In this document: piece by piece, positions 1 through 64,000 of the stretch
Numbering within the stretch: position 1 is the first letter of the stretch
Layout: each line of letters opens with the position of its first letter
NCBI GenBank assembly: GCA_035968315.1
Contig: JAVYIN010000002.1
Location: forward strand, 248,001 to 312,000
Length of the DNA stretch: 64,000 nucleotides
Direction of reading: 5' to 3'
Origin: Nitrospira sp.
Lineage (GTDB): Bacteria > Nitrospirota > Nitrospiria > Nitrospirales > Nitrospiraceae
Program-made: the position numbers and the translations under genes
The notes under the pieces: model-generated
Told to the model about the DNA's origin: nothing
Databases searched by the model: none
Seen by the model: the letters and a program-made list of their open reading frames with translations, nothing else

Positions 1-295
1 CGGAGCCCTGCGGCACTTCCATCGTCTCCAGCGACCAGAAGTCCCGCTGGATCGCCGTATTGGCAATAAAGACGACGGACTTTGTGGCTCGTTCGAAGAC
101 GGCCATGGTGGCCCGCTCATCGGGAGACAATTCGGCTGGTCCAGGCGAAACCGGCCGAGGCTTGCCCTCCGCGCCGTCATAGCCGCCGCCGAGCGGCTTC
201 CCCCAATCCGACGCCGTTGCCGCTACGGTGGATGTGAACAGACAAGCTCCCAAGGCAATCCCCTGGAGGCACCCTCTGACAGGCCGCGTGATCAC
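1..295 (-). CDS. Trypsin-like (DegP/HtrA-type) serine protease, N-terminal part only
   Basis: Only about 98 codons are present; the gene runs off the left edge. It starts with GTG at 295, one base after the yjbQ stop, with a GGGGGAG ribosome site about eight bases upstream. A hydrophobic export segment (about residues 10-24) is followed by a Pro/Gly-rich linker and a segment DERATMAVFERATKSVVFIA. That segment matches the first strand of S1C proteases ('E..vi.vfera..SVV.I'). The text ends just before the expected G-S-G oxyanion-side loop, so the catalytic His/Asp/Ser cannot be seen. A periplasmic quality-control or regulated protease is likely. It is the third gene of a tight minus-strand operon (HD protein, YjbQ, protease). 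Confidence 0.75.
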   Translation of the reverse strand, partial: MITRPVRGCLQGIALGACLFTSTVAATASDWGKPLGGGYDGAEGKPRPVSPGPAELSPDERATMAVFERATKSVVFIANTAIQRDFWSLETMEVPQGS

Positions 296-296
296 C

Positions 297-719
297 CTAC
301 TCCCCCATGATCTGAATAATGAGCTCGCGCGTGCGGGACCGCGTGTCGAAATCAACGACCACGATCTGCTGCCAGGTGCCAAGATGCAAGGCGCCTTCGG
401 AGAAGGGAATGGTCACGGACGGCCCTTGGAGCTGCCCGCGCAGATGGCTGTGCCCGTTGTCTTCGCCTGGATTTCTCGTATTGTGCTGCCAGGCCGGATC
501 GGCCGGCACCACCCGGTCCCAGAAGGCTTTCGTGTCGGCGCGAATGCCCGGTTCGTCTTCGATGACCATGATCGAAGCGGTGGTATGCTTCACAAACACC
601 GTGACGATCCCCGCCTCCAGCTCCGACTCGGCCAGCGCAGACTGCACCGCAGCCGTCAGGTTCTCGATGTGCGAATCGCCCCGCATGTTCACGTGCAACG
701 CGACGGTCTTCACAGCCAT
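297..719 (-). CDS. yjbQ: YjbQ/UPF0047 family protein
   Basis: A 140-residue protein when started at ATG 719, one base after the upstream HD gene's stop. A longer in-frame start at 833 would lie inside that gene and is unlikely. Family signatures are visible: HTTASI near residue 46, a G-HSHLRG-L-G stretch, and LGTWQQIVVVDFD followed by Arg near the C-terminus. The family forms small beta-sheet trimers. Some members show weak thiamine-phosphate synthase activity, but the physiological role is unsettled. Co-transcription with an HD-domain protein and a DegP-like protease gives no clear pathway link. Confidence 0.88.
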   Translation of the reverse strand: MAVKTVALHVNMRGDSHIENLTAAVQSALAESELEAGIVTVFVKHTTASIMVIEDEPGIRADTKAFWDRVVPADPAWQHNTRNPGEDNGHSHLRGQLQGPSVTIPFSEGALHLGTWQQIVVVDFDTRSRTRELIIQIMGE

Positions 720-720
720 G

Positions 721-1587
721 TCAGCACTCCATCTGACGAAGGAACCGGCGCTCCGATGGAGAGAGCCGGCAACCCCGCGCTTCTTCCAACACCCGGTCAA
801 ATTCGCCCTTCGAGGCCAGGCCCCGCAGCGCACCCATCACCGCGTGGCTCAGAATGCCTTCCTGCTGCAGCTTGGCGAGATAGGCGAACGCGTCGGCCAG
901 CGTCTCCTTCTTCCGCACATAATAATCGCGCCCGCGCTGTTGGTTGCTGTAGGCCTCGAACTGTTCGCAGGCGACCAGAATTTCCGCCAGCTGTTTCACC
1001 CAGGGTTTCGCCGATGCCAGCCGCTCGGGATAATAGTAGTAGAGCATCACCTGCTGCATCCAGGGCAGCCAGGTGATCCCCATATTCTTGATCGCGGGCC
1101 GGACCGCCCGCAGGCGGCGCGCCAGCCGCCGCGCGTAGCCCAGCCGCATTTCCACCTGCTCCTTCGCCCAAGGAGTCACGGCGATCCCGGCCGCTTCAAG
1201 GTCCCGCCGATATCGCGCGAGGAACGCCTCTGTCTCCCGTCCATAGGTGGTGCCAGGGTGGACGGCACGCCACTCGCGCGGCCTGGTCGGAATGCCCCGC
1301 TCTTTGGCCCATGACCAGATAGATCCAAACAGTGTTCGGTCAAGACCCGCCCGCCCCAGGTCGTGCAGCAGACAGGCGATCTGATAGGACCGCACCCGAT
1401 CCGGATCGTGCCCCAGCGATGCGGCCACGGCCGCACACATGCGTGCCGTCCGCACGGCATGCGGCCGATCGTAGCCGCGAATGATCCGCCCGGCTTTGTG
1501 AGGGTGGGGGTAATCGTAGAGCCGCATCAGTCCCGCCACCAGTTGGCGAGGGATTACAAGCGGCGCCGATGAACGAGCAATTGGCAT
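721..1587 (-). CDS. HD-domain protein (putative metal-dependent phosphohydrolase)
   Basis: This 288-residue soluble protein carries an HD signature: His43 in RPHAVRTA, then His75-Asp76 in ACLLHDLGRAG. These are metal ligands in nucleotide and signalling phosphohydrolases. The GYP motif of cyclic-di-GMP phosphodiesterases is absent, so that activity is not indicated. The C-terminal half is Arg/Tyr-rich and not recognised. The annotated ATG at 1587 is used; Met21 is an alternative. It is the first gene of a three-gene operon with yjbQ and a DegP-like protease, and is divergent from the HIT gene across about 130 bp. The substrate is unknown. Confidence 0.75.
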   Translation of the reverse strand: MPIARSSAPLVIPRQLVAGLMRLYDYPHPHKAGRIIRGYDRPHAVRTARMCAAVAASLGHDPDRVRSYQIACLLHDLGRAGLDRTLFGSIWSWAKERGIPTRPREWRAVHPGTTYGRETEAFLARYRRDLEAAGIAVTPWAKEQVEMRLGYARRLARRLRAVRPAIKNMGITWLPWMQQVMLYYYYPERLASAKPWVKQLAEILVACEQFEAYSNQQRGRDYYVRKKETLADAFAYLAKLQQEGILSHAVMGALRGLASKGEFDRVLEEARGCRLSPSERRFLRQMEC

Positions 1588-1702
1588 AGGTGCAAGAAAA
1601 CGAACACCATACGAGTCGCCAGAACCGGGCGCAGAATATCGTCGAGTGCCCAGGGTGTCAAGGCGACAGCACCAGCGGCCACTCGCTCAATCGATCGAAC
1701 TT

Positions 1703-1711
1703 TGCTATGCT
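1703..1711 (+). promoter_or_regulatory. Extended -10 promoter for the HIT gene
   Basis: TGC followed by TATGCT forms an extended -10 element. The -10 ends seven bases before the ATG at 1718, implying a leaderless transcript. No good -35 is seen, which is typical for extended -10 promoters. Confidence 0.5.
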
Positions 1712-1717
1712 CGGCGC

Positions 1718-2146
1718 ATGAATGATCCCCAATGCAAAGCCTGTTCTGGCACCTGGCCGAGAGCCGACCACTTCATCGCCGACCTCGGGCTGACCCGGGC
1801 CTATCTCCATGACGATCAATTCTTTTCCGGCTGGACCGTACTGGTCTTTTGCCGGCATGCAACCGAGCTCTTTCACCTGGCACCGACCGAGCGGATGCAG
1901 TTGATAGAAGAAGTGACCCTGGTTGCCAAAGTCCTGAACCAGGTCTACGAACCACGAAAAATCAACTACGAATTGCTGGGCAACCAGCTCCCACACATTC
2001 ACTGGCATCTCATCCCCCGCCTCGCGAATGATCCTACCCCGCTCGAACCGGTGTGGCGGGTGCCGCATGAGCCGGTGCTTCGATCAGGTCCCGACCTCCA
2101 GCACACAGTCCAACGCCTGCAAGAGGCCCTTCAGAAGGCCTGTTAA
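1718..2146 (+). CDS. HIT-family nucleotide hydrolase/transferase
   Basis: A 142-residue protein with the histidine-triad motif H93-I-H95-W-H97-L near the C-terminus. The middle His of such a triad is the nucleophile attacking the alpha-phosphate of nucleotide substrates. A Cys pair near the N-terminus (C6, C9) may bind zinc. The start is placed at ATG 1718 rather than an in-frame ATG at 1646. The family homology begins there, and a -10 box lies exactly seven bases upstream. It is monocistronic and divergent from the HD operon. The substrate (Ap4A-like or AMP-conjugate) cannot be decided. Confidence 0.88.
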   Translation: MNDPQCKACSGTWPRADHFIADLGLTRAYLHDDQFFSGWTVLVFCRHATELFHLAPTERMQLIEEVTLVAKVLNQVYEPRKINYELLGNQLPHIHWHLIPRLANDPTPLEPVWRVPHEPVLRSGPDLQHTVQRLQEALQKAC

Positions 2147-2203
2147 CCCACGTATCGCCGCGCCCAGTACGGGATCCCGTCATCCCCACCGGTCTCGATT
2201 CGG

Positions 2204-2212
2204 TGCTATACT
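2204..2212 (+). promoter_or_regulatory. Extended -10 promoter for the TPR/Sel1 gene
   Basis: TGC-TATACT, an extended -10 close to consensus, lies 44 bases before the chosen ATG at 2257. No convincing -35 is present. Confidence 0.5.
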
Positions 2213-2256
2213 ACAATCCAATTTTGATAACCGATCCGGAGGGTCACAGGTTTCCG

Positions 2257-3516
2257 ATGCGTCATCGATTGGTGTTCGCGGCCCTCTTGTCCCTCTGCTG
2301 TCTTGCGCGGGTTTCCGTCCAACTCTCTTTCGCACAGCCACAAGAAACCGACCCGTCACCCGTGCTCGAGATCCCGCCGCCGCCTTCAGAATCGCCCACT
2401 CCTCCGCCACAGGTGGAAGAGCGCCAACTCCCTGAACCTCCGGCGCCCACACCTGAGGACGCCGTGACCCTCCTCGGGGAATTGCGCAACGCCGTCCGTC
2501 TCTCGCCCGGTAACGCGAGCGCCCGGCTGAACCTGGCGCAAGGGCTCTCCCGCATCGGCGACCTGGATGCCGCGCTCGACGAATGCCGTGCCGCCATCGC
2601 ACTGGATCCGAAGAACGCCTTCGCCCATCTGCAACTCGGCGTCACGTTGATGGCCAAACAGGAGGGACGCGCCGCCGCCACCGCCTTGATGGACGCCCTC
2701 CTGCTGGATCCCACATTGACGCAGGCCCATTACAATCTCGGCAGCGTGCACTACTCGCTGGGCCATCTACCCGCCGCGATCCAGTCCTATCGGCGGGCCT
2801 TGGAACTGCAGCCCAACTTTCCTGACGCCCGTTACCGGCTCGCGCTGGTCTTGAAGCTGACGAATCGCCATCAGGAGGCGGCCCAGTTCATGGAGGAGGC
2901 GGCGGCCGGCGGCATTCCGCAGGCGCAGTTCTTCACCGGCAATGCCTATCGCAACGGACAGGGTGTGGAGAAAAATCCCGCCAGGGCCATCAGCTGGTGG
3001 ACCCGCGCGGTCGAATTCGGCCACCCACGGGCGGCGGAATCCCTCTCGCAACTGCGCCGCCAGGCCCTGTCACCGGAGCAGCCGGAGCGCCGACGGAAAG
3101 ACGCGCTCGACGCCTTCAGGCAATATCGTGACTCTCTCTGGACAGACTATCCGAACGCGGCGCGACACGATCCGAATGACTCGCTGGGCATCGCCTTGCT
3201 CAAGACAAGCGAATCACCCGACAGCGTCACGGTCCTGCTGCACGAAGCCTTGGCGCTGAGCGAACCAGCGCAGGCCGAGTTGGCGCGCCTCTATGAGACC
3301 GGCCTCGACGGCCGCCTCACTCCATTCGACCCGCGCATCCTGGCCTGTTTTGAAACCACTGCGGCCGACGGCTTCCTGCCGGCCAAAAAAGCGCTGGCGC
3401 GCATCTACGGCATAGGCCTCGGCGTTTCAGCGGATGCACAAAAAGCCAAAGCGCTGCTGAAGGGCCTCCCGAAGCAAGACGCGAAACTCATCCTGGACGA
3501 AATCGCCGGACGATAG
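2257..3516 (+). CDS. Exported TPR/Sel1-repeat protein
   Basis: A 419-residue protein. The ATG at 2257 is preferred over an in-frame ATG at 2203 because GGAGGG lies just upstream and a signal peptide (hydrophobic about residues 5-22) follows directly. A Pro/Glu-rich linker (about 35-70) leads into three or four TPR units (about 75-210). Sel1-like repeats follow, for example AQFFTGNAYRNGQGVEKN and a second cluster near the C-terminus. Such proteins act as scaffolds in the periplasm or at the membrane. The next gene, a membrane-bound CHASE2/sigma-54 activator, begins 9 bp downstream, so the two are probably co-transcribed and may share a signalling path. No enzymatic motif is seen. Confidence 0.85.
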   Translation: MRHRLVFAALLSLCCLARVSVQLSFAQPQETDPSPVLEIPPPPSESPTPPPQVEERQLPEPPAPTPEDAVTLLGELRNAVRLSPGNASARLNLAQGLSRIGDLDAALDECRAAIALDPKNAFAHLQLGVTLMAKQEGRAAATALMDALLLDPTLTQAHYNLGSVHYSLGHLPAAIQSYRRALELQPNFPDARYRLALVLKLTNRHQEAAQFMEEAAAGGIPQAQFFTGNAYRNGQGVEKNPARAISWWTRAVEFGHPRAAESLSQLRRQALSPEQPERRRKDALDAFRQYRDSLWTDYPNAARHDPNDSLGIALLKTSESPDSVTVLLHEALALSEPAQAELARLYETGLDGRLTPFDPRILACFETTAADGFLPAKKALARIYGIGLGVSADAQKAKALLKGLPKQDAKLILDEIAGR

Positions 3517-3525
3517 TCATTCACC

Positions 3526-6165
3526 ATGCTCGACCCTGCACGCCTCTGGCGACAATTTCTCGGCTCTCCCTGGCTCCAAGCCGGTGCCATGGGATCGCTC
3601 GCCACCCTTCTGGCCTTCGGGCTGTGGGCCGCTGCCCCGGCCACATTTGCGACCCTCGACTGGAGCGCCTACGATCTCTGGCTCAGCCGCCGCGCCCCCA
3701 TCCCCGTCAGCCCCTCCCTCCTCATCGTCACGCGCGACCCTGCCAGCGAAGCGGAGTTCGGCACCGGCCCCTGGGACCGGGCCATCCTCGCCCGCCTGCT
3801 GACCAGCGCGCACGAAGCCGGAGCCCTGGCTCTCGGCCTTGACCATCGCCTCGACCATGCCAGCCCGGCTCAGCGCGGCGGAGCCGCGAGCGATGCCTTG
3901 CTGCTGGAAGCCCTCAGCAGCGCCGCCCCCGTGGTCATGGTGCACAGCGCTGACGCGGCCCTGGCGTCGGATGCCGCCCTGGCCGCCCAGCTCTCAGTCA
4001 CGGCCCATCCCGATCATGTCGCACGCACTGTGCTGGCTTCGTCACCCGATGACCCATCAGCCGTCCCGGCTTTCGGCATAGCGCTCTACGATGCGTTTCA
4101 AAAACAGGTCTCGCCGGTACGCCCCCGTCCTTCCCCAATAGGGGCCGGATCGCTCTTGGTCAATTTTGCCGGCAACGGCACGCTCGCCTCCTTCCCGACT
4201 GTGCCACTGTCAGCCGTGTGGGGCGCGATCGAGCAGCACGAGAACGCCCGACTCACCGAGTGGTTCAACGGCAAGGTGGTCGTGTTTCTGCCGAACCAGC
4301 TCACGGGAGGCAACTGGCTCTTGCCCACAGGGCACAGCGTTAGCGGCCAGATCGTCCATCTCCATGTCTTGAACATGCTGCTGACCGATCAACGCCTCTG
4401 CCAAGTCGGCGCAACCGGCCGCTTCCTGGTGACGCTGCTTGTCGCCAGCCTGGCAGCCTGGCTCCTGCTGCAGTTTCGCGGGGCTATCCACCTGCTTCTT
4501 GCCGCGGCGGCCATCGCCGTCTATGCCGGCTCCCTGGGCCTCTTACTTGTGGCGGCCCATCTGGTGCTGCCCCTTGCCATGCCCGTCACAGCCGCCGCGC
4601 TCGTCCTCGCAGGGACAACCATCTGGAGCCACCTCACCGCGCACCAGCGGCTGCTGGTGGTGGAGCAAGACATGTTGCGGGTGCAACAAGAAGCCGCCGC
4701 CGTGCGCGAAGCCCTGGTCTTGCGTGAAACCCGCGCGGACACGCTGCAAGAAGATCTCGCCGCCGCCAAGGCCTCCATCACCCACTCCGCCGGACAGCAG
4801 GCAGAACTGGCCAGATCCGCCGAGACTCTTCGCGCCCAACTCGCCGACGCCCAAGCGGCGGAAGAAGACGCCCGCAGGACCTTGGCGGAACTTGAACAGC
4901 AGCTGCACAACCTGCGCGCCGCCACCAGCGCTTCCTCCACGATCGCAGATGTGGAACTCGATCGCTGCCGCGACGAATGCCGCCACCTGGGCATCGTGAC
5001 TCAGGACGCCGGTCTCCTGCGCCTGTATCGGGATCTCAAGAAAGGGGCCAAGTCGCCGCTGACCGTGCTGCTGCTCGGCGAACCGGGCACCGGTAAAGAA
5101 CTCTTCGCCCGTGCCGTGCACCGGCTGAGCCCCCGCACGAGCAAGACCTTCATCGCCGTCAACATGGCGGCCATTTCACCCGAGTTGTTTGAGAGCGAAC
5201 TCTTCGGCCATACCAAGGGCAGTTTCACCGGCGCCACAGCGGACCGGCGCGGCTACTTCGAGCTGGCGAATCACGGCACGATCTTTTTGGATGAAATCGG
5301 CGACCTCCGGCTGGATCACCAGAGCAAGCTGCTGCGGGTGCTCCAGGAAAAGTCGTTCTACCGGGTCGGCGCGACCACCCCGACGACGGTGGACGTGCGC
5401 ATCGTCGCCGCGACCAATCGCGATTTGCAGCGCGGCGTCACCGAAGGCTGGTTCCGCGAAGATTTGTATTTCAGACTCACCGGCCTCGTGTTCCGGCTCC
5501 CGCCGCTCCGCGAACGGACCGGCGATGTGCCGCTGCTGGCAGAGATCTTCCTCGCGGACATCGCCGGCCAGATGGGAAAGCCAGTCCCCCAATTATCGAA
5601 TGAGGCCATGCGGGCGCTCGCCGCACAGGAATGGAAAGGCAACGTGCGGGAACTCCGCCATTGCCTGGAACAGGCCATCGCCTTGAACGACGGGCCGCTG
5701 CTCTCGAAAGAGTCCTTGCGCCTCGGCAGCGACAACACGCCCGCCACAGGCCGCCCCACACAGAGTCCGATGCTGCCCGATCCGGCCAGCGATGCGGCGG
5801 TGCTGAACTGCCTGCGGCAACAGGGGTTCGACATGCAAGCCACGGCCAACACCCTCGGCTGGGACCGCAGCACCGTGACGCAACGATTGAAGGGGCTCTG
5901 CTTCCAGGCGCTGGTCGAAACCAATGGGGACCAGGGGAAAGCAGCCAGCGCGATTGCAGGCGATCCAAGCCACCTGCGAACCGTCGAACTGAAGCTCATG
6001 GATTACCACAGCCACCTGCTGTCGGTGATCGACCCCTTCAAGACCGCCGACGAAGCCATCGCCGATTGCAAACGGCGCTTCAAGAACCTCCCCGACCGCC
6101 ACTTCAAAGCGGTGGAGAGGCTGGTGCGGCAGCACTTCACGGGAAACAGACGGGCATTCCGTTAA
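3526..6165 (+). CDS. Membrane-bound CHASE2-sensor sigma-54 activator (AAA+ bEBP)
   Basis: An 879-residue fusion. An N-terminal membrane helix (about 17-37) is followed by an extracytoplasmic CHASE2-like region (about 45-290). Three more helices (about 300-365) and an Ala/Glu-rich coiled coil (about 375-470) lead to a full sigma-54 AAA+ module. That module shows Walker A GEPGTGKE (518-525), the sigma-54 contact loop GSFTGA (565-570, Ser for the usual Ala), Walker B IFLDEIGD and a sensor II GNVRELRH. Two Fis-like helix-turn-helix segments follow (about 770-792 and 802-823). CHASE2 is usually joined to kinases or cyclases; here the sensor is wired straight to transcription. It should open sigma-54 promoters in response to a periplasmic cue. 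Its stop overlaps the stop of the convergent HTH gene. Confidence 0.88.
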   Translation: MLDPARLWRQFLGSPWLQAGAMGSLATLLAFGLWAAAPATFATLDWSAYDLWLSRRAPIPVSPSLLIVTRDPASEAEFGTGPWDRAILARLLTSAHEAGALALGLDHRLDHASPAQRGGAASDALLLEALSSAAPVVMVHSADAALASDAALAAQLSVTAHPDHVARTVLASSPDDPSAVPAFGIALYDAFQKQVSPVRPRPSPIGAGSLLVNFAGNGTLASFPTVPLSAVWGAIEQHENARLTEWFNGKVVVFLPNQLTGGNWLLPTGHSVSGQIVHLHVLNMLLTDQRLCQVGATGRFLVTLLVASLAAWLLLQFRGAIHLLLAAAAIAVYAGSLGLLLVAAHLVLPLAMPVTAAALVLAGTTIWSHLTAHQRLLVVEQDMLRVQQEAAAVREALVLRETRADTLQEDLAAAKASITHSAGQQAELARSAETLRAQLADAQAAEEDARRTLAELEQQLHNLRAATSASSTIADVELDRCRDECRHLGIVTQDAGLLRLYRDLKKGAKSPLTVLLLGEPGTGKELFARAVHRLSPRTSKTFIAVNMAAISPELFESELFGHTKGSFTGATADRRGYFELANHGTIFLDEIGDLRLDHQSKLLRVLQEKSFYRVGATTPTTVDVRIVAATNRDLQRGVTEGWFREDLYFRLTGLVFRLPPLRERTGDVPLLAEIFLADIAGQMGKPVPQLSNEAMRALAAQEWKGNVRELRHCLEQAIALNDGPLLSKESLRLGSDNTPATGRPTQSPMLPDPASDAAVLNCLRQQGFDMQATANTLGWDRSTVTQRLKGLCFQALVETNGDQGKAASAIAGDPSHLRTVELKLMDYHSHLLSVIDPFKTADEAIADCKRRFKNLPDRHFKAVERLVRQHFTGNRRAFR

Positions 6166-6644
6166 GCAGCTTTCCCAGACACCCCCTTGGCTCGCACCAA
6201 GAGCTCCACATCACAATCCAGGACATGCAGCAATGATAAGAGTTGATCCACAGACTTGCTGTAGTTCGTTTGATCGAGCAACCGGTAGAACTGCGTGGCC
6301 GACGTTCCCAACCGACGGATGATCTCGCGTTTCGATAGCGCACTCACCTCGACCCGCTTCTGCGCTTCAACCGTGAGCTTATACAACACACCATCCCGCA
6401 GATAGTGAGGGTCCTGATTATATTCCAACACCTGCTCGCTATGGACCGTCCCTTCCTTGCCGGACTTCAAGACATAGGTAAAGCCCTCATTCCCGAGTTC
6501 TTTATCGATGAAAACCCGGGCAATTGGATCGGCGGCACTGGGACGCAAATCGAGCTTTGAGTACGGCAACTGGTAGGTCTGCTTCGAGATCTTCACCTCA
6601 AACGCCTTCTTGCGATTATTCAGACTCACGGATTGGATTTTCAT
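6162..6644 (-). CDS. HTH protein, putative antitoxin partner of DUF4160 protein
   Basis: 160 residues. The C-terminal third (about 105-150) contains a helix-turn-helix of Xre/Cro character (IIRRLGTSATQFYRLLDQTN, then a helix with LLSLLHVLDCDVELLV). The N-terminal part is beta-rich and resembles small binding domains found in DUF2442-like partners. The start ATG overlaps the upstream DUF4160 stop (ATGA), so translation is coupled. The toxin-first, regulator-second order and the operator-rich promoter upstream fit an autoregulated toxin-antitoxin pair. Function is inferred from context; no homologue can be named with certainty. Confidence 0.7.
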   Translation of the reverse strand: MKIQSVSLNNRKKAFEVKISKQTYQLPYSKLDLRPSAADPIARVFIDKELGNEGFTYVLKSGKEGTVHSEQVLEYNQDPHYLRDGVLYKLTVEAQKRVEVSALSKREIIRRLGTSATQFYRLLDQTNYSKSVDQLLSLLHVLDCDVELLVRAKGVSGKAA

Positions 6645-6835
6645 AGTGCCCCCTCGCGCTCCAATTCTGCGATCAATGCACGAACTCGTCTCGTGGCCTT
6701 ACCGACCATCGGCTGACGCTGATCCAGATCCCACTTCACCATGAGTACACCGTCTCGGTAGATGTGGACATGCCGGGGGGAGTGATCGCCCTTCCAGGTG
6801 ACGAACACATATCCGCCTCGACGCACCTTCCCCAT
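6641..6835 (-). CDS. DUF4160 family small protein (putative toxin)
   Basis: A 64-residue basic protein with the DUF4160 hallmark 'DHSPRHVHIYRDG' at about residues 17-29, followed by a W-D-L strand and a C-terminal helix. DUF4160 proteins are commonly encoded next to small DUF2442 or HTH proteins and are often listed as toxin candidates. The biochemical activity is not established. The ATG at 6835 lies exactly at the predicted transcription start of the promoter at 6842-6870, so the mRNA is probably leaderless. It overlaps the downstream HTH gene by four bases. Confidence 0.75.
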   Translation of the reverse strand: MGKVRRGGYVFVTWKGDHSPRHVHIYRDGVLMVKWDLDQRQPMVGKATRRVRALIAELEREGAL

Positions 6836-6841
6836 GCGTAA

Positions 6842-6876
6842 GTGTTACCTCTCAAGGTACCTCTTGTCAAGACAAG
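6842..6876 (-). promoter_or_regulatory. Promoter with overlapping inverted repeats for the DUF4160/HTH pair
   Basis: On the minus strand, TTGACA (6865-6870) and TAACAC (6842-6847) are separated by 17 bp. The -35 is overlapped by a 6-bp-arm inverted repeat CTTGTC-TT-GACAAG (6863-6876). The spacer holds the perfect palindrome AGGTACCT (6855-6862). This layout is typical of an autorepressed toxin-antitoxin promoter. Confidence 0.6.
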
Positions 6877-6894
6877 GCTTCAGGACGCAAACGG

Positions 6895-7401
6895 TTAGGC
6901 CACAGGCGGCTGCCAGGTGGCGGGCTTGAAGTAGGCGTGCGATGGGGTCTGACTGACGGCGTTGCGGATCACGAGAAAATAGCGGGCACAGGGCAGGCTG
7001 TCGATTTCAGCGGGAGAGAAGAATCGCGCATCGGAGGTCTCCTCGTCATCACCACGAGGGGTCCCACGAATCACCCGCGCTGCAAAGACCGTCGAGACGA
7101 CGGCGAGCTGATCGCCATTGTCGTAGACAGCAGAAAAGTGCTCCCCCGCGAAAACCCCAAGGATGTCAGTCAACTCGACGAACACCCCCGCCTCTTCCCA
7201 GGTCTCCCGCACCGCCGCATCTGACGGCAACTCATGCGGGTCGATGATCCCGCTCGGCAGCCCCCATAATCCAGACTTCGCATCCTGCACGAGCAAGAGC
7301 CGGCCCTGGCTGTCATGGGCCATGACAGCCGCAGTAGGAACCTGCAGCAACTCCGTGCCGACCTTGGCGCGAAGAGATTGAATGAAGTCTGGAATGGGCA
7401 T
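6895..7401 (-). CDS. Nudix hydrolase
   Basis: 168 residues with a complete Nudix box at 51-73 matching GX5EX7REUXEEXGU: G51, E57, R65-E66, E69-E70, G72. This motif binds Mg2+ and hydrolyses nucleoside diphosphates linked to another moiety. The N-terminal extension before the beta-sheet resembles NUDIX_N-type ADP-ribose/NADH pyrophosphatase relatives, but the substrate cannot be assigned. It sits alone on the minus strand between a methyltransferase and the DUF4160/HTH pair, with about 58-bp gaps on both sides. Confidence 0.9.
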   Translation of the reverse strand: MPIPDFIQSLRAKVGTELLQVPTAAVMAHDSQGRLLLVQDAKSGLWGLPSGIIDPHELPSDAAVRETWEEAGVFVELTDILGVFAGEHFSAVYDNGDQLAVVSTVFAARVIRGTPRGDDEETSDARFFSPAEIDSLPCARYFLVIRNAVSQTPSHAYFKPATWQPPVA

Positions 7402-7459
7402 GCCGGTGATTATCCGATGATGGTTATTCTGGAAACACGTTGCGCGCGGGCTTGCCTCA

Positions 7460-8050
7460 TCAGCTCACGCGCCGCAGCACGCGCACCCGCTCACGGCCCT
7501 CGCGGCCGGGAAAGGCCACATCCGGCACATAGTCTTCGAGGATTTCGTAGCCGTCTAAAAAGAGCGCCGTCAGATCCGGCACGCTGAACGGGAAGGGCGG
7601 CCCCACCTCGCCCGGATCGAGCGCCGGATTGATGAACCACACTCCGATCAGCAGGCCTCCTGGCCGCAACGTCAGATCGATGCCGCGCCGGTAGTCCGCG
7701 CGCAGCGTGGGAGGCAGCGCGCTCATGCAGGTATGCTCCAGCACCACATCATACACGCCGCGCATCTCCTCCGGCGGATCGAATACATTGCCGATCACGA
7801 AGCGCTCCGCCAGATGGGGATACTTCGCGCGCGCTTCCGCCACCCCCGTCGGCGCGATGTCGAGCCCCGTCGCATCCAGCCCATGCTCCACCGCCAGCGC
7901 CACCTCATGCCCGCGGCCGCAGCCCGGCACCAGTGCCCGCCCGCGCACCGTCTGACGCGCAAGATACTGCGTCATCGCCGGCGCCGGCACACCCTTATCC
8001 CAGAACGCCTCGCCCTTTTGATACTTCTCATCCCAATCGATGTGATCCAT
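7460..8050 (-). CDS. Thiopurine-methyltransferase-like SAM-dependent methyltransferase
   Basis: 196 residues from ATG 8050. GGAAGG lies five bases upstream, and an in-frame ATG at 8107 has no such site. The N-terminal 'W.EkY..gea.WDkG.pap' signature and the SAM-binding loop VPGCGRGHEV (41-50) with acidic D64 are typical of the bacterial TPMT family. So are the LEHTCMSALPP segment and an Arg-rich C-terminus. Relatives methylate thiol, selenium or tellurium compounds; the substrate here is unknown. Confidence 0.88.
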   Translation of the reverse strand: MDHIDWDEKYQKGEAFWDKGVPAPAMTQYLARQTVRGRALVPGCGRGHEVALAVEHGLDATGLDIAPTGVAEARAKYPHLAERFVIGNVFDPPEEMRGVYDVVLEHTCMSALPPTLRADYRRGIDLTLRPGGLLIGVWFINPALDPGEVGPPFPFSVPDLTALFLDGYEILEDYVPDVAFPGREGRERVRVLRRVS

Positions 8051-8145
8051 AGATCCTTCCGTCAACTTATAACAATCCAAAGACTCCGCCCCTCTGCCAT
8101 TCCCCAAGCAGCGCTACGCAGGATACTCGCCAGCTTGGTTCCTCC

Positions 8146-8589
8146 TCAGCCCTCACTGCAGGTGGGATCGGCAGAGGCAGGGTCAAATGCCTCATCGCGC
8201 ACATCGAGAATCAGGTCGTAGGGGGCCAGGGGCGAGTAACTTGAGCGCAAGGCGATCCGGCGGCCCACCACATTGGCCTTCACATTCAGCTCGATCAGCC
8301 CGGCGAGATTCAACAAATCCGGTAACGAACCAGCTATGCCCTGATCCGTAATATCTGGTTGTTCCCAGGTGCCCACCTCCAGATTCGTGGCCGGCCCCAG
8401 ATGCATATATTCCGACAACCGATCATGCACCGGGTTTGACGCATAGTCCCGTATGAGCGATGCAAACGTCCTCAACCCCGCCACCGATCCGGCCACACGC
8501 CACTCCTTCGCCGCCTTGTCCTTGCCGCAGAAAAACCCCAATTCCCGCCACACGCGCCGGGCACGTTCCTTCGCCGTCTCACTCGCCAT
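8146..8589 (-). CDS. Hypothetical protein downstream of an HTH regulator
   Basis: 147 residues from ATG 8589 with GGAGG six to seven bases upstream; a GTG two codons earlier is possible. No signal peptide or membrane segment is present. The N-terminus is basic and helical (ASETAKERARRVWRELGFF); the C-terminal half is beta-rich and ends in an acidic Asp/Glu tail. I do not recognise the family. It lies 74 bp downstream of a small HTH protein on the same strand, so the two may form a module, possibly an accessory defence or toxin-antitoxin unit, but nothing in the sequence proves this. Confidence 0.65.
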   Translation of the reverse strand: MASETAKERARRVWRELGFFCGKDKAAKEWRVAGSVAGLRTFASLIRDYASNPVHDRLSEYMHLGPATNLEVGTWEQPDITDQGIAGSLPDLLNLAGLIELNVKANVVGRRIALRSSYSPLAPYDLILDVRDEAFDPASADPTCSEG

Positions 8590-8663
8590 CGCCACCCTCC
8601 GACCTCTCGCAGATGCAGAAACAATCCACCCGCCTCGAATATGTACTCACACGGCCACTGCGT

Positions 8664-9011
8664 CTATGCGGCATGCAGCAGGAACTCAACCTTCACCGCA
8701 TCATACGGGAACATCACCCGGCCATCCTCAACGCGGTCGAGCACCCCGGCATTCAAGAGCGCCGTGATATCGCTATGCACGGCCTTGACGTCGCGCTCGA
8801 CACGACGGGCCGCTTCACGAATAGACATGGGCCCGGCCCCACACATGGCCTTGAGCAATTCCCAACGCTTCGCCGTGAGCACCTTCCACAGCAGCTCCGG
8901 GGAAGCAAAACTAATGCGCGCGGATTTCTCCGCCTTGCCGGTTGCCCAGGCACGGGAAAACTCTGCCATGGATTCGCCGGGGGCACGAACATCAAGTGTC
9001 ACGGTTTTCAC
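8664..9011 (-). CDS. HVO_A0114-like winged-HTH protein
   Basis: 115 residues from GTG 9011, chosen because GAGGTGG lies four bases upstream; longer in-frame starts lack such a site. It has a winged-helix shape: FASPELLWKVLTAKRWELLKAM, then SIREAARRVERDVKAVHSDITALLNAGVLDR, then a wing (RVMFPYD). This matches the small HVO_A0114 class of DNA-binding proteins often found as the antitoxin of TumE-type (DUF6516) toxins. No TumE gene is found upstream; the only neighbour is the unknown 147-residue protein downstream. Confidence 0.78.
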   Translation of the reverse strand: MKTVTLDVRAPGESMAEFSRAWATGKAEKSARISFASPELLWKVLTAKRWELLKAMCGAGPMSIREAARRVERDVKAVHSDITALLNAGVLDRVEDGRVMFPYDAVKVEFLLHAA

Positions 9012-9155
9012 AATTCCACCTCGTTTGAAACATATACCAGCATGCGCACACTGTTGCCAACGATGACAACACCACGGCCCATCCATCCAGCACGCAAGGG
9101 AACAACGGGGACTGCCCCTTATAACGCCCGAATGATCATCCAAAGCGAGAGAAAC

Positions 9156-9164
9156 GGGGGGGGG
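9156..9164. repeat. Nine-base poly-G tract
   Basis: A run of nine G in the 189-bp gap between the DUF385 gene and the HTH gene, about 145 bp before the latter's GTG. Such tracts can slip in replication; no phase-variation evidence is available. Confidence 0.6.
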
Positions 9165-9200
9165 CAGAGATGACGTAGTGGAGGGCCTCTTTAATCTTCG

Positions 9201-9695
9201 CTATTCGTCGATACGGAATACCGGGTAGTCCTCTGCGATGGCTTCAAAGTCGGCAACCGACGCCTGGGGTGAGACTGGGAGGTGCTCGCGGCCACTCGTC
9301 GCCACCTGGCACCAGGCTTTGAGGATCGGGGCGCGCCCCTCAGCCGGGATCTCCGCCAACCTTACCGGATGAGACCGCCCGCGCTTGATACAGGCCTGTC
9401 CGCCAGCCGCACGCACATTCTGCACCCACTCCGACCCATTCCCAAGCATCGACACGAGATAACGCCGGCCTTGATAGCTGGCGCCAACGAGGATGGTGTC
9501 GTGGAGGTCGCCAGTGGTTCGGTCCTTCACCTGCAACGTCAGCAGGATTCGCGGGGTCAGCCCAAGTCCCGACACCCAGGCAAACAGCCTGGTCCACCAT
9601 CTCCCGAATCGGGTTGGGCGCCAATCCCGGTAGAAGAAGCGCAGGTACCCTCGTTCGGCCGGATCTTTGTGCGGCGGCAGTAATTGATTGCCCAC
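9201..9695 (-). CDS. Nitroreductase / deazaflavin-dependent oxidoreductase family (DUF385-type)
   Basis: 164 residues from GTG 9695. The central block has the split-beta-barrel signature of the family: ILVGASYQGRRYLVSMLGNGSEWVQNVRAAGG, then a basic strand, and late on 'RAPILKAWCQVATSGREHLPV'. Relatives bind F420 or flavins and reduce quinones or nitro compounds. Whether this organism makes F420 cannot be seen here, so the cofactor is left open. Single gene with no obvious operon partner. Confidence 0.8.
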   Translation of the reverse strand: MGNQLLPPHKDPAERGYLRFFYRDWRPTRFGRWWTRLFAWVSGLGLTPRILLTLQVKDRTTGDLHDTILVGASYQGRRYLVSMLGNGSEWVQNVRAAGGQACIKRGRSHPVRLAEIPAEGRAPILKAWCQVATSGREHLPVSPQASVADFEAIAEDYPVFRIDE

Positions 9696-9858
9696 CCTAC
9701 ACCTGTGCTCATAAGGCCCAACACTAGTTAGGCCGAAAGGGATTGAAGGAATCAGGCCTTTTCTATTTTTCTCATGAGGCGATCAAGAAAACATTCCCAC
9801 TCCATTTTCTTCTCCGCCACGACGGAAATGGAGAATGTCCCCGTTAATTTCCCCCGTC

Positions 9859-10656
9859 TTATCGACCAAGTTCAGGAGCGGGCCGTTTGTGAGGCGACAC
9901 ATGAAGAGCGGTGTTGGTCATCGCCGTTTCAATAAGGTGCATGAGATTCTTAACGTCGGCAACCATTCGTTCTTGGGGTGAAGTCCCATGGTTTGTCGCA
10001 TCGTAAATTGACTTTATGGAGTGACGGAGAGAACGAAATACTGGTCGGCGCCCGTTATGAAGTTGTTGCCAGAGAACCTCGTGAAGCTGGCACAGAAATG
10101 TTGTGAGGCGCCATAGCTCACCCACTGTTCCACGAGCAAAAAGTGCTTTTACGTCAGCGTGATCTTCTATCTCTCGATGAGCCAGATATTTGTGTCGGAC
10201 AGGCTTAATCGCCCGCTCATACACGAGGCGGTATTTCTCGACCATACCTCGAAGACGGTTGACGTCTTTTATCGTTGGATAGTAGGCCCGGTCCAAGTAT
10301 TCAAGAAGCCATGGAGGATTGGTTTCTCTTCCGTCTCGTTTTCTAAAAGCAAGCGCGCCCCGTTGAAACAGACCGAGGTCTTTCTCCATCGCATCAAGCA
10401 ATGCGGTGACGTTGTACTTTGAATTTGTGTCGAATACTCGTCCCAGCGCAATGTAGGCGGCAGATTGAAATGCCGCACTGCACGAAAGCCAGAATGTGGG
10501 GGTGTTGTTAAGTCTGCTCAGCAGTTTCCTTGACCTTGACGCAGCATGTTGGATGGCCGACTCAGCATAGAGGTACTGCGAAGCAATGATCGCCTCCCTT
10601 CTAAAGTTTTCAAGTTGAACCTCGAAACTGCGGTGACGAGTCATTGAAATGACCAA
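9859..10656 (-). CDS. HEPN-domain protein, AbiU2-like
   Basis: 265 residues, mostly helical, with a basic R154-HKYLA-H160 motif. This fits the R-x(4-6)-H RNase signature of HEPN domains and is followed by HRE, as in AbiU2-type proteins. AbiU2 homologues belong to abortive-infection or toxin families that cleave RNA; that activity is inferred. The gene is visibly lower in G+C than its neighbours, suggesting acquisition by transfer. No partner antitoxin is adjacent; a lipoprotein gene lies 118 bp upstream on the same strand. Confidence 0.72.
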   Translation of the reverse strand: MVISMTRHRSFEVQLENFRREAIIASQYLYAESAIQHAASRSRKLLSRLNNTPTFWLSCSAAFQSAAYIALGRVFDTNSKYNVTALLDAMEKDLGLFQRGALAFRKRDGRETNPPWLLEYLDRAYYPTIKDVNRLRGMVEKYRLVYERAIKPVRHKYLAHREIEDHADVKALFARGTVGELWRLTTFLCQLHEVLWQQLHNGRRPVFRSLRHSIKSIYDATNHGTSPQERMVADVKNLMHLIETAMTNTALHVSPHKRPAPELGR

Positions 10657-10774
10657 CTAACTGACCAGTCTGCGCCGATTTTGGCGAATGTCCGGGGAAG
10701 GCATGCTGGGGCAGTTCTTGATTTCGCACTTATCTATCATGCACTGACACCCTTACCGCCCTCATCGCAAGTTA

Positions 10775-11491
10775 CTATTTCGCATACTGCCTCGCAATCC
10801 CCGCCCACGTCTTTTCTAACTGGGGGATGAGCAACTTGAACGCTTCCTGCTCGGCTTCTATGCGCTTCAGATCGACAGTGCTCGAGGAGCCCCACGCATT
10901 AGTCAGCCCCGTGGATTTGGCTGTGGCTTCCGATAACCCGTAAACAAACCCCGTGCGGACATCGGTAAAAAGCGCAGATGCCGTTGACGTAATGTGAGCG
11001 TCACGATCCGGCACCATTCCAAGAGAGAGCAAGGACAATGGAGCATGAACACGACCCTGGACTCTAAATGATGTGTCGATCGTGTATATCAACAGGATAT
11101 CCGCTTGAACCTTGGCGGCAGAAACTCTTAGGTCATCGATAGAATCCATATTGGGCGGAAGCAACAACCGATTAATGGGGGCCACACCTGCCACAGACGG
11201 CCACTTCGACATACCCTCCACTTGCCCGTCGCTCAGCAGCTCCTGCGTTGTCACAACGCTAAATCGGCCATAGCTATAACTCTCCGAGGTGTAGGACTTG
11301 TATTGGGGTGCCTGAACCCGCGCAATCGCAATGCGCGCGGGAAAATTCGGCGAGGGTTTGCGTGAAGCGGCTTCGGCAATATCAGATCGATTGATCGCTG
11401 CCAGGTTGACTGGTCCGCCGGGGGTGACATAGCTGGCACAACCAGAACAGAAGATTACGAGGCCACACAACAGGGCTTCCAATGACTTCAT
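10775..11491 (-). CDS. Conserved lipoprotein of unknown function
   Basis: 238 residues with a short signal peptide ending in CSGC (Cys at about residue 18). The -3 position is Cys rather than Leu, so the lipobox is imperfect. The mature part is a mixed alpha/beta domain with 'ARIAIARVQAPQY', a strand-rich centre and 'ADILLIYTIDTSFR'. It resembles envelope lipoproteins that bind nucleotides or stress cues, but no named family fits. Base composition is lower in G+C than the respiratory genes, similar to the adjacent HEPN gene, so both may belong to one transferred segment. Confidence 0.72.
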   Translation of the reverse strand: MKSLEALLCGLVIFCSGCASYVTPGGPVNLAAINRSDIAEAASRKPSPNFPARIAIARVQAPQYKSYTSESYSYGRFSVVTTQELLSDGQVEGMSKWPSVAGVAPINRLLLPPNMDSIDDLRVSAAKVQADILLIYTIDTSFRVQGRVHAPLSLLSLGMVPDRDAHITSTASALFTDVRTGFVYGLSEATAKSTGLTNAWGSSSTVDLKRIEAEQEAFKLLIPQLEKTWAGIARQYAK

Positions 11492-11803
11492 CCAAGCCTC
11501 CCTAAGCCTTTAGTTATTTAATGCCTTCCCTTAACCCAGCAAGAATTGGGAACCTAGCAACACCACTGGCAACCCAGTCTACGTCAAAGTCCATTAGGTA
11601 TCCAACACCCCGCGATAGAGCCGAATCCTCAAACTGATTATTCTAAAGACCTTAGCCTATAAATAGTTCCCTCTGAACCTTCTTTCCCAGGGAGCTGCTT
11701 GACTGTCCTTCACTGCGCCGCATTGAGCGACCATTGTTTCATCGTGGGGGCTCAGCGAGCAAGAAGGATGGCCTGGCGGCTCCCCTCCCCCCTCTTGCGG
11801 GTC

Positions 11804-11841
11804 CATCCCCGCATCCCATGATGGGCCTAGCATCCCCGCAT
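11804..11841. repeat. Direct repeats CATCCCCGCAT flanking CCCATGATGGG
   Basis: CATCCCCGCAT occurs at 11804-11814 and again at 11831-11841. Between them lies the inverted repeat CCCAT-G-ATGGG (11815-11825). The cluster lies about 80-115 bp upstream of the possible -24 element, the usual position of an activator-binding site for sigma-54 promoters. Confidence 0.45.
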
Positions 11842-11918
11842 CGTTTCATCAGACACGCCATTCTCTGAACTCCTGAATTTCATTCATATCTTTCCCAATT
11901 CCTTCGCCCCTTCCCATC

Positions 11919-11932
11919 GGCACTCCGGTTGC
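11919..11932 (+). promoter_or_regulatory. Possible sigma-54 (-24/-12) promoter
   Basis: GGCAC-N5-TTGCT, with GG at 11919-11920 and GC at 11931-11932, gives the required 12-bp periodicity. It matches the GGCAC/TTGCW core but has C instead of T before GGCAC. Transcription would begin near 11944, about 120 bases before the OmpA ATG. Confidence 0.4.
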
Positions 11933-12019
11933 TCAAGCACAGAATCGTCGGCACGCGGCGCAGCAGGCCGGAAAGGAGGTGATGACGGGCTCGGGCCGAA
12001 TGAATCATGCGCCATTACG

Positions 12020-12046
12020 TTTCACCTTTTACTTTTCACGTTTCAC
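12020..12046. repeat. Heptad array TTTCAC-N, four units
   Basis: TTTCAC, TTTTAC, TTTCAC, TTTCAC begin at 12020, 12027, 12034 and 12041, an exact 7-bp period. The array ends about 20 bp before the OmpA ATG. The same unit recurs before the histidine kinase at 56051. Confidence 0.75.
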
Positions 12047-12066
12047 GAATGAAGGAGGAAGCCATC

Positions 12067-12870
12067 ATGCAAAAAGGTCCATCCCAGGTTTCGTCAGGCA
12101 ACATCACCCCCACCGTTATGGGACCCCAGAAAGAGACGAAGGACATCGTCATCCTCGCCAGTCTGGTGATCGCCCTTGCCGGGTTGTCCGCCCTCGCCTG
12201 GATCTATACGGGGGTGAACGAACCGACGACCATCAAAACGCCCTCTGAGAAGGTCGAACCGGCCACAGTATCGGAGCTCCTCAAGAAGGCCAGCCCCTTG
12301 ACCCAGGCCGAAGCCTCGACCACCTCCTCCCTGCCAGTCACAGCCCCGGCGGCTCCCTCGCCGGACATTATCCATTCCGACATCTACTTCGAAGTGGGGC
12401 GCAAAGGCCTCACGGACGAGGCCAAGGCCCAGCTCTCGGCACAGGGCGAGCTGCTGAAGCAGCAGCAGGACTATGCCGTGCTGATCCAGGGCTATACCGA
12501 CCAGCAGGGCTCGGAACGCTACAACAAGAAGCTGGGGTTGAAGCGGGCTGAGACGGTGAAGGCCGAACTGCTCAAGGCCGGAGTAGCCGAGCACCAGATG
12601 AAGGTGGTGAGCCTCGGAGAAGAGGGCGTGCTTTGCGTGGACAACAGCGATCTCTGCAAACACCTGAATCGGCGGGTGCATCTGGAAATCCGCAAGATCG
12701 GCCAGGAACATCTGGTGATCCCGGCGGTTGCCGCCACAACGGCGATCGATCCGGCTGAACAGTCCGTCGAGCAGCAGGCCTCGGGCCAGGCCGACGGCTC
12801 GACCGGCAACATGCCTCCCTCCTCGTCCGATCCGGCCATCACCACGTTTGACCCGGCGTCGGGCAGCTAA
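12067..12870 (+). CDS. OmpA-family protein of the sortase system (PdsO-like)
   Basis: 267 residues from ATG 12067, preceded by GAAGGAGGA; an in-frame ATG at 12007 is inside the heptad array and is rejected. One membrane anchor (about 29-48) follows a short cytoplasmic tail; there is no cleavable signal. The OmpA/MotB peptidoglycan-binding domain spans about 105-220 (SDIYFEVG, then IQGYTDQQGSERYN and LGLKRAETVKAEL). A disordered Ser/Ala/Asp tail follows. Proteobacterial class GN sortase clusters usually contain an OmpA-family gene (PdsO); the place next to a VIT/vWA target and sortase supports the same role, probably anchoring the system to the wall. Confidence 0.85.
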   Translation: MQKGPSQVSSGNITPTVMGPQKETKDIVILASLVIALAGLSALAWIYTGVNEPTTIKTPSEKVEPATVSELLKKASPLTQAEASTTSSLPVTAPAAPSPDIIHSDIYFEVGRKGLTDEAKAQLSAQGELLKQQQDYAVLIQGYTDQQGSERYNKKLGLKRAETVKAELLKAGVAEHQMKVVSLGEEGVLCVDNSDLCKHLNRRVHLEIRKIGQEHLVIPAVAATTAIDPAEQSVEQQASGQADGSTGNMPPSSSDPAITTFDPASGS

Positions 12871-12890
12871 CGACATGGCCGGGGACAGAT

Positions 12891-12918
12891 TCTGCGCGGG
12901 GCGCATGCCCCGCGCAGA
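12891..12918. other. Strong intercistronic hairpin (12-bp perfect stem)
   Basis: TCTGCGCGGGGC (12891-12902), loop GCAT, then its exact complement (12907-12918). There is no T-run after it on either strand, so it is not a simple terminator. It may protect or attenuate mRNA between the OmpA and VIT/vWA genes. Confidence 0.7.
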
Positions 12919-12959
12919 CTGCCTCCATCCACCCCCTTACTGAATCAGACGAGGATGCT

Positions 12960-15044
12960 ATGACCAAACACCTGTTTCTCCGCACCACGCTCGCCCTGTT
13001 CCTCTCGGTGGGTACCGGCACCCTGTTGCTTCTTCCGGCATTCGGCAATGAACCGGAGCAGACCGGCCACACCATCTCGGTGAATGATGTGAAGGGCGGC
13101 AGACTGCTCTTCAAGACGGCTCAACCGGGCCGCTTCCTTCCCGCGCCCACCCTCACCACCGATGTCCGCCTCTCCGTGACCGGACTCATCGCCCGCGCCA
13201 CGGTCACGCAGGAGTTTCTGAACCCCAGCCTGGAGGCAGACGTCTGGGCCGAGGGCGTCTATGTGTTCCCGCTTCCTGAGACCGCCGCCGTCGATCATCT
13301 CCGCATGAAGATCGGGGAACGGATCATCGAAGGCCAGATCAAGGAAAAGTCTGACGCGAAGAAGGTCTACGAACAGGCCAAGCAGGCAGGGAAGCGGGCC
13401 AGCCTCGTCGAGCAGGAACGCCCGAACATCTTTACCACCTCCGTTGCGAACATCGGCCCCGGCGAGCGCATCTCGGTCGAGATCGAATATCAGGAGACCA
13501 TCCGCTACGACCAGGGCGCCTTCTCGCTCCGGTTCCCCATGGTCGTAGGCCCGCGCTACATCCCCGGCACACCGGTGGTGCTGGAGGATCAGACCCCAGG
13601 CCTCGGCTGGTCGCTGGATACAGACCGCGTGCCGGACGCGTCACGAATTACTCCGCCGGTGCAGCATCCTGCCTCTGGCTCGATCAATCCGGTGAGCCTC
13701 ACCATCGACCTCGCGCCGGGCTTTCCTCTCGGCCCTATCGAGTCGCCCTCGCACGCAATTCTCACGATCGCCGAGCCGGATGGCCGACGACATATCACGC
13801 TCCGCGCAGACACCGTCCCGGCTGATCGGGATTTCGTGCTGACCTGGAAACCGGCTCCCGGACAAGCGCCCACCCTCTCCGTCTTTCGTGAACAACGGGG
13901 CGACAACCACTATGCCTTCCTGATGGCCATGCCGCCGGTTGGACATAATCAACCGGCCTCTTCCGTCCCGCGCGAGACCATCTTTGTGATCGACACCTCC
14001 GGTTCTATGTCCGGCACCTCGATCGAACAGGCCAAGGCGGCGCTCCTCCTCGCCTTGCATCGCCTCACGGCGCAGGACCGCTTCAACGTAATCCAGTTCA
14101 ACAGCGTCACTCACGTGCTGTTTTCCCAGGCCCAGCCGGTCACTCCGCAGACGCTCCGCAAGGCCGTGCACTATGTCGAACATCTGACCGCCAACGGCGG
14201 CACGGAAATTCTGCCCGCCCTGAAGATGGCCTTGAAAGGCAGCGCACCGGCCTCTCATCTGCGCCAGGTGGTCTTTCTGACGGATGGGCAGGTCGGCAAT
14301 GAAGACGAGCTGTTCGAGATCATCCGCACACAGCTCGGCCCCAGCCGCCTCTTCACCATCGGCATCGGCTCGGCGCCGAACAGCCACTTCATGCGGAAGG
14401 CGGCGGAGTTCGGGCGCGGGACCTTCACCCATATCGGCAGCACCAACGAAGTGCAGGCCCAGATGGATGCCATCTTCCGCAAGCTGGAACGGCCGGCGCT
14501 GACCGATCTGCACATTGAGGGATTGGACGGACAGGTCGAGATGTTTCCCCCGCGCATTCCGGATCTCTACGAGGGCGAGCCGGTCGTCGTCGTGTTGAAA
14601 GGTACCTCTCTCCCTGAGACGGTCACCATTCGCGGCATGATCGGGTCCGCTCCCTGGACAACGTCGATCCCACTCAAGGATCACGAAGCTCGTGAGGGCC
14701 TCTCCGTCTACTGGGCGAGACAGAAGATCGCCGCACTGATGGATCAGCAACGCTACGGCCAGGATGAGACCGCGACGAGGCAGGCCGTCCTCAATGTGGC
14801 ATTGGCCCACCACCTCGTCAGCCCATACACCAGCCTCGTCGCGGTTGATGTCACGCCGGTTCGGCCAGCGAACCAGCCGCTGCATCCCCACGCGATGAAG
14901 ACGAATCTGCCCGATGGCCAGCACGCTCAAGCCATCTTCGGCCTGCCTCAGACGGCCACGAGCGGGCCGATCCAGATTGCTCTGGGACTTGCCGCACTGC
15001 TGGCGGCTTGGATGGCCTATGCCCTGCGGGTACGAGTCGCATGA
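12960..15044 (+). CDS. VIT/vWA-domain sortase target protein with LPQTA sorting signal
   Basis: 694 residues. A signal peptide (about 8-28) is followed by a VIT domain (about 40-170, with EGVYVFPLPETAAVDHLRM and KKVYEQAKQAG). A vWA domain follows with a complete MIDAS start D345-TSGSMSG. The C-terminus is a classic sortase signal: L662-P-Q-T-A, a hydrophobic helix, and the basic tail RVRVA. This matches the 'marine proteobacterial sortase target protein' type, usually encoded beside a class GN sortase. The protein is likely cleaved after Thr and transferred to an envelope acceptor, with the vWA domain binding ligands by metal. Its stop overlaps the sortase ATG. Confidence 0.92.
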   Translation: MTKHLFLRTTLALFLSVGTGTLLLLPAFGNEPEQTGHTISVNDVKGGRLLFKTAQPGRFLPAPTLTTDVRLSVTGLIARATVTQEFLNPSLEADVWAEGVYVFPLPETAAVDHLRMKIGERIIEGQIKEKSDAKKVYEQAKQAGKRASLVEQERPNIFTTSVANIGPGERISVEIEYQETIRYDQGAFSLRFPMVVGPRYIPGTPVVLEDQTPGLGWSLDTDRVPDASRITPPVQHPASGSINPVSLTIDLAPGFPLGPIESPSHAILTIAEPDGRRHITLRADTVPADRDFVLTWKPAPGQAPTLSVFREQRGDNHYAFLMAMPPVGHNQPASSVPRETIFVIDTSGSMSGTSIEQAKAALLLALHRLTAQDRFNVIQFNSVTHVLFSQAQPVTPQTLRKAVHYVEHLTANGGTEILPALKMALKGSAPASHLRQVVFLTDGQVGNEDELFEIIRTQLGPSRLFTIGIGSAPNSHFMRKAAEFGRGTFTHIGSTNEVQAQMDAIFRKLERPALTDLHIEGLDGQVEMFPPRIPDLYEGEPVVVVLKGTSLPETVTIRGMIGSAPWTTSIPLKDHEAREGLSVYWARQKIAALMDQQRYGQDETATRQAVLNVALAHHLVSPYTSLVAVDVTPVRPANQPLHPHAMKTNLPDGQHAQAIFGLPQTATSGPIQIALGLAALLAAWMAYALRVRVA

Positions 15045-15649
15045 ACCCGATCTTGTCTACACCCCGCATGCTGACTGTGCTGACGGTGTGCCTCCTCGCC
15101 ATCGGCTTGTGGCAGCTCGGGGAAGGATCGTGGATCTATGCGAAGGCCAGGCTCGCGCAGCATTTGCTGCAGCGGGCCTGGACCCGCACGCTGGCGGGCG
15201 AGAAACAGGCACAGCCCTGGCCCTGGGCCGACACCTGGCCGGTGGCGAGGCTCACCGTTCCGACTCTCGGCATCGACATGATCGTGCTGAACGGAGCCTA
15301 TGGCCGCACGCTGGCCTTCGGCCCAGGCTATGCCGAATCGAGCGCGCAACCGGGAACACCCGGTACGACGATCCTGACCGGCCATCGGGATACGCATTTC
15401 AGTTTCCTGAAAGATCTGCAGCCCGGAGACCGGCTCACGCTGCAATCCGCCGATGGCGGGCACCGGAGCTATCGTGTGCGCAACCGGCGCATCGCTCATG
15501 TGACGCGGGATGGCATTCCCTTACGACACGGGGGACACCATTTGGCCCTGGTGACCTGCTATCCATTCGACAGCCTGATACCGGGCACGCCATGGCGGTA
15601 TGTGGTGATCGCCGAAGATGAGGGGAATCAGGAGGAGCAGGACGGCTGA
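15041..15649 (+). CDS. Class GN sortase (cysteine transpeptidase)
   Basis: 202 residues from ATG 15041, which overlaps the target gene stop (ATGA). An N-terminal membrane anchor (about 9-26) is followed by the sortase beta-barrel. The catalytic triad is visible: His115 in LTGHRDTHF, Cys173 in LVTCYPFD and Arg186 in GTPWRYVV. Class GN enzymes occur in Gram-negative bacteria with a single dedicated substrate, here the LPQTA protein immediately upstream. No partner kinase or response regulator (PdsS/PdsR) is in the window. Confidence 0.93.
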   Translation: MNPILSTPRMLTVLTVCLLAIGLWQLGEGSWIYAKARLAQHLLQRAWTRTLAGEKQAQPWPWADTWPVARLTVPTLGIDMIVLNGAYGRTLAFGPGYAESSAQPGTPGTTILTGHRDTHFSFLKDLQPGDRLTLQSADGGHRSYRVRNRRIAHVTRDGIPLRHGGHHLALVTCYPFDSLIPGTPWRYVVIAEDEGNQEEQDG

Positions 15650-15667
15650 ACACGGCGGCAGGCCCCG

Positions 15668-16159
15668 CTACTTGCGGGTTTTCTTCGCTTCTTTCCACTT
15701 CCAGGGTGGAACGGGATTGGGGTCGGCCCAGAGGCCTTTGTGTTCGGCTTGCACCAGCGCTTGGACCTCGCCCAGGCTGCGGTCCTTCGAATCGAATGAA
15801 CGCCACCAGGCCAGGCCTTCCTTCAGCAGCTCATGGCCAAGATTGCGCCCGTTGGGCAAGATGATCTCAGCGGTGGTGCGGCCCTGTGCGCCGCGCCGCA
15901 GGTTCCGCACAATCACTTCACGGCCTCCGACATAGGCCTGCGTCGCATGCTTCGCCCGCACCCCCTGCGGCTGCTTGAGCTCCGGGCAATCGATATCTTG
16001 CAGATAGATCGTGTCTCTCTTGCCGTCGTGGTAGATCAGCAACCGATCGCCTTCATGTACGGCCACCACCCGGGCGGGAAAGTCCGCGCGCGCCTCCATC
16101 GGACGCAACGCCAGGACGACCAACGCACACACGGCCATCGTGAAGAGTTTCCATATCAT
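15668..16159 (-). CDS. Exported thermonuclease-like (SNase) protein
   Basis: 163 residues with a signal peptide (about 5-25). The SNase/OB fold is indicated by VVAVHEGDRLLIYHDGK, LQDIDCPELKQP (usual I-D-A/C-PE-xxQP), GREVIVR and GRTTAEIILPNGRNLGHELLKEGLAWW. In classical nucleases the first loop reads DGDT; here it is EGDR, so calcium-dependent catalysis may be altered. The 3' end is 18 bp from the convergent sortase gene. A TTGGCC/TAGCAT promoter places the transcription start at the ATG. Confidence 0.85.
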   Translation of the reverse strand: MIWKLFTMAVCALVVLALRPMEARADFPARVVAVHEGDRLLIYHDGKRDTIYLQDIDCPELKQPQGVRAKHATQAYVGGREVIVRNLRRGAQGRTTAEIILPNGRNLGHELLKEGLAWWRSFDSKDRSLGEVQALVQAEHKGLWADPNPVPPWKWKEAKKTRK

Positions 16160-16165
16160 GCCTCT

Positions 16166-16194
16166 ATGCTAGCCCGAGAGGGCCGCCAGGCCAA
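16166..16194 (-). promoter_or_regulatory. Promoter of the SNase gene, leaderless
   Basis: TTGGCC (16189-16194) and TAGCAT (16166-16171) are 17 bp apart. The -10 lies seven bases before the ATG at 16159. Confidence 0.5.
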
Positions 16195-16256
16195 GCGAAT
16201 CTCGCCATTTGCGCGGGCTGAATTCCGGGCTCCACGTGCCCGCCTTTCGGCAGCCG

Positions 16257-19200
16257 TCAAGTCTCTTCCTGCGAGCGCCGATGCAGCACGCGATACAGAA
16301 TCGGCAAGACCACCAGAATCAACACAGCTGAGGTCAGCATGCCGCCCACGACGACACGGGCCAACGGCTGCTGCGACTGCGAGCCGATGCCCGTCGCCAC
16401 TGCAGCCGGCAAGAGTCCGATGGCGGCGGCCAGCGACGTCATCACCACGGGCCGCATCCGCACTTCGGCGCTCTTCATGATGGCCGACTCCATGTCGTGG
16501 CCTTCCCGCACGAGATCTTGAATCCGGCTGATCAAGATCAGCGCGCCCTGCACCGCCACGCCGAACAGCGAAATAAATCCCACTGCGGCGGAGATGCTGA
16601 AATGCGTGCCCGTCAGCGCGAGGGCCCAAATCCCGCCCACCAGCGAAAACGGCACGGCGAACAAGACCAAGGCCGCATCGCGCAGCGAGTGCAGCACGAA
16701 ATAAACGAGCAGAAAGATCAGCACCAGCGTCACCGGCACAATCTTCGCCAGCCGCATTTTCTCTTCCTGCAATTGATCATATTCGCCATGCCATTCCGTG
16801 CGGAAGCCTTCCGGCAAGGTCACCTGCTCCGCGATTTTGCGCTGCGCGTCCATCACCGTGCTTTCGAGGTCGCGCCCGCGCACGCTGAACTTGATCGGAA
16901 TGTAGCGCTCGTTATTCTCCCGGTACACGATGAAGGCGCCCGTCTGCTCCGACACGGTCGCCAGTTGCTTGATCGGAATGCGGGCTCCGTCGGGCGTGCT
17001 GATCTGGATGTGGCCGATGGCATCGATGTCCTGCCGGTATTCCGGCAGAAACCGCACGACGAGATCGAACCACTTTTCTCCTTCATACACCTGCGTCACA
17101 GCCTGGCCGCCGATCGCCGCCTGAATGACGTCGTTCACATCGCCGACCTGCAAGCCGTAGCGCGCGCATTCTTTCCGATCGACTTCGATGATCAGGTTCG
17201 GCTGCCCCATGAGATGGAACACCCCCAGATCCTTGACCCCTGGCACCTGCTTCATCACCTGCTCGATCCGGGCGGCTTCGGCCTCCAATTGACGCAAATC
17301 ATGCCCGTACAGTTTGATCGCGTTCTCGCCTTTGACGCCCGACATGGCTTCCTGCACATTGTCTTGAATGGCTTGCGAGAAGTTGAAATTCACACCGGGA
17401 ATCTCCGCCAATTCCTTTTCAATCTCCGCAATCAAATGGTGTTTGGTCGGCACGCTGGCCCGCCATTCCTTGAACGGTTTGAGGGTGACGAGAAACTCGG
17501 CATTGAAAAAACTGGTCGGATCGGTGCCGTCGTCGGGGCGGCCCAACTGCGAGGCCACATCGATGACTTCAGGATATTTGCGGAAAATCGTCCGCACGTC
17601 CGTCGCCAGCTGCGCGGCCTGTTCGAAGGAGATATCGACCGGCATGGTGGCCCGCATCCAGATATTGCCTTCTTCCAGGGCCGGCATGAACTCACCCCCG
17701 ATGAACGGCACCATCCCAATGGCCACCGCCAGCGCCGCCACGGCCCCTCCGATCACCAGCCATTCGTGGCCCAGCGCCCACCGCAGCGCGATGAGATAGT
17801 GGCGCTTGATCCATCCGACGATGGCCGTGTCCCGCTCTTCCACCTTGTCCGTGATCAGCAAGATGCAGAGCGCCGGGGCCAGGGTGAAGGCCATCATCAA
17901 CGCCCCGGTCAGCGCCAGCCCATAGGTCAGAGACATGGGCGCGAAGACCTTTCCGGGCACGCCGGTCATGGTGAAGAGCGGCAGGAACGCCACCACGATG
18001 ATCGTCGTGGCGAAGAAGATCGGCCGACCCACTTCGCGCGCCGCCCGCATCACGTGCATCGGCACGGTGAGCCCCGGCGCCCGCCTATGCGAGATGTGAT
18101 AGAAAATGCTCTCCACCATGATGAGCGTGGAATCGACGATGATGCCGAAGTCGATGGCCCCCAGCGAAATCAGGTTTGCCGAGTCTCCCCGCAGCACCAT
18201 AATGCAAAAGGTGAACAGCAATGCGACCGGCACGGTCAGCGCCACGATCACAGCGGTGCGCAGGTGTCCGATGAACACATAGAGAATGACGGAGACCAGC
18301 AGCACGCCGGCGATGAGCACGTCGATGACCGTCTCGATCGTCGTATGAATCAGCACGGTGCGGTCGTAGAACGTGGTGAGCGTGACGCCGCTCGGCAACC
18401 GGCGCTCATTCAACTCCTGCATCTTCTGGTGCACGCGCTCCAACACCGGGAGCGCTTTTTCACCCCGTTGCAGCAAGACGACCCCCTCCACAACGTCGTC
18501 CCGCTCATTGATGCCGACTTTGCCGAGCCGCACCCGGTAGCCCACGCTGGTCTGCCCGAGGTTCCGCACAAAGATCGGCGTCCCGTCTTTCTCCGCCACG
18601 ACGGTGTCGGCGATGTCGTCGAGGTCGCGCATCAGGCCCATCCCGCGGACATTGAAGCTCTGGGATCCCATGGTGAGGTAATTGCCCCCCACATCGGTGT
18701 TGTTCTGCGCGAGGGCCTGCATGATCTGATCTAAGGAGACGTTGAATCCGAGGAGCGCTCCCGGGTCCAGATCGACGTGGTATTCCTTCGTGGTCCCTCC
18801 GTAGGTGCTCACATCGATGACGCCCGGCACGCGCTTGAACTCACGGCGGATCTGCCAGTCCTGGATGGTCTTGAGCTCGGTGAGGCTCTTGCCCGGCCCC
18901 GTCACTTCATACCGAAAGATCTCGGCAATCGCGGACCAGGGGGAAATCGCCGGCTGGGCATTCTGCGGAAGCGTGAGGCTCTGCAACCGGTTCAACACCT
19001 CCTGCCGGTCCCGGAAATAGTCCGTGCCGAAGTCAAAATAGACTTTGATATCGCTGAGGCCGAAGATGGAGAGCGAGCGAATATCGGTCAGCCCCGGCAT
19101 GCCTTGCAAGGCGATTTCGATCGGCAGCGTGATGGCCCGCTCCATCTGCTCGGCAGACCACCCCGAATATTGGGTAATGACCTCGATCATCGGCGGAGAC

Positions 19201-19325
19201 GGATCGGGATAGGCGACCACGTCCAGCACGTGAAAGGCATAGAGGCCGCCAAACAGCAACACCAAGCCCGCCACGCACACAAACACCCGCTGCGTCAGCG
19301 CAAAACCGATAATCTTTTCGATCAT
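16257..19325 (-). CDS. czcA: CzcA/CusA-family heavy-metal RND efflux pump
   Basis: 1022 residues, the usual length of HME-RND pumps: one N-terminal helix, a large periplasmic loop, six helices, a second loop and six more helices. The TM4 proton-relay motif DFGIIVDSTLIMVES begins at D392. Periplasmic substrate-cleft and docking segments such as GWSAEQMERAITLPIE and MPALEEGN are present. The pump would export a divalent or monovalent metal using the proton gradient. The membrane-fusion (CzcB) and outer-membrane (CzcC) partners are missing on both sides, so it must borrow them or act alone. Its leader contains a large nested hairpin (19360-19431). Confidence 0.93.
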   Translation of the reverse strand: MIEKIIGFALTQRVFVCVAGLVLLFGGLYAFHVLDVVAYPDPSPPMIEVITQYSGWSAEQMERAITLPIEIALQGMPGLTDIRSLSIFGLSDIKVYFDFGTDYFRDRQEVLNRLQSLTLPQNAQPAISPWSAIAEIFRYEVTGPGKSLTELKTIQDWQIRREFKRVPGVIDVSTYGGTTKEYHVDLDPGALLGFNVSLDQIMQALAQNNTDVGGNYLTMGSQSFNVRGMGLMRDLDDIADTVVAEKDGTPIFVRNLGQTSVGYRVRLGKVGINERDDVVEGVVLLQRGEKALPVLERVHQKMQELNERRLPSGVTLTTFYDRTVLIHTTIETVIDVLIAGVLLVSVILYVFIGHLRTAVIVALTVPVALLFTFCIMVLRGDSANLISLGAIDFGIIVDSTLIMVESIFYHISHRRAPGLTVPMHVMRAAREVGRPIFFATTIIVVAFLPLFTMTGVPGKVFAPMSLTYGLALTGALMMAFTLAPALCILLITDKVEERDTAIVGWIKRHYLIALRWALGHEWLVIGGAVAALAVAIGMVPFIGGEFMPALEEGNIWMRATMPVDISFEQAAQLATDVRTIFRKYPEVIDVASQLGRPDDGTDPTSFFNAEFLVTLKPFKEWRASVPTKHHLIAEIEKELAEIPGVNFNFSQAIQDNVQEAMSGVKGENAIKLYGHDLRQLEAEAARIEQVMKQVPGVKDLGVFHLMGQPNLIIEVDRKECARYGLQVGDVNDVIQAAIGGQAVTQVYEGEKWFDLVVRFLPEYRQDIDAIGHIQISTPDGARIPIKQLATVSEQTGAFIVYRENNERYIPIKFSVRGRDLESTVMDAQRKIAEQVTLPEGFRTEWHGEYDQLQEEKMRLAKIVPVTLVLIFLLVYFVLHSLRDAALVLFAVPFSLVGGIWALALTGTHFSISAAVGFISLFGVAVQGALILISRIQDLVREGHDMESAIMKSAEVRMRPVVMTSLAAAIGLLPAAVATGIGSQSQQPLARVVVGGMLTSAVLILVVLPILYRVLHRRSQEET

Positions 19326-19359
19326 GAACCCCTGCCCCTCCCCGTTGAAACTGGAGTAG

Positions 19360-19431
19360 AGACATCGCGCTCAGGCCCATCGGCCTCCGCTCGAAAGCAC
19401 GGAGGCTCTGAGGCCGCGCAATGCGATGTCT
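19360..19431 (-). other. Nested inverted repeat in the czcA leader
   Basis: Three nested stems: AGACATCGC/GCGATGTCT (outer, 9 bp), CTCAG/CTGAG (middle, 5 bp) and GCCTCCG/CGGAGGC (inner, 7 bp) with a 10-base loop. It lies 35 bp upstream of the czcA ATG, between the small 106-residue gene and czcA. No T-run follows. Confidence 0.7.
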
Positions 19432-19455
19432 ATGGTTGTGAGGGAAAGAGAGAAC

Positions 19456-19776
19456 TCAGATGCGATACTGTGCGAGCTGTTGAAACAGGGGGCGGCTTTC
19501 ACGCGCTTCCAGCGGGCCACGTGAATGGGCTCTCACGGTGGAATCGACGGACACATACCCACCCAATGGCGCAGGCAAGAATGCCGCTACAGCCACCGGG
19601 CTGAACTCATCGTCAGACTCCTCCAGCTCTGGATCGATAGCCTGGTCCCACGTCACCCAGGGATAGGCGAACTCGTCGCTCAAATCCACGACGTCGAGCA
19701 GGGCCATTCCGGTCATGAGCAGCCAGACGGACAGGATCACCACAAGCTGTTTGGGGATGGTACTGCCGATCAACAT
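19456..19776 (-). CDS. Small exported or membrane protein of unknown function
   Basis: 106 residues with one hydrophobic segment (about 10-28), then an acidic stretch (DPELEESDDEF) and a basic C-terminus. No family is recognised. It lies 31 bp downstream of tRNA-Thr with no terminator between, and upstream of czcA. The acidic patch could bind metal, which would fit czcA, but that is speculation. The ribosome site is weak, so the gene might not be real. Confidence 0.45.
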   Translation of the reverse strand: MLIGSTIPKQLVVILSVWLLMTGMALLDVVDLSDEFAYPWVTWDQAIDPELEESDDEFSPVAVAAFLPAPLGGYVSVDSTVRAHSRGPLEARESRPLFQQLAQYRI

Positions 19777-19807
19777 ACGAATCCACCAAGAGGATTCTGA
19801 CTAGTTA

Positions 19808-19883
19808 TGGAGCCGACGACCCGGATTGAACGGGCGACCTGCTGTTTACGAAACAGCTGCTCTACCAACTGAGCTACGTCGGC
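19808..19883 (-). tRNA. tRNA-Thr (CGU anticodon)
   Basis: Folds as a full cloverleaf on the minus strand: 7-bp acceptor GCCGACG/CGTCGGC, D-arm GCTC/GAGC, anticodon stem GCTGT/ACAGC with loop TTCGTAA (anticodon CGT, decoding ACG), and T-arm CCCG-TTCAATC-CGGG. The CCA end is encoded (19808-19810). Confidence 0.96.
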
Positions 19884-19944
19884 ATCCTGGCGCTGATGGA
19901 GGGGGATCGGACCTGTCCGAGGCCGATCGACATTTCAGGGGGCC

Positions 19945-19974
19945 ATGATAACGGCCCACGGCGCGGCCTGTCAA
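19945..19974 (-). promoter_or_regulatory. Promoter of tRNA-Thr
   Basis: TTGACA (19969-19974), 18-bp spacer, TATCAT (19945-19950); predicted start near 19938, about 55 bases before the tRNA. Confidence 0.65.
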
Positions 19975-20011
19975 CGCAGGAACGCCACAATGACCATCAC
20001 CCCCATATTTT

Positions 20012-22078
20012 TCATGAACCCGGGCCGATTCCCGACGCCGGCGCATTCGGAGACCCGGTGGAACCAGGGCCTTCCTTCTTCACCGGCGTGGGGGGCTTGG
20101 GATTGTGGCCTTTGGCCATCGGCTGGATCCGGACCATCGCGCCGACTCCCGGCCCCGGCGCGCACAACGGCTCCTGCCCATTGCCGAATTGCTCGTGTGC
20201 CGCGCGGCTGACTTCTCCACGCGCATAGGCACAGAGCTCGCCCGCCACCACCGTGCCGTCCCGGTCGAGATCGGCCAGCCCTTGCAGGCCCTTGAGCAAC
20301 TGATAGGTAAAGAGTCCGTGCCGCGCCCGCTCATAATCATGGGCCTCTTGGAGTGCGTTGTTCCCGATCATCCACATCATCCTGGCACTCGGATCTGACA
20401 GACCGGCAGCCCACACGGGAGCCGCGCTGGCCTTGGGATCGGTGCCAGGCGCCGGCTCCACCGACACATCGAACATGAGAATGGCCCGCTGCAACGCCAG
20501 CCGCGCTAAGGATTCCTGAATCCGGCTGACCGCATACAGCCGCCCCACAGATGAAGTGGACCCGTCATACGGCACCAGCGAGACCGCTCCGGTTGCGCCA
20601 TCCACCAGCGCACGGCCGGCAAAAAACACATAGACGACCGTATTGGCCTCGGCGTGCGCCGGCAGCCACTCCTCGAATGCCTCCGTGAGATCCTGTTTCA
20701 ACGCCCGGCCATCGCGCAGGACCCGCACCCGATCGTTTCCCACGCCGGTGATGGCCTGCAGATAGGCGGCCATGACATCGGCATCGCGGCCGGCATATTT
20801 GAGCGGCGGCACCAGCTCATCCCGGAAATGGCCCACGCCGATCGCCAGCACCAACGCTTTCGGCTGCTTGACGGCCGCCGCCGGTTTCGGCGGCTGCTCC
20901 ACATCGATGAGGGCTTGCCCCTCGGCCACGCCTCCCGGCTTTACCAGCACGGTAAATTTCTTTGCCGGCGGCACCTGGGCCAGCGGACTGCCGGCGCGCA
21001 AACTCAACAACACTTCCCCGCGCAGCGGTTCCGTAACCCCCGCCACCGGTTTCGTGATCGTGGTTCGCTTGATTTCTCCCGGCTGCACCGTGCCCACGGC
21101 AATGGCAGGAGGCAGTTGGGCGATCAATTGATCCGTTCCCCCGACCAGCACTTCAACCCCTCTGGCCTCCGAGGGCCCGTCATTCTTAATTTCAATCTCG
21201 ATGGTCAATGGCTCGTCCGCCTGGAGCAGTTGATCCCGGCTCTCATCCCGCATGATCGCCCGGAAGGTCAATGAGGCTGGCGGGAGATCCATGGAACCGG
21301 ATGACGTGGACGGACTCGCCTGAGGTGGTACGCTTTGAACAGGAGGTGAACTGAGGTCCGGCCGTTCCTCACGAGACAGGCCGCCTGGCTGGCCCTGCGG
21401 CACAGCCGGCGGAGTCGCAGCCGTACTCGTGTCCGGCGAGGCCCCACTCAGCTTGGCCGAGGCCACCTCACGCACTGGCCGAGACTCCGCAAGCGGCTTG
21501 ATGACCGCCTCCGTCACGAGATTGGCGGCCTCATTGACGATCGCATCCAGCCCGATGACCTCACAAGACGGATCGTGCACCGCCACCGTGCCACGCCCGG
21601 TCCGTTCAATGGTTTTCGAGAACAGGGTTTTGCCATCAGCGGCGACATAGGCCAGATCGAGGCCGATGGTCACGGTCGCGGGGTAGACCGCCTCTCCTTT
21701 TCGTGGGATCGCGAGCTCGATGCGCTGGCTCACCAGAGCGGCTTCGATCACCCCATCCGCCGGAGAGGAAGCCGCCGGCATCATGCGTTGAAACACACGC
21801 CCGAGTTTCTGTTGAACCGCCGAAGCCAGCGGCCTGCCCATGGCGATTGTCCGCGATTCACCGCAGGCGTTCTGATAGGTTCCTCCGGCCTCCATCATGG
21901 CGGGATGGAACCGCAGGGCGGGAGTCAAGGAGTAGGGAAGCGTGGCGGACGAACTGCGCCCGCTGGTGAACCAGGCGCATCCGGCCAGTGACAGCACCAA
22001 CACTCCGGCCAGCAGGCTTCCGAGCCAGCTGCGGAGAGGTCCGAATCGGATCGATTGCTGAAATGATCGTCGCATCAT
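20012..22078 (-). CDS. Caspase-like (C14) lipoprotein, predicted catalytically inactive
   Basis: 688 residues from ATG 22078 (ATG 22075 also possible). The lipobox LSLAGC places it at the membrane. An N-terminal CsgG-like/envelope region is followed by a low-complexity Pro/Ser linker (about 200-260), an Ig/CARDB-like domain (about 265-370) and a caspase-fold domain (about 400-600). In the caspase fold the usual AGHG is AGR489A and the usual DACxS is D537-V-S539-V. Both the catalytic His and Cys are therefore missing. A DLDRDGTVVAGEL segment, EF-hand-like, follows. Known relatives include dead caspase homologues used for binding. It is upstream of tRNA-Thr on the same strand and divergent from ubiA. 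Confidence 0.82.
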   Translation of the reverse strand: MMRRSFQQSIRFGPLRSWLGSLLAGVLVLSLAGCAWFTSGRSSSATLPYSLTPALRFHPAMMEAGGTYQNACGESRTIAMGRPLASAVQQKLGRVFQRMMPAASSPADGVIEAALVSQRIELAIPRKGEAVYPATVTIGLDLAYVAADGKTLFSKTIERTGRGTVAVHDPSCEVIGLDAIVNEAANLVTEAVIKPLAESRPVREVASAKLSGASPDTSTAATPPAVPQGQPGGLSREERPDLSSPPVQSVPPQASPSTSSGSMDLPPASLTFRAIMRDESRDQLLQADEPLTIEIEIKNDGPSEARGVEVLVGGTDQLIAQLPPAIAVGTVQPGEIKRTTITKPVAGVTEPLRGEVLLSLRAGSPLAQVPPAKKFTVLVKPGGVAEGQALIDVEQPPKPAAAVKQPKALVLAIGVGHFRDELVPPLKYAGRDADVMAAYLQAITGVGNDRVRVLRDGRALKQDLTEAFEEWLPAHAEANTVVYVFFAGRALVDGATGAVSLVPYDGSTSSVGRLYAVSRIQESLARLALQRAILMFDVSVEPAPGTDPKASAAPVWAAGLSDPSARMMWMIGNNALQEAHDYERARHGLFTYQLLKGLQGLADLDRDGTVVAGELCAYARGEVSRAAHEQFGNGQEPLCAPGPGVGAMVRIQPMAKGHNPKPPTPVKKEGPGSTGSPNAPASGIGPGS

Positions 22079-22154
22079 GTCGTTATAACGAACTCCGCCA
22101 GGCTTCCACAACCGAACCAGCCGATGGCCCACGCCCCGCTGGTGATCGCCTGAA

Positions 22155-22184
22155 TTGTTTTTCGCCAGCCGGCTGAGCTAAGGT
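22155..22184 (+). promoter_or_regulatory. Promoter of ubiA-like gene, nearly leaderless
   Basis: TTGTTT (22155-22160), 18-bp spacer, TAAGGT (22179-22184); predicted start about one base before the ATG at 22192. Confidence 0.45.
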
Positions 22185-22191
22185 TCTTCCG

Positions 22192-23085
22192 ATGGATGAT
22201 CGCGCGGTTCCGCCTCATGCTCGCCCGCAAGGGATGCCCTGGTCCGCTCTATTCCGGCTGATCCGCCTGCGGAATCAGACCGGGACCCTGTTGCTGGCGC
22301 TGCCCTCACTCTGGTCGCTGGCGCTCGCGGAACGGGGCCTGCCTTCCGGCCGGCTCTTCGCGATCTTTCTCGCCGGCTCGTTTCTCATGCGCAGTGCCGG
22401 CGTCATTCTGAACGATCTGGCCGATCGCTCGTTCGATCGCCATGTGACTCGCACCAAGACCAGGCCGCTGGCCTCAGGAGAACTCCGTCCGGCACAAGCC
22501 GTGGTCCTGCTGGTGATCCTATTGGTCGCCGCCGGGGGCCTCTTGCTGTTCCTGAACGGCCTGACTCGCTGGCTTGCCCCCATCGCCGTGCTGTTGTCGG
22601 CCTTGTACCCATTCTGCAAACGGGTCATTCACATTCCGCAGGCGGTGCTGGGCATCGCCTTCGGGTGGGGCGCCATCATGGCTTGGGCCGCGTCACGCGG
22701 GACGCTTGACACGCCTGCGTGGCTTCTCTTTGCGGCGACTATTGCCTGGGCCATTGCCTACGATACGATCTATGCGCTCCAAGACCGTGACGATGACCGC
22801 CGGATCGGGGTGAAATCAGCCGCGCTATTCTTTGGATCGTCGACGTGGATGGCGGTTGGCGTGGCCCTGAGCCTCATGCTGATTCTGCTGGGAGTCTCAG
22901 GACGACTGACCGATATCGGCGGGATGTATTATCTGGCCCTGTGCGGCGTGGGGCTGTTTTTTGCTTCGCAAGTTCGCACCCTGCGAGGCGTGGTCAGCCC
23001 GTCTGACGCCCGTCTGATGTTTCAAGCCCACGTATGGGCCGGCCTGTTCATTCTGGCCGGCCTCATCGCAGGTTTTCTTTTATAA
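22192..23085 (+). CDS. ubiA: UbiA-family polyprenyltransferase
   Basis: 297 residues with about eight membrane helices. Both Mg-prenyl-diphosphate motifs are present: NDLADRSFD (N74, D75, D78, D82) and a later DRDDDRRIG. UbiA enzymes attach an isoprenoid chain to an aromatic acceptor, usually 4-hydroxybenzoate. If the organism uses menaquinone by the futalosine route, this could instead be the MqnP step. The gene stands alone; its 3' end is only 5 bp from the convergent end of the respiratory operon. Quinone supply for that operon is a natural link. Confidence 0.88.
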   Translation: MDDRAVPPHARPQGMPWSALFRLIRLRNQTGTLLLALPSLWSLALAERGLPSGRLFAIFLAGSFLMRSAGVILNDLADRSFDRHVTRTKTRPLASGELRPAQAVVLLVILLVAAGGLLLFLNGLTRWLAPIAVLLSALYPFCKRVIHIPQAVLGIAFGWGAIMAWAASRGTLDTPAWLLFAATIAWAIAYDTIYALQDRDDDRRIGVKSAALFFGSSTWMAVGVALSLMLILLGVSGRLTDIGGMYYLALCGVGLFFASQVRTLRGVVSPSDARLMFQAHVWAGLFILAGLIAGFLL

Positions 23086-23090
23086 CGAAC

Positions 23091-24095
23091 TCAGCTGGCC
23101 GGCTTCACTGCGGCCGGGGCTTCTTCGGCTTTAGGTGCGCGCAACGTACCCAGATAGGTCGTCACGGCCTTCGCATCGGCATCGCTCAACCCCAATGCCG
23201 GCATGCGCGTCTCCGGTTTCATGGCCTGCGGGTTCTTGAGCCACCGGTAAATCCAGGTGCCGTTCAAACGGAATCCCGCACGATCCAAGGCCGGCCCGAC
23301 CTTCCCGCCTTCTTCGGCGATGCTATGGCAGCCATTGCAGCCGTACTTGTTCTGATAGAGGCGCTTGCCCAGCTCAACCTGCTGCGCCATCACTTCCGGC
23401 GTCATGGTCAAATCCGGGCGGGCCACGTTCTGGCCCTTGCCTGGCCGCATGGAGAAGTTATTGAGGCTCGCTTGCGCGGCATCGAGTTCCTTCTTGGCCG
23501 CCGCCATCGCCGCCTGCTCTTTGGCATAGAGGGACTCGTCCACTTCGGCTTCTTTCTTTTCTGCTTCCTCGCTGGCCTTCTTTTCCGCCGCCTCGAAAGT
23601 CTGCTTCGCCTGCTCGAATTTCTCCTGCGCCGTCTTCAAGCCTTCGGCCAATTCCTTCTTGCGCTCTTCGACTTTAAACTCCAGCTTCATGCCATGAAGG
23701 GTTCTGACATAGCCGACGATCGACCAGATCTCATCCTCGGAGAGGGTGTACTTGAAGGTCGGCATGGTCGGCACGGCAAAGTCGTCGTCGCCGATTTTAT
23801 CCCCGCCCGGGCTGGTGTCCTTCATATCGCGGGAAATGGTATTGAAAATATCTTCGTCCTTAAAGGTGCCCATTTCCGACTTATTCGAGAGGTCTTTCGG
23901 CTTGGGGTCTGGCATCGAGGACCAATTAAAGCCCTCGTTCTGCCGTCCGTTTTCACCGTGGCAATGCATACAGTAGTGGGCGTACAACTCCTGCCCCTTC
24001 TTCTGCTGCTCATTGGCACAACCGCCTGCGGTCATCGCCCAGATCCCGATCAGGCCGGCGACCGTCCCGATGACTTGTAGTCTTGCCGCCTTCAT
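23091..24095 (-). CDS. Diheme c-type cytochrome with coiled-coil linker, lipoprotein-like
   Basis: 334 residues from ATG 24095, which overlaps the upstream gene's stop (ATGA); longer in-frame starts are rejected. A signal ends in AGGC26 (weak lipobox). The first haem site is C42-MHC-H46. A charged Lys/Glu/Ala coiled coil (about 145-210) follows, then a second haem site C253-NGC-H257 with a distal Met in PETRMPALGL. It is the last gene of the 11-gene respiratory operon and probably carries electrons between the membrane complex and soluble partners. The long coiled coil between haems is unusual. Confidence 0.9.
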   Translation of the reverse strand: MKAARLQVIGTVAGLIGIWAMTAGGCANEQQKKGQELYAHYCMHCHGENGRQNEGFNWSSMPDPKPKDLSNKSEMGTFKDEDIFNTISRDMKDTSPGGDKIGDDDFAVPTMPTFKYTLSEDEIWSIVGYVRTLHGMKLEFKVEERKKELAEGLKTAQEKFEQAKQTFEAAEKKASEEAEKKEAEVDESLYAKEQAAMAAAKKELDAAQASLNNFSMRPGKGQNVARPDLTMTPEVMAQQVELGKRLYQNKYGCNGCHSIAEEGGKVGPALDRAGFRLNGTWIYRWLKNPQAMKPETRMPALGLSDADAKAVTTYLGTLRAPKAEEAPAAVKPAS

Positions 24096-24925
24096 GCTGT
24101 CTGCCCTTTCTTCAATTTGCGGATCAGGACAAACTGAAACCCTAGGGCCAGCGCCGCTGCGAAGGCCGCATAGTAGTAGGCTGAATAATCCGGCGGAGCT
24201 TCGGCGCGGAAATACCACCAGGAAGAGACCGCCTTCTGAGATCCCTTTTCCACGATTTCGCCCGCGCCGTCTTTCCGGCCATCCCAGACCGCAAAGGAAA
24301 TATTGATAAACCCGCCTGGCGTAATCTGTGTATCTTCCGCAGCATGCTCCGTCGAAAGCGGACGGGAGAACACCACTTTCCACGTTCCATTGGCATAGGC
24401 CGCCTTGGCCTTCACATCCTGATGGCTCTGGATTTTCAAGGTCCCGAACCCCTGGGCGTTCATATCCACGCCCTTGTCATCCTTGTTCTTCCAATACCAG
24501 ATGTTGACCGGCCCCCCTTCGACCTGGGCCATGGGCTGCCCGTGGGCGAAGTGCGCTTTTTTATCTCCCACCATGAACTGCAACGCTGCGGCATCGTCAG
24601 GATCCTGGCTCGGGTCGGCATATTCCAAGAGAATGGCCACCTGTGTGCCATCGTGCAACGCCCGGACGGAAAGATCTTTGACCGTCACTTCTTGAATGCG
24701 GTTCGGCCAATGCACCTGGGGCGACATCGGGAACGTCGCCGGTTTCGCGCTGCTCCACACGGCCGCATTAGGATCATCGACAGGCAATGCGCCCTTGACC
24801 ATCGGCGCGCTGACCGACACGCCCTCCTGCGCCATGCTGAGCGTCGCTCCACCGAGGAGCAATGCGGCCGTCACCGCTACGCCCCCTCGCATGACCCACT
24901 GCCTCATTCGTTTTGCCGGTTTCAT
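24092..24925 (-). CDS. Haem-b binding gamma-subunit-like protein (EB_dh / NxrC-type)
   Basis: 277 residues with a signal peptide (about 12-32) and one C-terminal helix (about 252-270). The centre has the haem-binding beta-sandwich signatures of the ethylbenzene dehydrogenase gamma/DMSO-reductase-linked family: PANRIQEVTVKDLSV-like N-part, VAILLEYADPSQDPD, then ANGTWKVVFSRPL and INISFAVWDGRKDGAGE. In Nitrospira, candidate NxrC subunits belong to this family. No catalytic molybdenum subunit is in the window. Here it sits in a quinol/cytochrome operon, so it may serve as a haem-b electron relay. The assignment as NXR subunit is an inference. Confidence 0.78.
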   Translation of the reverse strand: MKPAKRMRQWVMRGGVAVTAALLLGGATLSMAQEGVSVSAPMVKGALPVDDPNAAVWSSAKPATFPMSPQVHWPNRIQEVTVKDLSVRALHDGTQVAILLEYADPSQDPDDAAALQFMVGDKKAHFAHGQPMAQVEGGPVNIWYWKNKDDKGVDMNAQGFGTLKIQSHQDVKAKAAYANGTWKVVFSRPLSTEHAAEDTQITPGGFINISFAVWDGRKDGAGEIVEKGSQKAVSSWWYFRAEAPPDYSAYYYAAFAAALALGFQFVLIRKLKKGQTA

Positions 24926-24977
24926 ACTGGCCTCGTTTTCAATGTGCGACTAGACGATATGCCACTGCCCAACCGCA

Positions 24978-25697
24978 TTATTCCCACGTCCGCGGCGACT
25001 GATGGGCTCCATCGTACTCGCCGAGAATAATCTTCCAGATCCATTCATCCGGCAATTCAAGCTCCCAGCGGGGCATGGCTGATTTCCAGGGCATGCCTTC
25101 GATGGGGAGTCCCACGCCACCCTTCTTGATGCGCCAAAAGAGATAGCTCTCCTGCAGCATGGCGATGGTGGTGGGGTCAGAGAAATTCGCCGGTGGCGGA
25201 TTGAAGCCCCGTGCCGCCGGCCCTTTGCCATCGAACTTTCCACCGTGGCACGGAGAACAAAACGCGGCATAAAACCCTTTGCCCTGCATGATGTTTTCCG
25301 GCGTCTTGGAGACGGGATTCGAAAGCCCCGTGTACTCACCCGGAGGAGCCGGATGGATCGTCCGGTTTTCAGCGGGGGGCGCGTCGCTCGTGGCGGTGCT
25401 TCCGTAAGCCTGGTAGCCAATGAACAACGGAAATACGATCAATACGGCATAGCGGACCGCTTGCAACCCGCCAATATTTTCACCGGTCATGAAGCGCTGA
25501 ATCGGATTCCAGAAGGCATCCTTGGATTCACTGCTCAGGGTCGCAAAAATCACGATGCCGGTCGTCGTCAACATCAAATAGAGGAAGATGAGACTGGAGG
25601 GCAGCGGCGCCGATCCAGGAATATTCGGCACCACAAACTTGAGGATGACATAGACGATCCCAATCAGGATTGCCGGCTTGAGCAGAGATCCCCCCAT
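24978..25697 (-). CDS. Membrane-anchored monohaem cytochrome c
   Basis: 239 residues. Three membrane helices (about 8-25, 33-52 and 83-99) precede a periplasmic domain with a single haem site C147-SPC-H151 and a likely distal Met in GLPIEGMPWKSAMP. The layout of three helices plus a class I cytochrome resembles the cytochrome-bearing subunits of bacterial quinol-oxidising complexes. It is transcribed 10 bp downstream of another cytochrome gene, so both are likely part of one membrane complex. Confidence 0.88.
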   Translation of the reverse strand: MGGSLLKPAILIGIVYVILKFVVPNIPGSAPLPSSLIFLYLMLTTTGIVIFATLSSESKDAFWNPIQRFMTGENIGGLQAVRYAVLIVFPLFIGYQAYGSTATSDAPPAENRTIHPAPPGEYTGLSNPVSKTPENIMQGKGFYAAFCSPCHGGKFDGKGPAARGFNPPPANFSDPTTIAMLQESYLFWRIKKGGVGLPIEGMPWKSAMPRWELELPDEWIWKIILGEYDGAHQSPRTWE

Positions 25698-25707
25698 ATA
25701 CTCCTCC

Positions 25708-26331
25708 TCAGTGCGCTTGCGCGACAGTCACGGTTTCAGATTGCGCCGACTTCACGGGAGCCGCCGGGGCCGCCCCTGGCATCTCCAACTCCGACGGATT
25801 CACCGAAATGGGCTCGCCGCTCATCTGCTGCAAGAACGCAATCACCGACAAAATCTCGTTCTTTGAGAGGCCGATCGGGTTCTTGTTGATATAGGGCATG
25901 CGCGCCGGATATTCCTTGGGCAGGCCCTCGTGGCGATAGTCCAGATAGATGTAGGCCTGAGGCTGGGTCAAACTCTCGAAAATAAAATCCCGGCTCAGCT
26001 TGGCGCCGATTCCCTTCAAATCCGGACAGCGCGCGGATTCGCTCGGCCCAATTGAATGACATAAGGCGCACTGGCCCTTGCTGAAGAAAATCTTCTGTCC
26101 GATGGAGGCCATATCGGCTGGCGTTTTAATGCTCGCTATGTCGATGCTTTCTTCCGCCGGAGGCAGCGAGGCCATCTGCGGCACCGCCAGCGCGACCAGG
26201 GAGAAGAGCCCGAGGACAATCGCCACAAATCCAATCACCCGCAAAAACTTCGATTGGATGAACAGGAGGATAATGATACCCGTCCCGACGACTGATAGTC
26301 CGATTAACTGTAATTTTACGACTTCACTCAT
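25708..26331 (-). CDS. Membrane-anchored monohaem cytochrome c
   Basis: 207 residues with two N-terminal helices (about 7-25 and 30-48), then a periplasmic domain with C88-ALC-H92 and a possible distal Met in ARMPYINK. The C-terminus is Pro/Ala-rich. It lies between the second CydA-like gene and the three-helix cytochrome gene. Short gaps of 27 and 10 bp support one transcript. Confidence 0.88.
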   Translation of the reverse strand: MSEVVKLQLIGLSVVGTGIIILLFIQSKFLRVIGFVAIVLGLFSLVALAVPQMASLPPAEESIDIASIKTPADMASIGQKIFFSKGQCALCHSIGPSESARCPDLKGIGAKLSRDFIFESLTQPQAYIYLDYRHEGLPKEYPARMPYINKNPIGLSKNEILSVIAFLQQMSGEPISVNPSELEMPGAAPAAPVKSAQSETVTVAQAH

Positions 26332-26358
26332 AGGACTCCTCTGAGCAAGACAATACCG

Positions 26359-28224
26359 TTAGCTCTGCTTGTCCAATGTCGGTGAACCGCCGGCCATTGC
26401 GGGCAATGCCCCATGGCCCATCTCGTCTTTCCCATGACCATCTTTTCCGGCCTTCGCCTTGTCGCCCATCGTCGCCACCCAGAAAATGAACGCCACGATC
26501 ATGCAGAAGAAGAAGGTGTTGGCTGCCATCAGCGCGGCCGCATAACCCAGCGCGGGAGAGAATGCATACTGGGAGGAATCCCGCATGACGCCGTATACAT
26601 GCCAGTGCACGCGGGATGAGGAGCGGGCATAGCCCATCAGCGTCATCAGCAGAATCACCATCACCGCATTGAGCACCAGGGAGTAACCGGCGCGCGGCGG
26701 CATCTTGCCCCACACCATTTCCGTTGTCGTCTTCGCGCTCTTCAAAATGGCCGAGGTCAACAGGGTAAAGGTCACCAGCACGAAGAGCACGATGCCGACC
26801 TGCGACGTGGAGAAGTAATTGATGCGGATAATGGCCGGCACAAAATACCCGTACACACCCAGGGAGATCACCGCCAAGCCAGCGAGGACAAGAAGCGCGT
26901 TCATCACGGCCTTGGCCACGCGCGCCCATCCCACCGTCGCCTGCTTGCCGGCTTGCCAGTACATCAGAAAGCTCATGAACGTGACGAGCACCATGAGATT
27001 CGACACGGTCATTTTGGCCGACATAACACCGAAGACGCCCAGGAGGGGATGGTGCGTGCCACCCATCTTTTGCGCCTCTTCCAGACTGGCCACAAGCGAA
27101 TGCGGCGTCATCCAGACTCCGAGACACAAGAGCAGGATCACCAGCATCGTCAAAATCGGCTTCTTATATTGGGCTTCAGACCCCGGAATGCGATGGGTAA
27201 TGCCCATCCAGAAATAATAGTTCGACCCGAGAAAGAGGACCCCGATGAGCATGGCTTGCAGGATGAAGAGCCAGGAGAGGAAGCCGCCCATCAACGTGAT
27301 GCCCATCTGCTGGTTATACTGATAAATTTCACGCATCAGCCAATAGCCGGCAAACGGCAACGGCAACAAGCCGAACACGCCGATGAAATTGCCGACATAG
27401 CCCATCCAATCATAGTGCTCACGCTCTTCCGGCCCCTTGGCGGACAAATACCGAATTCCCGCGTAGGCCCCGCAGATATAGCCGCCGAGCACGACGTTCG
27501 CGATCAACCGGTGAATATTGACCGGCCACCACGTTGGATTCCAGGTTGCCGCCCAGGCTCTCGCCAGATCCGACCCTTCCGCGATGACAACCGGACTCGC
27601 CTGGAACGTGGCCCAGGAGTTCGGGATAATCATGATGAAGAAGGCGAATACGTTGAGCATGAACCCCAGGAAAATGTGGAAGACTTTCCCCCGGCCTTCC
27701 GACATCGCATCCCATCCATACCAATACATATAGAGGGTGGCCGTTTCGAGCAGGAACAAGGCGCAATAGACCATGAACGACGGAAAGAAAATATCACTGA
27801 GGTAGGCCATGAGCTTGGGATAGGCCCCGATCAGGATGAACAAAAGAATTCCACCGAACAGCGCGGTCGTGGAATAGGCGGAACTGAGCAGCTTGGTGAA
27901 TTCTTTGGCCAGTTTGTCGTAGCGCTTTTCGCCGCTTCGCCATCCAACCACTTCGCAAAGCCAGGCGAAAATCGGCACACCCAGCACGAAGCCCGCGAGC
28001 AACAGATGCAATTGCGCAATGACCCACACCAAGTTCCGGCTTCCAACGAGAGGCACGTCCCGATAGGCGACAGCCGCGGTCGCGCCAGAATCCGCCGCCA
28101 ATCCGATAGCCGGAGCGATCAACGCCCCCGCTGCCACGACCCAGGCCGCCACTGCGGCGGGCGAATTGGCAAGGAGCCGAATAAGCTGTTCAATCATTCC
28201 ACGCCGTTGCATCATGGATATCAC
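26359..28224 (-). CDS. Cytochrome bd oxidase subunit I-like protein (second copy)
   Basis: 621 residues, about 14 membrane helices, longer than classical CydA. An eyeball alignment to E. coli CydA puts the haem b595 His in VIAQLHLLLAGF, Glu107 in LLETATLYMYWYGWD and His186 in VNIHRLIANVV. Glu99 appears replaced by a hydrophobic residue, and the quinol-binding Q-loop is not recognisable. CydB is absent. Such 'bd-like' proteins are characteristic of Nitrospira; their real activity is unsettled. The start at 28224 is used; other Met codons exist within ten residues. Next to a 357-residue membrane protein and cytochromes c. Confidence 0.85.
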   Translation of the reverse strand: MISMMQRRGMIEQLIRLLANSPAAVAAWVVAAGALIAPAIGLAADSGATAAVAYRDVPLVGSRNLVWVIAQLHLLLAGFVLGVPIFAWLCEVVGWRSGEKRYDKLAKEFTKLLSSAYSTTALFGGILLFILIGAYPKLMAYLSDIFFPSFMVYCALFLLETATLYMYWYGWDAMSEGRGKVFHIFLGFMLNVFAFFIMIIPNSWATFQASPVVIAEGSDLARAWAATWNPTWWPVNIHRLIANVVLGGYICGAYAGIRYLSAKGPEEREHYDWMGYVGNFIGVFGLLPLPFAGYWLMREIYQYNQQMGITLMGGFLSWLFILQAMLIGVLFLGSNYYFWMGITHRIPGSEAQYKKPILTMLVILLLCLGVWMTPHSLVASLEEAQKMGGTHHPLLGVFGVMSAKMTVSNLMVLVTFMSFLMYWQAGKQATVGWARVAKAVMNALLVLAGLAVISLGVYGYFVPAIIRINYFSTSQVGIVLFVLVTFTLLTSAILKSAKTTTEMVWGKMPPRAGYSLVLNAVMVILLMTLMGYARSSSRVHWHVYGVMRDSSQYAFSPALGYAAALMAANTFFFCMIVAFIFWVATMGDKAKAGKDGHGKDEMGHGALPAMAGGSPTLDKQS

Positions 28225-28241
28225 CTCTCCATCGCCCAGTC

Positions 28242-29243
28242 CTAGGGTGTTGCCGGAGCTTTCACTGGTGCCTTGGCGTCAGCAGGCTTAGCCTTGACGG
28301 CTTTCCCTTTATCTTTCTCTTTTTCTTTCGCCGCCTCTTCTTCCGCTTTCATCTTTTCAAGCGACTCGACCTGGGCAGCCAGCACCGTGATGGCTTTTTC
28401 GTCTTTATTCAAGGCCTCGACCGGTTTATACGGCGGCTGGGCTTTGACTTCAGGCTTCTTGCAGCACTCATGGGGATGCGGCGTGCTGACCGGCAGCGCC
28501 GACCAGAACAGCAGAGACAGCACCACCCCGATCAACGTAATCGCGGTCAGCATCAATCCTTGGTCGGCTGGCACCCGCATCAGGTCCCACCGGGTAATAA
28601 TGTCCTGATAGCTCTGACCGGTCGGCTGCGCCGATTGCGACGCGCCCTTGATCACCCGGCCGACCAATGCGACCCCGATGAGCAGCATCACCAGCAGCAC
28701 CCCCAATGACACGCTGCCCCAGAGGGTCAACTCAATGCCGATCTTCTCCGCCACGGGAACGGCTTTCAGCATCTCGGTTTCAAACAGCGCGTGCGATAGC
28801 GCGATCGAATTTTCGGTCACAAAACCAACCACAAACCAGAGGATCGGCATGTAGACCGCGCCAACCAGCGCGGTCTTGATCCAGAGCGAGAGCGCCAATC
28901 CATCCGGCGGCTCAAGCCGTAACTTTTCAAGGAATACCGTTCGAGACACCACCCCTATCGCCCAGATGTCGATGGGAATGCACAGAAGGAACAAGAGCGC
29001 AATTCCGAAACCTTCTCCGAGATGCGGTTCGAATGCCATGCTGAGAATCGGCATCGCGAAAACCGTCACGGGACTGGCGAGATACATGAGGAGGGCCAGG
29101 CCAATGCGCCCCTCGAAGTGCATCATGCCCAGAGCCAGAAAGAGCAGGGCAATGGCCAGCTTGATGGGGAAGCCGGTCCAAAACGCGGACCAGAGCACAT
29201 TCAATCCCAGCTTCAACGGAGTCATCGATTCTCGTTCCGTCAT
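28242..29243 (-). CDS. Polytopic membrane protein of the respiratory operon
   Basis: 333 residues from ATG 29243. About seven hydrophobic segments lie between residues 10 and 240. A charged C-terminal tail (Lys/Glu/Ala) follows a Cys-Cys pair in HPHECCKKPE. No known family is recognised. A CydB-like role is possible because two CydA-like genes lack a CydB, but the sequence shows no CydB motif. It lies between cytochrome b and the second CydA-like gene with gaps of 37 and 17 bp, so it is almost certainly a complex component. Confidence 0.8.
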   Translation of the reverse strand: MTERESMTPLKLGLNVLWSAFWTGFPIKLAIALLFLALGMMHFEGRIGLALLMYLASPVTVFAMPILSMAFEPHLGEGFGIALLFLLCIPIDIWAIGVVSRTVFLEKLRLEPPDGLALSLWIKTALVGAVYMPILWFVVGFVTENSIALSHALFETEMLKAVPVAEKIGIELTLWGSVSLGVLLVMLLIGVALVGRVIKGASQSAQPTGQSYQDIITRWDLMRVPADQGLMLTAITLIGVVLSLLFWSALPVSTPHPHECCKKPEVKAQPPYKPVEALNKDEKAITVLAAQVESLEKMKAEEEAAKEKEKDKGKAVKAKPADAKAPVKAPATP

Positions 29244-29280
29244 AGTGTAACCACCGGCAAAGCGCAGGCGCTTCGCACGA

Positions 29281-30396
29281 TTAATCCAGGAATTCCCGGT
29301 TGATAATGGCTGCAATGGTGAACAGCAGAATCATCGCCATGACCACAATCCAACCGATCAGGGCGATGGGACGCTTGAAAATATTCCGCTCCGGATCGCG
29401 ATCGATAAATGGCAGCGCGGCCAAGAGCGCCATGAATGCGCCGGGCAATGCCATCGCGCCCACGAACTGGCCGAATTCACCGCCGAACATCTTGAGGCGC
29501 AGCAATTGGAATAGGAACAGGAAATACCACTCCGGCTCAGGATGGTAATCACCGGGGTCAGGCGTCGCCTCTTCCAACAGCACGACCGGCTCCCAGAATG
29601 CCAAGGCGCAAATCGTGAGAAATACCGTCACCATCCCGACGATGTCTTTCCAAATCTGGCGCGGGAAGAAGTAGTCGGTCTTCGCTTTGATTTCTTCCGG
29701 CGTGCCACGGAACGGACCAGCAGGTCCTGCGGCGCGGAACAAGAAGATATGGAGTCCGGCAAGTCCCATCAGGCCGGCAGGAAGAATCATGACGTGGATG
29801 ACGAAAAACCGACTTAAGGTCATCTGCCCAGGCGTGGCTCCCCCCTTGAGGAACCGGGCCATAAAATCGCCGATGACCGGCGTCTTATCCATGATTTCGA
29901 CACCGACGGTCGTCGCCCAATAGGCCCGCTGATCCCACGGCAACAAGTAGCCGGTAAATCCAAAACCCATGACCAGGCCGAAGAGCGCCAAACCCACAAG
30001 CCAAATCAACTCACGAGGACTCTTATAGGCGCCCCAGAGGAAGACTTGCGACATATGGGCAAACACGCAGACCACCATGGCCGTCGATCCCCAGAAATGG
30101 TAACTGAGGAGGAACCAGCCGTAATCGACTTCATGAATGATGTACTGGGTGCTGGCAAAGGCGTGATCGGCGGTCGGCACATAGTAGAACATCAGCAGGA
30201 TGCCCGTGACGGCCTGCATGATGAAAATAAAGAGCAGAATTGAACCGAACACATAGGCCCAGCGGGAACCGCCGGGAACCGGCTCATTGAGCATCTTCGC
30301 CTGGATGGTCTTGAGACCAACCCGCTCATCGACAAACGCGATGACTTTTTCGAGTGCGGTAAGCCCGGTCGCTGAAGGCGGTGTCTGTTCCATCAT
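29281..30396 (-). CDS. Cytochrome b (b6-type) of the quinol-oxidising complex
   Basis: 371 residues, about eight helices. Haem ligands are H100 and H114, and H201 and H216, so the second pair has 14 intervening residues, as in cytochrome b6 rather than mitochondrial-type cytochrome b. The Qo-site motif PEWY is at 288-291. Both the four-helix b6 part and the subunit IV part are in one chain. Together with the Rieske gene it forms a menaquinol:cytochrome c reductase. The gene ends two bases before the next element; the Rieske gene is directly upstream (2-bp gap). Confidence 0.93.
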   Translation of the reverse strand: MMEQTPPSATGLTALEKVIAFVDERVGLKTIQAKMLNEPVPGGSRWAYVFGSILLFIFIMQAVTGILLMFYYVPTADHAFASTQYIIHEVDYGWFLLSYHFWGSTAMVVCVFAHMSQVFLWGAYKSPRELIWLVGLALFGLVMGFGFTGYLLPWDQRAYWATTVGVEIMDKTPVIGDFMARFLKGGATPGQMTLSRFFVIHVMILPAGLMGLAGLHIFLFRAAGPAGPFRGTPEEIKAKTDYFFPRQIWKDIVGMVTVFLTICALAFWEPVVLLEEATPDPGDYHPEPEWYFLFLFQLLRLKMFGGEFGQFVGAMALPGAFMALLAALPFIDRDPERNIFKRPIALIGWIVVMAMILLFTIAAIINREFLD

Positions 30397-30398
30397 GC

Positions 30399-31334
30399 TC
30401 AGATGATCCGAATTTGAGTTTTAGTGCCGGCCTTGAATTCCATGTCGATGATCTCCACTTCTCCCGTGGCCGATACTCTGATAGGCAGTGAATCGAGCGA
30501 CCGCGGAGCAGGCCCATCGAGCACTTTCCCGGATGCGTCGTAAATGCTCAGGTGGCAGGGACAGAGGAACACCTGGCCCAGGACTTTATGCTGACGCCAT
30601 TTATAGCCGCAGCCCAAGTGCGGACACTTGCCAGAAAATGCCACGAAGGGCACATCTTTCTTATTCGTCCAGACCGCCTTGCCGTAGGCGTCCTTAAACT
30701 CCAGGTCCTTGCCCTGGTACACCTTCTCCAACACCGCCGGCGTGGCCTTGAGAATCCACACATTCTTTTCGATTTCAGATTCCGGCATGTAGGCTTCCTT
30801 GACCTTGCGCTTATACTTGAACTGGAAGCCGATATCGTCCTGCTTGATCTTGCTGATATTGCCGACCTTCAGCCATCCATTATCGAATGGGGAATACATC
30901 GGCTTCATCAGATAGCGCAATACCGGGAACGCGATCGGCAACCCGATCAGGAACCCGATCACGTGCGTGAAATTCATGAAGAAAGTGCGGCGCTTGACGC
31001 TCTTTTCAAGCTCCGGGAACGGAACGAGCACTTCTCCGGGCGTGACATGCACCTTCTCTTCGAGATGGGCAATTTCCACTTCATGCGTGGTCACGTACTC
31101 ATCGCGCTTGAATGGCGGCAGCTCAAGGATATCCCCCGATGCGGCACGCAGCTCGACAAGACCCTCGGCGACCGACTGCACGAAAGTCATGGCCACCTGC
31201 CGCTCACCGCTGCCGTTCATCGAGACCACGATATGGCTGATCTCGTGCGAGAGCGGATCGACGATGACTCGCGTCACTTCTCCGATTTCACGGTCCGTTG
31301 CACGGACCTTGGATTTAAGTTTCGGCTGCATCAT
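30399..31334 (-). CDS. Rieske iron-sulfur protein fused to an N-terminal PRC-barrel domain
   Basis: 311 residues from ATG 31334, overlapping the upstream stop (TAATG). Residues 4-80 look like a PRC-barrel (SKVRATDREIGEVTRVIVDP and IVVSMNG). A single membrane helix (about 117-143) follows, then the Rieske fold: ligands C237, H239 in CPHLGC and C258, H261 in CPCHLS, with C242/C260 forming the usual disulfide. Classical Rieske subunits have only a short N-terminal segment before the helix, so this domain is an addition placed in the cytoplasm. It accepts electrons from quinol at the cytochrome b Qo site and passes them to cytochrome c. Confidence 0.92.
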   Translation of the reverse strand: MMQPKLKSKVRATDREIGEVTRVIVDPLSHEISHIVVSMNGSGERQVAMTFVQSVAEGLVELRAASGDILELPPFKRDEYVTTHEVEIAHLEEKVHVTPGEVLVPFPELEKSVKRRTFFMNFTHVIGFLIGLPIAFPVLRYLMKPMYSPFDNGWLKVGNISKIKQDDIGFQFKYKRKVKEAYMPESEIEKNVWILKATPAVLEKVYQGKDLEFKDAYGKAVWTNKKDVPFVAFSGKCPHLGCGYKWRQHKVLGQVFLCPCHLSIYDASGKVLDGPAPRSLDSLPIRVSATGEVEIIDMEFKAGTKTQIRII

Positions 31335-32140
31335 TACTTCATCTTGATGGGTTTCGGAGTGTTCACAGACGTGTTCTTGAATGTCGAGAGCCACGCCGCC
31401 AGCGCCTGCACATCCTTCGGCTCCATGAGATCCTTGTACTTGTCGGGCATCTTGCCCTTCTCGTACTCGGCATCGAAGCCTTCAGCCTTGTAGGCCTTGG
31501 GATCGAGAATCTTTCTGGCAATTTCATCCTGGGGAAGCAGCGTCCCGATATTATCCAGCTCGGGGCCGCGCTTCTTTCCGCCCTCACCCTTCAGCTTGTG
31601 GCAGTTATAGCACTCCTGGAGCTGCCACTGCTCCTCGCCCAGCTTTAACACATCGCCACCGGCCGCGCCGGTCGTGGCCACAGCTGCACCTGCTCCGCCG
31701 GCTTCCTGGCCCGCCGGTGCTTGAGCCGCGCCCAAAGCCTTGATGCGCTCGGTCAACTCTTTCGCCTTCTGATCGAGATCCTTCGCACGGGCAATTACTT
31801 CTTCAGCCTTCCAGGGATCCAAGAGATTCGGTTTCCCCTTCAGAAGCTTGACGATCTTCCCCTTTTCGTCCTCCGGATCATATTGCGGCCAGAGCGAGGC
31901 GCCGGAAATGAACACGGTGCAGAGCACGGCGTAAAACGCCAGCAAGGACACCAGCGCCTTGCCTCCGCTCATGACCTTCATCGTCGGGGCATCCAAGATC
32001 AAGAACACGATGGTGCCCAGCATGGCATACCCAAAGAAAAGCCATCGGAAGACAGGCGGAAAGTCGAACGCCATCGTGGCCATATAGAGGCCGGCGCCGA
32101 TCACGAGTCCGACGATAATCTTGATGATTGCCTTGCCCAT
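31334..32140 (-). CDS. Membrane-anchored monohaem cytochrome c
   Basis: 268 residues. Three hydrophobic segments (about 5-22, 31-49 and 61-80) are followed by a charged coiled coil (about 108-140), an Ala/Gly linker and the haem site C177-YNC-H181. A possible axial Met lies in KGKMPDKY. It precedes the Rieske gene with a one-base overlap (TAATG), showing tight coupling. It probably takes electrons from the Rieske protein. Confidence 0.9.
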   Translation of the reverse strand: MGKAIIKIIVGLVIGAGLYMATMAFDFPPVFRWLFFGYAMLGTIVFLILDAPTMKVMSGGKALVSLLAFYAVLCTVFISGASLWPQYDPEDEKGKIVKLLKGKPNLLDPWKAEEVIARAKDLDQKAKELTERIKALGAAQAPAGQEAGGAGAAVATTGAAGGDVLKLGEEQWQLQECYNCHKLKGEGGKKRGPELDNIGTLLPQDEIARKILDPKAYKAEGFDAEYEKGKMPDKYKDLMEPKDVQALAAWLSTFKNTSVNTPKPIKMK

Positions 32141-32190
32141 AATGCTCCTCGTTCTAGATCCCTATGAATGCACCAGGAATAATCGACTCG

Positions 32191-33894
32191 TTACTTGGCC
32201 CCTGCCGGAACTGCCTCGCCCTCATGCGCCTGCTCCTTTGGATGCGAAGCGCGCAGCGTGACAATGATCGCAAAACTGACGACCGCGTAGAACACCACCG
32301 TGATGCCGGTGATATACCAAGCCGAATAGGCCAGGGTCGGCGTGAACGATTCGGCCGTAAAGTCAGGCAGCAGGTTGTACGTATGGAAATACTTCCGCAG
32401 GAGCGAGCGAACGGCGCCCATCAGACCCATGGTCCAAATCGCGCTGAAGGCCAGGAAGATCAAGACAAACTGGGAGGCATAGTCGATCTTACCCCAGACA
32501 ATCGTGCCCTGCGTGACAGCCCGGTTGTAGATGATGTAGTTGACGACGGTGACGAACACCAGCGTAAAGGCCGCAGAGTTCTTCGCCGGCATCAAAGCCA
32601 GGAAGTTCCAATCGGACGGAAGCTCCAGTTCAGCAACCAGCTTGGCCCCGGTCGGCACGAACCCGTGCGGGGTCATCCAGATCGCATTTCCCACGACAAC
32701 CATCAAGAAGCCGATCTTAATGACGGTTCTCGACGAGACCGTGATGGGGATGAAGCGTCCGAGGACCGCCGGCGCCAGCAACATCGGCAACAGGAACATC
32801 AGCGATTTGGGATCAGGCGCCGGATAATCGGTCAGAACCTTGGTCATGACCAGCGGCAGAGCCACCATCACGATGGGCGCGAGGATCGTCATGCGAACCT
32901 TCTCCACCCCTTCGATCCGCTTCATGCTGAGCCAGATATAGTAGTTACTGGCCAGGAAGATCAGCCCGATCATCGCCCCCTGCATCTCAAAGAACATCGA
33001 GAGCTGGTCGGCCATCATGTACGGGCAAATGGACGCGTCGTAGTCGCAGAGCTCGTAGGCCAGCAAGTAGCCCATGAACGGGAGGAAGAGCAACGCGCCG
33101 ACTCCGATCATGTTTCCAACAAAGCCCATCCAGTCGTAATACGAGCGCTCTTCGTCCTTGGTCGAGCCCATATACATATAGGCGGCGATCAACCCGGCCA
33201 CGAATCCACCGAACGTTACATTCCCCACCAGGCGATGGAGATTCAGCGGCATCCAGCTGTAATTGAACATCTTGTCCCAGATCGTCGCCGTCGCCAAGAA
33301 TTCCGCCGGCGATACACCCTCGGCCTTGACCGGGGTATTCATGAACGACGTCGGACCGTCAATGACGAACAAGGTAATCGACCCGATCAGGTTCAACAGC
33401 ACACCCAGGGCAATATGGCGCGCCTTCTTGTTCCCCTTCCACGCATCCCAGGTATAAAAATACAAGTAGAGGACAATGGTCTCGCCGATGAACAGCAGTG
33501 GATAGATGACGGCGAAGACCATGAAGAAGTGGTTGATCAACCAGGTCGTGAACTGCGGATAGGTCGCCAGCAAGACAAATATGAAGAGACCGCCGGTCAA
33601 GGCCGTCATACTGTAGAGGATGACAGTAACCTTGGTGACTTCCTTTGCCAGCCGGTCATAGCGGGGATCCTGCTTGCGGTAGCCCAGCCACTCCGAGATC
33701 ACGACGAAGATCGGAGCGCCGAGAATGAATCCCGCAAACAGGATATGGAGCTGAGCGACGATCCAGACCGCTGTCCGATTCCCGGTGTACGGGAATTCCA
33801 CCGAGGGCGTACCCGGTGCCTGTGCATAGGCCGCCCCGCCGAACAGCGCCAGAAGCGCAAAGAGAACCATGAGACTGCGCTGCCATGTTTTCAT
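32191..33894 (-). CDS. Cytochrome bd oxidase subunit I-like protein (first copy)
   Basis: 567 residues with a cleavable-looking leader (ending AYAQA) and about 14 helices. It is a paralogue of the gene at 26359. Conserved positions by eye alignment to CydA: His in VAQLHILFAGF, Glu107-equivalent in IGETIVLYLYFYTWD and His186-equivalent in LNLHRLVGNV. The Glu99 position is Ile, and no Q-loop GRD-type motif is seen. Without CydB, its partner is unknown. It may be a terminal oxidase or a quinone-interacting electron-transfer module. Upstream and downstream genes are cytochromes c. Confidence 0.86.
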   Translation of the reverse strand: MKTWQRSLMVLFALLALFGGAAYAQAPGTPSVEFPYTGNRTAVWIVAQLHILFAGFILGAPIFVVISEWLGYRKQDPRYDRLAKEVTKVTVILYSMTALTGGLFIFVLLATYPQFTTWLINHFFMVFAVIYPLLFIGETIVLYLYFYTWDAWKGNKKARHIALGVLLNLIGSITLFVIDGPTSFMNTPVKAEGVSPAEFLATATIWDKMFNYSWMPLNLHRLVGNVTFGGFVAGLIAAYMYMGSTKDEERSYYDWMGFVGNMIGVGALLFLPFMGYLLAYELCDYDASICPYMMADQLSMFFEMQGAMIGLIFLASNYYIWLSMKRIEGVEKVRMTILAPIVMVALPLVMTKVLTDYPAPDPKSLMFLLPMLLAPAVLGRFIPITVSSRTVIKIGFLMVVVGNAIWMTPHGFVPTGAKLVAELELPSDWNFLALMPAKNSAAFTLVFVTVVNYIIYNRAVTQGTIVWGKIDYASQFVLIFLAFSAIWTMGLMGAVRSLLRKYFHTYNLLPDFTAESFTPTLAYSAWYITGITVVFYAVVSFAIIVTLRASHPKEQAHEGEAVPAGAK

Positions 33895-33931
33895 GATGCC
33901 TCGCCGCTCCTCCTAACTAGATTAATCCGAC

Positions 33932-34489
33932 TTACTTTCCAGCTTCCGGGGCTGCAGGAGCCGCCGCCGCATCTGCCGCCGGGGCTGCCGCCGCAGGCGC
34001 CGCCGCCACACTGGCCGCATCGACCCACGACTTCTTGCCCTCATCCCAGCCCTTGCCGGCCAAGCCGAAGCTGCGCTCAAACAACACGAGCTTCCAACGG
34101 TCTTCGTCGGACAACTTGCTCTTCCAGGCCTTCATCTTGGTGTTGGGCACGCCCTCGGAAATACGCCAGAACCAGACAGAGTCCGAATACAATTTCATAC
34201 GGTCAGTGACACGGAAATCACGGGCACCTGCCTTGACAGGCTTGCCGTCCTTGCCGTGGCAGCTGGCGCAGTTGACGTCCGGATTGGTCTCGCCGATAAA
34301 CAGCTTCCGGCCTTCCTCAAGCTTCGCCGCATCCGTCCACCAGCCGGCAGGCATATGCTTGTCCGCATATTCCGCGGGCGCAGGAGGAGGAGGAACGACC
34401 GGTCCTTCGCCACCGCCCTCACCGCCGCCGCAACCGGCAATCGCCAATCCCATTCCCAACGCCAACATCAAATGCCATGAAGCTTTCAT
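33932..34489 (-). CDS. Monohaem cytochrome c lipoprotein, first gene of the respiratory operon
   Basis: 185 residues. Lipobox IAGC20, then a Gly/Glu and Pro linker, haem site C74-ASC-H78, and an Ala/Pro-rich tail. A strong GGAAGGAAAGGAG ribosome site precedes the ATG. It opens the 11-gene unit; the promoter must lie in 34490-34703, where no clear -35/-10 pair is visible. As a lipid-anchored cytochrome it could link the Rieske/cytochrome b complex to soluble carriers. Confidence 0.9.
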   Translation of the reverse strand: MKASWHLMLALGMGLAIAGCGGGEGGGEGPVVPPPPAPAEYADKHMPAGWWTDAAKLEEGRKLFIGETNPDVNCASCHGKDGKPVKAGARDFRVTDRMKLYSDSVWFWRISEGVPNTKMKAWKSKLSDEDRWKLVLFERSFGLAGKGWDEGKKSWVDAASVAAAPAAAAPAADAAAAPAAPEAGK

Positions 34490-34703
34490 ATCAATTCACC
34501 ACTCCTTTCCTTCCGCCCATCGTTCTTTTCAATGTCGCGTATGCGCAGTAAAAAGACAGAAAAAAAGACGCTCCCGCAGAGGATTACCGTCCCCTCGACA
34601 AAAGCGCCACCATGCATTCGCCACAATACATCACAGCTTTGCCACACCCCTGCTAACGCGCATCGAACCGGCCACACTGCCCACCCGCAACCGGATCGCC
34701 TGG

Positions 34704-35249
34704 CTATTTCCTTCTCTTTCCCTGCCCCTTCTCCAGCCTAGCCCCTCGTTTTCGCCGGGACTTGATCACTTTCATCCCGACAAAGAGACCGACGATTCCA
34801 GCCACCACGCCCAACCCCACCAACAACCCTACCGGAGGAGCCGATCGATCATGCACACATCCAGACCCAAAATTGACCTGAACTTTTCGTTCGCTCTCAA
34901 GATCCTTCGGATCAAACTGAATCTTGAGATTCTGCTGCTCTCCCTTGGCCTCTACGAGAAGCGGATCACCAAGATTGTCATTATGCAGGTGAAACGCCGC
35001 CCGATAGTACCCATCCTCACCCGTCGTAACAGTCTGCCCGTACGATATTCTCGTGTCCTTAACCAGGACCTCGACGTTTGCGCTTGGCTTCCCGTCGGCC
35101 CCGCACACAAAGCCTTCGACCGTAAACCGGTGGTCCGCTTCATGCGTCGCATAGAGAATGGCAGGCTGAACCAGGAAGGCACCGATACCGACTATTGCGG
35201 CAGCAACACTCCACCGAGAGCCGGATTGCCTGATCTGTTTCCACTCCAC
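34704..35249 (-). CDS. Exported protein with carboxypeptidase-regulatory-like beta-sandwich and C-terminal anchor
   Basis: 181 residues. An N-terminal signal (about 13-33) is followed by a beta-sandwich: FTVEGFVCGADGKPSANVEVLVKD, then GEDGYYRAAFHLHN, typical of carboxypeptidase regulatory-like domains. A C-terminal helix (about 141-160) ends in a basic Lys/Arg tail, so the domain faces the periplasm. It is on the same strand and 214 bp upstream of the respiratory operon, but has its own promoter. A role in complex assembly or copper handling is possible, yet no metal-binding motif is evident. Confidence 0.75.
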   Translation of the reverse strand: MEWKQIRQSGSRWSVAAAIVGIGAFLVQPAILYATHEADHRFTVEGFVCGADGKPSANVEVLVKDTRISYGQTVTTGEDGYYRAAFHLHNDNLGDPLLVEAKGEQQNLKIQFDPKDLESERKVQVNFGSGCVHDRSAPPVGLLVGLGVVAGIVGLFVGMKVIKSRRKRGARLEKGQGKRRK

Positions 35250-35342
35250 TCGTCTGCGCCAATCCCCTCATTGCATCGCACACATCAGCTTGTCCTGTCA
35301 TACATTGCGGACACAGGCCCTCAGCTGATTTTAAGGCCGACT

Positions 35343-35371
35343 CTTCTACCATAGCCCCTATGCCTTGTCAA
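35343..35371 (-). promoter_or_regulatory. Promoter upstream of the 181-residue exported protein
   Basis: TTGACA (35366-35371), 17-bp spacer, TAGAAG (35343-35348). Transcription would start near 35336, about 87 bases before the ATG. Confidence 0.5.
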
Positions 35372-35516
35372 TTACAGGACGAAGAGAATAATGCGTCTGG
35401 ATATAGGAATTCCGTCTGCGGGAGCCCCATCGGCGCCACAGAGAATGGCAAGAGGGGAAAGAGAGTCACGAGAATGCGATGCACAGGAGAAAAGAGGAGC
35501 AGGAACGAGGAGGGAG

Positions 35517-35912
35517 CTACAGATACCCGCGCGCTTTGGCGTCGGCGGCCACTCGATCCGCTTCCGCCTTGCGCTCCGACTCTTTTTTGGCCACCCACGT
35601 TTCCCAGGATTTCCCCGACGCCGTATCCTCGCCGGAGAACGCCACCATTTCAACGTCCTCATAGCGAATGCGCCGAGTCCCGGCGCCGTCGGCTGGAAAG
35701 AGGTCGAAGGTAGAATCCGCCCCTTTCACCTCGCGATTGTAGAGATACCCGCACACCTGCTCGCCGGACTTGAGCGCAACCGTGATATCGCCGCGATAAT
35801 CAAACGCCAACTCGATCGCATCACCCGTTTCTTTGAATGAGCGCGGATTGAACCGGCGCCCCTGCAGAGGGCCCGATCCAATGGGTTCGCCATGAGTCTT
35901 GGTATCTGTCAT
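35517..35912 (-). CDS. Hypothetical protein downstream of hpnH
   Basis: 131 residues, soluble, mixed beta then a charged helical C-terminus. It starts with a low-complexity segment and has GDAIELAFDYRGDITVALKSGEQVCGYLYNRE, a strand pattern similar to small Sm-like or ligand-binding barrels. No family is recognised. It is 20 bp downstream of hpnH on the same strand, suggesting a hopanoid-related or regulatory role that cannot be proved from sequence. Confidence 0.72.
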   Translation of the reverse strand: MTDTKTHGEPIGSGPLQGRRFNPRSFKETGDAIELAFDYRGDITVALKSGEQVCGYLYNREVKGADSTFDLFPADGAGTRRIRYEDVEMVAFSGEDTASGKSWETWVAKKESERKAEADRVAADAKARGYL

Positions 35913-35932
35913 GATCCGTATCCTCGAAGCAC

Positions 35933-36949
35933 CTACCGGCTCGTCGGCAGGAGCGTCAACTTCACCGTTCGGCTGAATCCGGACATCGTCCCAAAGGTAT
36001 CCTCCACGGCGGAGGCCTCATACCCGCAATGCACCATGCAGTCCGCGCACTTCTCATTGCGGCCCGTGCCGTAGTTGTCCCACTCGGTCAGCTCCATAAG
36101 CTCGCGAAACGTGTTGGTGTAGCCCTCCTGCAGCAAGTAGCAGGGCTTTTGCCAGCCAAACACGTTATAAGTCGGGTTGCCCCAGGGCGTGCACTGGTAA
36201 TCGCGATTCCCCATCAGAAAATCGAGGAACAGGGGCGATTGATTGAACTGCCAGCCGCGCTTGGGGCTGCCAAGAATCTTGGAGAACAGCTCTCGCGTGC
36301 GTTCACGCTTCAAGAAGTGCTGCTGATCCGGCGCCTTCTGATAGCTGTACCCGGGAGAGATCATCATCCCTTCGACCCCCAGCGCCATCATCTCGTCGAA
36401 AAATTTCCGCACCCGCTCGGGGTTGGCATCATCGAACAATGTCGTATTCGTCGTCACGCGATGCCCGCGCTTCAAGGCCGCCTTGATCGCCTTGACCGCC
36501 ACCTCATACACCCCGTCGCGGCAGACGGCCAGATCATGCTCATCGCGCAACCCGTCCATATGGACGCTGAACGTCAAAAACTCGGAGGGGGTGTACTCAT
36601 CAAGCTTGCGCTCCATCAGAATGGCATTCGTGCAGAGATAGACATAGCGCTTCTGTGCAACCAGCCCCTCAACGATCTTGGCCATCTGCGGATGGATCAG
36701 CGGTTCACCGCCGGGGATGCTGACAATCGGCGCGCCGCATTCCTCCGCCGCCGCCCAGCACTGCTCAGGCGTCAAATGCTTATCGAGGATATGATCGGGG
36801 TATTGAATCTTCCCGCAACCGGCGCAGGCCAAGTTGCAGCGAAACAGCGGCTCCAGCATCAGAACCAGCGGATAACGCTTCACCCCTTTGAACTTCTGAG
36901 TGAGCACATACTTCGAGACTGTATACATCTGGGAAAGCGGTACGGCCAT
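35933..36949 (-). CDS. hpnH: HpnH, radical SAM adenosylhopane synthase
   Basis: 338 residues. The radical SAM triad C-x3-C-x2-C appears as RCNLACAGC near residue 40, with the GGEPL motif (SIPGGEPLIHP) and the C-terminal SPASM-like cysteines CADCMVHC. HpnH adds the adenosyl group of SAM to diploptene, the first step of extended hopanoid (bacteriohopanepolyol) side chains. The ribosome site GAAGGAGAGGGG precedes ATG 36949, and a TTGACG/TAGACT promoter lies upstream. It is separate from the shc operon but in the same neighbourhood. Confidence 0.95.
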   Translation of the reverse strand: MAVPLSQMYTVSKYVLTQKFKGVKRYPLVLMLEPLFRCNLACAGCGKIQYPDHILDKHLTPEQCWAAAEECGAPIVSIPGGEPLIHPQMAKIVEGLVAQKRYVYLCTNAILMERKLDEYTPSEFLTFSVHMDGLRDEHDLAVCRDGVYEVAVKAIKAALKRGHRVTTNTTLFDDANPERVRKFFDEMMALGVEGMMISPGYSYQKAPDQQHFLKRERTRELFSKILGSPKRGWQFNQSPLFLDFLMGNRDYQCTPWGNPTYNVFGWQKPCYLLQEGYTNTFRELMELTEWDNYGTGRNEKCADCMVHCGYEASAVEDTFGTMSGFSRTVKLTLLPTSR

Positions 36950-37029
36950 TCCCCTCTCCTTCCGATGAGATTGTATCGTGAGCGGCTATGTGGAGTAGCC
37001 GGAGTTGGAAGCATCTAACAATTCGGCAA

Positions 37030-37058
37030 AGTCTAACATCTGGCTTGAACCCCGTCAA
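37030..37058 (-). promoter_or_regulatory. Promoter of hpnH
   Basis: TTGACG (37053-37058), 17-bp spacer, TAGACT (37030-37035); start near 37023, leaving a 5' leader of about 75 bases. Confidence 0.65.
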
Positions 37059-37139
37059 TTTTCCATTACTGAGAAGAACGGCGCTCAAACGATGCGCCGC
37101 GTTCGACACGCATCGCCACGGGGGCAAGAGGGATCTGAT

Positions 37140-37214
37140 TGGAGGCGCCGAGCGGGTTCGAACCGCTGCATCGCAGTTTTGCAGACTGCTCCCTTACCAC
37201 TTGGGTACGGCGCC
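37140..37214 (-). tRNA. tRNA-Cys (GCA anticodon)
   Basis: Cloverleaf on the minus strand: acceptor GGCGCCG/CGGCGCC, anticodon stem GCAGT/ACTGC with loop CTGCAAA (anticodon GCA), T-arm AGCGG-TTCGAAC-CCGCT. The discriminator is U73, as expected for Cys, and CCA is encoded (37140-37142). Confidence 0.96.
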
Positions 37215-37227
37215 TCACGAAGGGGGC

Positions 37228-37233
37228 ATTATA
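37228..37233 (-). promoter_or_regulatory. -10 element of tRNA-Cys
   Basis: Consensus TATAAT, 13 bases before the tRNA 5' end. No clear -35 at the expected place, so either an activator or read-through from ispG may help. Confidence 0.45.
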
Positions 37234-37274
37234 GTCTGGCCAATGGGCGGGAGGCTAGTGGCGAGAAGAAAAAC

Positions 37275-38462
37275 TTACCGTTTATTTGAGAGGACGGGAA
37301 TTTCTCTGCCGAGCGTGGACGGCTGACCGGACTCAGGCACGAGCGGCTCCCAGCCTTCTTCATGTGCTTGGGCGATGGCCTCTCCGTTGCCTTCCGCTTC
37401 TTTTTCCTTGGCCAGCTGCTCGACTTCCTGAATCAACGTCTCCATCAATTCTTCCATCGGCACTTTCCTGACCAGCTTTCCTTTTTTGAAGAGAATGCCC
37501 TTCCCTTCGCCGCCGGCGATGCCGATATCCGCTTCTTTCCCTTCGCCGATCCCGTTCACGACACAGCCCAACACGGACACGTTGAGCGGCGTCTTGATAT
37601 GGCCCAGCTTCTTTTCCAGCTCGTTCGCCATGCGGACCACGTCGATTTCCACCCGTCCACAGGTCGGACAGGCGATGACATTGATGCCCCGATGGCGCAG
37701 CTCCAGCGATTTCAGAATCTCGAATCCGACCTTGACCTCTTCCACCGGATCCGCCGCGAGCGAGACCCGCAATGTGTCGCCGATGCCCTGCGAGAGCAGA
37801 TAGCCGAGTCCGATGGACGACTTGACGGCACCGGTCATTGCGGTGCCGGCTTCGGTAATCCCGATATGCAACGGATAATCGGATTGATGGGCAAAGAGCC
37901 AGTAGGCATCGATCGCATGGTGCACATCGGACGCCTTGAGCGACACCTTCATATTGGTGAAGCCGACATCTTCCAGTGAATGGACGGCGTTCAGCGCCGA
38001 TTCCGCAAGGGCCTCGGGCGACGGCCAGCCGTACTTGTCGAGCAAATGGCGTTCTAACGAGCCGCCGTTCACGCCCACACGCAAAGGAATTCCCCGCTCA
38101 TTGACCGCCTTGATGACTTCTTCGACCTTCCACCAGGCGCCAATGTTTCCGGGATTGATGCGCACGCAATCCACGATTTCCGCCGACTGAAGCGCGAGCC
38201 GGTGGTCGAAGTGGATATCGGCAATCAACGGCACCGTCATCGCCGCCTTGATCTTCGGCAAGGCCTTCGCGGCATCTTCGTCCGGCACGGCGACACGAAT
38301 AATTTCACACCCGGCGGTTTCCAGCTGGCGGATCTGCTCGATCGTGGCCGCCACGTCGCGCGTGTCGGTCGAACACATCGATTGCACGGACACCGGCGCA
38401 TCACCGCCGACTTTGACCGTGCCCACGGTAATCTGCCGGGTTTTTCTCCTGCTGATATGCAT
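37275..38462 (-). CDS. ispG: IspG, 4-hydroxy-3-methylbut-2-enyl diphosphate synthase
   Basis: 395 residues. The TIM-barrel part carries typical segments (QSMCSTDTRDVAATIEQIRQLETAGCEIIRVAVP, LIADIHFDHRLAL, RINPGNIG). The 4Fe-4S cysteines lie in IACPTCGRVEID and SVLGCVVNGIGEG. It converts MEcPP to HMBPP in the MEP route. dxs is 41 bp upstream on the same strand, so the two are co-transcribed. The C-terminal 40 residues are Glu-rich and family-atypical. Confidence 0.96.
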   Translation of the reverse strand: MHISRRKTRQITVGTVKVGGDAPVSVQSMCSTDTRDVAATIEQIRQLETAGCEIIRVAVPDEDAAKALPKIKAAMTVPLIADIHFDHRLALQSAEIVDCVRINPGNIGAWWKVEEVIKAVNERGIPLRVGVNGGSLERHLLDKYGWPSPEALAESALNAVHSLEDVGFTNMKVSLKASDVHHAIDAYWLFAHQSDYPLHIGITEAGTAMTGAVKSSIGLGYLLSQGIGDTLRVSLAADPVEEVKVGFEILKSLELRHRGINVIACPTCGRVEIDVVRMANELEKKLGHIKTPLNVSVLGCVVNGIGEGKEADIGIAGGEGKGILFKKGKLVRKVPMEELMETLIQEVEQLAKEKEAEGNGEAIAQAHEEGWEPLVPESGQPSTLGREIPVLSNKR

Positions 38463-38503
38463 GGCTCTATATAGGTCTCCCGTTGAACGGGTTAGGTGTT
38501 CTC

Positions 38504-40453
38504 TTAGCTGCCCTGTTCGTCGCCGTGCGGAAGATGATCCACCACAGACCCGACACTGAACCGGTCGCGCTTCACAGCCGGCGCCTTCCCGATGAGCTCC
38601 TTCACGCTTTGATAGATTCCCTCGGCGGTCAGGCCATACCGTTCGCGCAGCAAATCCTGCGGCCCCTGCTCAATGTACCAATCCGGCAATCCCAGCACCT
38701 TTGTCGTCACGTCGGTCACGCCGGCATCGGACAGGGACTCCAAGACGGCTGAGCCGAACCCGCCCATCTTGCAGCCCTCTTCCACAGTCACCACGTACCG
38801 GACCCGCTTGGCGACATCGGCAATCAACTCATGATCAAGCGGTTTCACAAAGCGGGCATTCACGACAGCCGTCGAGACACCTTCCTTCTCCAGCCGCTCG
38901 GCCGCCTGCATCGCTTGCCAGACGGACACCCCGATCGCGACGATCGCCACCTCCGACCCATCCTTCAGCAATTCGCCCTTCCCAACCGGAAGCGCCGTCG
39001 GCGCCGCATCCATCGGCACCCCAAGGGTAATGCCACGCGGATAGCGGAGCGACACCGGCCCCTCATGCTGCAAACAGGTCTTCATCATATGCTGCAATTC
39101 ATTTTCATCCTTCGGAGCCATCACGGTCATATTCGGCGCATGGCGCAGGAACGCGTAGTCGAATGCGCCGTGATGCGTGGTGCCATCCTCCGCCACCAGG
39201 CCGCCCCGATCGATGCAGAACACGACCGGCAAATTCTGGGTGGCGACATCATGCACGACCTGGTCGTAGGCTCGCTGCAGGAACGTCGAATACATGGCAA
39301 CGACAGGCTTCAATCCTTGCGTGGCAAGCCCGGCAGCGAAGGTCACCGCATGCTGCTCGGCAATCCCTACGTCATAAATGCGATCAGGAAATTCTTTCTC
39401 AAACGCCGTGAGGCCGGTCCCTTCACACATGGCGGCGGTGATCGCCACCACCCGCTTGTCTTCGCGGGCCAGCTTCGTCAGGGACTCCATCGCAATCTGC
39501 GTGTAGGACGGACGCACCGCCTTCTTCGCCGGCACGCCGGTTTCGCGCACAAAGGGCGGACAGGCATGGAACCACACCGGGTTCTTCATGGCCGGCTCAT
39601 AGCCCAGGCCTTTTTTCGTAATGACATGGAGGAGCACCGGCCCCTTCATCTTGAGCACGTTCTCCAGCGTGGGGAGCAGATGCTCGAAATTGTGGCCGTC
39701 GATAGGGCCGCTGTATTGGAAACCCAATTCTTCGAAGAGCAATCCCGGCAAAATCGCGCCCTTGGCAAGCTCCTCTGCGCGCCGCGCCAGCTTCTGCATG
39801 TCCGGTCCGATATGCGGAATCTTCCCGAGCAACTGGCCCGTTTCCTCACGCACCTTTCCGTAAAACTCGCCGGTGATAGTCCGGCTCAGATAGGCTGAAA
39901 TCGCCCCGACATTTTTGGAGATCGACATCTGATTGTCGTTCAGGATCACCAGAAAGTCTTTCCCGAGGCCGCCCGCATGGTGCAAACCTTCGAGCGTCAT
40001 CCCGGCGGTCATCGCGCCATCGCCGACGACACAGACCACTTTATGTTTCTGGCCCAACTGCTCACGGGCGGCCACCATGCCGAACGCCGCCGACACGCCG
40101 GTCCCGGCATGACCGGCATTGAACGTATCGTATTCGCTCTCTTCCCGCTTGGTGAAACCGCTGAGCCCGCCGTATTGCCGCAGGGTATGGAATTGCTCCC
40201 GGCGAGAGGTCAGGAGTTTGTGCGTATAGGCCTGATTGCTGGTATCCCAGACGATCTTGTCGGTCGGCGTTTTCAGGAGATAGTGCAGCGCCACCGTCAG
40301 CTCGACGACGCCCAGATTTGAAGCCAAATGCCCGCCGACGCTCGCGACAGTACTGATAATCTGCTCGCGAATCTCTTCACACAACGCCGGAAACTGGCTT
40401 GGCGATACCCGCTTGAGATCGGCAGGACTTTGGATGGTTTTTAAGATCGACAT
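38504..40453 (-). CDS. dxs: Dxs, 1-deoxy-D-xylulose-5-phosphate synthase
   Basis: 649 residues, the normal Dxs length. TPP-binding GDGAMTAGMTLEGLHHAGG and the pyrimidine-domain Glu in DVGIAEQHAV are visible. The C-terminal transketolase domain ends with TVEEGCKMGGFGSAV. It condenses pyruvate and glyceraldehyde-3-phosphate, the first step to isoprenoids. A GGGAG site lies before the ATG. It starts an operon with ispG and lies next to the hopanoid genes, the main isoprenoid consumer here. Confidence 0.96.
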   Translation of the reverse strand: MSILKTIQSPADLKRVSPSQFPALCEEIREQIISTVASVGGHLASNLGVVELTVALHYLLKTPTDKIVWDTSNQAYTHKLLTSRREQFHTLRQYGGLSGFTKREESEYDTFNAGHAGTGVSAAFGMVAAREQLGQKHKVVCVVGDGAMTAGMTLEGLHHAGGLGKDFLVILNDNQMSISKNVGAISAYLSRTITGEFYGKVREETGQLLGKIPHIGPDMQKLARRAEELAKGAILPGLLFEELGFQYSGPIDGHNFEHLLPTLENVLKMKGPVLLHVITKKGLGYEPAMKNPVWFHACPPFVRETGVPAKKAVRPSYTQIAMESLTKLAREDKRVVAITAAMCEGTGLTAFEKEFPDRIYDVGIAEQHAVTFAAGLATQGLKPVVAMYSTFLQRAYDQVVHDVATQNLPVVFCIDRGGLVAEDGTTHHGAFDYAFLRHAPNMTVMAPKDENELQHMMKTCLQHEGPVSLRYPRGITLGVPMDAAPTALPVGKGELLKDGSEVAIVAIGVSVWQAMQAAERLEKEGVSTAVVNARFVKPLDHELIADVAKRVRYVVTVEEGCKMGGFGSAVLESLSDAGVTDVTTKVLGLPDWYIEQGPQDLLRERYGLTAEGIYQSVKELIGKAPAVKRDRFSVGSVVDHLPHGDEQGS

Positions 40454-40642
40454 AGGAGTGTCTCCCTATATTGTCACTTCACAAACTCAATGATTTCAAT
40501 GGAACTCTGCCTAGAGAGGGATGGTCCTTCGATTGCGTAGATTGACCACCATACTTTTTTAAGTCTCACACACACATCTTTTGATGTCAAGCACTTCGGC
40601 TCCACGCTCTCACTTCAAGGCCTCGCCGCCGCCCAGCAGGCC

Positions 40643-41653
40643 CTACGATCCAAACTGATAGGTCACCAGAGTCGACAACGTAAAGTCAGCCGCACTGCCG
40701 ACAATAAAATCCAGGTTCTCCACTCCATACACCTGCCACAAGAGATGGGGCTTGAGCCGATAGCTAAACCCCAACACGGCCTCGGTCACGCCTTTATCAA
40801 GCACACTGGTTCCCGTGCCATGCAACGGCGACGAGAAATAGTCGAAATGCGCGGTCAGCGAGAAGTCCTTGGACCAGAGATACTCAACGGCCACCAGGGC
40901 TGACACCACCGGCTGCAACGAATACCCCGCGATCCTCCCTGTCGGCAGCACGCCATTCACATTGCCATACACCATCCAGTCGCGCGCCACACGCTTCTCC
41001 ATCGCCAGCCCCACACCGTAATCAGGACTTCCGCTCCCCAAGAAATGGGGCTCATCACCGGTGGGAATCTTGATCGCCGTCCGCAAGGAGACCGCAGGAA
41101 CCGACTCGGTTTCGGTCAGCAGTTGATACTTTCCCATCACCGACGCATCGCCCAAGCCCACGACGCCCTCTTTCCCGCTCATCACCGTTCGGCCGCCGGA
41201 CCTCACGCTAAACTGGTATCCCGCATCCTTCAGCGCGCGCCGATCCGGCGCGAGACCGGTCGTCCCCCGCTCGACGGCTTGAATCATGCCATCCATAATG
41301 CCCCGATAGCGAAACAACAGAGGAACTTCGGCTGCCAGCTCCAGGCGTTCCGTTACTCCATAACGAAGAAACACCCCCGACCGGAGGCTTTCAAACTTCA
41401 TCGCCACCGAGGTCTGCGGAGTCGTATCGGAAAAGACGTTGGCGGTATTGGCCAGTTCGATCCGAAGATCCAGCTCGCCAGCCTTGAGCACCGAGGCCCG
41501 ATCACCAGGCAGCCCGAGCACCAATTGATGGATGGGTTGGAAATTGCGGACAGGGAATGGACCAAACCCCTCAGCGGCGGCTCTCTGTGATACCATCCCA
41601 CTGCAGAGTACAAGACCCAGAACAACCGCCCAACGGCATCCACGCCCTACCAT
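40643..41653 (-). CDS. DUF3187-like outer-membrane beta-barrel protein
   Basis: 336 residues from ATG 41653, with GAGGTGG six bases upstream; ATG 41671 is an alternative. A signal peptide ends near AAAEGF. Alternating hydrophobic strands with aromatic girdles, for example LRSGVFLRYGVTERLELAAEVPLLFR and a C-terminal FTLSTLVTYQFGS ending on a small residue, indicate a beta-barrel. DUF3187 proteins are uncharacterised. It is the last gene of the hopanoid/Mla unit and 22 bp after the Omp85 gene, suggesting an outer-membrane role in lipid traffic. Confidence 0.78.
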   Translation of the reverse strand: MVGRGCRWAVVLGLVLCSGMVSQRAAAEGFGPFPVRNFQPIHQLVLGLPGDRASVLKAGELDLRIELANTANVFSDTTPQTSVAMKFESLRSGVFLRYGVTERLELAAEVPLLFRYRGIMDGMIQAVERGTTGLAPDRRALKDAGYQFSVRSGGRTVMSGKEGVVGLGDASVMGKYQLLTETESVPAVSLRTAIKIPTGDEPHFLGSGSPDYGVGLAMEKRVARDWMVYGNVNGVLPTGRIAGYSLQPVVSALVAVEYLWSKDFSLTAHFDYFSSPLHGTGTSVLDKGVTEAVLGFSYRLKPHLLWQVYGVENLDFIVGSAADFTLSTLVTYQFGS

Positions 41654-41675
41654 CAGGCACCACCTCGCCATCCCT

Positions 41676-42878
41676 TTAATAGGGGAAATCGAGCCCGGCG
41701 AAAATCGCGCCGCCTTCACGACTGAATCCATAATCAAGACGCCCCACCACATTCGGACGAACAATCCCCCGAATCCCGAGACCCGGCGTGACCCGATAAT
41801 CTTTAAAGCTGACGTCCTTAAAATCTCCGAACACTTGCCCGGTATCGACAAACGGGGCCACTTCGAAATCGGCCATCACGCCGGCCAGTCTCGTCCTGGC
41901 AAGATGAATTCGTTCCTCAACGCTGAAGGCCACCAGGTGCTTGTCGATAAAGCGATCGACGCCGAATCCACGCAAACTATTCTGGCCACCCAGCGAACTC
42001 TGCTCGAAAAACGGCACCTGGGTGCCGATCGTCGCCTGCAAGTCCGCCCGCACCACCAGGATGGCCCGCTTCGATTCGCTGGGGAACAGCTGCTTCACCT
42101 CCAGCTCGTAGCGTGAATAAACGGGATGATCGCCGTTCCGGATATTCTGATTCAACTCCGCATAAGCCGTCACCGCCATTCCGTCCGTCGGCGTGACCAG
42201 ATTGTTGCGCGTGTCATAATGAAAACTCGCCCGATGGCCGATAATGATGGACTCCCCTTTGACGCCATCGACCCCGCCGAACCGATCGACAGTAAAAGGC
42301 AGATCCGTCGCCCCACGCTGCAACTGCACATCGCGAAATCGCTGCGCCACTGCAATCTGGGTCACTTCGTTGGCGTAAATCCCAAACCGCCAATTGGCGC
42401 GGAACTCTCGCGCCGTATAGTTGCTTTCATTCCCTTCGAGAGAATCCTGCCCCATGCCGAAGAAGCGGGAAGTGGCATTCTTGAAAAACGACCCGCCGAA
42501 TTGGAGGAAATACCGCCCGTTACTGAACGCAGGATCCGTGTAGGAAAAGACCAGCTTGCGCTCGATCTTCTCCGTGAACGATCCGATGAAGCGCGTTTCG
42601 CGCCCTCCGGGCTCATACCGGAAGAGATTAAATACCCCCCGCGTCCCGACGATCGAATTCCGGATGACCATCGGCGCCATCAGATACTTCAGCTCGCCGT
42701 CCGGATCCGTCACCAGAATCGGCATGATCAGGCCTGCGTCGCTGCCGTCGTTGCGCGTGGTGGACACAGAAGGGACCGGAAAGACTTGTGTGTCCGCCCG
42801 GGCAGAAGCAAGGCTTACAACCCCGCTTCCGGCACAGAGACAGCCGATAACAATGAAGATACGACGCAGGGCCGACAT
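41676..42878 (-). CDS. Omp85/BamA-TamA-type outer-membrane barrel protein
   Basis: 400 residues with a signal peptide (about 8-28). The Omp85 barrel signature is GGQNSLRGFGVDRF, equivalent to the lid-lock GG..LRG(F/Y) motif. A late GLGIRGIVRPNVVGRLDYGF and an aromatic C-terminus (GLDFPY) complete the barrel. No POTRA domains are seen before the barrel, so it is not a classical BamA. Similar short Omp85 proteins occur with lipid-export or patatin systems. Encoded in the Mla/hopanoid unit, it might insert or translocate lipids. Confidence 0.85.
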   Translation of the reverse strand: MSALRRIFIVIGCLCAGSGVVSLASARADTQVFPVPSVSTTRNDGSDAGLIMPILVTDPDGELKYLMAPMVIRNSIVGTRGVFNLFRYEPGGRETRFIGSFTEKIERKLVFSYTDPAFSNGRYFLQFGGSFFKNATSRFFGMGQDSLEGNESNYTAREFRANWRFGIYANEVTQIAVAQRFRDVQLQRGATDLPFTVDRFGGVDGVKGESIIIGHRASFHYDTRNNLVTPTDGMAVTAYAELNQNIRNGDHPVYSRYELEVKQLFPSESKRAILVVRADLQATIGTQVPFFEQSSLGGQNSLRGFGVDRFIDKHLVAFSVEERIHLARTRLAGVMADFEVAPFVDTGQVFGDFKDVSFKDYRVTPGLGIRGIVRPNVVGRLDYGFSREGGAIFAGLDFPY

Positions 42879-42899
42879 GAACGTGGTGCCTGGATGGGC

Positions 42900-43535
42900 T
42901 TACGGAGCTTTCAGCTTGTCAGATTTCTTCCGGAGCTGCTCGACGAGATCCTGATAGGACGAGGCGCGAATGATCTTGGTAAACTGGCCTCGGTAGTTGC
43001 TCACGAGACTGACCCCGTCAACCACCACATCATAGACCCGCCATTCCGGGCCTCGATTCACCAAGCGATAGTCGAGCGGAATTTCCGTCTTGCCGGACAA
43101 AATCTTTGTCCGGACTTCCGCATATTCTTTTTCCGTCCGTTCATTCAGATATTGCACCCCTTCGCCGGAATAGGTCTCGACTTTTTCCGCATACGAATTG
43201 GTCAGCAGTGTTCGGAACAGCCCGACAAATTCCTGCTTCTCCTGATCCGACAACGTATTCCACGGAGCCCCCAGAGCCCGGCGGGACATTTCCTGATAGT
43301 CAAACCGATCGGCCACGGCTTTCTCCAAGAGAGCCCGGCGTTCGTCCGCCTTTGCCGGCTGCTTCAATTCCTTGTCGCGAATGATCCGAAGCACCTCGTC
43401 GATCGTGACCTTCATCGAATCCGTCGGCGGACCGGCATGCACAACCGATGCGCTCAGCCAGGACGACACCAGCAGAACCCCGGCCAGTGCCACCACCATC
43501 CCAATCCCCGATCGATTCACTCGTGCACCCATCAT
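42900..43535 (-). CDS. mlaC: MlaC/Ttg2D-family periplasmic lipid carrier (HpnM-like)
   Basis: 211 residues from ATG 43535 with GAGGGGG five bases before; upstream ATGs (43553, 43565) are possible. A signal peptide (about 12-35) precedes the MlaC fold: VTIDEVLRIIRDKELKQP, FDYQEMSRRALGAPWNTLSDQEKQEFVGLFRTLL, and DYRLVNRGPEWRVYDVVVDGVSLVSNYRGQF. MlaC ferries phospholipids between membranes; in hopanoid operons the homologue is called HpnM. It is next to mlaD and follows hpnG-mlaEF in one unit. Confidence 0.93.
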   Translation of the reverse strand: MMGARVNRSGIGMVVALAGVLLVSSWLSASVVHAGPPTDSMKVTIDEVLRIIRDKELKQPAKADERRALLEKAVADRFDYQEMSRRALGAPWNTLSDQEKQEFVGLFRTLLTNSYAEKVETYSGEGVQYLNERTEKEYAEVRTKILSGKTEIPLDYRLVNRGPEWRVYDVVVDGVSLVSNYRGQFTKIIRASSYQDLVEQLRKKSDKLKAP

Positions 43536-43593
43536 CCAATCCCCCTCGCTCATGCGGTCCCTCATGAGACTCCCTGAGATGCCCCGAATACCA

Positions 43594-44037
43594 TCAGTTC
43601 ACCTTCCCGTGCACATACTGGCTGACCAATTCTTCCAGGTCGAGACCGGATTCGGTATCGCGAATCACATCGCCGGGCTTCAGCGGATCGCCGCCGCCGC
43701 CGGGGGACAGCGAGAGAAACTTCTCGCCGATGATCCCCCGCGTCTTGATCGACGCGATGGTGTCCGTGTACAGCTTCACACCGTTCGCGACAGCCAGCGT
43801 CACCACGGCGCGATCTTCCTTCAGCGTAATGCCCCGCACCCGTCCGACTTCCACCCCGGCAATCTCGATCGTCGCCCCGGATTTCAAGCCGGACGCCGAA
43901 TTGAATTGCGCCGCGACTTCATACAGATCCCCGCCGATCACCTCTAGCTTGCCGAGCTTAATCGAGAGATAGCCCAAGCACAAGATCCCCGCCAGGACAA
44001 ATGCCCCGACCATGAGTTCTAATTTGGAATTCTCCAT
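43594..44037 (-). CDS. mlaD: MlaD, MCE-domain lipid-binding subunit
   Basis: 147 residues from ATG 44037, shorter than E. coli MlaD. One N-terminal membrane helix (about 7-25) and one MCE domain (about 37-115: FNSASGLKSGATIEIAGVEVGRVRGITL and IKTRGIIGEKFLSLSPGG). MlaD hexamers form a periplasmic ring that channels lipid between MlaE and MlaC. It lies 13 bp after mlaF. Confidence 0.94.
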   Translation of the reverse strand: MENSKLELMVGAFVLAGILCLGYLSIKLGKLEVIGGDLYEVAAQFNSASGLKSGATIEIAGVEVGRVRGITLKEDRAVVTLAVANGVKLYTDTIASIKTRGIIGEKFLSLSPGGGGDPLKPGDVIRDTESGLDLEELVSQYVHGKVN

Positions 44038-44050
44038 TACAGGACTCCCT

Positions 44051-44809
44051 TTACAGACCGGCTGACACACCGGACACCACGGCCGGCTCCCCGACCGAGA
44101 TAAACTCCTTGACCTCAGGATCAGTCGTCCGCAGAAACTCTGCGGCAGGCGCCATCGCCGCAATGCGCCCGCGCTTCAACATCGCGACATAATCTGAAAT
44201 CCCAAAAATCTCGGGGATTTCATGGCTGACCATCACTGCGGTAAAACCGAAGGTCCGCTGGGTGCTGGTAATGAGTTCATGAATGGACTTGGCCATGAGC
44301 GGGTCCAAGCCCGTCGTCGGTTCGTCGAACAGCACAATCTCCGGCCGCATCACGAGGGCGCGCGCCAGGCCGGCGCGTTTTCGCATGCCTCCGCTGAGCT
44401 CGGCGGGAAACTTATGCCCCATGCCGGCCAGGCCGACCTGCTCCAGCATGCCGTTCACCCGCGTGGCGACCTCGGGGCCCTTCATCCTCAACTTTTCCTT
44501 CAGCGGGAAGGCCACATTGTCGAACACCGTCATCGAATCGAAGAGCGCCGCGCCCTGGAACAACATCGCAAACCGCTTCCGCACTTCATTGAGCGGCTGG
44601 CCGTGAAGGCGGGAGATATCGACGTCGCCAACCCACACCTGGCCTTCATCCGGCTGAAGCAGGCCGATCATGTGCTTCAGCAGCACACTCTTGCCCTCCC
44701 CGCTCGGACCGATAATGGTCGTCAGCTTCCCGGAAGGGATCGTCAAATCAACGCCCTGCAATACCGGCTGACCGCCCAGCCGCTTCTTGACGCCCACCAG
44801 TCTGAGCAT
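44051..44809 (-). CDS. mlaF: MlaF, ABC transporter ATPase
   Basis: 252 residues from ATG 44809, two bases after the mlaE stop; an in-frame ATG at 45004 lies inside mlaE. Walker A GPSGEGKS, signature LSGGMRKRAGLARAL and Walker B IVLFDEPTTGLDP are intact. It drives lipid transfer by the Mla complex at the inner membrane. Confidence 0.96.
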   Translation of the reverse strand: MLRLVGVKKRLGGQPVLQGVDLTIPSGKLTTIIGPSGEGKSVLLKHMIGLLQPDEGQVWVGDVDISRLHGQPLNEVRKRFAMLFQGAALFDSMTVFDNVAFPLKEKLRMKGPEVATRVNGMLEQVGLAGMGHKFPAELSGGMRKRAGLARALVMRPEIVLFDEPTTGLDPLMAKSIHELITSTQRTFGFTAVMVSHEIPEIFGISDYVAMLKRGRIAAMAPAAEFLRTTDPEVKEFISVGEPAVVSGVSAGL

Positions 44810-44811
44810 GA

Positions 44812-45579
44812 TTACAGCAACACCGATGTGAGAAAGTAGTCCCATACCAGGATGAGCACGGAAGACAGGACCACCGCTTCCGTCGTGGCCGTTCCCAACC
44901 CCTCGGCGCTCATGCGCGTATAGAACCCCTTGTAACAACAGACCCAGCTCACGATCAGCCCGAAGCTGATCGATTTGAGGATGCCCCCGTACACATCCTT
45001 CCATTCCACGGCGGACTCAATCGACGTCCAATAGGATCCGGCATTCACGCCGAGAAGATCCACCCCGACCAAATAGCCGCCGTAAATTCCGACCACGTCG
45101 AAAATCGCCACCAAGAGCGGCACGCCGATCAAGCCCGCCACCAGCTTGGGCGCGATGAGGTATTGCAGCGGATTGATGGCCATCGTATCGAGCGCGTCGA
45201 TTTGCTCGGTAATCCGCATGATGCCGATTTCAGCCGTCATGGCCGACCCCGCCCGAGCCGTCACCATGAGTGCGGCGAGCACGGGCCCGAGTTCGCGTAT
45301 CATGCTCAAGGCCACGGCAGATCCCAGCAGCCCCTCGGAGCCGAATTTGCGCAGCGTGTAATACCCCTGCAGCGCGAGCACCATCCCGGTAAATCCAGCC
45401 GTCAACACGACGACGAAGGTCGATTTGTACCCAATGAAATGGAGTTGTTTGATGTACTGCATGAGCCGCAGGGGCGGCCGCGCGAGCCAGCCGAACGAGG
45501 ACAGCAGAAAAATGAGCATGCGGCCCATTTCCCGCACATATCTCACCACCGGTCGCCCAATGTACTGCAACATGGTCAT
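44812..45579 (-). CDS. mlaE: MlaE, ABC transporter permease
   Basis: 255 residues from ATG 45579, which overlaps the hpnG stop (ATGA). It has about five helices and the MlaE signatures LTAGFTGMVLALQGYYTLRKFGSEGLLGSAVALSMIRELGPVLAALMVTARAGSAMTAEIG and ALDTMAINPLQYLIAPKLVAG. It forms the inner-membrane lipid channel with MlaF and MlaD. Coupled translation with the hopanoid gene hpnG is notable. Confidence 0.95.
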   Translation of the reverse strand: MTMLQYIGRPVVRYVREMGRMLIFLLSSFGWLARPPLRLMQYIKQLHFIGYKSTFVVVLTAGFTGMVLALQGYYTLRKFGSEGLLGSAVALSMIRELGPVLAALMVTARAGSAMTAEIGIMRITEQIDALDTMAINPLQYLIAPKLVAGLIGVPLLVAIFDVVGIYGGYLVGVDLLGVNAGSYWTSIESAVEWKDVYGGILKSISFGLIVSWVCCYKGFYTRMSAEGLGTATTEAVVLSSVLILVWDYFLTSVLL

Positions 45580-46418
45580 CGCACCGCCCGTGTGTGTGAA
45601 TCCGGCCTCTCCGCGAAAAATGCCTCGAACGCGCCGCCCAACAGCCTCGTGAGATTCCGCGCCGCGAGTGCGCTCTGCCGCCGAAGCCGCAACAGTCCCG
45701 ACAGACTCTCCACGGGATGAGCCAGCACCGCGCCGATCCCCCTGAGCCACCCAGTGGGCCTGAGAAACAGATTGAAGTCAAGCGGAAGCTCTTCTTCCAA
45801 CAGATCAGACACCGTTCGCACGATCACAAAAGGGACCTGGGCCACACCGGCTTCACAAGCCAATGCCGCACTTTCCATATCCAGCCCAACCGCGCCGGTC
45901 CGTTGAGCCAGCGCCCCCTTGTCAGAGGCCCGCCCCACGATACGATCGACCGACACGAATCGGCCCTCCCTACAGCGTGAGCCTTGCCTGAACTCACCGA
46001 TCGCCGCGTAAAAACGGTCCCGTTCAGCCCCGGGGACCTCGCAGTAATCCGGCAGACCGGCGTTCGCGGAATCGATCATGGCCACAGCCGTCCCCATCAA
46101 GACATCGCCGATCTCCGCCGCCGTCAACGCGCAGGCAAAACCGGTTGACAGGCTCACGGAAAAAGCCTGCCGCTGAAATAACGCCCGGGCGCCGGCGCCG
46201 GCCTTCTGCGGCCCGACGCCCGTTTGCAGCACCCAGCACTCTCCGCGCCCCACTTCGGCGACATACAGCGGCTTCCCCGCACAGGTCTCGGTTCGCCCAT
46301 GAGGCAAGGCCGCCCGCACCGCGGCCAACTCCCAGACCGTCGCCACAAAGATCGCGATACGCGGACAGGATCCAGGATGCAGAGGAATGCGGGCGGGCGA
46401 AGGAGGCTTGTCCGTCAA
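45576..46418 (-). CDS. hpnG: HpnG-type nucleosidase/phosphorylase for hopanoid side chain
   Basis: 280 residues. A purine-nucleoside-phosphorylase-like fold is indicated by VLQTGVGPQKAGAGARALF, SLSTGFACALTAAEIGDVLMG and the substrate segment GLDMESAALACEAGVAQVPFVIVRTVSD. HpnG removes adenine from adenosylhopane to give ribosylhopane. Its ATG overlaps the shc stop and its stop overlaps the mlaE ATG, both ATGA. It follows shc directly, as in many hopanoid clusters. Confidence 0.9.
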   Translation of the reverse strand: MTDKPPSPARIPLHPGSCPRIAIFVATVWELAAVRAALPHGRTETCAGKPLYVAEVGRGECWVLQTGVGPQKAGAGARALFQRQAFSVSLSTGFACALTAAEIGDVLMGTAVAMIDSANAGLPDYCEVPGAERDRFYAAIGEFRQGSRCREGRFVSVDRIVGRASDKGALAQRTGAVGLDMESAALACEAGVAQVPFVIVRTVSDLLEEELPLDFNLFLRPTGWLRGIGAVLAHPVESLSGLLRLRRQSALAARNLTRLLGGAFEAFFAERPDSHTRAVR

Positions 46419-48592
46419 CGCTCAAACCGATAGGCCCCGGTCGCGTCCACCTGCTGGCGAACTTCATCGGCCCGCATGTGGCCCCGGGAACGAATGTTGC
46501 GGTACATCGCCAGTGCCCATAAGGGAAAATATTGGCAGTACCAGTGATACCGAAGATAAAACACCCTGGGGAATCCGGTGCCGGTGTGCGCCACTTCTTC
46601 CCAGGAGCCGTCCTTGAGCTGATGCCGCAGGAGAAATTGCACTCCGCGTGCGACGCTGAAGGAGTCCGTGACATCGGCCGACATCAAAGCCATCAAGGCC
46701 CACGCCGTTTGCGACGGCGTGCTCTCCCCTTTCCCGCTGTGCGCATCCTCGGCGTAAGACAGGCACGATTCGCCCCAGCCGCCATCGGGATTTTGCTTCG
46801 ACTCCAGCCAGGACACGGCCCGGCGAATGTAGGGGGCAGAGACATCTTCTCCGATCGCGCGAAGCCCCGCGAGCACCGACCAGGTCCCATAGATATAGTT
46901 GACCCCCCACCGGCCAAACCAACTGCCGTCCGCTTCCTGCTCTTTTTTCAAAAACGCCAGCGCCGGCTGGACGGCGGGATGCGTCCGGTCATAGCCCAAG
47001 GCCGCCAGCATTTCCAAGCAGCGCCCGGCGAGATCCGCCGTACTCGGATCCAGCAAGGCCTTATGGTCGGCAAACGGGATGTAGTTGAAGACAACCCGGT
47101 TATTGTCCTTGTCATAGGCGCCCCAGCCGCCGTCGGAACTCTGCATCGCCAAGACCCATTGCATGCCACGGCGAATCGATTCCCGCTGTTCGGCCGGTTG
47201 CGGCATCTTCAGCTTGGAGAGCGCCATCAGCACGACGGCCGAATCGTCCACGTCCGGATACAACTCGTTTTCAAACTGGAAATACCATCCGCCCGGCTCC
47301 GTATGGGACGAGGAAATCGTCCAGTCCCCGACGGTCTTCGTCTGCCGGGACATGAGATAGGCTCCGGCCTTGACCAACGCGGGATGATCCTGCGGCAGGC
47401 CCGCCTCGATCAACGCGTTCGTCAGCAACGCCGTGTCCCAAATCGGTGAAAAGCAGGGCTGCAGATGAAGCGTCGATACCCGCTCGCCGTCAACCGTGCC
47501 CGTCTCATGCACCTCAAGGTCCTCGATCTCACGCAGGGCTTTCTGCACGAGGGGATCGTCCATTTCGTAGCCCAGACAGCGCAGCGCCATCACGGAATTC
47601 GCCATCGCGGGATAAATCGCGCCCAGTCCGCCGCTGCCTTTCAAATGTTCCAGCATCCATGTGGCCGCCTTGTGCATCGCCTTCTCGCGCAGCCACATGA
47701 GCGGCATGCGGTCATAGAGCTTCAGCACCACGTCCAGCATGACAAAGAGGTTGTGGGGCGTGAACCAATCCTGGTCCTTATTGAAGGGCGGATACTTCCA
47801 AAACCGAATTTGAGCGCGCGGAACGGCATAAAGCTCGTCGATGCCCTGCTCGGAAGGGATGCGGCACACCGGCTGATGGGCAAACACGATCAGCAACGGG
47901 ATCAGCACGGCGCGCGACCAATAGGAAATCGCGTAAATACTGAAATAGAACCGCTTCGGCAGCAGCATCAGTTCGACCGGCATGTGGGGCACGCCTTCCC
48001 AGTCGTACTGATCGAACAGCGCGAGCGCGATTTTCGTAAAGACGTTGGCCTGCACCACGCCGCCCATCGCAAGAATGCGATCGCGGGCGCGGAGCATGAA
48101 CGGCTCTGAGGCCGGGATGCCACTCAACTTGAGCGCGAAATAGGCCTTCACCGAGGCGCTGATATCAGCCGGCCCCCCATAGTAGATCGGCCAGCCGCCA
48201 TCCGGAAGCTGCATCGACCGCAGATACCGAACAGCCTTCTCCTGGCGAACCGGATCGACGCAGTCGAGAAACCGCCGGAGCATCACATACTCCGAGGTCA
48301 ACGTCGTATCAGCCTCCAGTTCCGCGACCCAATAGCCTTCAACGGGATGCTGCTTCGAAAGAAACCAGGTCTGGCTTCGGCGGATCGCATCGTCAATGGT
48401 ATCCGGCTGGCTCATCGTATGGCTCGCGGGCCGGCGCGGCGTGGAATCGACAGCGGACGCTTGAGCCGCTTTGTCGGAGACTAATCGAAGCGGCGGCGCG
48501 GATGCAGGTTCGGCCGACGAAGCCGTCTTTCCTGGAATAGAGGAGAGGAAACTGTCGGAGAGTCTGGCAAAGAGTGCGCGAAAGAGCTTCAT
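46415..48592 (-). CDS. shc: Shc, squalene-hopene cyclase
   Basis: 725 residues, about 60 longer than usual at the N-terminus, where a Ser/Ala-rich tail precedes the alpha-barrel; Met60 is an alternative start. The catalytic acid motif DVDDSA is at 447-452 (Asp449 the likely proton donor). Several QW repeats are visible, for example QLPDGGW, QSSDGGWGAYD, QEADGSWFGRWG and QNPDGGWGE. It cyclises squalene to hopene/hopanol at the membrane. It begins an eight-gene unit whose promoter carries a 16-bp palindrome. Confidence 0.97.
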   Translation of the reverse strand: MKLFRALFARLSDSFLSSIPGKTASSAEPASAPPLRLVSDKAAQASAVDSTPRRPASHTMSQPDTIDDAIRRSQTWFLSKQHPVEGYWVAELEADTTLTSEYVMLRRFLDCVDPVRQEKAVRYLRSMQLPDGGWPIYYGGPADISASVKAYFALKLSGIPASEPFMLRARDRILAMGGVVQANVFTKIALALFDQYDWEGVPHMPVELMLLPKRFYFSIYAISYWSRAVLIPLLIVFAHQPVCRIPSEQGIDELYAVPRAQIRFWKYPPFNKDQDWFTPHNLFVMLDVVLKLYDRMPLMWLREKAMHKAATWMLEHLKGSGGLGAIYPAMANSVMALRCLGYEMDDPLVQKALREIEDLEVHETGTVDGERVSTLHLQPCFSPIWDTALLTNALIEAGLPQDHPALVKAGAYLMSRQTKTVGDWTISSSHTEPGGWYFQFENELYPDVDDSAVVLMALSKLKMPQPAEQRESIRRGMQWVLAMQSSDGGWGAYDKDNNRVVFNYIPFADHKALLDPSTADLAGRCLEMLAALGYDRTHPAVQPALAFLKKEQEADGSWFGRWGVNYIYGTWSVLAGLRAIGEDVSAPYIRRAVSWLESKQNPDGGWGESCLSYAEDAHSGKGESTPSQTAWALMALMSADVTDSFSVARGVQFLLRHQLKDGSWEEVAHTGTGFPRVFYLRYHWYCQYFPLWALAMYRNIRSRGHMRADEVRQQVDATGAYRFER

Positions 48593-48683
48593 TGATTTCT
48601 ATATGGACCTAATGAGATGGACAGAGAGACGACGTGGCGCAAGACACAGTCACACGAGCATCAACGCCACACGATTGGAGAGC

Positions 48684-48699
48684 AGCCCATCGATGGGCT
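48684..48699. promoter_or_regulatory. Perfect 16-bp palindrome at the shc operon promoter
   Basis: AGCCCATCGATGGGCT is its own reverse complement. It overlaps the last two bases of the -10 element and the transcription start, a position where a bound dimer would block RNA polymerase. Confidence 0.6.
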
Positions 48700-48726
48700 T
48701 ATAACAGACGCCCCTACATGAGTCAA
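48698..48726 (-). promoter_or_regulatory. Promoter of the shc-hpnG-mla operon
   Basis: TTGACT (48721-48726), 17-bp spacer, TATAAG (48698-48703). The start near 48691 gives a leader of about 100 bases before ATG 48592. Confidence 0.7.
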
Positions 48727-48774
48727 GCGACGGAGGATGAAACTCCTCTGGAATATTCGTGCGTTACGACCCGC

Positions 48775-51700
48775 TTACGCCAGCTGTAAATCGCCTAGCC
48801 GCACCGACACCACTTTCGACACGCCGGGCTCTTCCATCGTCACGCCGAACAAGGAATCGGCGATCGACATGGTCCGCTTGTTGTGCGTGATCACCAGAAA
48901 TTGCGCAGTCTGCGCCATGTTTCTCAAGACGCTGGTAAAACGTCCGATGTTTTCCTCGTCGAGCGGCGCATCGATTTCGTCCAGCAGACAGAACGGCGTC
49001 GGCCTGATCAAGAAACTGGCGAACAAGAGGGCCATCGCTGTGAGCGTCTTTTCACCGCCGGACAGCATGGTAATGCTCTTGAGCCGCTTCCCCGGAGGCT
49101 GCGCGACAATGTCCACACCCGGATCCTGGTTTCCTCCGCCTTCACCGTTTTCCCCGGCCGGCTCCTCGACCAGCTGCAGCTCCGCCCGGCCGCCGGGAAA
49201 GAACTGGCCAAAGACTTCGGTGAACTTCTGCTGCAGCTCCGTGAAGGTCGTCGCGAACATATCCTTCGTCGTATGGTTGATCCGCTGAATAATCTCTTTG
49301 AGCGAGCTGATGGAATTGGACAGATCCTGCTCTTGCGTCGAAAGGAACGTGTAGCGCTGATCGAGCTCCTGATGCTCGCTGATCGCTGCCAAATTGATCG
49401 GCCCCATGCGATCGAGCCGGTCGCGCAACTTCTGAAGCTGCTCTTTCAGCTCGGCATCGGGCGACTGGGCCAGCGGATTGGATGGAGCCGCCTCCTCTCC
49501 GGCCTCCGGCAGCTCCGCCGGCACGGGAACCTCACCGGTCAGCATGGCGGGGTCGAGTTGATAGGTGCCGGACAAGGTGCCTTCGACCGTGCTCAACTGG
49601 GTCCGCAATTCCGCCCGCCGCACTTCGACGGCCATCCGGGCATCCCGCACCGACGACATCGTACGGCGAACCTCGTCAAGACTGGCTTCAAGCGCCTGGC
49701 TCGCCGCCACATCCTGAGCCTGCTGCTCCTGCGCCGTGACCAGTTCCGTCTTGATCCGGCTGGCGGCCAGGCCAAACTCTTGGCACAAGGCTTCCTGGCG
49801 GGCCTGCTCGTCACGATTTTCCTGAATGGCCTGCACAAGCCCTTCGAGATGGTCCGCCAGCGACTGCCGGCGCTGTTCGCTTTCGACTTGCTGCTGCATC
49901 ACGCGCGCCCGGTTCGCCTGTTCATGCCCCCGCTTCGAACGCAGTCCCTCGGACAATAAACGCGCCTCCGTCACCCGCTCCTGAAACGCGCGGCCTTCCT
50001 GGTCGATGGCCGCCAGCCGCTCCCGTACCCGGCCCAGGCTGGCTTCCTGGCCGGCTTTCTCACTCATCCATTGTTCAAGCTGGGCTTGGGCCGAACGTGC
50101 GTCCTGTTCAAACCGCTGATGGTCGGCGGTCCCCTTGTGAATGTCCGCCTCGATGCCCGCCAGCTTCAGATCCAGATCGGCAAGAACGCCCCGCAAGCGT
50201 TCTTCGTCTTTTTGCAGCGAGAGATTCTGCATTTCCGTCTCGCGCAGCGAGTCCGCCAACTGCTTCGCCTGCTGGCCAAGCTCTTGCCCCAGCACCTGCA
50301 ACTCGATCCGGCGCTGTTTTTCCTGCTCCAGCAACGCGGTGAATTCCGTCCGCTTGGTTTCCAGGCTGACGACTTCCCGCCGCCGCTCCAACAACCCCTG
50401 CCCATCGCGCACATGCCCGCCGCTGATCACGCCGGAGGCATCCATCACTTCGCCCGCGAGCGTGACCAAAATCGGCCCGTCCTGTCCGGCCCAGAGCTGC
50501 TGCGCCCATAACCGGACGGCGTGATCCAGCGATTCGACGATCACCACCCGGTCGAAGAGGCAATCTCTCGCGGCCACCCGAGGCGCGTCCGTCTGAATCA
50601 GATCCACCGCACGGCCGGCCACGCCAGGCTGGTTCGCCAACGCGGTCCACCAGGACCGGTCTCCGGATCCAGCGCTCTCCCAGCGGGGCTGTTGAGGAAT
50701 AAACGTCCCGCGTCCGAGGGCTTTTTCCTGGAGAAAGCCGATGGCTCGCTGCGCGACCGCCGGGTCATCGACGAACCATCCGTGGACCCGCTCGCCCAAC
50801 ACCGCCTCCACCGCGCGATCCATCCCCGGTGGAATGACCAGCCATTCCGCAATGGCATCACGCACCCCCTCGCACGACTTGAGGGCGGTGGTCTCATCGC
50901 TGCCGGCCCGGCCATACCCCATTTCCTCAAGCACCATCCCCTGCAAGGCCTGGAGACGCGAATCGACCGCCGCCAGCTCCTCCGACCGATGGAGGATGTG
51001 GCCATCGAGCGCCCGCAGCTCTTCCGCCACACGGACAGATTCCCCCTGCACCGTCTCCTGTTGAGCACGGATGCTCACAACCATCCGGCCCGCGTCGCCA
51101 TACTCCTGCCGCAACGCTTCATGGCGGGTCACGGCCATCGCGCGCTGTTCCTGTAAATGCCCTTGCTCCGTGACAAGACGAGCCCCCCGCTCCGCCACCT
51201 CATTCATCCGGGCGGTCAGCTGGGACACGCTCTGCTCGGTGTTCGCAACCAACACGGCCAGCTGCAAAATATCGCGGCGCCCGCGCTCTTCTTCCGCAAC
51301 CGCGGCGGCCCGCTGCTCCAGCAAGCGCGCCATCTCCCGATCGAGTTCGGCAAACGCCGATTCCCGCTGCGCCAATTCCTCGTCGATCGCCGCCAGCGAC
51401 GCCTCCAACTCGCCCAGCGCCTGGGTCAGATCGCCCTGTGCGCGAGCCAAGTCTTCCAGTTCGCCGGCTTCCTGCTGCTGCTGCTGGTCGAACAGCTGGC
51501 TCCGATTCCGCGCGACCTCCGCAGCCGTCAACGCCTGCGCCTGCTGATGCTCGATGCCCGAGAGCTCTTCGCGGATCTTGCCGATCGCATCGCTCGTCGC
51601 AATGGCCTGCATCCGGGACTGCTCCAAATCCGTCGTCAGCCGCGCCAGCCCGGCGGCCGTTTCCGCTTCCCGCTGATCGAGCGACATCACCTCGGCCTCG

Positions 51701-52464
51701 ACCTCGCGCAGCTCATGGCGCAAGGCTCGGAACTCACGGGTGAGCAATTCGATCTCCACCCCCCGCGCTTCCTGCTGCAACGTCTGATAGGTGCGGGCCT
51801 GGCGGGCCTGCCGTTCGAGCGAATTCAGCTGCTTCTTCACTTCGGCAATGATGTCGCGCACCCGGAGAAGATTTTGCTGGGTGGCATCGAGTTTGCGGAG
51901 CGCTTCGGCCTTTTGTTTCTTATAGCGGACAATCCCGGCCGTTTCTTCGATCAGCTCCCGCCGGTCTTGCGGCGAGGCGTTCAGGATCTGATCGATCTGC
52001 CCCTGCGCGATGACCGTGTGCCCTTTGCTGCCGGCTCTGGTATCCATCAGCACGCTGCGAATATCCTTGAGGCGGCACGGTGTCTTATTGATCAGATATT
52101 CACTGTCGCCGTTGCGGTAGAGCCGGCGGGTGATCATCAGCTCTTGAAATTCGCTCAACTGGCTGGGCAACCCCGATCCGCCTTCGAGCTTCAGCGTGGT
52201 TTGATCGAGCCCCCCGATGACCAGCGACACTTCGGCCATCCCCAACGGTTTCCGCAACTCGGTGCCGTTGAAAATTACATCTTCCATTTTTTCGCTTCGC
52301 AAGGTCTTGGTGCTTTGCTCGCCGAGCACCCAGAGAATGGCATCCACGACGTTACTTTTCCCGCTGCCATTGGGCCCGACCACCGCCGTCACCCCCTCGG
52401 GGAACGCGATCCGCGACTCGGCAAACGACTTGAAACCCAACATGTCCAGCGATTTCAAATACAT
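48775..52464 (-). CDS. smc: Smc, chromosome condensation/segregation ATPase
   Basis: 1229 residues from ATG 52464; a longer start at 52524 lacks homology. Walker A GPNGSGKS (30-37), Q-loop region, the ABC signature LSGGEKTLTA and Walker B FCLLDEIDAPLDEEN are all intact. Two long coiled coils flank a hinge (about 515-690, with the SMC hinge motif 'ISGGHVRDGQG' near its end). It handles chromosome compaction with ScpAB. It is separated from ispH by a hairpin. Confidence 0.97.
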   Translation of the reverse strand: MYLKSLDMLGFKSFAESRIAFPEGVTAVVGPNGSGKSNVVDAILWVLGEQSTKTLRSEKMEDVIFNGTELRKPLGMAEVSLVIGGLDQTTLKLEGGSGLPSQLSEFQELMITRRLYRNGDSEYLINKTPCRLKDIRSVLMDTRAGSKGHTVIAQGQIDQILNASPQDRRELIEETAGIVRYKKQKAEALRKLDATQQNLLRVRDIIAEVKKQLNSLERQARQARTYQTLQQEARGVEIELLTREFRALRHELREVEAEVMSLDQREAETAAGLARLTTDLEQSRMQAIATSDAIGKIREELSGIEHQQAQALTAAEVARNRSQLFDQQQQQEAGELEDLARAQGDLTQALGELEASLAAIDEELAQRESAFAELDREMARLLEQRAAAVAEEERGRRDILQLAVLVANTEQSVSQLTARMNEVAERGARLVTEQGHLQEQRAMAVTRHEALRQEYGDAGRMVVSIRAQQETVQGESVRVAEELRALDGHILHRSEELAAVDSRLQALQGMVLEEMGYGRAGSDETTALKSCEGVRDAIAEWLVIPPGMDRAVEAVLGERVHGWFVDDPAVAQRAIGFLQEKALGRGTFIPQQPRWESAGSGDRSWWTALANQPGVAGRAVDLIQTDAPRVAARDCLFDRVVIVESLDHAVRLWAQQLWAGQDGPILVTLAGEVMDASGVISGGHVRDGQGLLERRREVVSLETKRTEFTALLEQEKQRRIELQVLGQELGQQAKQLADSLRETEMQNLSLQKDEERLRGVLADLDLKLAGIEADIHKGTADHQRFEQDARSAQAQLEQWMSEKAGQEASLGRVRERLAAIDQEGRAFQERVTEARLLSEGLRSKRGHEQANRARVMQQQVESEQRRQSLADHLEGLVQAIQENRDEQARQEALCQEFGLAASRIKTELVTAQEQQAQDVAASQALEASLDEVRRTMSSVRDARMAVEVRRAELRTQLSTVEGTLSGTYQLDPAMLTGEVPVPAELPEAGEEAAPSNPLAQSPDAELKEQLQKLRDRLDRMGPINLAAISEHQELDQRYTFLSTQEQDLSNSISSLKEIIQRINHTTKDMFATTFTELQQKFTEVFGQFFPGGRAELQLVEEPAGENGEGGGNQDPGVDIVAQPPGKRLKSITMLSGGEKTLTAMALLFASFLIRPTPFCLLDEIDAPLDEENIGRFTSVLRNMAQTAQFLVITHNKRTMSIADSLFGVTMEEPGVSKVVSVRLGDLQLA

Positions 52465-52560
52465 CGGTTCACCTTTGGTTGAGCCATCAATACCACCCTT
52501 GCGAATGCTCGGCCCTTGTAGCATAGGGGCAAGAGGAAATCAAAACCAAAATACCGCAGG

Positions 52561-52588
52561 TAGTAGGGGGACAAGAGCCCCCCTACTA
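52561..52588 (-). terminator. Hairpin after ispH
   Basis: Ten-bp stem TAGTAGGGGG/CCCCCTACTA with an eight-base loop, 27 bp after the ispH stop. On the minus strand it is followed about 10 bases later by TATTTTGGTTTTG, a loose T-rich tract, so termination may be partial. Confidence 0.5.
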
Positions 52589-52615
52589 GATATATGGCAT
52601 CTTTAAGTTCGCGGA

Positions 52616-53581
52616 TTAACTGGCGATGCTGGCTGCGGGCTTACTGGCGGATTCGATCTGGACCAGTTCCTTCGGGAGGAGAAATTCGACATCTTCTTCG
52701 ATCACCGTGAGTTCTTCCAGCTCGGAGGGGCCGGCGCTTCGGAGGAAGGCCACCACTTCCGTCACCAGCACTTCAGGAGCCGAGGCCCCGGCGGCAATGC
52801 CGACGGCCTTCGCGTTCTTCAACCAGTCAGGGTTGATGTCGCTGGCCGAATCGATCAGATAGGATGGAATCCCGCATTGCTCACCCAACTCGCGCAGACG
52901 GTTGGAGTTGGAACTGTTCGGCGAGCCGATGACCAAAATGACATCAACCAGCCGGGACAACTCCTTCACCGCATTCTGCCGGTTTTGCGTCGCGTAGCAG
53001 ATATCTTCCTGATGCGGGCCCTTGATGTTCGGGAATCGCTTGTGAAGCGCGCCGACAATATCCCGGCATTCATCGACACTCAGCGTCGTCTGCGTCACAT
53101 AAGAAAGATTCACGAGGTTTTCCACCTCGAGCTTTTCAACGTCCTCGACCGACGACACCAAGTGGAACTTGTCGGGAATCTGCCCCAGCGTGCCGATCAC
53201 TTCCGGGTGGCCGGCATGGCCGATCAGAATCAGCTCATATCCTTGGGTATAGTCGCGGTTCACTTCATTGTGCACTTTGATAACCAGCGGGCAGGTCGCG
53301 TCGATGACATGCAGCCGCCGCTTATTCGCTTCGTCCCACACAGACTTCGCCACGCCATGGGCGCTGAAGATCACCACCGATCCCTCGGGCACTTCACCCA
53401 GCTCCTCCACGAACACCGCCCCCTTTTGCCGGAGCGAGTTCACCACATGGCGGCTATGCACGATTTCATGACGGACGTAAATGGGCGCCCCATACTTCTT
53501 GAGCGAGAGATCGACGATATCGATCGCCCGATCGACTCCGGCGCAAAACCCCCGCGGATTCGCAAGATATATCTTCAGCAT
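52616..53581 (-). CDS. ispH: IspH (LytB), HMBPP reductase
   Basis: 321 residues. The three Fe-S cysteines are C13 (NPRGFCAGV), C97 (VIDATCPLV) and C195 ([11 protein letters not shown]). Substrate-binding [19 protein letters not shown] and [11 protein letters not shown] are present. It makes IPP and DMAPP, the last MEP step. The C-terminal 35 residues are an acidic tail. It is the third MEP gene in the window; dxs/ispG are in a separate operon. Confidence 0.96.
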
Positions 53582-53690
53582 CGGCTGATCTCCTTCACGC
53601 TTGGCAGGGGGATCGCCCCCTCTACCCCGATATTGAACGGATTCACCTTACGTCAGATCGTCCAAGGCCGTCAACAGATGCCACGACACG

Positions 53691-55094
53691 CTATTTGACC
53701 GGGTGCGCAACCCACCACAACTCCCGTCCCTTACGCGCCCCGTACATCAATACCGTCCCATCAGGAGTAAACCTCAATGAGAGCGGATCAATATAATCGT
53801 AGGCGGGAAGCTTGGTGCCTTCAAGCACCACAAACCACTCCGCGGGCGGCCAATCGGTAAAGGCCAAGTAGGCCACCTGGCGGCCGGCTGGGCTGACAAC
53901 CGGCGCATGGGCCCACCAGCTTCGATAGCCTGGCACCCATTCATACCCGTTCACGAGGCCCCATTCCCCCTGAGCGCTTTCCGCCACGTAAAACACCCGC
54001 TGACTGTTCGGACTGAAGGACGGCGCCCCAACCACATCGTACTCGACACGTTCCTGCTGATCGACGATCATGCGGGTGCCGTTTGCAATATAGGCCACCC
54101 GCTTTCCATCCGGGCTCACACGCAGCCCCTGCACAGACGAATGGGGCGGACTGTCCTGCCCATTGAACACGACGGTCTTCTCGTTCTCGTTTCCCGTCAC
54201 GTACGCCAGCGATTCCCCGTCCAGGCTTGCCGCCAGCTCAAACACCCCACCCTTCTTCTTGATGCTTGATTTTCGGCTCCCGTTCACCAGCACACATTTC
54301 GATCCCAGGGCGGACTCACAGAGCACATAGATCAGCTCGCCATCTTGGCGATAGACCAGCGGGGTCGCGTCAGCTGAGATCGCCACCGTACGGCCATTTT
54401 CCAGAATGGCAAACTTGTCGCGCCCTTGCTCCCGGAAGGCCGCCACATACGCCACCTTCTCCCCATCGGGGCTCAAGGCATAGGACAGGACCTTGCCCGG
54501 AGCGGCATAGTGTGTGTCCTGGCCCGTCACACGATCGTGCAGGACCATGTCGGCTTGATCCTTCTGGCGCATCGAATACGCGAGCGTCTTCCCATTGGCG
54601 CTGTAGACCAACAGGCCGGTCTCCGCATAGACGGGCGTCACCGCATTTCCGGTTACCACAGCGGTTGGCGGCGAAGGAAGATGGCAGTCACGGTACTCTC
54701 GGCAGGAGGCTGGCGGCTTATACGGCTGCCCCTGCAGCCCAACCGGCAATCGATAGGCAAATGACCAGCCATCTGGGCCAAATCGCAGATCGAAATGCAG
54801 CGACGTATAGGCATCTCCGCACTCCCCCGGGATGCGGCCGAGTTTGGTGGTGCGGCGGTTCACAGATGCCAGGCTCAATAGACTCGGCCCGGACACCGGC
54901 TGGCTCGTGAGCGCAGCCCGGCACGCCTCAGAAACCATTTCAACAGGGGCTGCACCGGATGATGAAACAGAGGAAGTAGGAGCGGGAGAAGGGACAGCGG
55001 CTGTACCGGCCCCGACGCTCCGTCCCGGTTCGACCGCACAGGCGGCAAGCGATACGGCCAGCCCCAGCATCGCAATGGCACGATCGATACGCAT
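53691..55094 (-). CDS. Beta-propeller (PD40/WD40-like) lipoprotein
   Basis: 467 residues from ATG 55094; an in-frame ATG at 55310 lies upstream of the promoter. Lipobox SLAAC follows a short signal. After a Ser/Pro linker there is a repeat of the type 'SPDGKRVAYIA', seen at least six times (for example SPDGEKVAYVAAFREQG, SLDGESLAYVTGN, SPNSQRVFYVAE, SPAGRQVAYLA, TPDGTVLMYGA), spelling a TolB-like propeller. Such lipoproteins bind partners at the envelope; no enzyme motif is seen. Divergent from the response regulator. Confidence 0.85.
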   Translation of the reverse strand: MRIDRAIAMLGLAVSLAACAVEPGRSVGAGTAAVPSPAPTSSVSSSGAAPVEMVSEACRAALTSQPVSGPSLLSLASVNRRTTKLGRIPGECGDAYTSLHFDLRFGPDGWSFAYRLPVGLQGQPYKPPASCREYRDCHLPSPPTAVVTGNAVTPVYAETGLLVYSANGKTLAYSMRQKDQADMVLHDRVTGQDTHYAAPGKVLSYALSPDGEKVAYVAAFREQGRDKFAILENGRTVAISADATPLVYRQDGELIYVLCESALGSKCVLVNGSRKSSIKKKGGVFELAASLDGESLAYVTGNENEKTVVFNGQDSPPHSSVQGLRVSPDGKRVAYIANGTRMIVDQQERVEYDVVGAPSFSPNSQRVFYVAESAQGEWGLVNGYEWVPGYRSWWAHAPVVSPAGRQVAYLAFTDWPPAEWFVVLEGTKLPAYDYIDPLSLRFTPDGTVLMYGARKGRELWWVAHPVK

Positions 55095-55118
55095 AGGCCC
55101 CTCCCTGATTACCCAACC

Positions 55119-55127
55119 AGCATAGCA
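55119..55127 (-). promoter_or_regulatory. Extended -10 promoter of the beta-propeller gene
   Basis: TGC-TATGCT, the same extended -10 as before the HIT gene, 25 bases upstream of ATG 55094. Confidence 0.45.
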
Positions 55128-55203
55128 TTGCGACCGATTCCCCCCTACGGTTTCAGCTAAACTGACCGGTGCCGTCCCGCCCTTCTCCCTTGCCCGCAGT
55201 GAC

Positions 55204-55232
55204 TTGACAGCCTGCCCCCTCCTCCGTAGGCT
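55204..55232 (+). promoter_or_regulatory. Promoter of the PhoB-like gene
   Basis: TTGACA (55204-55209), 17-bp spacer, TAGGCT (55227-55232). Start near 55239, four bases before ATG 55243. Confidence 0.65.
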
Positions 55233-55242
55233 GGGCGGCACT

Positions 55243-55953
55243 ATGAGCAGCGCCTCGGCCAAGAAAATCCTCATCGTTGAAGACGAGAAAGATATTCTCC
55301 AGCTCGTCAAGCTCTATCTGGATAAAGAAGGCTATCGCACCGTCACCGCAGCGACTGGCGCGGAAGGACTCAGGCAGGCACGGGCGGAAAAACCGGATCT
55401 GATCGTCCTTGATTTGATGCTCCCGGAAATCGACGGCCTCGAAGTCTGCAAGCGGCTCCGATCAGCGCCGGAAACGGCCATGCTCCCCATTATCATGCTG
55501 ACGGCCAAAGCGGAGGAATCGGATACCGTCGTCGGACTGGAATTGGGCGCCGACGATTATGTCACCAAGCCCTTCAGCCCCAAGACGCTGGTCGCCCGGG
55601 TAAAAGCCCTGTTTCGGCGGATCGACCGGACACCCGATGAAGGCCAGGCCCGGTATAGCTATGGCGGTATCGTGATGGACCTCGCTCGTCACGAACTCAC
55701 CGTGAACGGGGAAGAAGTCCCCTTGACCGCCAAGGAATTCGGCCTCCTGGAACACCTCTTGAAGAATCCCGGGCGAGTCCTGACGAGAGAAGTGCTGCTG
55801 AACGCCGTCTGGGGCTATGAATATTATGGAACGACGAGAACCGTCGACGTCCACGTCAGACGGCTGAAACAGAAGATCCCCTTGCTGGACGACGCCATCA
55901 TCTCGGTCAAATCACTCGGCTATAAACTGAAAGATGTGAAGGGTGATGAGTGA
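55243..55953 (+). CDS. phoB: PhoB-like OmpR-family response regulator
   Basis: 236 residues from ATG 55243; the in-frame ATG at 55204 lies in the promoter. The receiver has D14 in the acidic pocket, phospho-acceptor D57 (VLDLMLPEIDG), and the switch Lys in DYVTKPFSP. The C-terminal winged helix shows LTAKEFGLLEHLLKNPGRVLTREVLLNAVWGY and RTVDVHVRRLKQKI. The kinase gene follows about 97 bp later. Its target is probably phosphate uptake given the convergent pit/DUF47 unit. Confidence 0.85.
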   Translation: MSSASAKKILIVEDEKDILQLVKLYLDKEGYRTVTAATGAEGLRQARAEKPDLIVLDLMLPEIDGLEVCKRLRSAPETAMLPIIMLTAKAEESDTVVGLELGADDYVTKPFSPKTLVARVKALFRRIDRTPDEGQARYSYGGIVMDLARHELTVNGEEVPLTAKEFGLLEHLLKNPGRVLTREVLLNAVWGYEYYGTTRTVDVHVRRLKQKIPLLDDAIISVKSLGYKLKDVKGDE

Positions 55954-55963
55954 TGCGTGATGC
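55943..55963. repeat. Heptad array GTGATGM, three units
   Basis: GTGATGA, GTGATGC, GTGATGC at 55943, 55950 and 55957. It begins inside the last codons of the response regulator and includes its TGA stop. Confidence 0.75.
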
Positions 55964-56015
55964 GCGTGGGAATAGGGCGCGACCTGGTGATTTCTTTTAC
56001 GCACCCCCTTCCAAC

Positions 56016-56043
56016 CTTTCACTTTTCACCTTTCACCTTTCAC
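56016..56043. repeat. Heptad array YTTTCAC, four units
   Basis: TTTCAC cores at 56017, 56024, 56031 and 56038, exact 7-bp period. It replaces a normal ribosome site: only eight bases separate it from the kinase ATG. Confidence 0.8.
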
Positions 56044-56050
56044 CTAATTC

Positions 56051-57871
56051 ATGACCCTCTCCATTCGCTGGAAAGTCACCCTTGGCAGCTTTCTCGCCGT
56101 CACCTGCGGGCTCGCGGTGGTCGGCCTGCTCATCGTGCAATCCTTCGAACAGCAGGAGATCTCACAGCTGCGCGACATGCTTGAGGCCAGAACCAAGCTC
56201 GTGGCCTACGGACTCCGGCCGCTCGAGCCTGCGCCATCATCCGGTTCCGAGCCTGCCTCACTCCAAGCAATCGTGCGCGACTTGGGAAACAGGGCCGCCG
56301 CCCGGATCACCCTCGTCTCAGCAAACGGCACGGTCCTCGCCGATAGTGCCGTCGCCGACGCCGACTTAGCCGCCGTCGAAAACCACCTCTCCCGCCCGGA
56401 GATCCAGCAAGCCCTCGCCACAGGACAGGGCACGGATATCCGCGCCAGCCACACCACCGGCGAACGCACCATGTATCGCGCGATGGTGATGGACCAGCCC
56501 TCTGGACATCCGCCTGTCTTTCTGCGCCTCGGTCTGCCCATGACCATGCTCGATCGGGAAACCGCGAAACTCCAGCGTAATCTCGCCATCGCCCTCGGCG
56601 CCGCCTTTCTCATGGCCGTGCTCCTCAGTATCTGGCTGGCCCGCAATATCACCAAACCGCTCTCCGATATGGCCGGCGCCGCCCGCCGGCTCGCGACGGG
56701 GGATTCCACCATCCGCATCCACACTCATTCCCGCGACGAAGTCGGCTTGCTTGGCGACACGCTCAATCAGATGACGGACCAGCTGCGCGCCAAGATCGAC
56801 GAACTGTCAGAAGACCGCGCCCAATTGCTTGCGATGCTGACCTCCATGGTCGAAGGCGTCCTGGTGCTGGACTATCGCGGCCATGTCCTGCAAGTGAACC
56901 CGGCGCTTGAGCGGATGTTCGGCGTCTCGCGCACCGACGCCCGGGGACGCCCCTGCGCGGACGTGTTCCGCCATCGCCACCTCATGGATCTGGTCGCCGA
57001 CATCCTGCGCACCCGCACGAATCATGAAGATGAAATCGTCCTGGCCCCCACAGGCCGCTGCCTGCACATCGAGGCCTCCGTGGCCGGAGGCGAGCGTGAA
57101 AACGAAGCCTGCGCGGTGCTCGTCTTTCATGACATCACCGAGCTGCGCCGCCTCGAAAAAATCAGGAAAGACTTCGTCGCCAACGTCTCGCATGAACTGC
57201 GGACGCCGCTTACCTCCATTAAAGGCTACGTCGAAGCGCTCTTAGACGGCGGGAAAGACGATCCGGAGACGGCCGTCAACTTCCTCTCGATTATCCTGAA
57301 GCAAAGCGACCGGTTGAACCTCATCCTGGAGGATCTGCTGGAGCTGTCGAAAATCGAGTCGGGCAGCGTGTCGTTCAAAGAAGACCCCTTGGACCTGCGC
57401 AACCTCATCGACCGCACCCTGTCGATGATCAAACCCCTGGCCGATAAGAAAGGGCATCATCTGGTTTCCTGCGTCCCTGAACATCTGCCCCCCATCGCGG
57501 GGGACGAAGGCCGCCTCGTGCAGGTCCTGACGAATCTGCTCGATAATGCCGTGAAGTACACGCCCGAGAAGGGCACCATTACCGTCGCCGCTCAGGCATT
57601 GGCTGACGCCGCGCACGCCCAGGCCATTGAGTTGACCGTCACCGATACCGGTATGGGGATCCCGGAACAAGACCGTCCGCGGGTGTTCGAGCGGTTTTAC
57701 CGCGTGGATAAGGCCCGCTCACGAGAATTGGGAGGGACCGGACTCGGCCTTGCCATTGTGAAACACATTGTGGAGGGCCATGGAGGCCAGGTGTGGGTCG
57801 AGGGCAACCAGCCGCACGGCAGCCGCTTTGTCGTGCGCTTGCCGGTGAGAACGCCCCGCGAGTCAGCTTAA
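56051..57871 (+). CDS. phoR: PhoR-like sensor histidine kinase
   Basis: 606 residues: membrane helix (about 10-30), periplasmic sensor (about 31-170), second helix (about 176-198), HAMP, PAS domain (about 268-360), HisKA with phospho-acceptor H381 in NVSHELRTPL, and HATPase_c with N-box NLLDNAVKYTP, G1 DTGMGIP and G2 GGTGLGLAIV. This is the PhoR/PnpS architecture. A classical ribosome site is missing; an upstream heptad repeat sits in its place. Its 3' end faces the Pit gene, separated by a 114-bp repeat element. Confidence 0.88.
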   Translation: MTLSIRWKVTLGSFLAVTCGLAVVGLLIVQSFEQQEISQLRDMLEARTKLVAYGLRPLEPAPSSGSEPASLQAIVRDLGNRAAARITLVSANGTVLADSAVADADLAAVENHLSRPEIQQALATGQGTDIRASHTTGERTMYRAMVMDQPSGHPPVFLRLGLPMTMLDRETAKLQRNLAIALGAAFLMAVLLSIWLARNITKPLSDMAGAARRLATGDSTIRIHTHSRDEVGLLGDTLNQMTDQLRAKIDELSEDRAQLLAMLTSMVEGVLVLDYRGHVLQVNPALERMFGVSRTDARGRPCADVFRHRHLMDLVADILRTRTNHEDEIVLAPTGRCLHIEASVAGGERENEACAVLVFHDITELRRLEKIRKDFVANVSHELRTPLTSIKGYVEALLDGGKDDPETAVNFLSIILKQSDRLNLILEDLLELSKIESGSVSFKEDPLDLRNLIDRTLSMIKPLADKKGHHLVSCVPEHLPPIAGDEGRLVQVLTNLLDNAVKYTPEKGTITVAAQALADAAHAQAIELTVTDTGMGIPEQDRPRVFERFYRVDKARSRELGGTGLGLAIVKHIVEGHGGQVWVEGNQPHGSRFVVRLPVRTPRESA

Positions 57872-57947
57872 CAGGCTGCGGAAACACTCGCGTAGAACTG
57901 TCAGCATCAATGAATGAAGCAAGCTCGGGAGCAGCTCAGAGCAATCG

Positions 57948-58061
57948 CAGGATGATCAAAAAGGCCGTCCAGCAAGGCCGCAGCAAGCGAAGAGGCGAAG
58001 CCGTACTAACGAACGTACGGAGAGCCTCTGAACGCCGCTGGAGGACTTTTTCAACATCCTG
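57948..58061. repeat. 114-bp dispersed-type element with imperfect terminal inverted repeats
   Basis: The left end CAGGATGATCAAAAAGGCC and the reverse complement of the right end, CAGGATGTTGAAAAAGTCC, are near-identical for about 26 bp, both running on into CAGC. A central CGTAC-N8-GTACG-like pair supports a long hairpin. It ends at the base before the Pit stop codon and lies between convergent genes. No coding frame is in it, so it is MITE-like or a bidirectional terminator. Confidence 0.7.
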
Positions 58062-59054
58062 TTAATGCAACAGCGAGAGTAATCCGTAGACCACCGCCCC
58101 CAACAATCCGGCGCCTGGGAGGGTAAAGAGCCAGGCCGACAGAATCTTGGTCGTCACGCCCCACCGCACCGCCGACAAACGCTTGGTGGCGCCCACGCCC
58201 AGAATCGACGACGTGATGGTATGGGTCGTGCTGACCGGCAACCCGAAGTGCGCGGTAAAGAGCAGCACGCTCGCCGCCCCCGTCTCCGCCGCGAAGCCAT
58301 GCACCGGTTCCAGCTTCACAATCCGCATCCCCAGGGTCCGCATGATGCGCCACCCGCCGACCATCGTCCCCAACCCCATGGCCAGCGCACAGGACACGAT
58401 CACCCATGTCGGCACATCGGACGTGGCAAGCTGGCCCGACGAAACCAGCGCCAGCGTAATAATGCCCATCGCCTTCTGCGCGTCGTTGGACCCGTGACTG
58501 AAGGCCATGAAACTGGCCGAGAGCAGCTGCAACCGGCTGAAGGTCTTCGTCGCCACCCCGCGATGCACACGGAAAAACATCCAGCTGATCGCGACCATGA
58601 TCAGAAATCCGATGCCGAAACCGAACAGCGGCGAGAGGACCATCGCCTCCAGGATTTTTTGCAACCCTTTGAATTGCACCACCGCCCAGCCCCCGTGCGC
58701 CACTGCCGAGCCGACAAGCCCGCCGATCAGCGCATGGGAGGAACTGGTCGGCAACCCAAGCAGCAGCGTCACCAAATTCCACAGAATCGCGCCGGCCAAG
58801 GCCGCCGCGACGACGGCGCTGGTGATCGCCTCGGGAAACACGATTCCGCCACCGATCATCTTGGCGACCGCCGTCGAGAAAAACGCCCCAGCCACATTCA
58901 AGACGCCCGCCAGCACCACGGCGGCAAGCGGACTGAGCACGCGGGTCGACACCACCGTGGCCACCGCATTCGCACAGTCGTGCCACCCGTTCGAAAAGTC
59001 GAATAACAGGGCCAGCACGACGGTCAGGAGCAATAATCCAGTCAGATCAGGCAT
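58062..59054 (-). CDS. pit: Pit-family inorganic phosphate permease
   Basis: 330 residues, about ten helices. The duplicated PiT signatures are visible: GWHDCANAVATVVSTRVL near the N-terminus and FSHGSNDAQKAMGIITLAL in the second half, and the SSSHALIGGLVG / STTHTITSSILGVGA pair. It symports metal-phosphate with H+ or Na+. The DUF47 gene is upstream on the same strand (117-bp gap), the usual partner that regulates Pit. The gene ends against the 114-bp repeat. Confidence 0.94.
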   Translation of the reverse strand: MPDLTGLLLLTVVLALLFDFSNGWHDCANAVATVVSTRVLSPLAAVVLAGVLNVAGAFFSTAVAKMIGGGIVFPEAITSAVVAAALAGAILWNLVTLLLGLPTSSSHALIGGLVGSAVAHGGWAVVQFKGLQKILEAMVLSPLFGFGIGFLIMVAISWMFFRVHRGVATKTFSRLQLLSASFMAFSHGSNDAQKAMGIITLALVSSGQLATSDVPTWVIVSCALAMGLGTMVGGWRIMRTLGMRIVKLEPVHGFAAETGAASVLLFTAHFGLPVSTTHTITSSILGVGATKRLSAVRWGVTTKILSAWLFTLPGAGLLGAVVYGLLSLLH

Positions 59055-59060
59055 AATTTA

Positions 59061-59095
59061 GGCTCGTGGCGAGAGGTACGCGGCGAGAGGAGGCT
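59061..59095. repeat. Heptad array GGNNNGN, five units
   Basis: GGCTCGT, GGCGAGA, GGTACGC, GGCGAGA, GGAGGCT in exact 7-bp register, starting six bases before the Pit ATG region. It is partly complementary to the array at 59131. Confidence 0.65.
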
Positions 59096-59130
59096 CTGAG
59101 TTGAGGAACGTCGCTACATAAGTCCTGCAA

Positions 59131-59165
59131 CCTCTCGCCCCTTGCCTCAAGCCCCTCGCCCCTCT
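59131..59165. repeat. Heptad array CCYCNNG, five units
   Basis: CCTCTCG, CCCCTTG, CCTCAAG, CCCCTCG, CCCCTCT, exact 7-bp register, just downstream of the DUF47 stop. Together with 59061-59095 it makes an inverted pair (GGCGAGAGG/CCTCTCGCC). Confidence 0.7.
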
Positions 59166-59171
59166 CACAAA

Positions 59172-59795
<624 letters not shown>

Positions 59796-59826
59796 CCGCG
59801 CTCCTGAAAAGTGAACTGGTGCCGTA

Positions 59827-59858
59827 TCTATATCCGCGCTGTGTTACAACCGTATTAC
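59827..59858 (-). promoter_or_regulatory. Pho-box-like direct repeat with -10 element
   Basis: On the minus strand GTAATAC and GTAACAC (59852-59858, 59841-59847) are 7-bp half-sites with a 4-bp spacer, eight bases before TATAGA (59827-59832). This is the layout of a PhoB-activated promoter that lacks a -35 box. Confidence 0.45.
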
Positions 59859-59880
59859 CAAATCCTCGGAATTCCCTCAT

Positions 59881-60873
59881 CTACCATCGCATCAGGCCTG
59901 TCGCCCACGTCAGCCCGCCCCCAAAGCTGCCCAGCAGCACCAGGTCACCGGCCGCAATCCGGCCGCCGCGCACCGCCGCATCCAAGGCGATCGGCAAGGA
60001 CGCCGACGAGGTATTTCCATACCGGTCAATCACCGAGGTCAGCCGTTCCGGCGGGACGCCCAACCGCTCCGCGATCCGTGAAAGAATCCGCCCGTTCGCC
60101 TGATGCAACACCACCTGCCCCACATCCTCGATCCGAACGCCAAACTCTTTGAGGATCTCCTGCACCGCCTGCTCGACCCGGCGCACCGCGATGCGAAAGA
60201 GCGACGCGCCCCGCATTCGCAAGACATGCTCGTGGTTCGCCACGGTCTCCGCCGATGCCGGCCGCCGAGACCCGCCGGCCGGGACACGGATCAGATCATG
60301 CTTCGCCCCATCCGCGTACAGCCGAATCCCCAACAAACCTCGCCCATTCGGGCTGTGATCTTCCTCGCCCCGCACCAGCACCGCACCGGCCCCATCGCCG
60401 AATAAGGCGGCGGTCGCGGCATCCGCCGGATCCAAAAATCTCGACTTCACTTCGGCGGCAATCACGAGACACGTGGCCGCCTGTCCGCTCCTGATCATGG
60501 CGTCGGCCATCGACAACCCATAGAGAAACCCGGAACAGGACGCCGACACATCAAACGCCCCGACGCCCCGGCAACCAAGTCCCCGCTGGACAAAACAGGC
60601 CGTTGACGGGAAGGCCATGTCCGAGGACGTCGTCGAGAGAATCACCGCGTCCACCGCAGAGGCCTCGCAACCGGCGGACTCAAGCGCCAAGCGGCTGGCG
60701 CCGATTGCAAGATCGGACGTGGCCTGCCCGTCAACGGCCCAACGCCGCTCACGAATGCCCGTCAGACGCTCGATCTGCCCAGCGGACATCCCCAGGGGGC
60801 CAGCCACCTCATGATTTTCCACCACCCGATCCGGCAGACAGCTGCCGGTCCCGATAATGCGCAGACGTTTCAT
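59881..60873 (-). CDS. 3-oxoacyl-ACP synthase III (FabH-like)
   Basis: 330 residues from ATG 60873 (MKRLRIIGTGSCLP is the usual start; a GTG at 60903 is possible). The KAS III triad is present: C113 in SASCSGF, H257 in VLHQANGR and N287 in YGNTSSAS. It would condense an acyl-CoA with malonyl-ACP. It stands outside any fatty-acid cluster, so a specialised acyl synthase (for example for branched or secondary lipids) is possible. A consensus TTGACC/TATAAT promoter drives it. Confidence 0.9.
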   Translation of the reverse strand: MKRLRIIGTGSCLPDRVVENHEVAGPLGMSAGQIERLTGIRERRWAVDGQATSDLAIGASRLALESAGCEASAVDAVILSTTSSDMAFPSTACFVQRGLGCRGVGAFDVSASCSGFLYGLSMADAMIRSGQAATCLVIAAEVKSRFLDPADAATAALFGDGAGAVLVRGEEDHSPNGRGLLGIRLYADGAKHDLIRVPAGGSRRPASAETVANHEHVLRMRGASLFRIAVRRVEQAVQEILKEFGVRIEDVGQVVLHQANGRILSRIAERLGVPPERLTSVIDRYGNTSSASLPIALDAAVRGGRIAAGDLVLLGSFGGGLTWATGLMRW

Positions 60874-60932
60874 CCTGTTCAATGACCGATAGAAAACCGG
60901 CACATACCGTATCCCCCGTGCATGGCCGCGAG

Positions 60933-60961
60933 ATTATAGGGGTCCTATGGAGGCGGGTCAA
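60933..60961 (-). promoter_or_regulatory. Promoter of the KAS III gene
   Basis: TTGACC (60956-60961), 17-bp spacer, TATAAT (60933-60938). One of the best sigma-70 matches in the window. Confidence 0.72.
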
Positions 60962-60977
60962 CCAATCGGCTCCGGCA

Positions 60978-61006
60978 TTGCTTTTCACCGTAACTCTTGT
61001 TATGAA
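60978..61006 (+). promoter_or_regulatory. Promoter of bamD
   Basis: TTGCTT (60978-60983), 17-bp spacer, TATGAA (61001-61006). Start near 61013, about five bases before ATG 61018. Confidence 0.6.
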
Positions 61007-61017
61007 TTCACACAGTG

Positions 61018-61971
61018 ATGATACCCTCTCATATCTCCCCATCCCGGCACTGCTCAGACGGCTGGCGTTCGATAGGCTTGCTGGCGCTTGGCCTTGTCCT
61101 TCTGTCGCTTCTGGCCACAGCCTGTTCCAGCACGCCAAAAGAAAAAACGGCTGGCAAGAAACCCATCGGGGGCACCGACGAGCAGATCTTTCTGGGAGAT
61201 GCCTTCGGGACAGAAAAGAACTATGACCCGAATGTGATCATGAAACGCGGCGAAGCCTTCTTCGAAAAAGAAGAATATGCCGAGGCCCTGGTGGAGTTTA
61301 ACCACTTCCTCGACCTTCACAAAACGCATATTCTTGCGCCCTATGCGGCCTTTCGCATCGGCGAAACCCACTTCAAGATGGCCAAATCCATTGACCGGGA
61401 CCCCGAACCCCTGCAAAAAGCCATCACGGCGTTGGAACGGATGCGAAAGGACTTCCCCAACAGCCGCTATGACGCCCAGGCCCAACAGAAAATCCAGGAA
61501 TGCCACGATTGGCTCGCCCAGACCCACCTGCTCGTGGGCCAGTTCTATTATCGCCGCGAGTCCTATCTCGCCGCCGTCCACCGGTTCGAGCAGATTTTGA
61601 AGATCTACCCGGATAAGCCGGTTGCACCCGACGCCCTTTACTTTCTGGCATTGAGCTATCACGAGATGGGCGCGGACGATTGGGCCGCGAACTATCTCAC
61701 ACTCTTGGCGCAGAAATATCCCGATAGCACAGTGGCAGGCAAGGGGAAAACGCTCCTGGCCAAACTCGGCGGATCTGCGGCCGGCATGATGGCCGCCAAG
61801 GATCCCAGCGCGCCAACATTTGCCGATACTCCTCCCTCATCCCCCTCCGGGAATGGAACGGCTCTCCCCGACCTCTCCAATGCCGCATCGACGCTCAACG
61901 GACTGCGGCTCCCTTCAGCCAATAGCCTTGGCCAAGCCTTTACAGCCTGCCGCCTCGGCGCCTGGTGCTAA
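61018..61971 (+). CDS. bamD: BamD, outer-membrane protein assembly lipoprotein
   Basis: 317 residues from ATG 61018 (a GTG at 61015 is adjacent). Lipobox LLATAC36, then TPR-like repeats: MKRGEAFFEKEEYAEALVEFNHFLDLH, APYAAFRIGETHFKMAK, YDAQAQQKIQECHDWLAQTHLLVGQFYYRRESYLAAVHRFEQILK and ALYFLALSYHEMGADDWA. This is the YfiO/BamD pattern. The C-terminal about 70 residues form a Ser/Pro tail not common to the family. It docks BamA with BamC/E. Confidence 0.92.
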   Translation: MIPSHISPSRHCSDGWRSIGLLALGLVLLSLLATACSSTPKEKTAGKKPIGGTDEQIFLGDAFGTEKNYDPNVIMKRGEAFFEKEEYAEALVEFNHFLDLHKTHILAPYAAFRIGETHFKMAKSIDRDPEPLQKAITALERMRKDFPNSRYDAQAQQKIQECHDWLAQTHLLVGQFYYRRESYLAAVHRFEQILKIYPDKPVAPDALYFLALSYHEMGADDWAANYLTLLAQKYPDSTVAGKGKTLLAKLGGSAAGMMAAKDPSAPTFADTPPSSPSGNGTALPDLSNAASTLNGLRLPSANSLGQAFTACRLGAWC

Positions 61972-61984
61972 CCAATTAGCAGCG

Positions 61985-62012
61985 AGTCCTGAGAATTGAG
62001 TGCTGAGCGATG
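61985..62012. repeat. Heptad array AGNNNTG, four units
   Basis: AGTCCTG, AGAATTG, AGTGCTG, AGCGATG at 61985, 61992, 61999 and 62006. It lies between the convergent bamD and ccdA genes. Confidence 0.65.
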
Positions 62013-62067
62013 AAGAAACCGCTTGGCGAGAATGACTTTCGTGCCGAGCTGATAGGTGATCGCTAGA

Positions 62068-62814
62068 TTACTGGCCCAAGGTCCAGCCGATTCCGTGTTG
62101 TTCGAGGAAGCTGGTGATCATCGTCAGCGAATTGGCGTAGATCATGATGCCGACGATGATCAGAAACACGCCGCTTACCGTTGAGACGCCCCAGAGATAG
62201 GCCCGCACTTCCTTGAAATAGGCCAGGAAGCGATCGACACCCAGGGCGGTCAAAAACAACGGCAGACCGAGACCGAGGGAATAACAGGCCAAGAGCACGA
62301 TGCCGTTGAGCAGCGAGTCGGTCGTGCTGGCATACAGAAGAATGGTCCCCAGCACCGGCCCGACACAGGGCGTCCACCCGGCCGCGAACGCCACGCCGAT
62401 CAGGAACGACCCCAAATAGCCGGCCGGGCGGTTGCGAAACTGATACCGGTGCTCCATCTTCAGAAAATTCAGATTCAAGATGCCCAACAGATAGAGGCCG
62501 AACACGATGATCATAATGCCGCCGATGCGGCGGATATGATCCTGATAGGTAATCAGCATCTGGCCGATAAAACTGGCCGACGCGCCAAAGGCGATGAAGA
62601 CGGAGGAGAATCCGGCAATAAACAGCAGCGCGTTCACCACGATCGCCGTCTTGAACTTGCTGCGCTCGCCGGCGTCGGTCAGCTGTTCCACCGACAAGCC
62701 GGTGATATAGGAAATGTAAGAGGGCACCAGAGGCAGCACGCAGGGCGATACGAACGACAAGAGCCCCGCCGAAAATGCGGCGACTAACGAAATCTGGGGC
62801 ATCGATTGCAGCAT
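62068..62814 (-). CDS. ccdA: CcdA, thiol-reductant transporter for cytochrome c maturation
   Basis: 248 residues, about six helices. The paired redox Cys lie in FVSPC25VLPLVPSY and GWTPC150VGPVLG, as in CcdA/DsbD-beta. It passes electrons from cytoplasmic thioredoxin to periplasmic TlpA-type proteins that reduce apocytochrome CxxCH thiols. Two such proteins are encoded upstream in the same operon (2-bp and ATGA junctions). The respiratory operon needs six c-haem attachments. Confidence 0.95.
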   Translation of the reverse strand: MLQSMPQISLVAAFSAGLLSFVSPCVLPLVPSYISYITGLSVEQLTDAGERSKFKTAIVVNALLFIAGFSSVFIAFGASASFIGQMLITYQDHIRRIGGIMIIVFGLYLLGILNLNFLKMEHRYQFRNRPAGYLGSFLIGVAFAAGWTPCVGPVLGTILLYASTTDSLLNGIVLLACYSLGLGLPLFLTALGVDRFLAYFKEVRAYLWGVSTVSGVFLIIVGIMIYANSLTMITSFLEQHGIGWTLGQ

Positions 62815-62816
62815 CG

Positions 62817-63374
62817 CTAATATTTCAGCATGGCTTGGATCAGCTCACGCGCCTCAGGCGCATCCCAATTTCTGGCGCCTGGCACCTTCTGCCGGACGAT
62901 CCCATTGCGGTCCACCATGAAGGTCATGGGCAAGGACCGCGCCCCATACATCAAGCCGACACGATAATCGGCATCATGCACAATGGGAAAGGTGAAGCCC
63001 ATTTCCTGCTGGAACGGCCTGGTCACCGCCGCCCCTTGCGCGTCGGTGGAGACCGCGAGAATCTCAAAGTCTTTGCGCGCATAACTGCGGTAGAGCTGTT
63101 CCATGGCCGGCATCTCGATCCGGCAGGGGCCGCACCACGTCGCCCAGAAATTCAGCAGCACCACTTTCCCGCGCAACTGCGAGAGGGACACCATGTTGCC
63201 CGCAAGATCGCGCAATTGAAAATTCGGCGCCTCATCCCCCACTCTGACCACACCGCGCTCCGCAACCGATTCAGCCTGCACAGAAACCGGCTCAGGACCT
63301 GCCGCCCAAGATGACATTGCCCATGCCGTGACTGACAACCCCAGCAGGCCAAGTCCACACAGCCGCCGCGTCAT
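62817..63374 (-). CDS. TlpA-like periplasmic thioredoxin (second copy)
   Basis: 185 residues with a signal peptide (about 4-25), no cytoplasmic anchor apparent after cleavage. The thioredoxin active site is C81-GPC84 in NFWATWCGPC; the cis-Pro lies in SLPMTFMVD. Its ATG overlaps the stop of the first TlpA gene. It likely reduces apocytochrome c together with CcdA. Confidence 0.94.
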   Translation of the reverse strand: MTRRLCGLGLLGLSVTAWAMSSWAAGPEPVSVQAESVAERGVVRVGDEAPNFQLRDLAGNMVSLSQLRGKVVLLNFWATWCGPCRIEMPAMEQLYRSYARKDFEILAVSTDAQGAAVTRPFQQEMGFTFPIVHDADYRVGLMYGARSLPMTFMVDRNGIVRQKVPGARNWDAPEARELIQAMLKY

Positions 63375-63991
63375 AGCCCACCTGCCTTGGAAGCCATCCC
63401 CGGAGTGCTGCCGCCGTCCGCCGTCTTGGGCATGACATTGAGCAAAGTTGTGATGGTCTTGAGGTTATCGATGCGCGTCCAATCTTTCGGCCCGATAATA
63501 ATTTCTCGAATGACGCCCTGCTGGTCGATGATAAAGGTTTCCGGCACTCCCATCCGCTTATAGGGCTTGTCCGTCTTCCCCCAGGAATCGAGCAGCACGG
63601 GGAACGTGAGATTGAGCCCCTTCACAAACGGGGGAATATCTTTGGCCGTCGTCACCCGGTCGATGCTGACCGCCAGAATGACGAGGCCGTCTTTTTCGAA
63701 ATTCTTGTTGAGCACTTCCATCGAGGGCATTTCCTCTCGACAGGGCGCGCACCAGGTGGCCCAAAAATTCAGGAAGACGACCTTCCCGCGAAAGTCAGAC
63801 AAGCGGTAGGGCTTTTCGTTCAGATCGGTGAGCGCAAAATCCGGCGCCGTCTTGCCGACGACAAGCGGTTCATACTTGGCGCTTTGCAGCCACACAATGA
63901 CAAAGGTCGCCGCGAGCACCAGCGCCCCCGCGCCAAGAATAAATACGCGCGACAACGTTGCCGGCGGTGGAGTGACGGATTGATCAGCCAT
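63371..63991 (-). CDS. ResA/TlpA-like membrane-anchored thioredoxin (first copy)
   Basis: 206 residues with an N-terminal membrane anchor (about 14-34) and active site C81-APC84 (NFWATWCAPC); cis-Pro in GVPETFIID. The Glu in the active-site helix (REEMPS) is typical of ResA. The start at ATG 63991 leaves only nine bases before the window edge, so further upstream genes cannot be judged. First visible gene of the ccdA operon. Confidence 0.92.
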   Translation of the reverse strand: MADQSVTPPPATLSRVFILGAGALVLAATFVIVWLQSAKYEPLVVGKTAPDFALTDLNEKPYRLSDFRGKVVFLNFWATWCAPCREEMPSMEVLNKNFEKDGLVILAVSIDRVTTAKDIPPFVKGLNLTFPVLLDSWGKTDKPYKRMGVPETFIIDQQGVIREIIIGPKDWTRIDNLKTITTLLNVMPKTADGGSTPGMASKAGGL

Positions 63992-64000
63992 AGGTAATAC

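Follow-up and report, generated by a model that had tools for sequence, protein, structure and literature searches.

Two CydA-like proteins of the OR-N type without CydB in a Nitrospira gene cluster with cytochromes c, Rieske/cytochrome b and alternative NxrC: a probable route of nitrite electrons to oxygen

Few nitrite oxidisers are as widespread as members of the genus Nitrospira, whose oxygen-consuming enzyme is so far a proposal in the literature cited here. In nitrite-grown N. moscoviensis, a cluster encoding the CydA-like proteins bd-like_1 and bd-like_2 together with CIII_1 and alt_nxrC_1 is highly transcribed (Mundinger et al., PMC6606698); bd-like_2 has been named the putative terminal oxidase and a complex III-IV supercomplex has been suggested, possibly touching nitrite oxidoreductase via the alternative NxrC (PMC6606698). 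Equally, the Nitrospina genome paper has described bd-like oxidases in which the haem ligands are kept, three helices replace the Q-loop and the quinol-binding residues are absent (PMC3578206). According to two further papers, which cite Murali et al. 2021, Nide0901-like proteins are OR-N2, and OR-N1 and OR-N2 are proposed to form a CydAA' oxidase, probably cytochrome c-using and biochemically uncharacterised (PMC12342949, PMC10839748); a characterised OR-N enzyme of this kind is not found in the cited literature. On the other hand, related clusters of the bd-like_3/4 type are also known from anammox bacteria, which are anaerobic (PMC6606698); a CydA-like fold alone is therefore no proof of O2 reduction. 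The two-protein system analysed here is real and biologically important, yet already described.

The locus lies in the window, the whole 64 kb stretch of contig C2 that was analysed, of a Nitrospira genome of 3.11 Mb (99.97% complete), among the nearest named relatives of which is Nitrospira sp. SJ32 (93% identity for the protein P0001). Eleven genes, all read from the minus strand between positions 34489 and 23091, form a cluster that contains both CydA-like genes, here called OR1 and OR2, besides five cytochrome c genes (four monohaem, one dihaem, with six CxxCH motifs), a Rieske protein and a cytochrome b:

33932..34489, minus strand: cytc1, monohaem cytochrome c with no strong membrane helix (Pfam Cytochrome_CBB3 1.5e-8; one CxxCH)
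32191..33894, minus strand: OR1 (P0002), CydA-like protein of 567 aa (Pfam Cyt_bd_oxida_I 1.5e-22)
33502..33504, minus strand: codon of OR1 Tyr131, at the Glu99 position
31334..32140, minus strand: cytcTM, membrane-anchored monohaem cytochrome c (Pfam Cytochrom_C 3.8e-10; three helices; one CxxCH)
30399..31394, minus strand: Rieske iron-sulphur protein (Pfam Rieske 3.4e-9; TIGR01416 1.7e-15, under the curated cut-off)
29281..30396, minus strand: cytochrome b of a bc-type complex (Pfam Cytochrome_B 1.7e-48)
28242..29243, minus strand: membrane protein without family assignment, not CydB (no Pfam or NCBIfam match)
26359..28224, minus strand: OR2 (P0001), CydA-like protein of 621 aa (Pfam Cyt_bd_oxida_I 5e-18)
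27766..27768, minus strand: codon of OR2 Tyr153, at the Glu99 position
27049..27054, minus strand: codons of OR2 His391-His392 (GGxHHPLLG), in a presumably periplasmic loop
25708..26331, minus strand: cytc2, membrane-anchored monohaem cytochrome c (Pfam Cytochrom_C 3e-7; one CxxCH)
24978..25697, minus strand: cytc3, membrane-anchored monohaem cytochrome c (Pfam Cytochrome_CBB3 1.1e-7; one CxxCH)
24092..24925, minus strand: alternative NxrC, haem b subunit of the EB_dh / DMSO-reductase type II kind with a C-terminal membrane helix (Pfam EB_dh 2.3e-24)
23091..24383, minus strand: dihaem cytochrome c (two Cytochrom_C stretches, 5.6e-19; two CxxCH)

The real start of the dihaem cytochrome c probably lies inside its open frame, and the alternative NxrC also matches TIGR03477 (1.9e-31, under its curated cut-off). 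The apparent lack of nitrite oxidoreductase in the genome is an assembly effect; the starts of NxrA lie at contig ends.

Gene content and order are identical to those of the N. moscoviensis cluster (PMC6606698; locus L013), at protein identities of 94% for OR1 and 81% for OR2, whereas N. moscoviensis possesses two canonical CydAB (PMC6606698; canonical CydA in L164 and L165) and the present genome none. The features of the proposed CydAA' system, a CydA paralogue pair with a Nide0901-like partner and with neither CydB nor Q-loop, are all shared and no difference was seen, the labels being taken from the papers and not from comparison with a reference set; on this footing the Nide0901-like OR2 is OR-N2 (PMC12342949) and OR1 is probably OR-N1. 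In a phylogenetic tree, OR1, OR2 and bd-like_3/4 form three clades separate from canonical CydA, with OR2 clustering with N. defluvii and N. moscoviensis bd-like_2 and OR1 with N. moscoviensis bd-like_1. Relatives of both proteins are present in all Nitrospirales genomes listed, and in nearly all of these genomes they are full-length orthologues. Most Nitrospira loci of sufficient length keep gene order and strand, and three genomes from other families of the class (L144-L146) retain the cluster completely or for the most part.

That two CydA-like paralogues are present, as a first-pass annotation of the window had proposed, is borne out by family and fold. Both proteins match the N-terminal 240 of the 418 positions of Pfam Cyt_bd_oxida_I, well above the cut-off (E 1.5e-22 for OR1, 5e-18 for OR2); this is their only Pfam family, and a Pfam match to COX1 was not found for either. 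AlphaFold2 single-chain models (mean pLDDT 83 for OR1 and 82 for OR2), subsequently used in a structural search, predict the CydA fold over the whole length, with CydA chains of bd oxidases on top for both models: against the bd-II CydA chain, OR1 reached Z 33.5 (354 residues, 3.7 A) and OR2 Z 25.7 (344 residues, 3.8 A). Between CydA helices 6 and 7, at the site of the Q-loop, both models show extra helices. ActF/ActC of alternative complex III and PsrC were the second-best folds in this search, a likeness not accepted as family membership.

The first-pass annotation had also seen no CydB in the window, which holds beyond it: PF02322 has no match anywhere in the 99.97% complete genome, while control genomes gave matches, and a CydB gene nearby outside the window is thereby excluded. 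The protein at 28242-29243, which had been considered as a partner, was rejected as CydB-like on the basis of its missing Pfam and NCBIfam matches. Its counterpart in a class-level relative (L145) is a 126-aa protein with a single helix and a charged tail, while L144 gave only a short match and L146 no match, so that its role as partner is unsupported. The better partner candidate for each CydA-like protein is its paralogue.

Residues of the active site and the quinol site were compared over 75 OR1-type and 87 OR2-type homologues with 33 canonical references, i.e., E. coli CydA (locus L087) and 32 canonical CydA of Nitrospirota, in which His19, Glu99, Glu107, His126, His186, K252, E257, Met393, Trp441 and Glu445 are all invariant (33/33). 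Conservation of His19, Glu107 and His186, previously suggested for the two proteins of the window, extends to the homologues and to His126 as well. His19 (H50 in OR1, H73 in OR2), His126 (H160 and H183) and His186 (H220 and H238, placed by alignments and profile comparison) are kept in 100%, and Glu107 (E138 and E160) in 69 of 75 OR1 and 86 of 87 OR2, the exceptions being one six-member Nitrospira clade of OR1, with Gly, and one divergent OR2. At the Glu99 position, on the other hand, Tyr is found in every OR1 (75/75) and every OR2 (87/87). Compared with the earlier description of this position as hydrophobic, the loss of Glu is confirmed and the replacement is narrowed down to an invariant Tyr. 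A shift of the register by one residue gives mostly Ile, Leu or Val, and Glu occurs in neither register; this alternative has to be considered because the E. coli helix with Glu99 carries a one-residue insertion relative to Geobacillus (PMC6853902).

Equally, the Q-loop had been reported as not visible, and indeed K252 and E257 are absent from all OR-N sequences, with the extra helices replacing the loop; with it the known quinol site is missing. The Glu445 region reads GW..ExGRQPW in 33/33 canonical CydA, but GRQPW occurs in 0/177 OR-N proteins, of which 171 carry LMGxxRSxxR instead; in 170 of these 171 there is no acidic residue within or just ahead of the motif. Judged by these alignments, the haem b595 ligand Glu445 is lost in both proteins, a loss that adds to those listed in the first-pass annotation. 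In structures of canonical enzymes, His186 and Met393 have been assigned as ligands of haem b558, Glu445 as that of haem b595 and His19 as that of haem d, the opposite side of which is occupied by Glu99 (PMC8585947, PMC8324918, PMC6853902). Taken together with these ligand assignments, the residue check indicates that the His of the O2 site is retained while both carboxylates near haem iron are lost. Alignment at the level of single residues is unreliable in the C-terminal half, where the invariant M401 (OR1) and M435 (OR2) are no more than candidates for Met393; Trp441 is kept in OR1 and absent from OR2. Thus, OR1 and OR2 share with canonical CydAB (E. coli bd-I, bd-II) the whole-length fold, His19, Glu107, His126 and His186, but differ in the loss of Glu99, the Q-loop, Glu445 and CydB, in the extra helices and in the neighbouring cytochromes c.

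Four CydA-like proteins are encoded in the genome, OR1, OR2 and two of the bd-like_3/4 type on contig C3, and, as far as the gene inventory can tell, there is apparently no O2-reducing enzyme beyond them. The two short COX1-like matches of the genome, a 432-aa protein in which no two His are adjacent and a fragment of 125 aa, were rejected as haem-copper oxidases. Nitrospirales are an aerobic nitrite-oxidising order, and neither canonical CydA nor a COX1 match was found in four near-complete relatives, namely G077 (a single contig, 100% complete), G060, G094 and G102. By elimination, as the order is aerobic and canonical bd and haem-copper oxidases are missing, the terminal oxidase of such relatives should be an OR-N protein, with none of the four favoured individually.

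With a probability of roughly 0.7, the OR-N CydA pair, the cytochromes c, the Rieske/cytochrome b proteins and the alternative NxrC work as one assembly that passes nitrite electrons to O2. Electrons from nitrite oxidation would reach the alternative NxrC and the cytochromes c, and from there the haems of OR1/OR2, where O2 would be reduced at the haem site on His19. The Rieske/cytochrome b (bc) complex would couple the same cytochromes c to the quinone pool, probably in reverse in nitrite-grown cells, while OR1 and OR2 probably replace CydA-CydB as a paralogous pair. We infer the haem content, cytochrome c as the donor, O2 as the acceptor and the OR1-OR2 pairing. Of the two options raised in the first-pass annotation, the evidence favours that of an oxidase fed by cytochrome c and paired with another partner than CydB, which equals the published OR-N hypothesis (PMC12342949, PMC10839748, PMC6606698); the protein at 28242-29243 is unsupported as that partner.

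The other option, proteins that are not oxidases, is unlikely, since the order is aerobic and some of its near-complete genomes lack both canonical CydA and haem-copper oxidases. On this reading, the CydA-like proteins would be haem-b electron conduits, for instance between cytochrome c and quinone or in docking to nitrite oxidoreductase, with another protein as the oxidase. The absence of Glu99 and Glu445, the structural likeness to ActF/ActC of alternative complex III (Z 23.9 and 17.6) and the conservation of the bd-like_3/4 type in anaerobic anammox bacteria, with a role in reverse electron transport suggested for it (PMC6606698, PMC3578206), are consistent with such conduits. However, every known CydA residue for quinol binding is missing, the O2-site residues His19 and Glu107 are retained in OR2, and G077, G060, G094 and G102 would be left without a known O2 reductase. 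That the two are normal quinol-type bd oxidases whose CydB has diverged is highly improbable and already contradicted: the full CydA fold fits this reading, but there is no PF02322 in the genome, Q-loop, Glu99 and Glu445 are absent and the clades are separate from canonical CydA of the same phylum.

It is doubtful, but deserves consideration, that OR2 alone is catalytic in a haem-copper-like manner, with OR1 as a structural or electron-transfer subunit. H375, the pair HH391-392 and H542 are invariant in 87/87 OR2, the pair is absent from OR1, Glu107 to Gly is tolerated in OR1, and a copper site in Nide0901 was proposed in 2010, as relayed in PMC6606698 and PMC8115632. On the other hand, the pair does not adjoin the His19 site in sequence and lies in an interhelical loop (376-399) of low confidence (pLDDT < 50), which, together with H375, H540 and H542, would be periplasmic according to the canonical N-out topology and the helix order; furthermore, Trp441 is kept by OR1 and not by OR2, and an OR1 module exists without OR2 in G203. 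Returning to the assembly of both proteins with the cytochromes c, its counterevidence includes the loss of Glu99 and Glu445, two residues important to haems d and b595 of canonical enzymes, and the loss of Glu107 in the six-member OR1 clade. A more far-reaching and only tentative version, against which the odds are clearly tilted, would see in OR1-OR2 a mechanistically separate O2 reductase with b haems only, Tyr in place of Glu99, no Glu445, cytochrome c as electron source and a possible proton-translocating role of the extra helices, within a nitrite-to-oxygen supercomplex; the invariant Tyr would then perhaps be a proton or radical donor.

In this genome, and in the near-complete relatives that lack canonical oxidases, nature offers cases where the sole oxidase should be an OR-N protein, so that the oxidase question is directly testable. 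If confirmed, the bd superfamily would cover the oxidation of cytochrome c, by an altered active site, in addition to that of quinol. In the phylum member G203, OR1 is the sole CydA-family protein and haem-copper oxidases are also present; OR1-OR2 pairing is therefore not obligatory everywhere. Equally, three further loci (L147-L149) contain the OR1 gene and its two cytochromes c with no OR2 close by, and the cytc1 gene adjoins the OR1 gene in distant relatives too.

Among the structural neighbours of the models of the two CydA-like paralogues, OR1 (P0002) and OR2 (P0001), two alternative complex III subunits, ActF/ActC (Z scores of 23.9 and 17.6), together with PsrC rank second-best, hinting at an architecture that the CydA and NrfD folds may have in common.

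At the position of E. coli CydA Glu107, OR1 carries a glycine instead of a glutamate in a single Nitrospira clade (loci L028, L030, L035, L036, L047 and L052). Among the 87 OR2-type homologues compared, one sole member lacks a glutamate at this position, the OR2 of the same-genus genome G165 (contig C79, locus L122). This protein reaches an identity of only 59% and clusters with the OR2s from other families of the class, whereas the OR1 of this genome, encoded within a few kb of it, shows 89% identity; judged from these sequences, it looks like a single gene within the cluster has been replaced.

A small module consisting of OR1 and its two cytochrome c genes occurs without OR2 nearby (L147, L148, L149); one of these genomes, G203 (L148), encodes haem-copper oxidases elsewhere. 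A CydA-like relative is the sole CydA-family protein found in genome G111:

L150, 8438-10123 (G111 contig C8), minus strand: CydA-like relative with the haem ligand His19 changed to Met and the conserved Tyr, located at the Glu99 position, changed to Phe

In the cluster of the source genome G000, the Rieske protein (window 30399-31394, minus strand) is extended at its N-terminus, and this extension matches the PRC-barrel family weakly, under the cut-off (E 0.0024). The same contig harbours a further membrane protein, and G108 and G115 have COX1 matches of the same frame size:

L005, 1081-2379 (G000 contig C2 near 52500), plus strand: COX1-like membrane protein of 432 aa, HxH motifs present, adjacent His pair absent

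The nitrite oxidoreductase operons of G000 are interrupted by the assembly, as NxrA residues 1-60 are located at two contig ends (C8:2-178 and C7:544425-544601; L162 and L163).

Follow-up and report, generated by a model that had tools for sequence, protein, structure and literature searches.

The Rieske subunit of the only complex III in this Nitrospira-type genome carries a soluble domain of PRC-barrel fold ahead of its membrane anchor. This fusion gives a known subunit a new domain architecture, and it is real, conserved and unmentioned in the open-licence literature searched, where Rieske did not occur together with PRC-barrel (or PRC barrel) in any full text, nor Nitrospira together with PRC-barrel. 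The core subunits of complex III, a textbook enzyme, show little variation. The barrel is a fixed soluble domain on the cytoplasmic side of the Rieske subunit, in the sole complex III of this genome, and is without an assigned role in that literature.

Within the window (the whole 64,000-nucleotide stretch of the Nitrospira sp. contig that was analysed), the fusion gene lies on the minus strand from 31334 to 30399 and encodes 311 aa, exactly where the first-pass annotation had placed it, while the plus strand at 30399-31334 is interrupted by a stop and not open. The start assignment is supported by an overlap, since the ATG at 31334 shares one base with the stop codon of the cytochrome c gene before it (TAATG). 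The gene, its parts and its neighbours are as follows, with the basis of each in brackets.

30399..31334, minus strand: PRC-barrel/Rieske fusion gene, 311 aa, start ATG at 31334 (ORF reading, Pfam, start overlap)
31089..31334, minus strand: domain of PRC-barrel fold spanning residues 1-82, with about six strands plus one short helix (Pfam, AlphaFold2, Foldseek, VIA-align, reciprocal profile)
30993..31088, minus strand: conserved linker from barrel to membrane, residues 83-114 (alignment, dN/dS)
30891..30992, minus strand: twin-arginine signal anchor and membrane helix, residues 115-148 (hydrophobicity and alignment)
30402..30890, minus strand: periplasmic Rieske head, residues 149-311 (Pfam, solved Rieske chains, model)
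30609..30626, minus strand: cluster motif 1, CPHLGC, residues 237-242 (sequence and alignment)
30552..30563, minus strand: cluster motif 2, CPCH, residues 258-261, followed by LSIYD (sequence and alignment)
29281..30396, minus strand: cytochrome b, 371 aa, the constant downstream partner (Pfam, locus survey, genome search)
31334..32140, minus strand: membrane-anchored cytochrome c, 268 aa, upstream, one-base overlap with the Rieske start (Pfam, locus survey)
32191..33894, minus strand: cytochrome bd-like oxidase subunit I homologue, 567 aa, same cluster (Pfam, locus comparison)
26359..28224, minus strand: second cytochrome bd-like subunit I homologue, 621 aa, same cluster (Pfam, locus comparison)
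24092..24925, minus strand: alternative NXR-gamma-like protein, 277 aa, same cluster (named by analogy with alt_nxrC_1 of N. moscoviensis)

The first-pass annotation had read a PRC-barrel before the membrane helix and proposed an HMM comparison of the N-terminus together with fold prediction. The HMM part fell short, as Pfam matched PRC at residues 10-52 with 18.5 bits (E 0.002 for the whole library) against a curated PF05239 cut-off of 21.2 bits, and a genome search with the Pfam PRC model at E 0.001 did not pick up the fusion gene of the window; a remote homologue (L113) exceeded the cut-off at 21.4 bits, and 8 of 20 diverse family members matched PRC at E 0.1. The fold prediction stood. Residues 1-112 were folded alone because the anchor and linker of the full-length model were poorly modelled (mean pLDDT 71.6, pTM 0.47) and its structure search gave only Rieske-fold proteins among the best 50 matches listed. 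From 53 sequences, AlphaFold2 returned a domain model with a pLDDT of 88.6 and a pTM of 0.83, in which residues 9-62 form six strands and residues 66-70 a helix. The best 50 Foldseek matches listed for this model against the PDB were all PRC-fold proteins (best E 4e-4), including 3htr at that value, 1pm3, reaction-centre H chains, archaeal PRC/CdpB proteins and one RimM, and the highest query TM-scores among them, up to about 0.59, belonged to reaction-centre H. The latter was also the best VIA-align match (Z 8.8, 82 residues, 2.8 A), at a Z that common arrangements reach as well by the tool's own note.

What we regard as the strongest sequence evidence for the fold came from a reciprocal profile test. 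A profile from an alignment of 20 diverse N-termini (A4) was searched in 8 genomes and reached five non-Rieske places at E 1.7e-4 to 4.5e-3, and the frames at all five carry PF05239 over its cut-off. Against PDB sequences the three best matches of A4 were likewise PRC proteins, at weak E values of 0.029-0.059, and we rejected a sequence-only link to solved PRC structures as standalone proof, being too weak. The single-lineage profile A3 had unrelated best matches (YceB lipoprotein, vinculin, Nad7m), and its E value for reaction-centre H was 1.4; sequence similarity to this subunit was not significant (E about 0.8-1.7). Residues 1-82 are confirmed as a PRC-barrel fold, at more than chance, and the contrary idea, that the region is not of this fold or that the start is misplaced, feeds on the Pfam shortfalls named above but is close to refuted, as AlphaFold2, Foldseek, VIA-align and the reciprocal profile agree on the fold, the one-base overlap with the preceding gene backs the start, and the N-terminal sequence is conserved and evolves under purifying selection. 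Stand-alone PRC proteins, which the N-terminal profile retrieves, and RimM share the fold and differ in having no redox head joined to it; one other PRC match exists in this genome and looks RimM-like, a name judged from sequence and context.

Pfam recognised the Rieske head with 36.7 bits (E 4e-9), and the protein shows the marks of a bc/b6f-type Rieske, namely CxHxGC and CPCH motifs, a twin-arginine anchor and an adjacent cytochrome b, with the cysteine and histidine cluster ligands invariant over 20 diverse sequences; the equivalog cut-off of the proteobacterial-type model TIGR01416 was missed (57.6 of 97.4 bits). A single strong hydrophobic segment, at about residues 117-147, follows the twin arginine at 115-116. 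Since the Tat pathway is known to take Rieske proteins as signal-anchor substrates (PMC5449189), the barrel, which precedes the anchor of an exported head, should remain in the cytoplasm; the cytoplasmic placement already suggested in the first-pass annotation thus agrees with signal-anchor logic. Extra sequence before the Rieske twin arginine is also described for actinobacterial QcrA (PMC5449189), in which it consists of two additional membrane helices (three in all) instead of a soluble barrel, and the fusion has one strong hydrophobic segment where QcrA has three helices. As a separate observation, the residue after the last cluster ligand is L and not G in the window protein, with a possible effect on the potential.

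The constant companion of the fusion is cytochrome b. Across 100 loci (L026-L125, a few being the same genome from two collections), the PRC-type Rieske immediately precedes cytochrome b in 97; two of the three exceptions stop at a contig edge (L041 and L070), and in the third (L121) the Rieske is followed by a bd-like gene. The membrane cytochrome c occurs in 92 of these loci, and 95 have a bd-like gene close to the Rieske. When 12 window genes were searched in the remote-family loci L110-L113, only Rieske and cytochrome b were found, with no bd-like gene, cytochrome c of 268 aa or NXR-like gene nearby, and Pfam scans of selected frames in remote-family loci revealed no shared cytoplasmic enzyme. 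In L110 and L111, the two scanned, cytochrome b bears a C-terminal cytochrome c. The window genome is near-complete and holds one cytochrome b and five Rieske-domain frames, only one of which, that of the window, is bc-type, and the other four look like soluble ferredoxins or an oxygenase; the fusion and its cytochrome b are therefore the sole complex III here, next to two copies reported for N. moscoviensis (PMC6606698). Between cytochrome b and the second bd-like gene, positions 28242-29243 encode a 333-aa membrane protein with no Pfam match at curated strength, matches to which were found in loci of families f1, f2 and f3, with none in the f4, f8, f9 and f13 loci examined.

The fusion is co-inherited with one cytochrome b clade. 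On a tree of 46 cytochrome b rows (26 with PRC, 20 without), a single change of the PRC label is needed, and the main PRC clade of 19 rows has a support of 100/99. One or two origins of the fusion are possible, because the branch joining family f22 to the other PRC rows reaches a support of only 69/31; long branches occur among the non-PRC rows. The tree covers rows of at least 300 aligned residues, with L155 and L167 (stops), L121 (no cytochrome b) and the duplicate or cut loci L132, L133, L134, L143 and L144 set aside. At the presumed place of the b6f heme ci cysteine, none of the cytochrome b rows listed has a cysteine, with or without PRC, so no PRC-specific change on the Qi side was found.

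Among 395 Nitrospirota genomes, drawn evenly from a larger group, the fusion proved to be a fixed lineage trait, and the survey of Rieske proteins that the first-pass annotation had called for bore out its statement that classical Rieske subunits are without such a domain: no such domain is present in the other Rieskes examined from the phylum, and chains of solved Rieske structures matched the head only. A4 matched in 171 genomes, or 169 after removal of G225 and G097, whose matches are unrelated PRC proteins; the 169 are profile matches, a subset of which had N-termini read individually or aligned over the full length. Counted from the A4 match table, the fusion occurs in 138 of the 143 sampled genomes of the window's order. 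Within the class, the families f8, f9 and f13 together add 7 genomes with a profile match; beyond the class, such matches fall in 2 genomes of f19, 1 of f26 and 21 of f22, the last being partly circular because A4 contains L110, itself an f22 member. The N-terminal regions of the f22 members (L110, L142, L145, L148-L151) fit the pattern, and taken alone the f22 N-terminus is weakly linked (PRC 12.5 bits; hhalign against A3 at 15.7% probability, P 0.0017).

Within the order, the misses are G012, G347, G360, G041 and G384. The first three are without both the PRC-type Rieske and its cytochrome b, with assembly gaps possible; G041 is without the PRC-type cytochrome b and carries a pair of the CIII_2 type; and in G384 the PRC-type Rieske is cut by a contig end, in a genome that also holds the CIII_2-type Rieske L139. 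G012, a 99% complete genome of the same genus, has neither a PRC-type Rieske nor any cytochrome b match, which reflects either loss of complex III or an assembly gap. Non-fusion Rieskes in the loci examined have 2-61 residues of open frame before the twin arginine, and L136/L144 (91) and L173 (96) have longer open frames that include sequence before a later methionine, whereas PRC-type frames have it at 113-163; N-termini were judged where the stretch held a Rieske (not so in L134, L138 and L141) with a twin-arginine match (absent in L133, L140, L164 and L169). Plasmids gave four records matching the Rieske head only, none covering 80%, and viral contigs held no relative. The distribution refers to Nitrospirota, as the contig scan gave close relatives only, and we claim no absence from other phyla.

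The locus L035 of N. moscoviensis resembles the window closely, having in the same order genes for the Rieske and an unfused cytochrome b, for a pair of bd-like oxidases, for cytochromes c and for the alternative NXR gamma subunit, and its Rieske bears the same N-terminal domain at 85% identity overall. By gene content, we match this locus to CIII_1 of that organism, for which the complex III core subunits have been described, a III-IV supercomplex has been proposed and an expression higher than that of CIII_2 is given (PMC6606698); 'PRC' is absent from the main text of that paper. Short Rieskes of the CIII_2 type (L135, L139) share the head, the twin-arginine anchor and the place beside cytochrome b, but differ in their short N-termini before the twin arginine, in a cytochrome b frame that runs to about 445 aa and carries a cytochrome c motif at its C-terminus, and in their cluster motifs, which are CTHLGC and CPCHGS as opposed to CPHLGC and CPCHLS in the window (30552-30626).

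Conservation is distributed unevenly along the protein. Over 20 diverse sequences, R115, R116 and F118 (RR-x-F), directly before the helix, are invariant, as are G100 and P107 of the linker, whereas G18 and V36 are the only invariant positions of residues 1-82. The barrel is under purifying selection, yet it is the least constrained part: across 12 close sequences (66 pairs, of which those with dS between 0.1 and 2 were kept), the median dN/dS was 0.11 for the barrel (60 pairs), 0.052 for the linker (47), 0.045 for the anchor (55) and 0.040 for the head (51), and L111 is 28% identical to the window protein in the barrel against 44% in the head. The 20 diverse sequences have no invariant cofactor ligand set in the barrel, and the suggestion in the first-pass annotation that the domain senses redox or ionic state found no support. 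No conserved set of proton-path residues was found.

Following from these observations, we propose that a bc-type Rieske subunit would have gained an N-terminal PRC-barrel, which would stay on the cytoplasmic (N) side while the twin-arginine pathway moves the folded head to the periplasm. The barrel would pack on the N-side of its own cytochrome b, near the exit of the Rieske helix and the Qi side, and would thereby serve the complex as an integral subunit on the N-side, lending it stability and shielding its quinone-reducing side. We regard the barrel as a component of the complex because cytochrome b is its sole constant companion and the fusion persists without the rest of the cluster nearby; contact between barrel and cytochrome b is what we infer, and we hold this packing at about an even chance. 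That it also shapes quinone or proton access on the Qi side may be so, but is less likely than the packing itself.

The model for such a role is the H subunit of the purple bacterial reaction centre, whose barrel lies beside one membrane helix, on the cytoplasmic side and C-terminal to the helix. This subunit caps the N-side of the reaction centre (PMC8239185), the proposed counterpart being its barrel over the QB side. The fusion has the same fold, likewise beside a single membrane helix and on the cytoplasmic side of a quinone-reducing complex, but its barrel is N-terminal to the helix and its complex is a different one, so that the likeness is one of fold and membrane side, not of membership. 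Several points speak against a cap: the barrel is the least constrained domain, its similarity to H is insignificant in sequence, the order of barrel and helix is reversed, neither conserved proton-path residues nor, in the cytochrome b rows listed, a PRC-specific Qi-side change turned up, and fold alone does not show function. A convergent recruitment of the H cap fold by the Nitrospirota complex III, which would shape proton uptake or quinone access at the Qi site, is an unlikely extension. Nitrite oxidisers must also run complex III in reverse to make reduced quinone. If the Qi-site reading were true, the barrel in these organisms would be a tuning device for a bidirectional complex III; the fusion also makes it possible to test how quinone enzymes of respiration and photosynthesis are linked, and the barrel is a clear target in any future structure of a Nitrospira complex III or III-IV supercomplex.

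Other roles can be imagined for a domain in this place. It could be a docking site tethering complex III to a cytoplasmic or peripheral partner, such as a quinone-feeding dehydrogenase, as the first-pass annotation had also offered; PRC domains do occur in protein-protein settings, such as CdpB1/CdpB2 and RimM with ribosomal protein S19 (structure titles), and the higher evolutionary rate of the barrel relative to the other parts could be compatible with a partner that changes, but the loci surveyed bring no constant neighbour except cytochrome b and the frames scanned in remote families no common cytoplasmic enzyme, which makes a tether rather improbable even though its partner may be encoded elsewhere. 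A further notch down in our estimation, the barrel could organise the cytoplasmic face of a III-IV supercomplex by pairing with other barrels, with the bd-like oxidases or with the alternative NXR subunit. Such an assembly has been proposed for the N. moscoviensis cluster (PMC6606698), PRC-fold domains dimerise (8onw and 8qzo, by their structure titles), and a bd-like gene is a frequent neighbour; the fusion nevertheless occurs in L110-L113 without these cluster genes, and therefore does not depend on that cluster. Still more doubtful is a latch or check in assembly, by which the barrel would act in cofactor insertion and Tat export or guard the anchor from over-translocation or proteolysis: it lies before the invariant twin-arginine motif, and unusual N-terminal parts precede the Rieske twin arginine in actinobacteria too (PMC5449189), but other Rieskes of the phylum manage with short N-termini, including L139 of G384 alongside a PRC-type gene. 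Compared with these, packing of the barrel on its own cytochrome b is the reading we prefer.

Two further frames deserve mention. In family f23, locus L166 encodes on its minus strand (2540-3844) a 434-aa frame that joins an SdhB-like part (Fer2_3 at E 5e-34, Fer4) to a Rieske domain (E 1e-12) and adjoins a cytochrome b frame, representing a second kind of N-terminal Rieske fusion. In the Nitrospirota family f16, locus L181 holds a frame, also of 434 aa (478-1782, minus strand), in which PRC is combined with MgtE_N and CBS domains.
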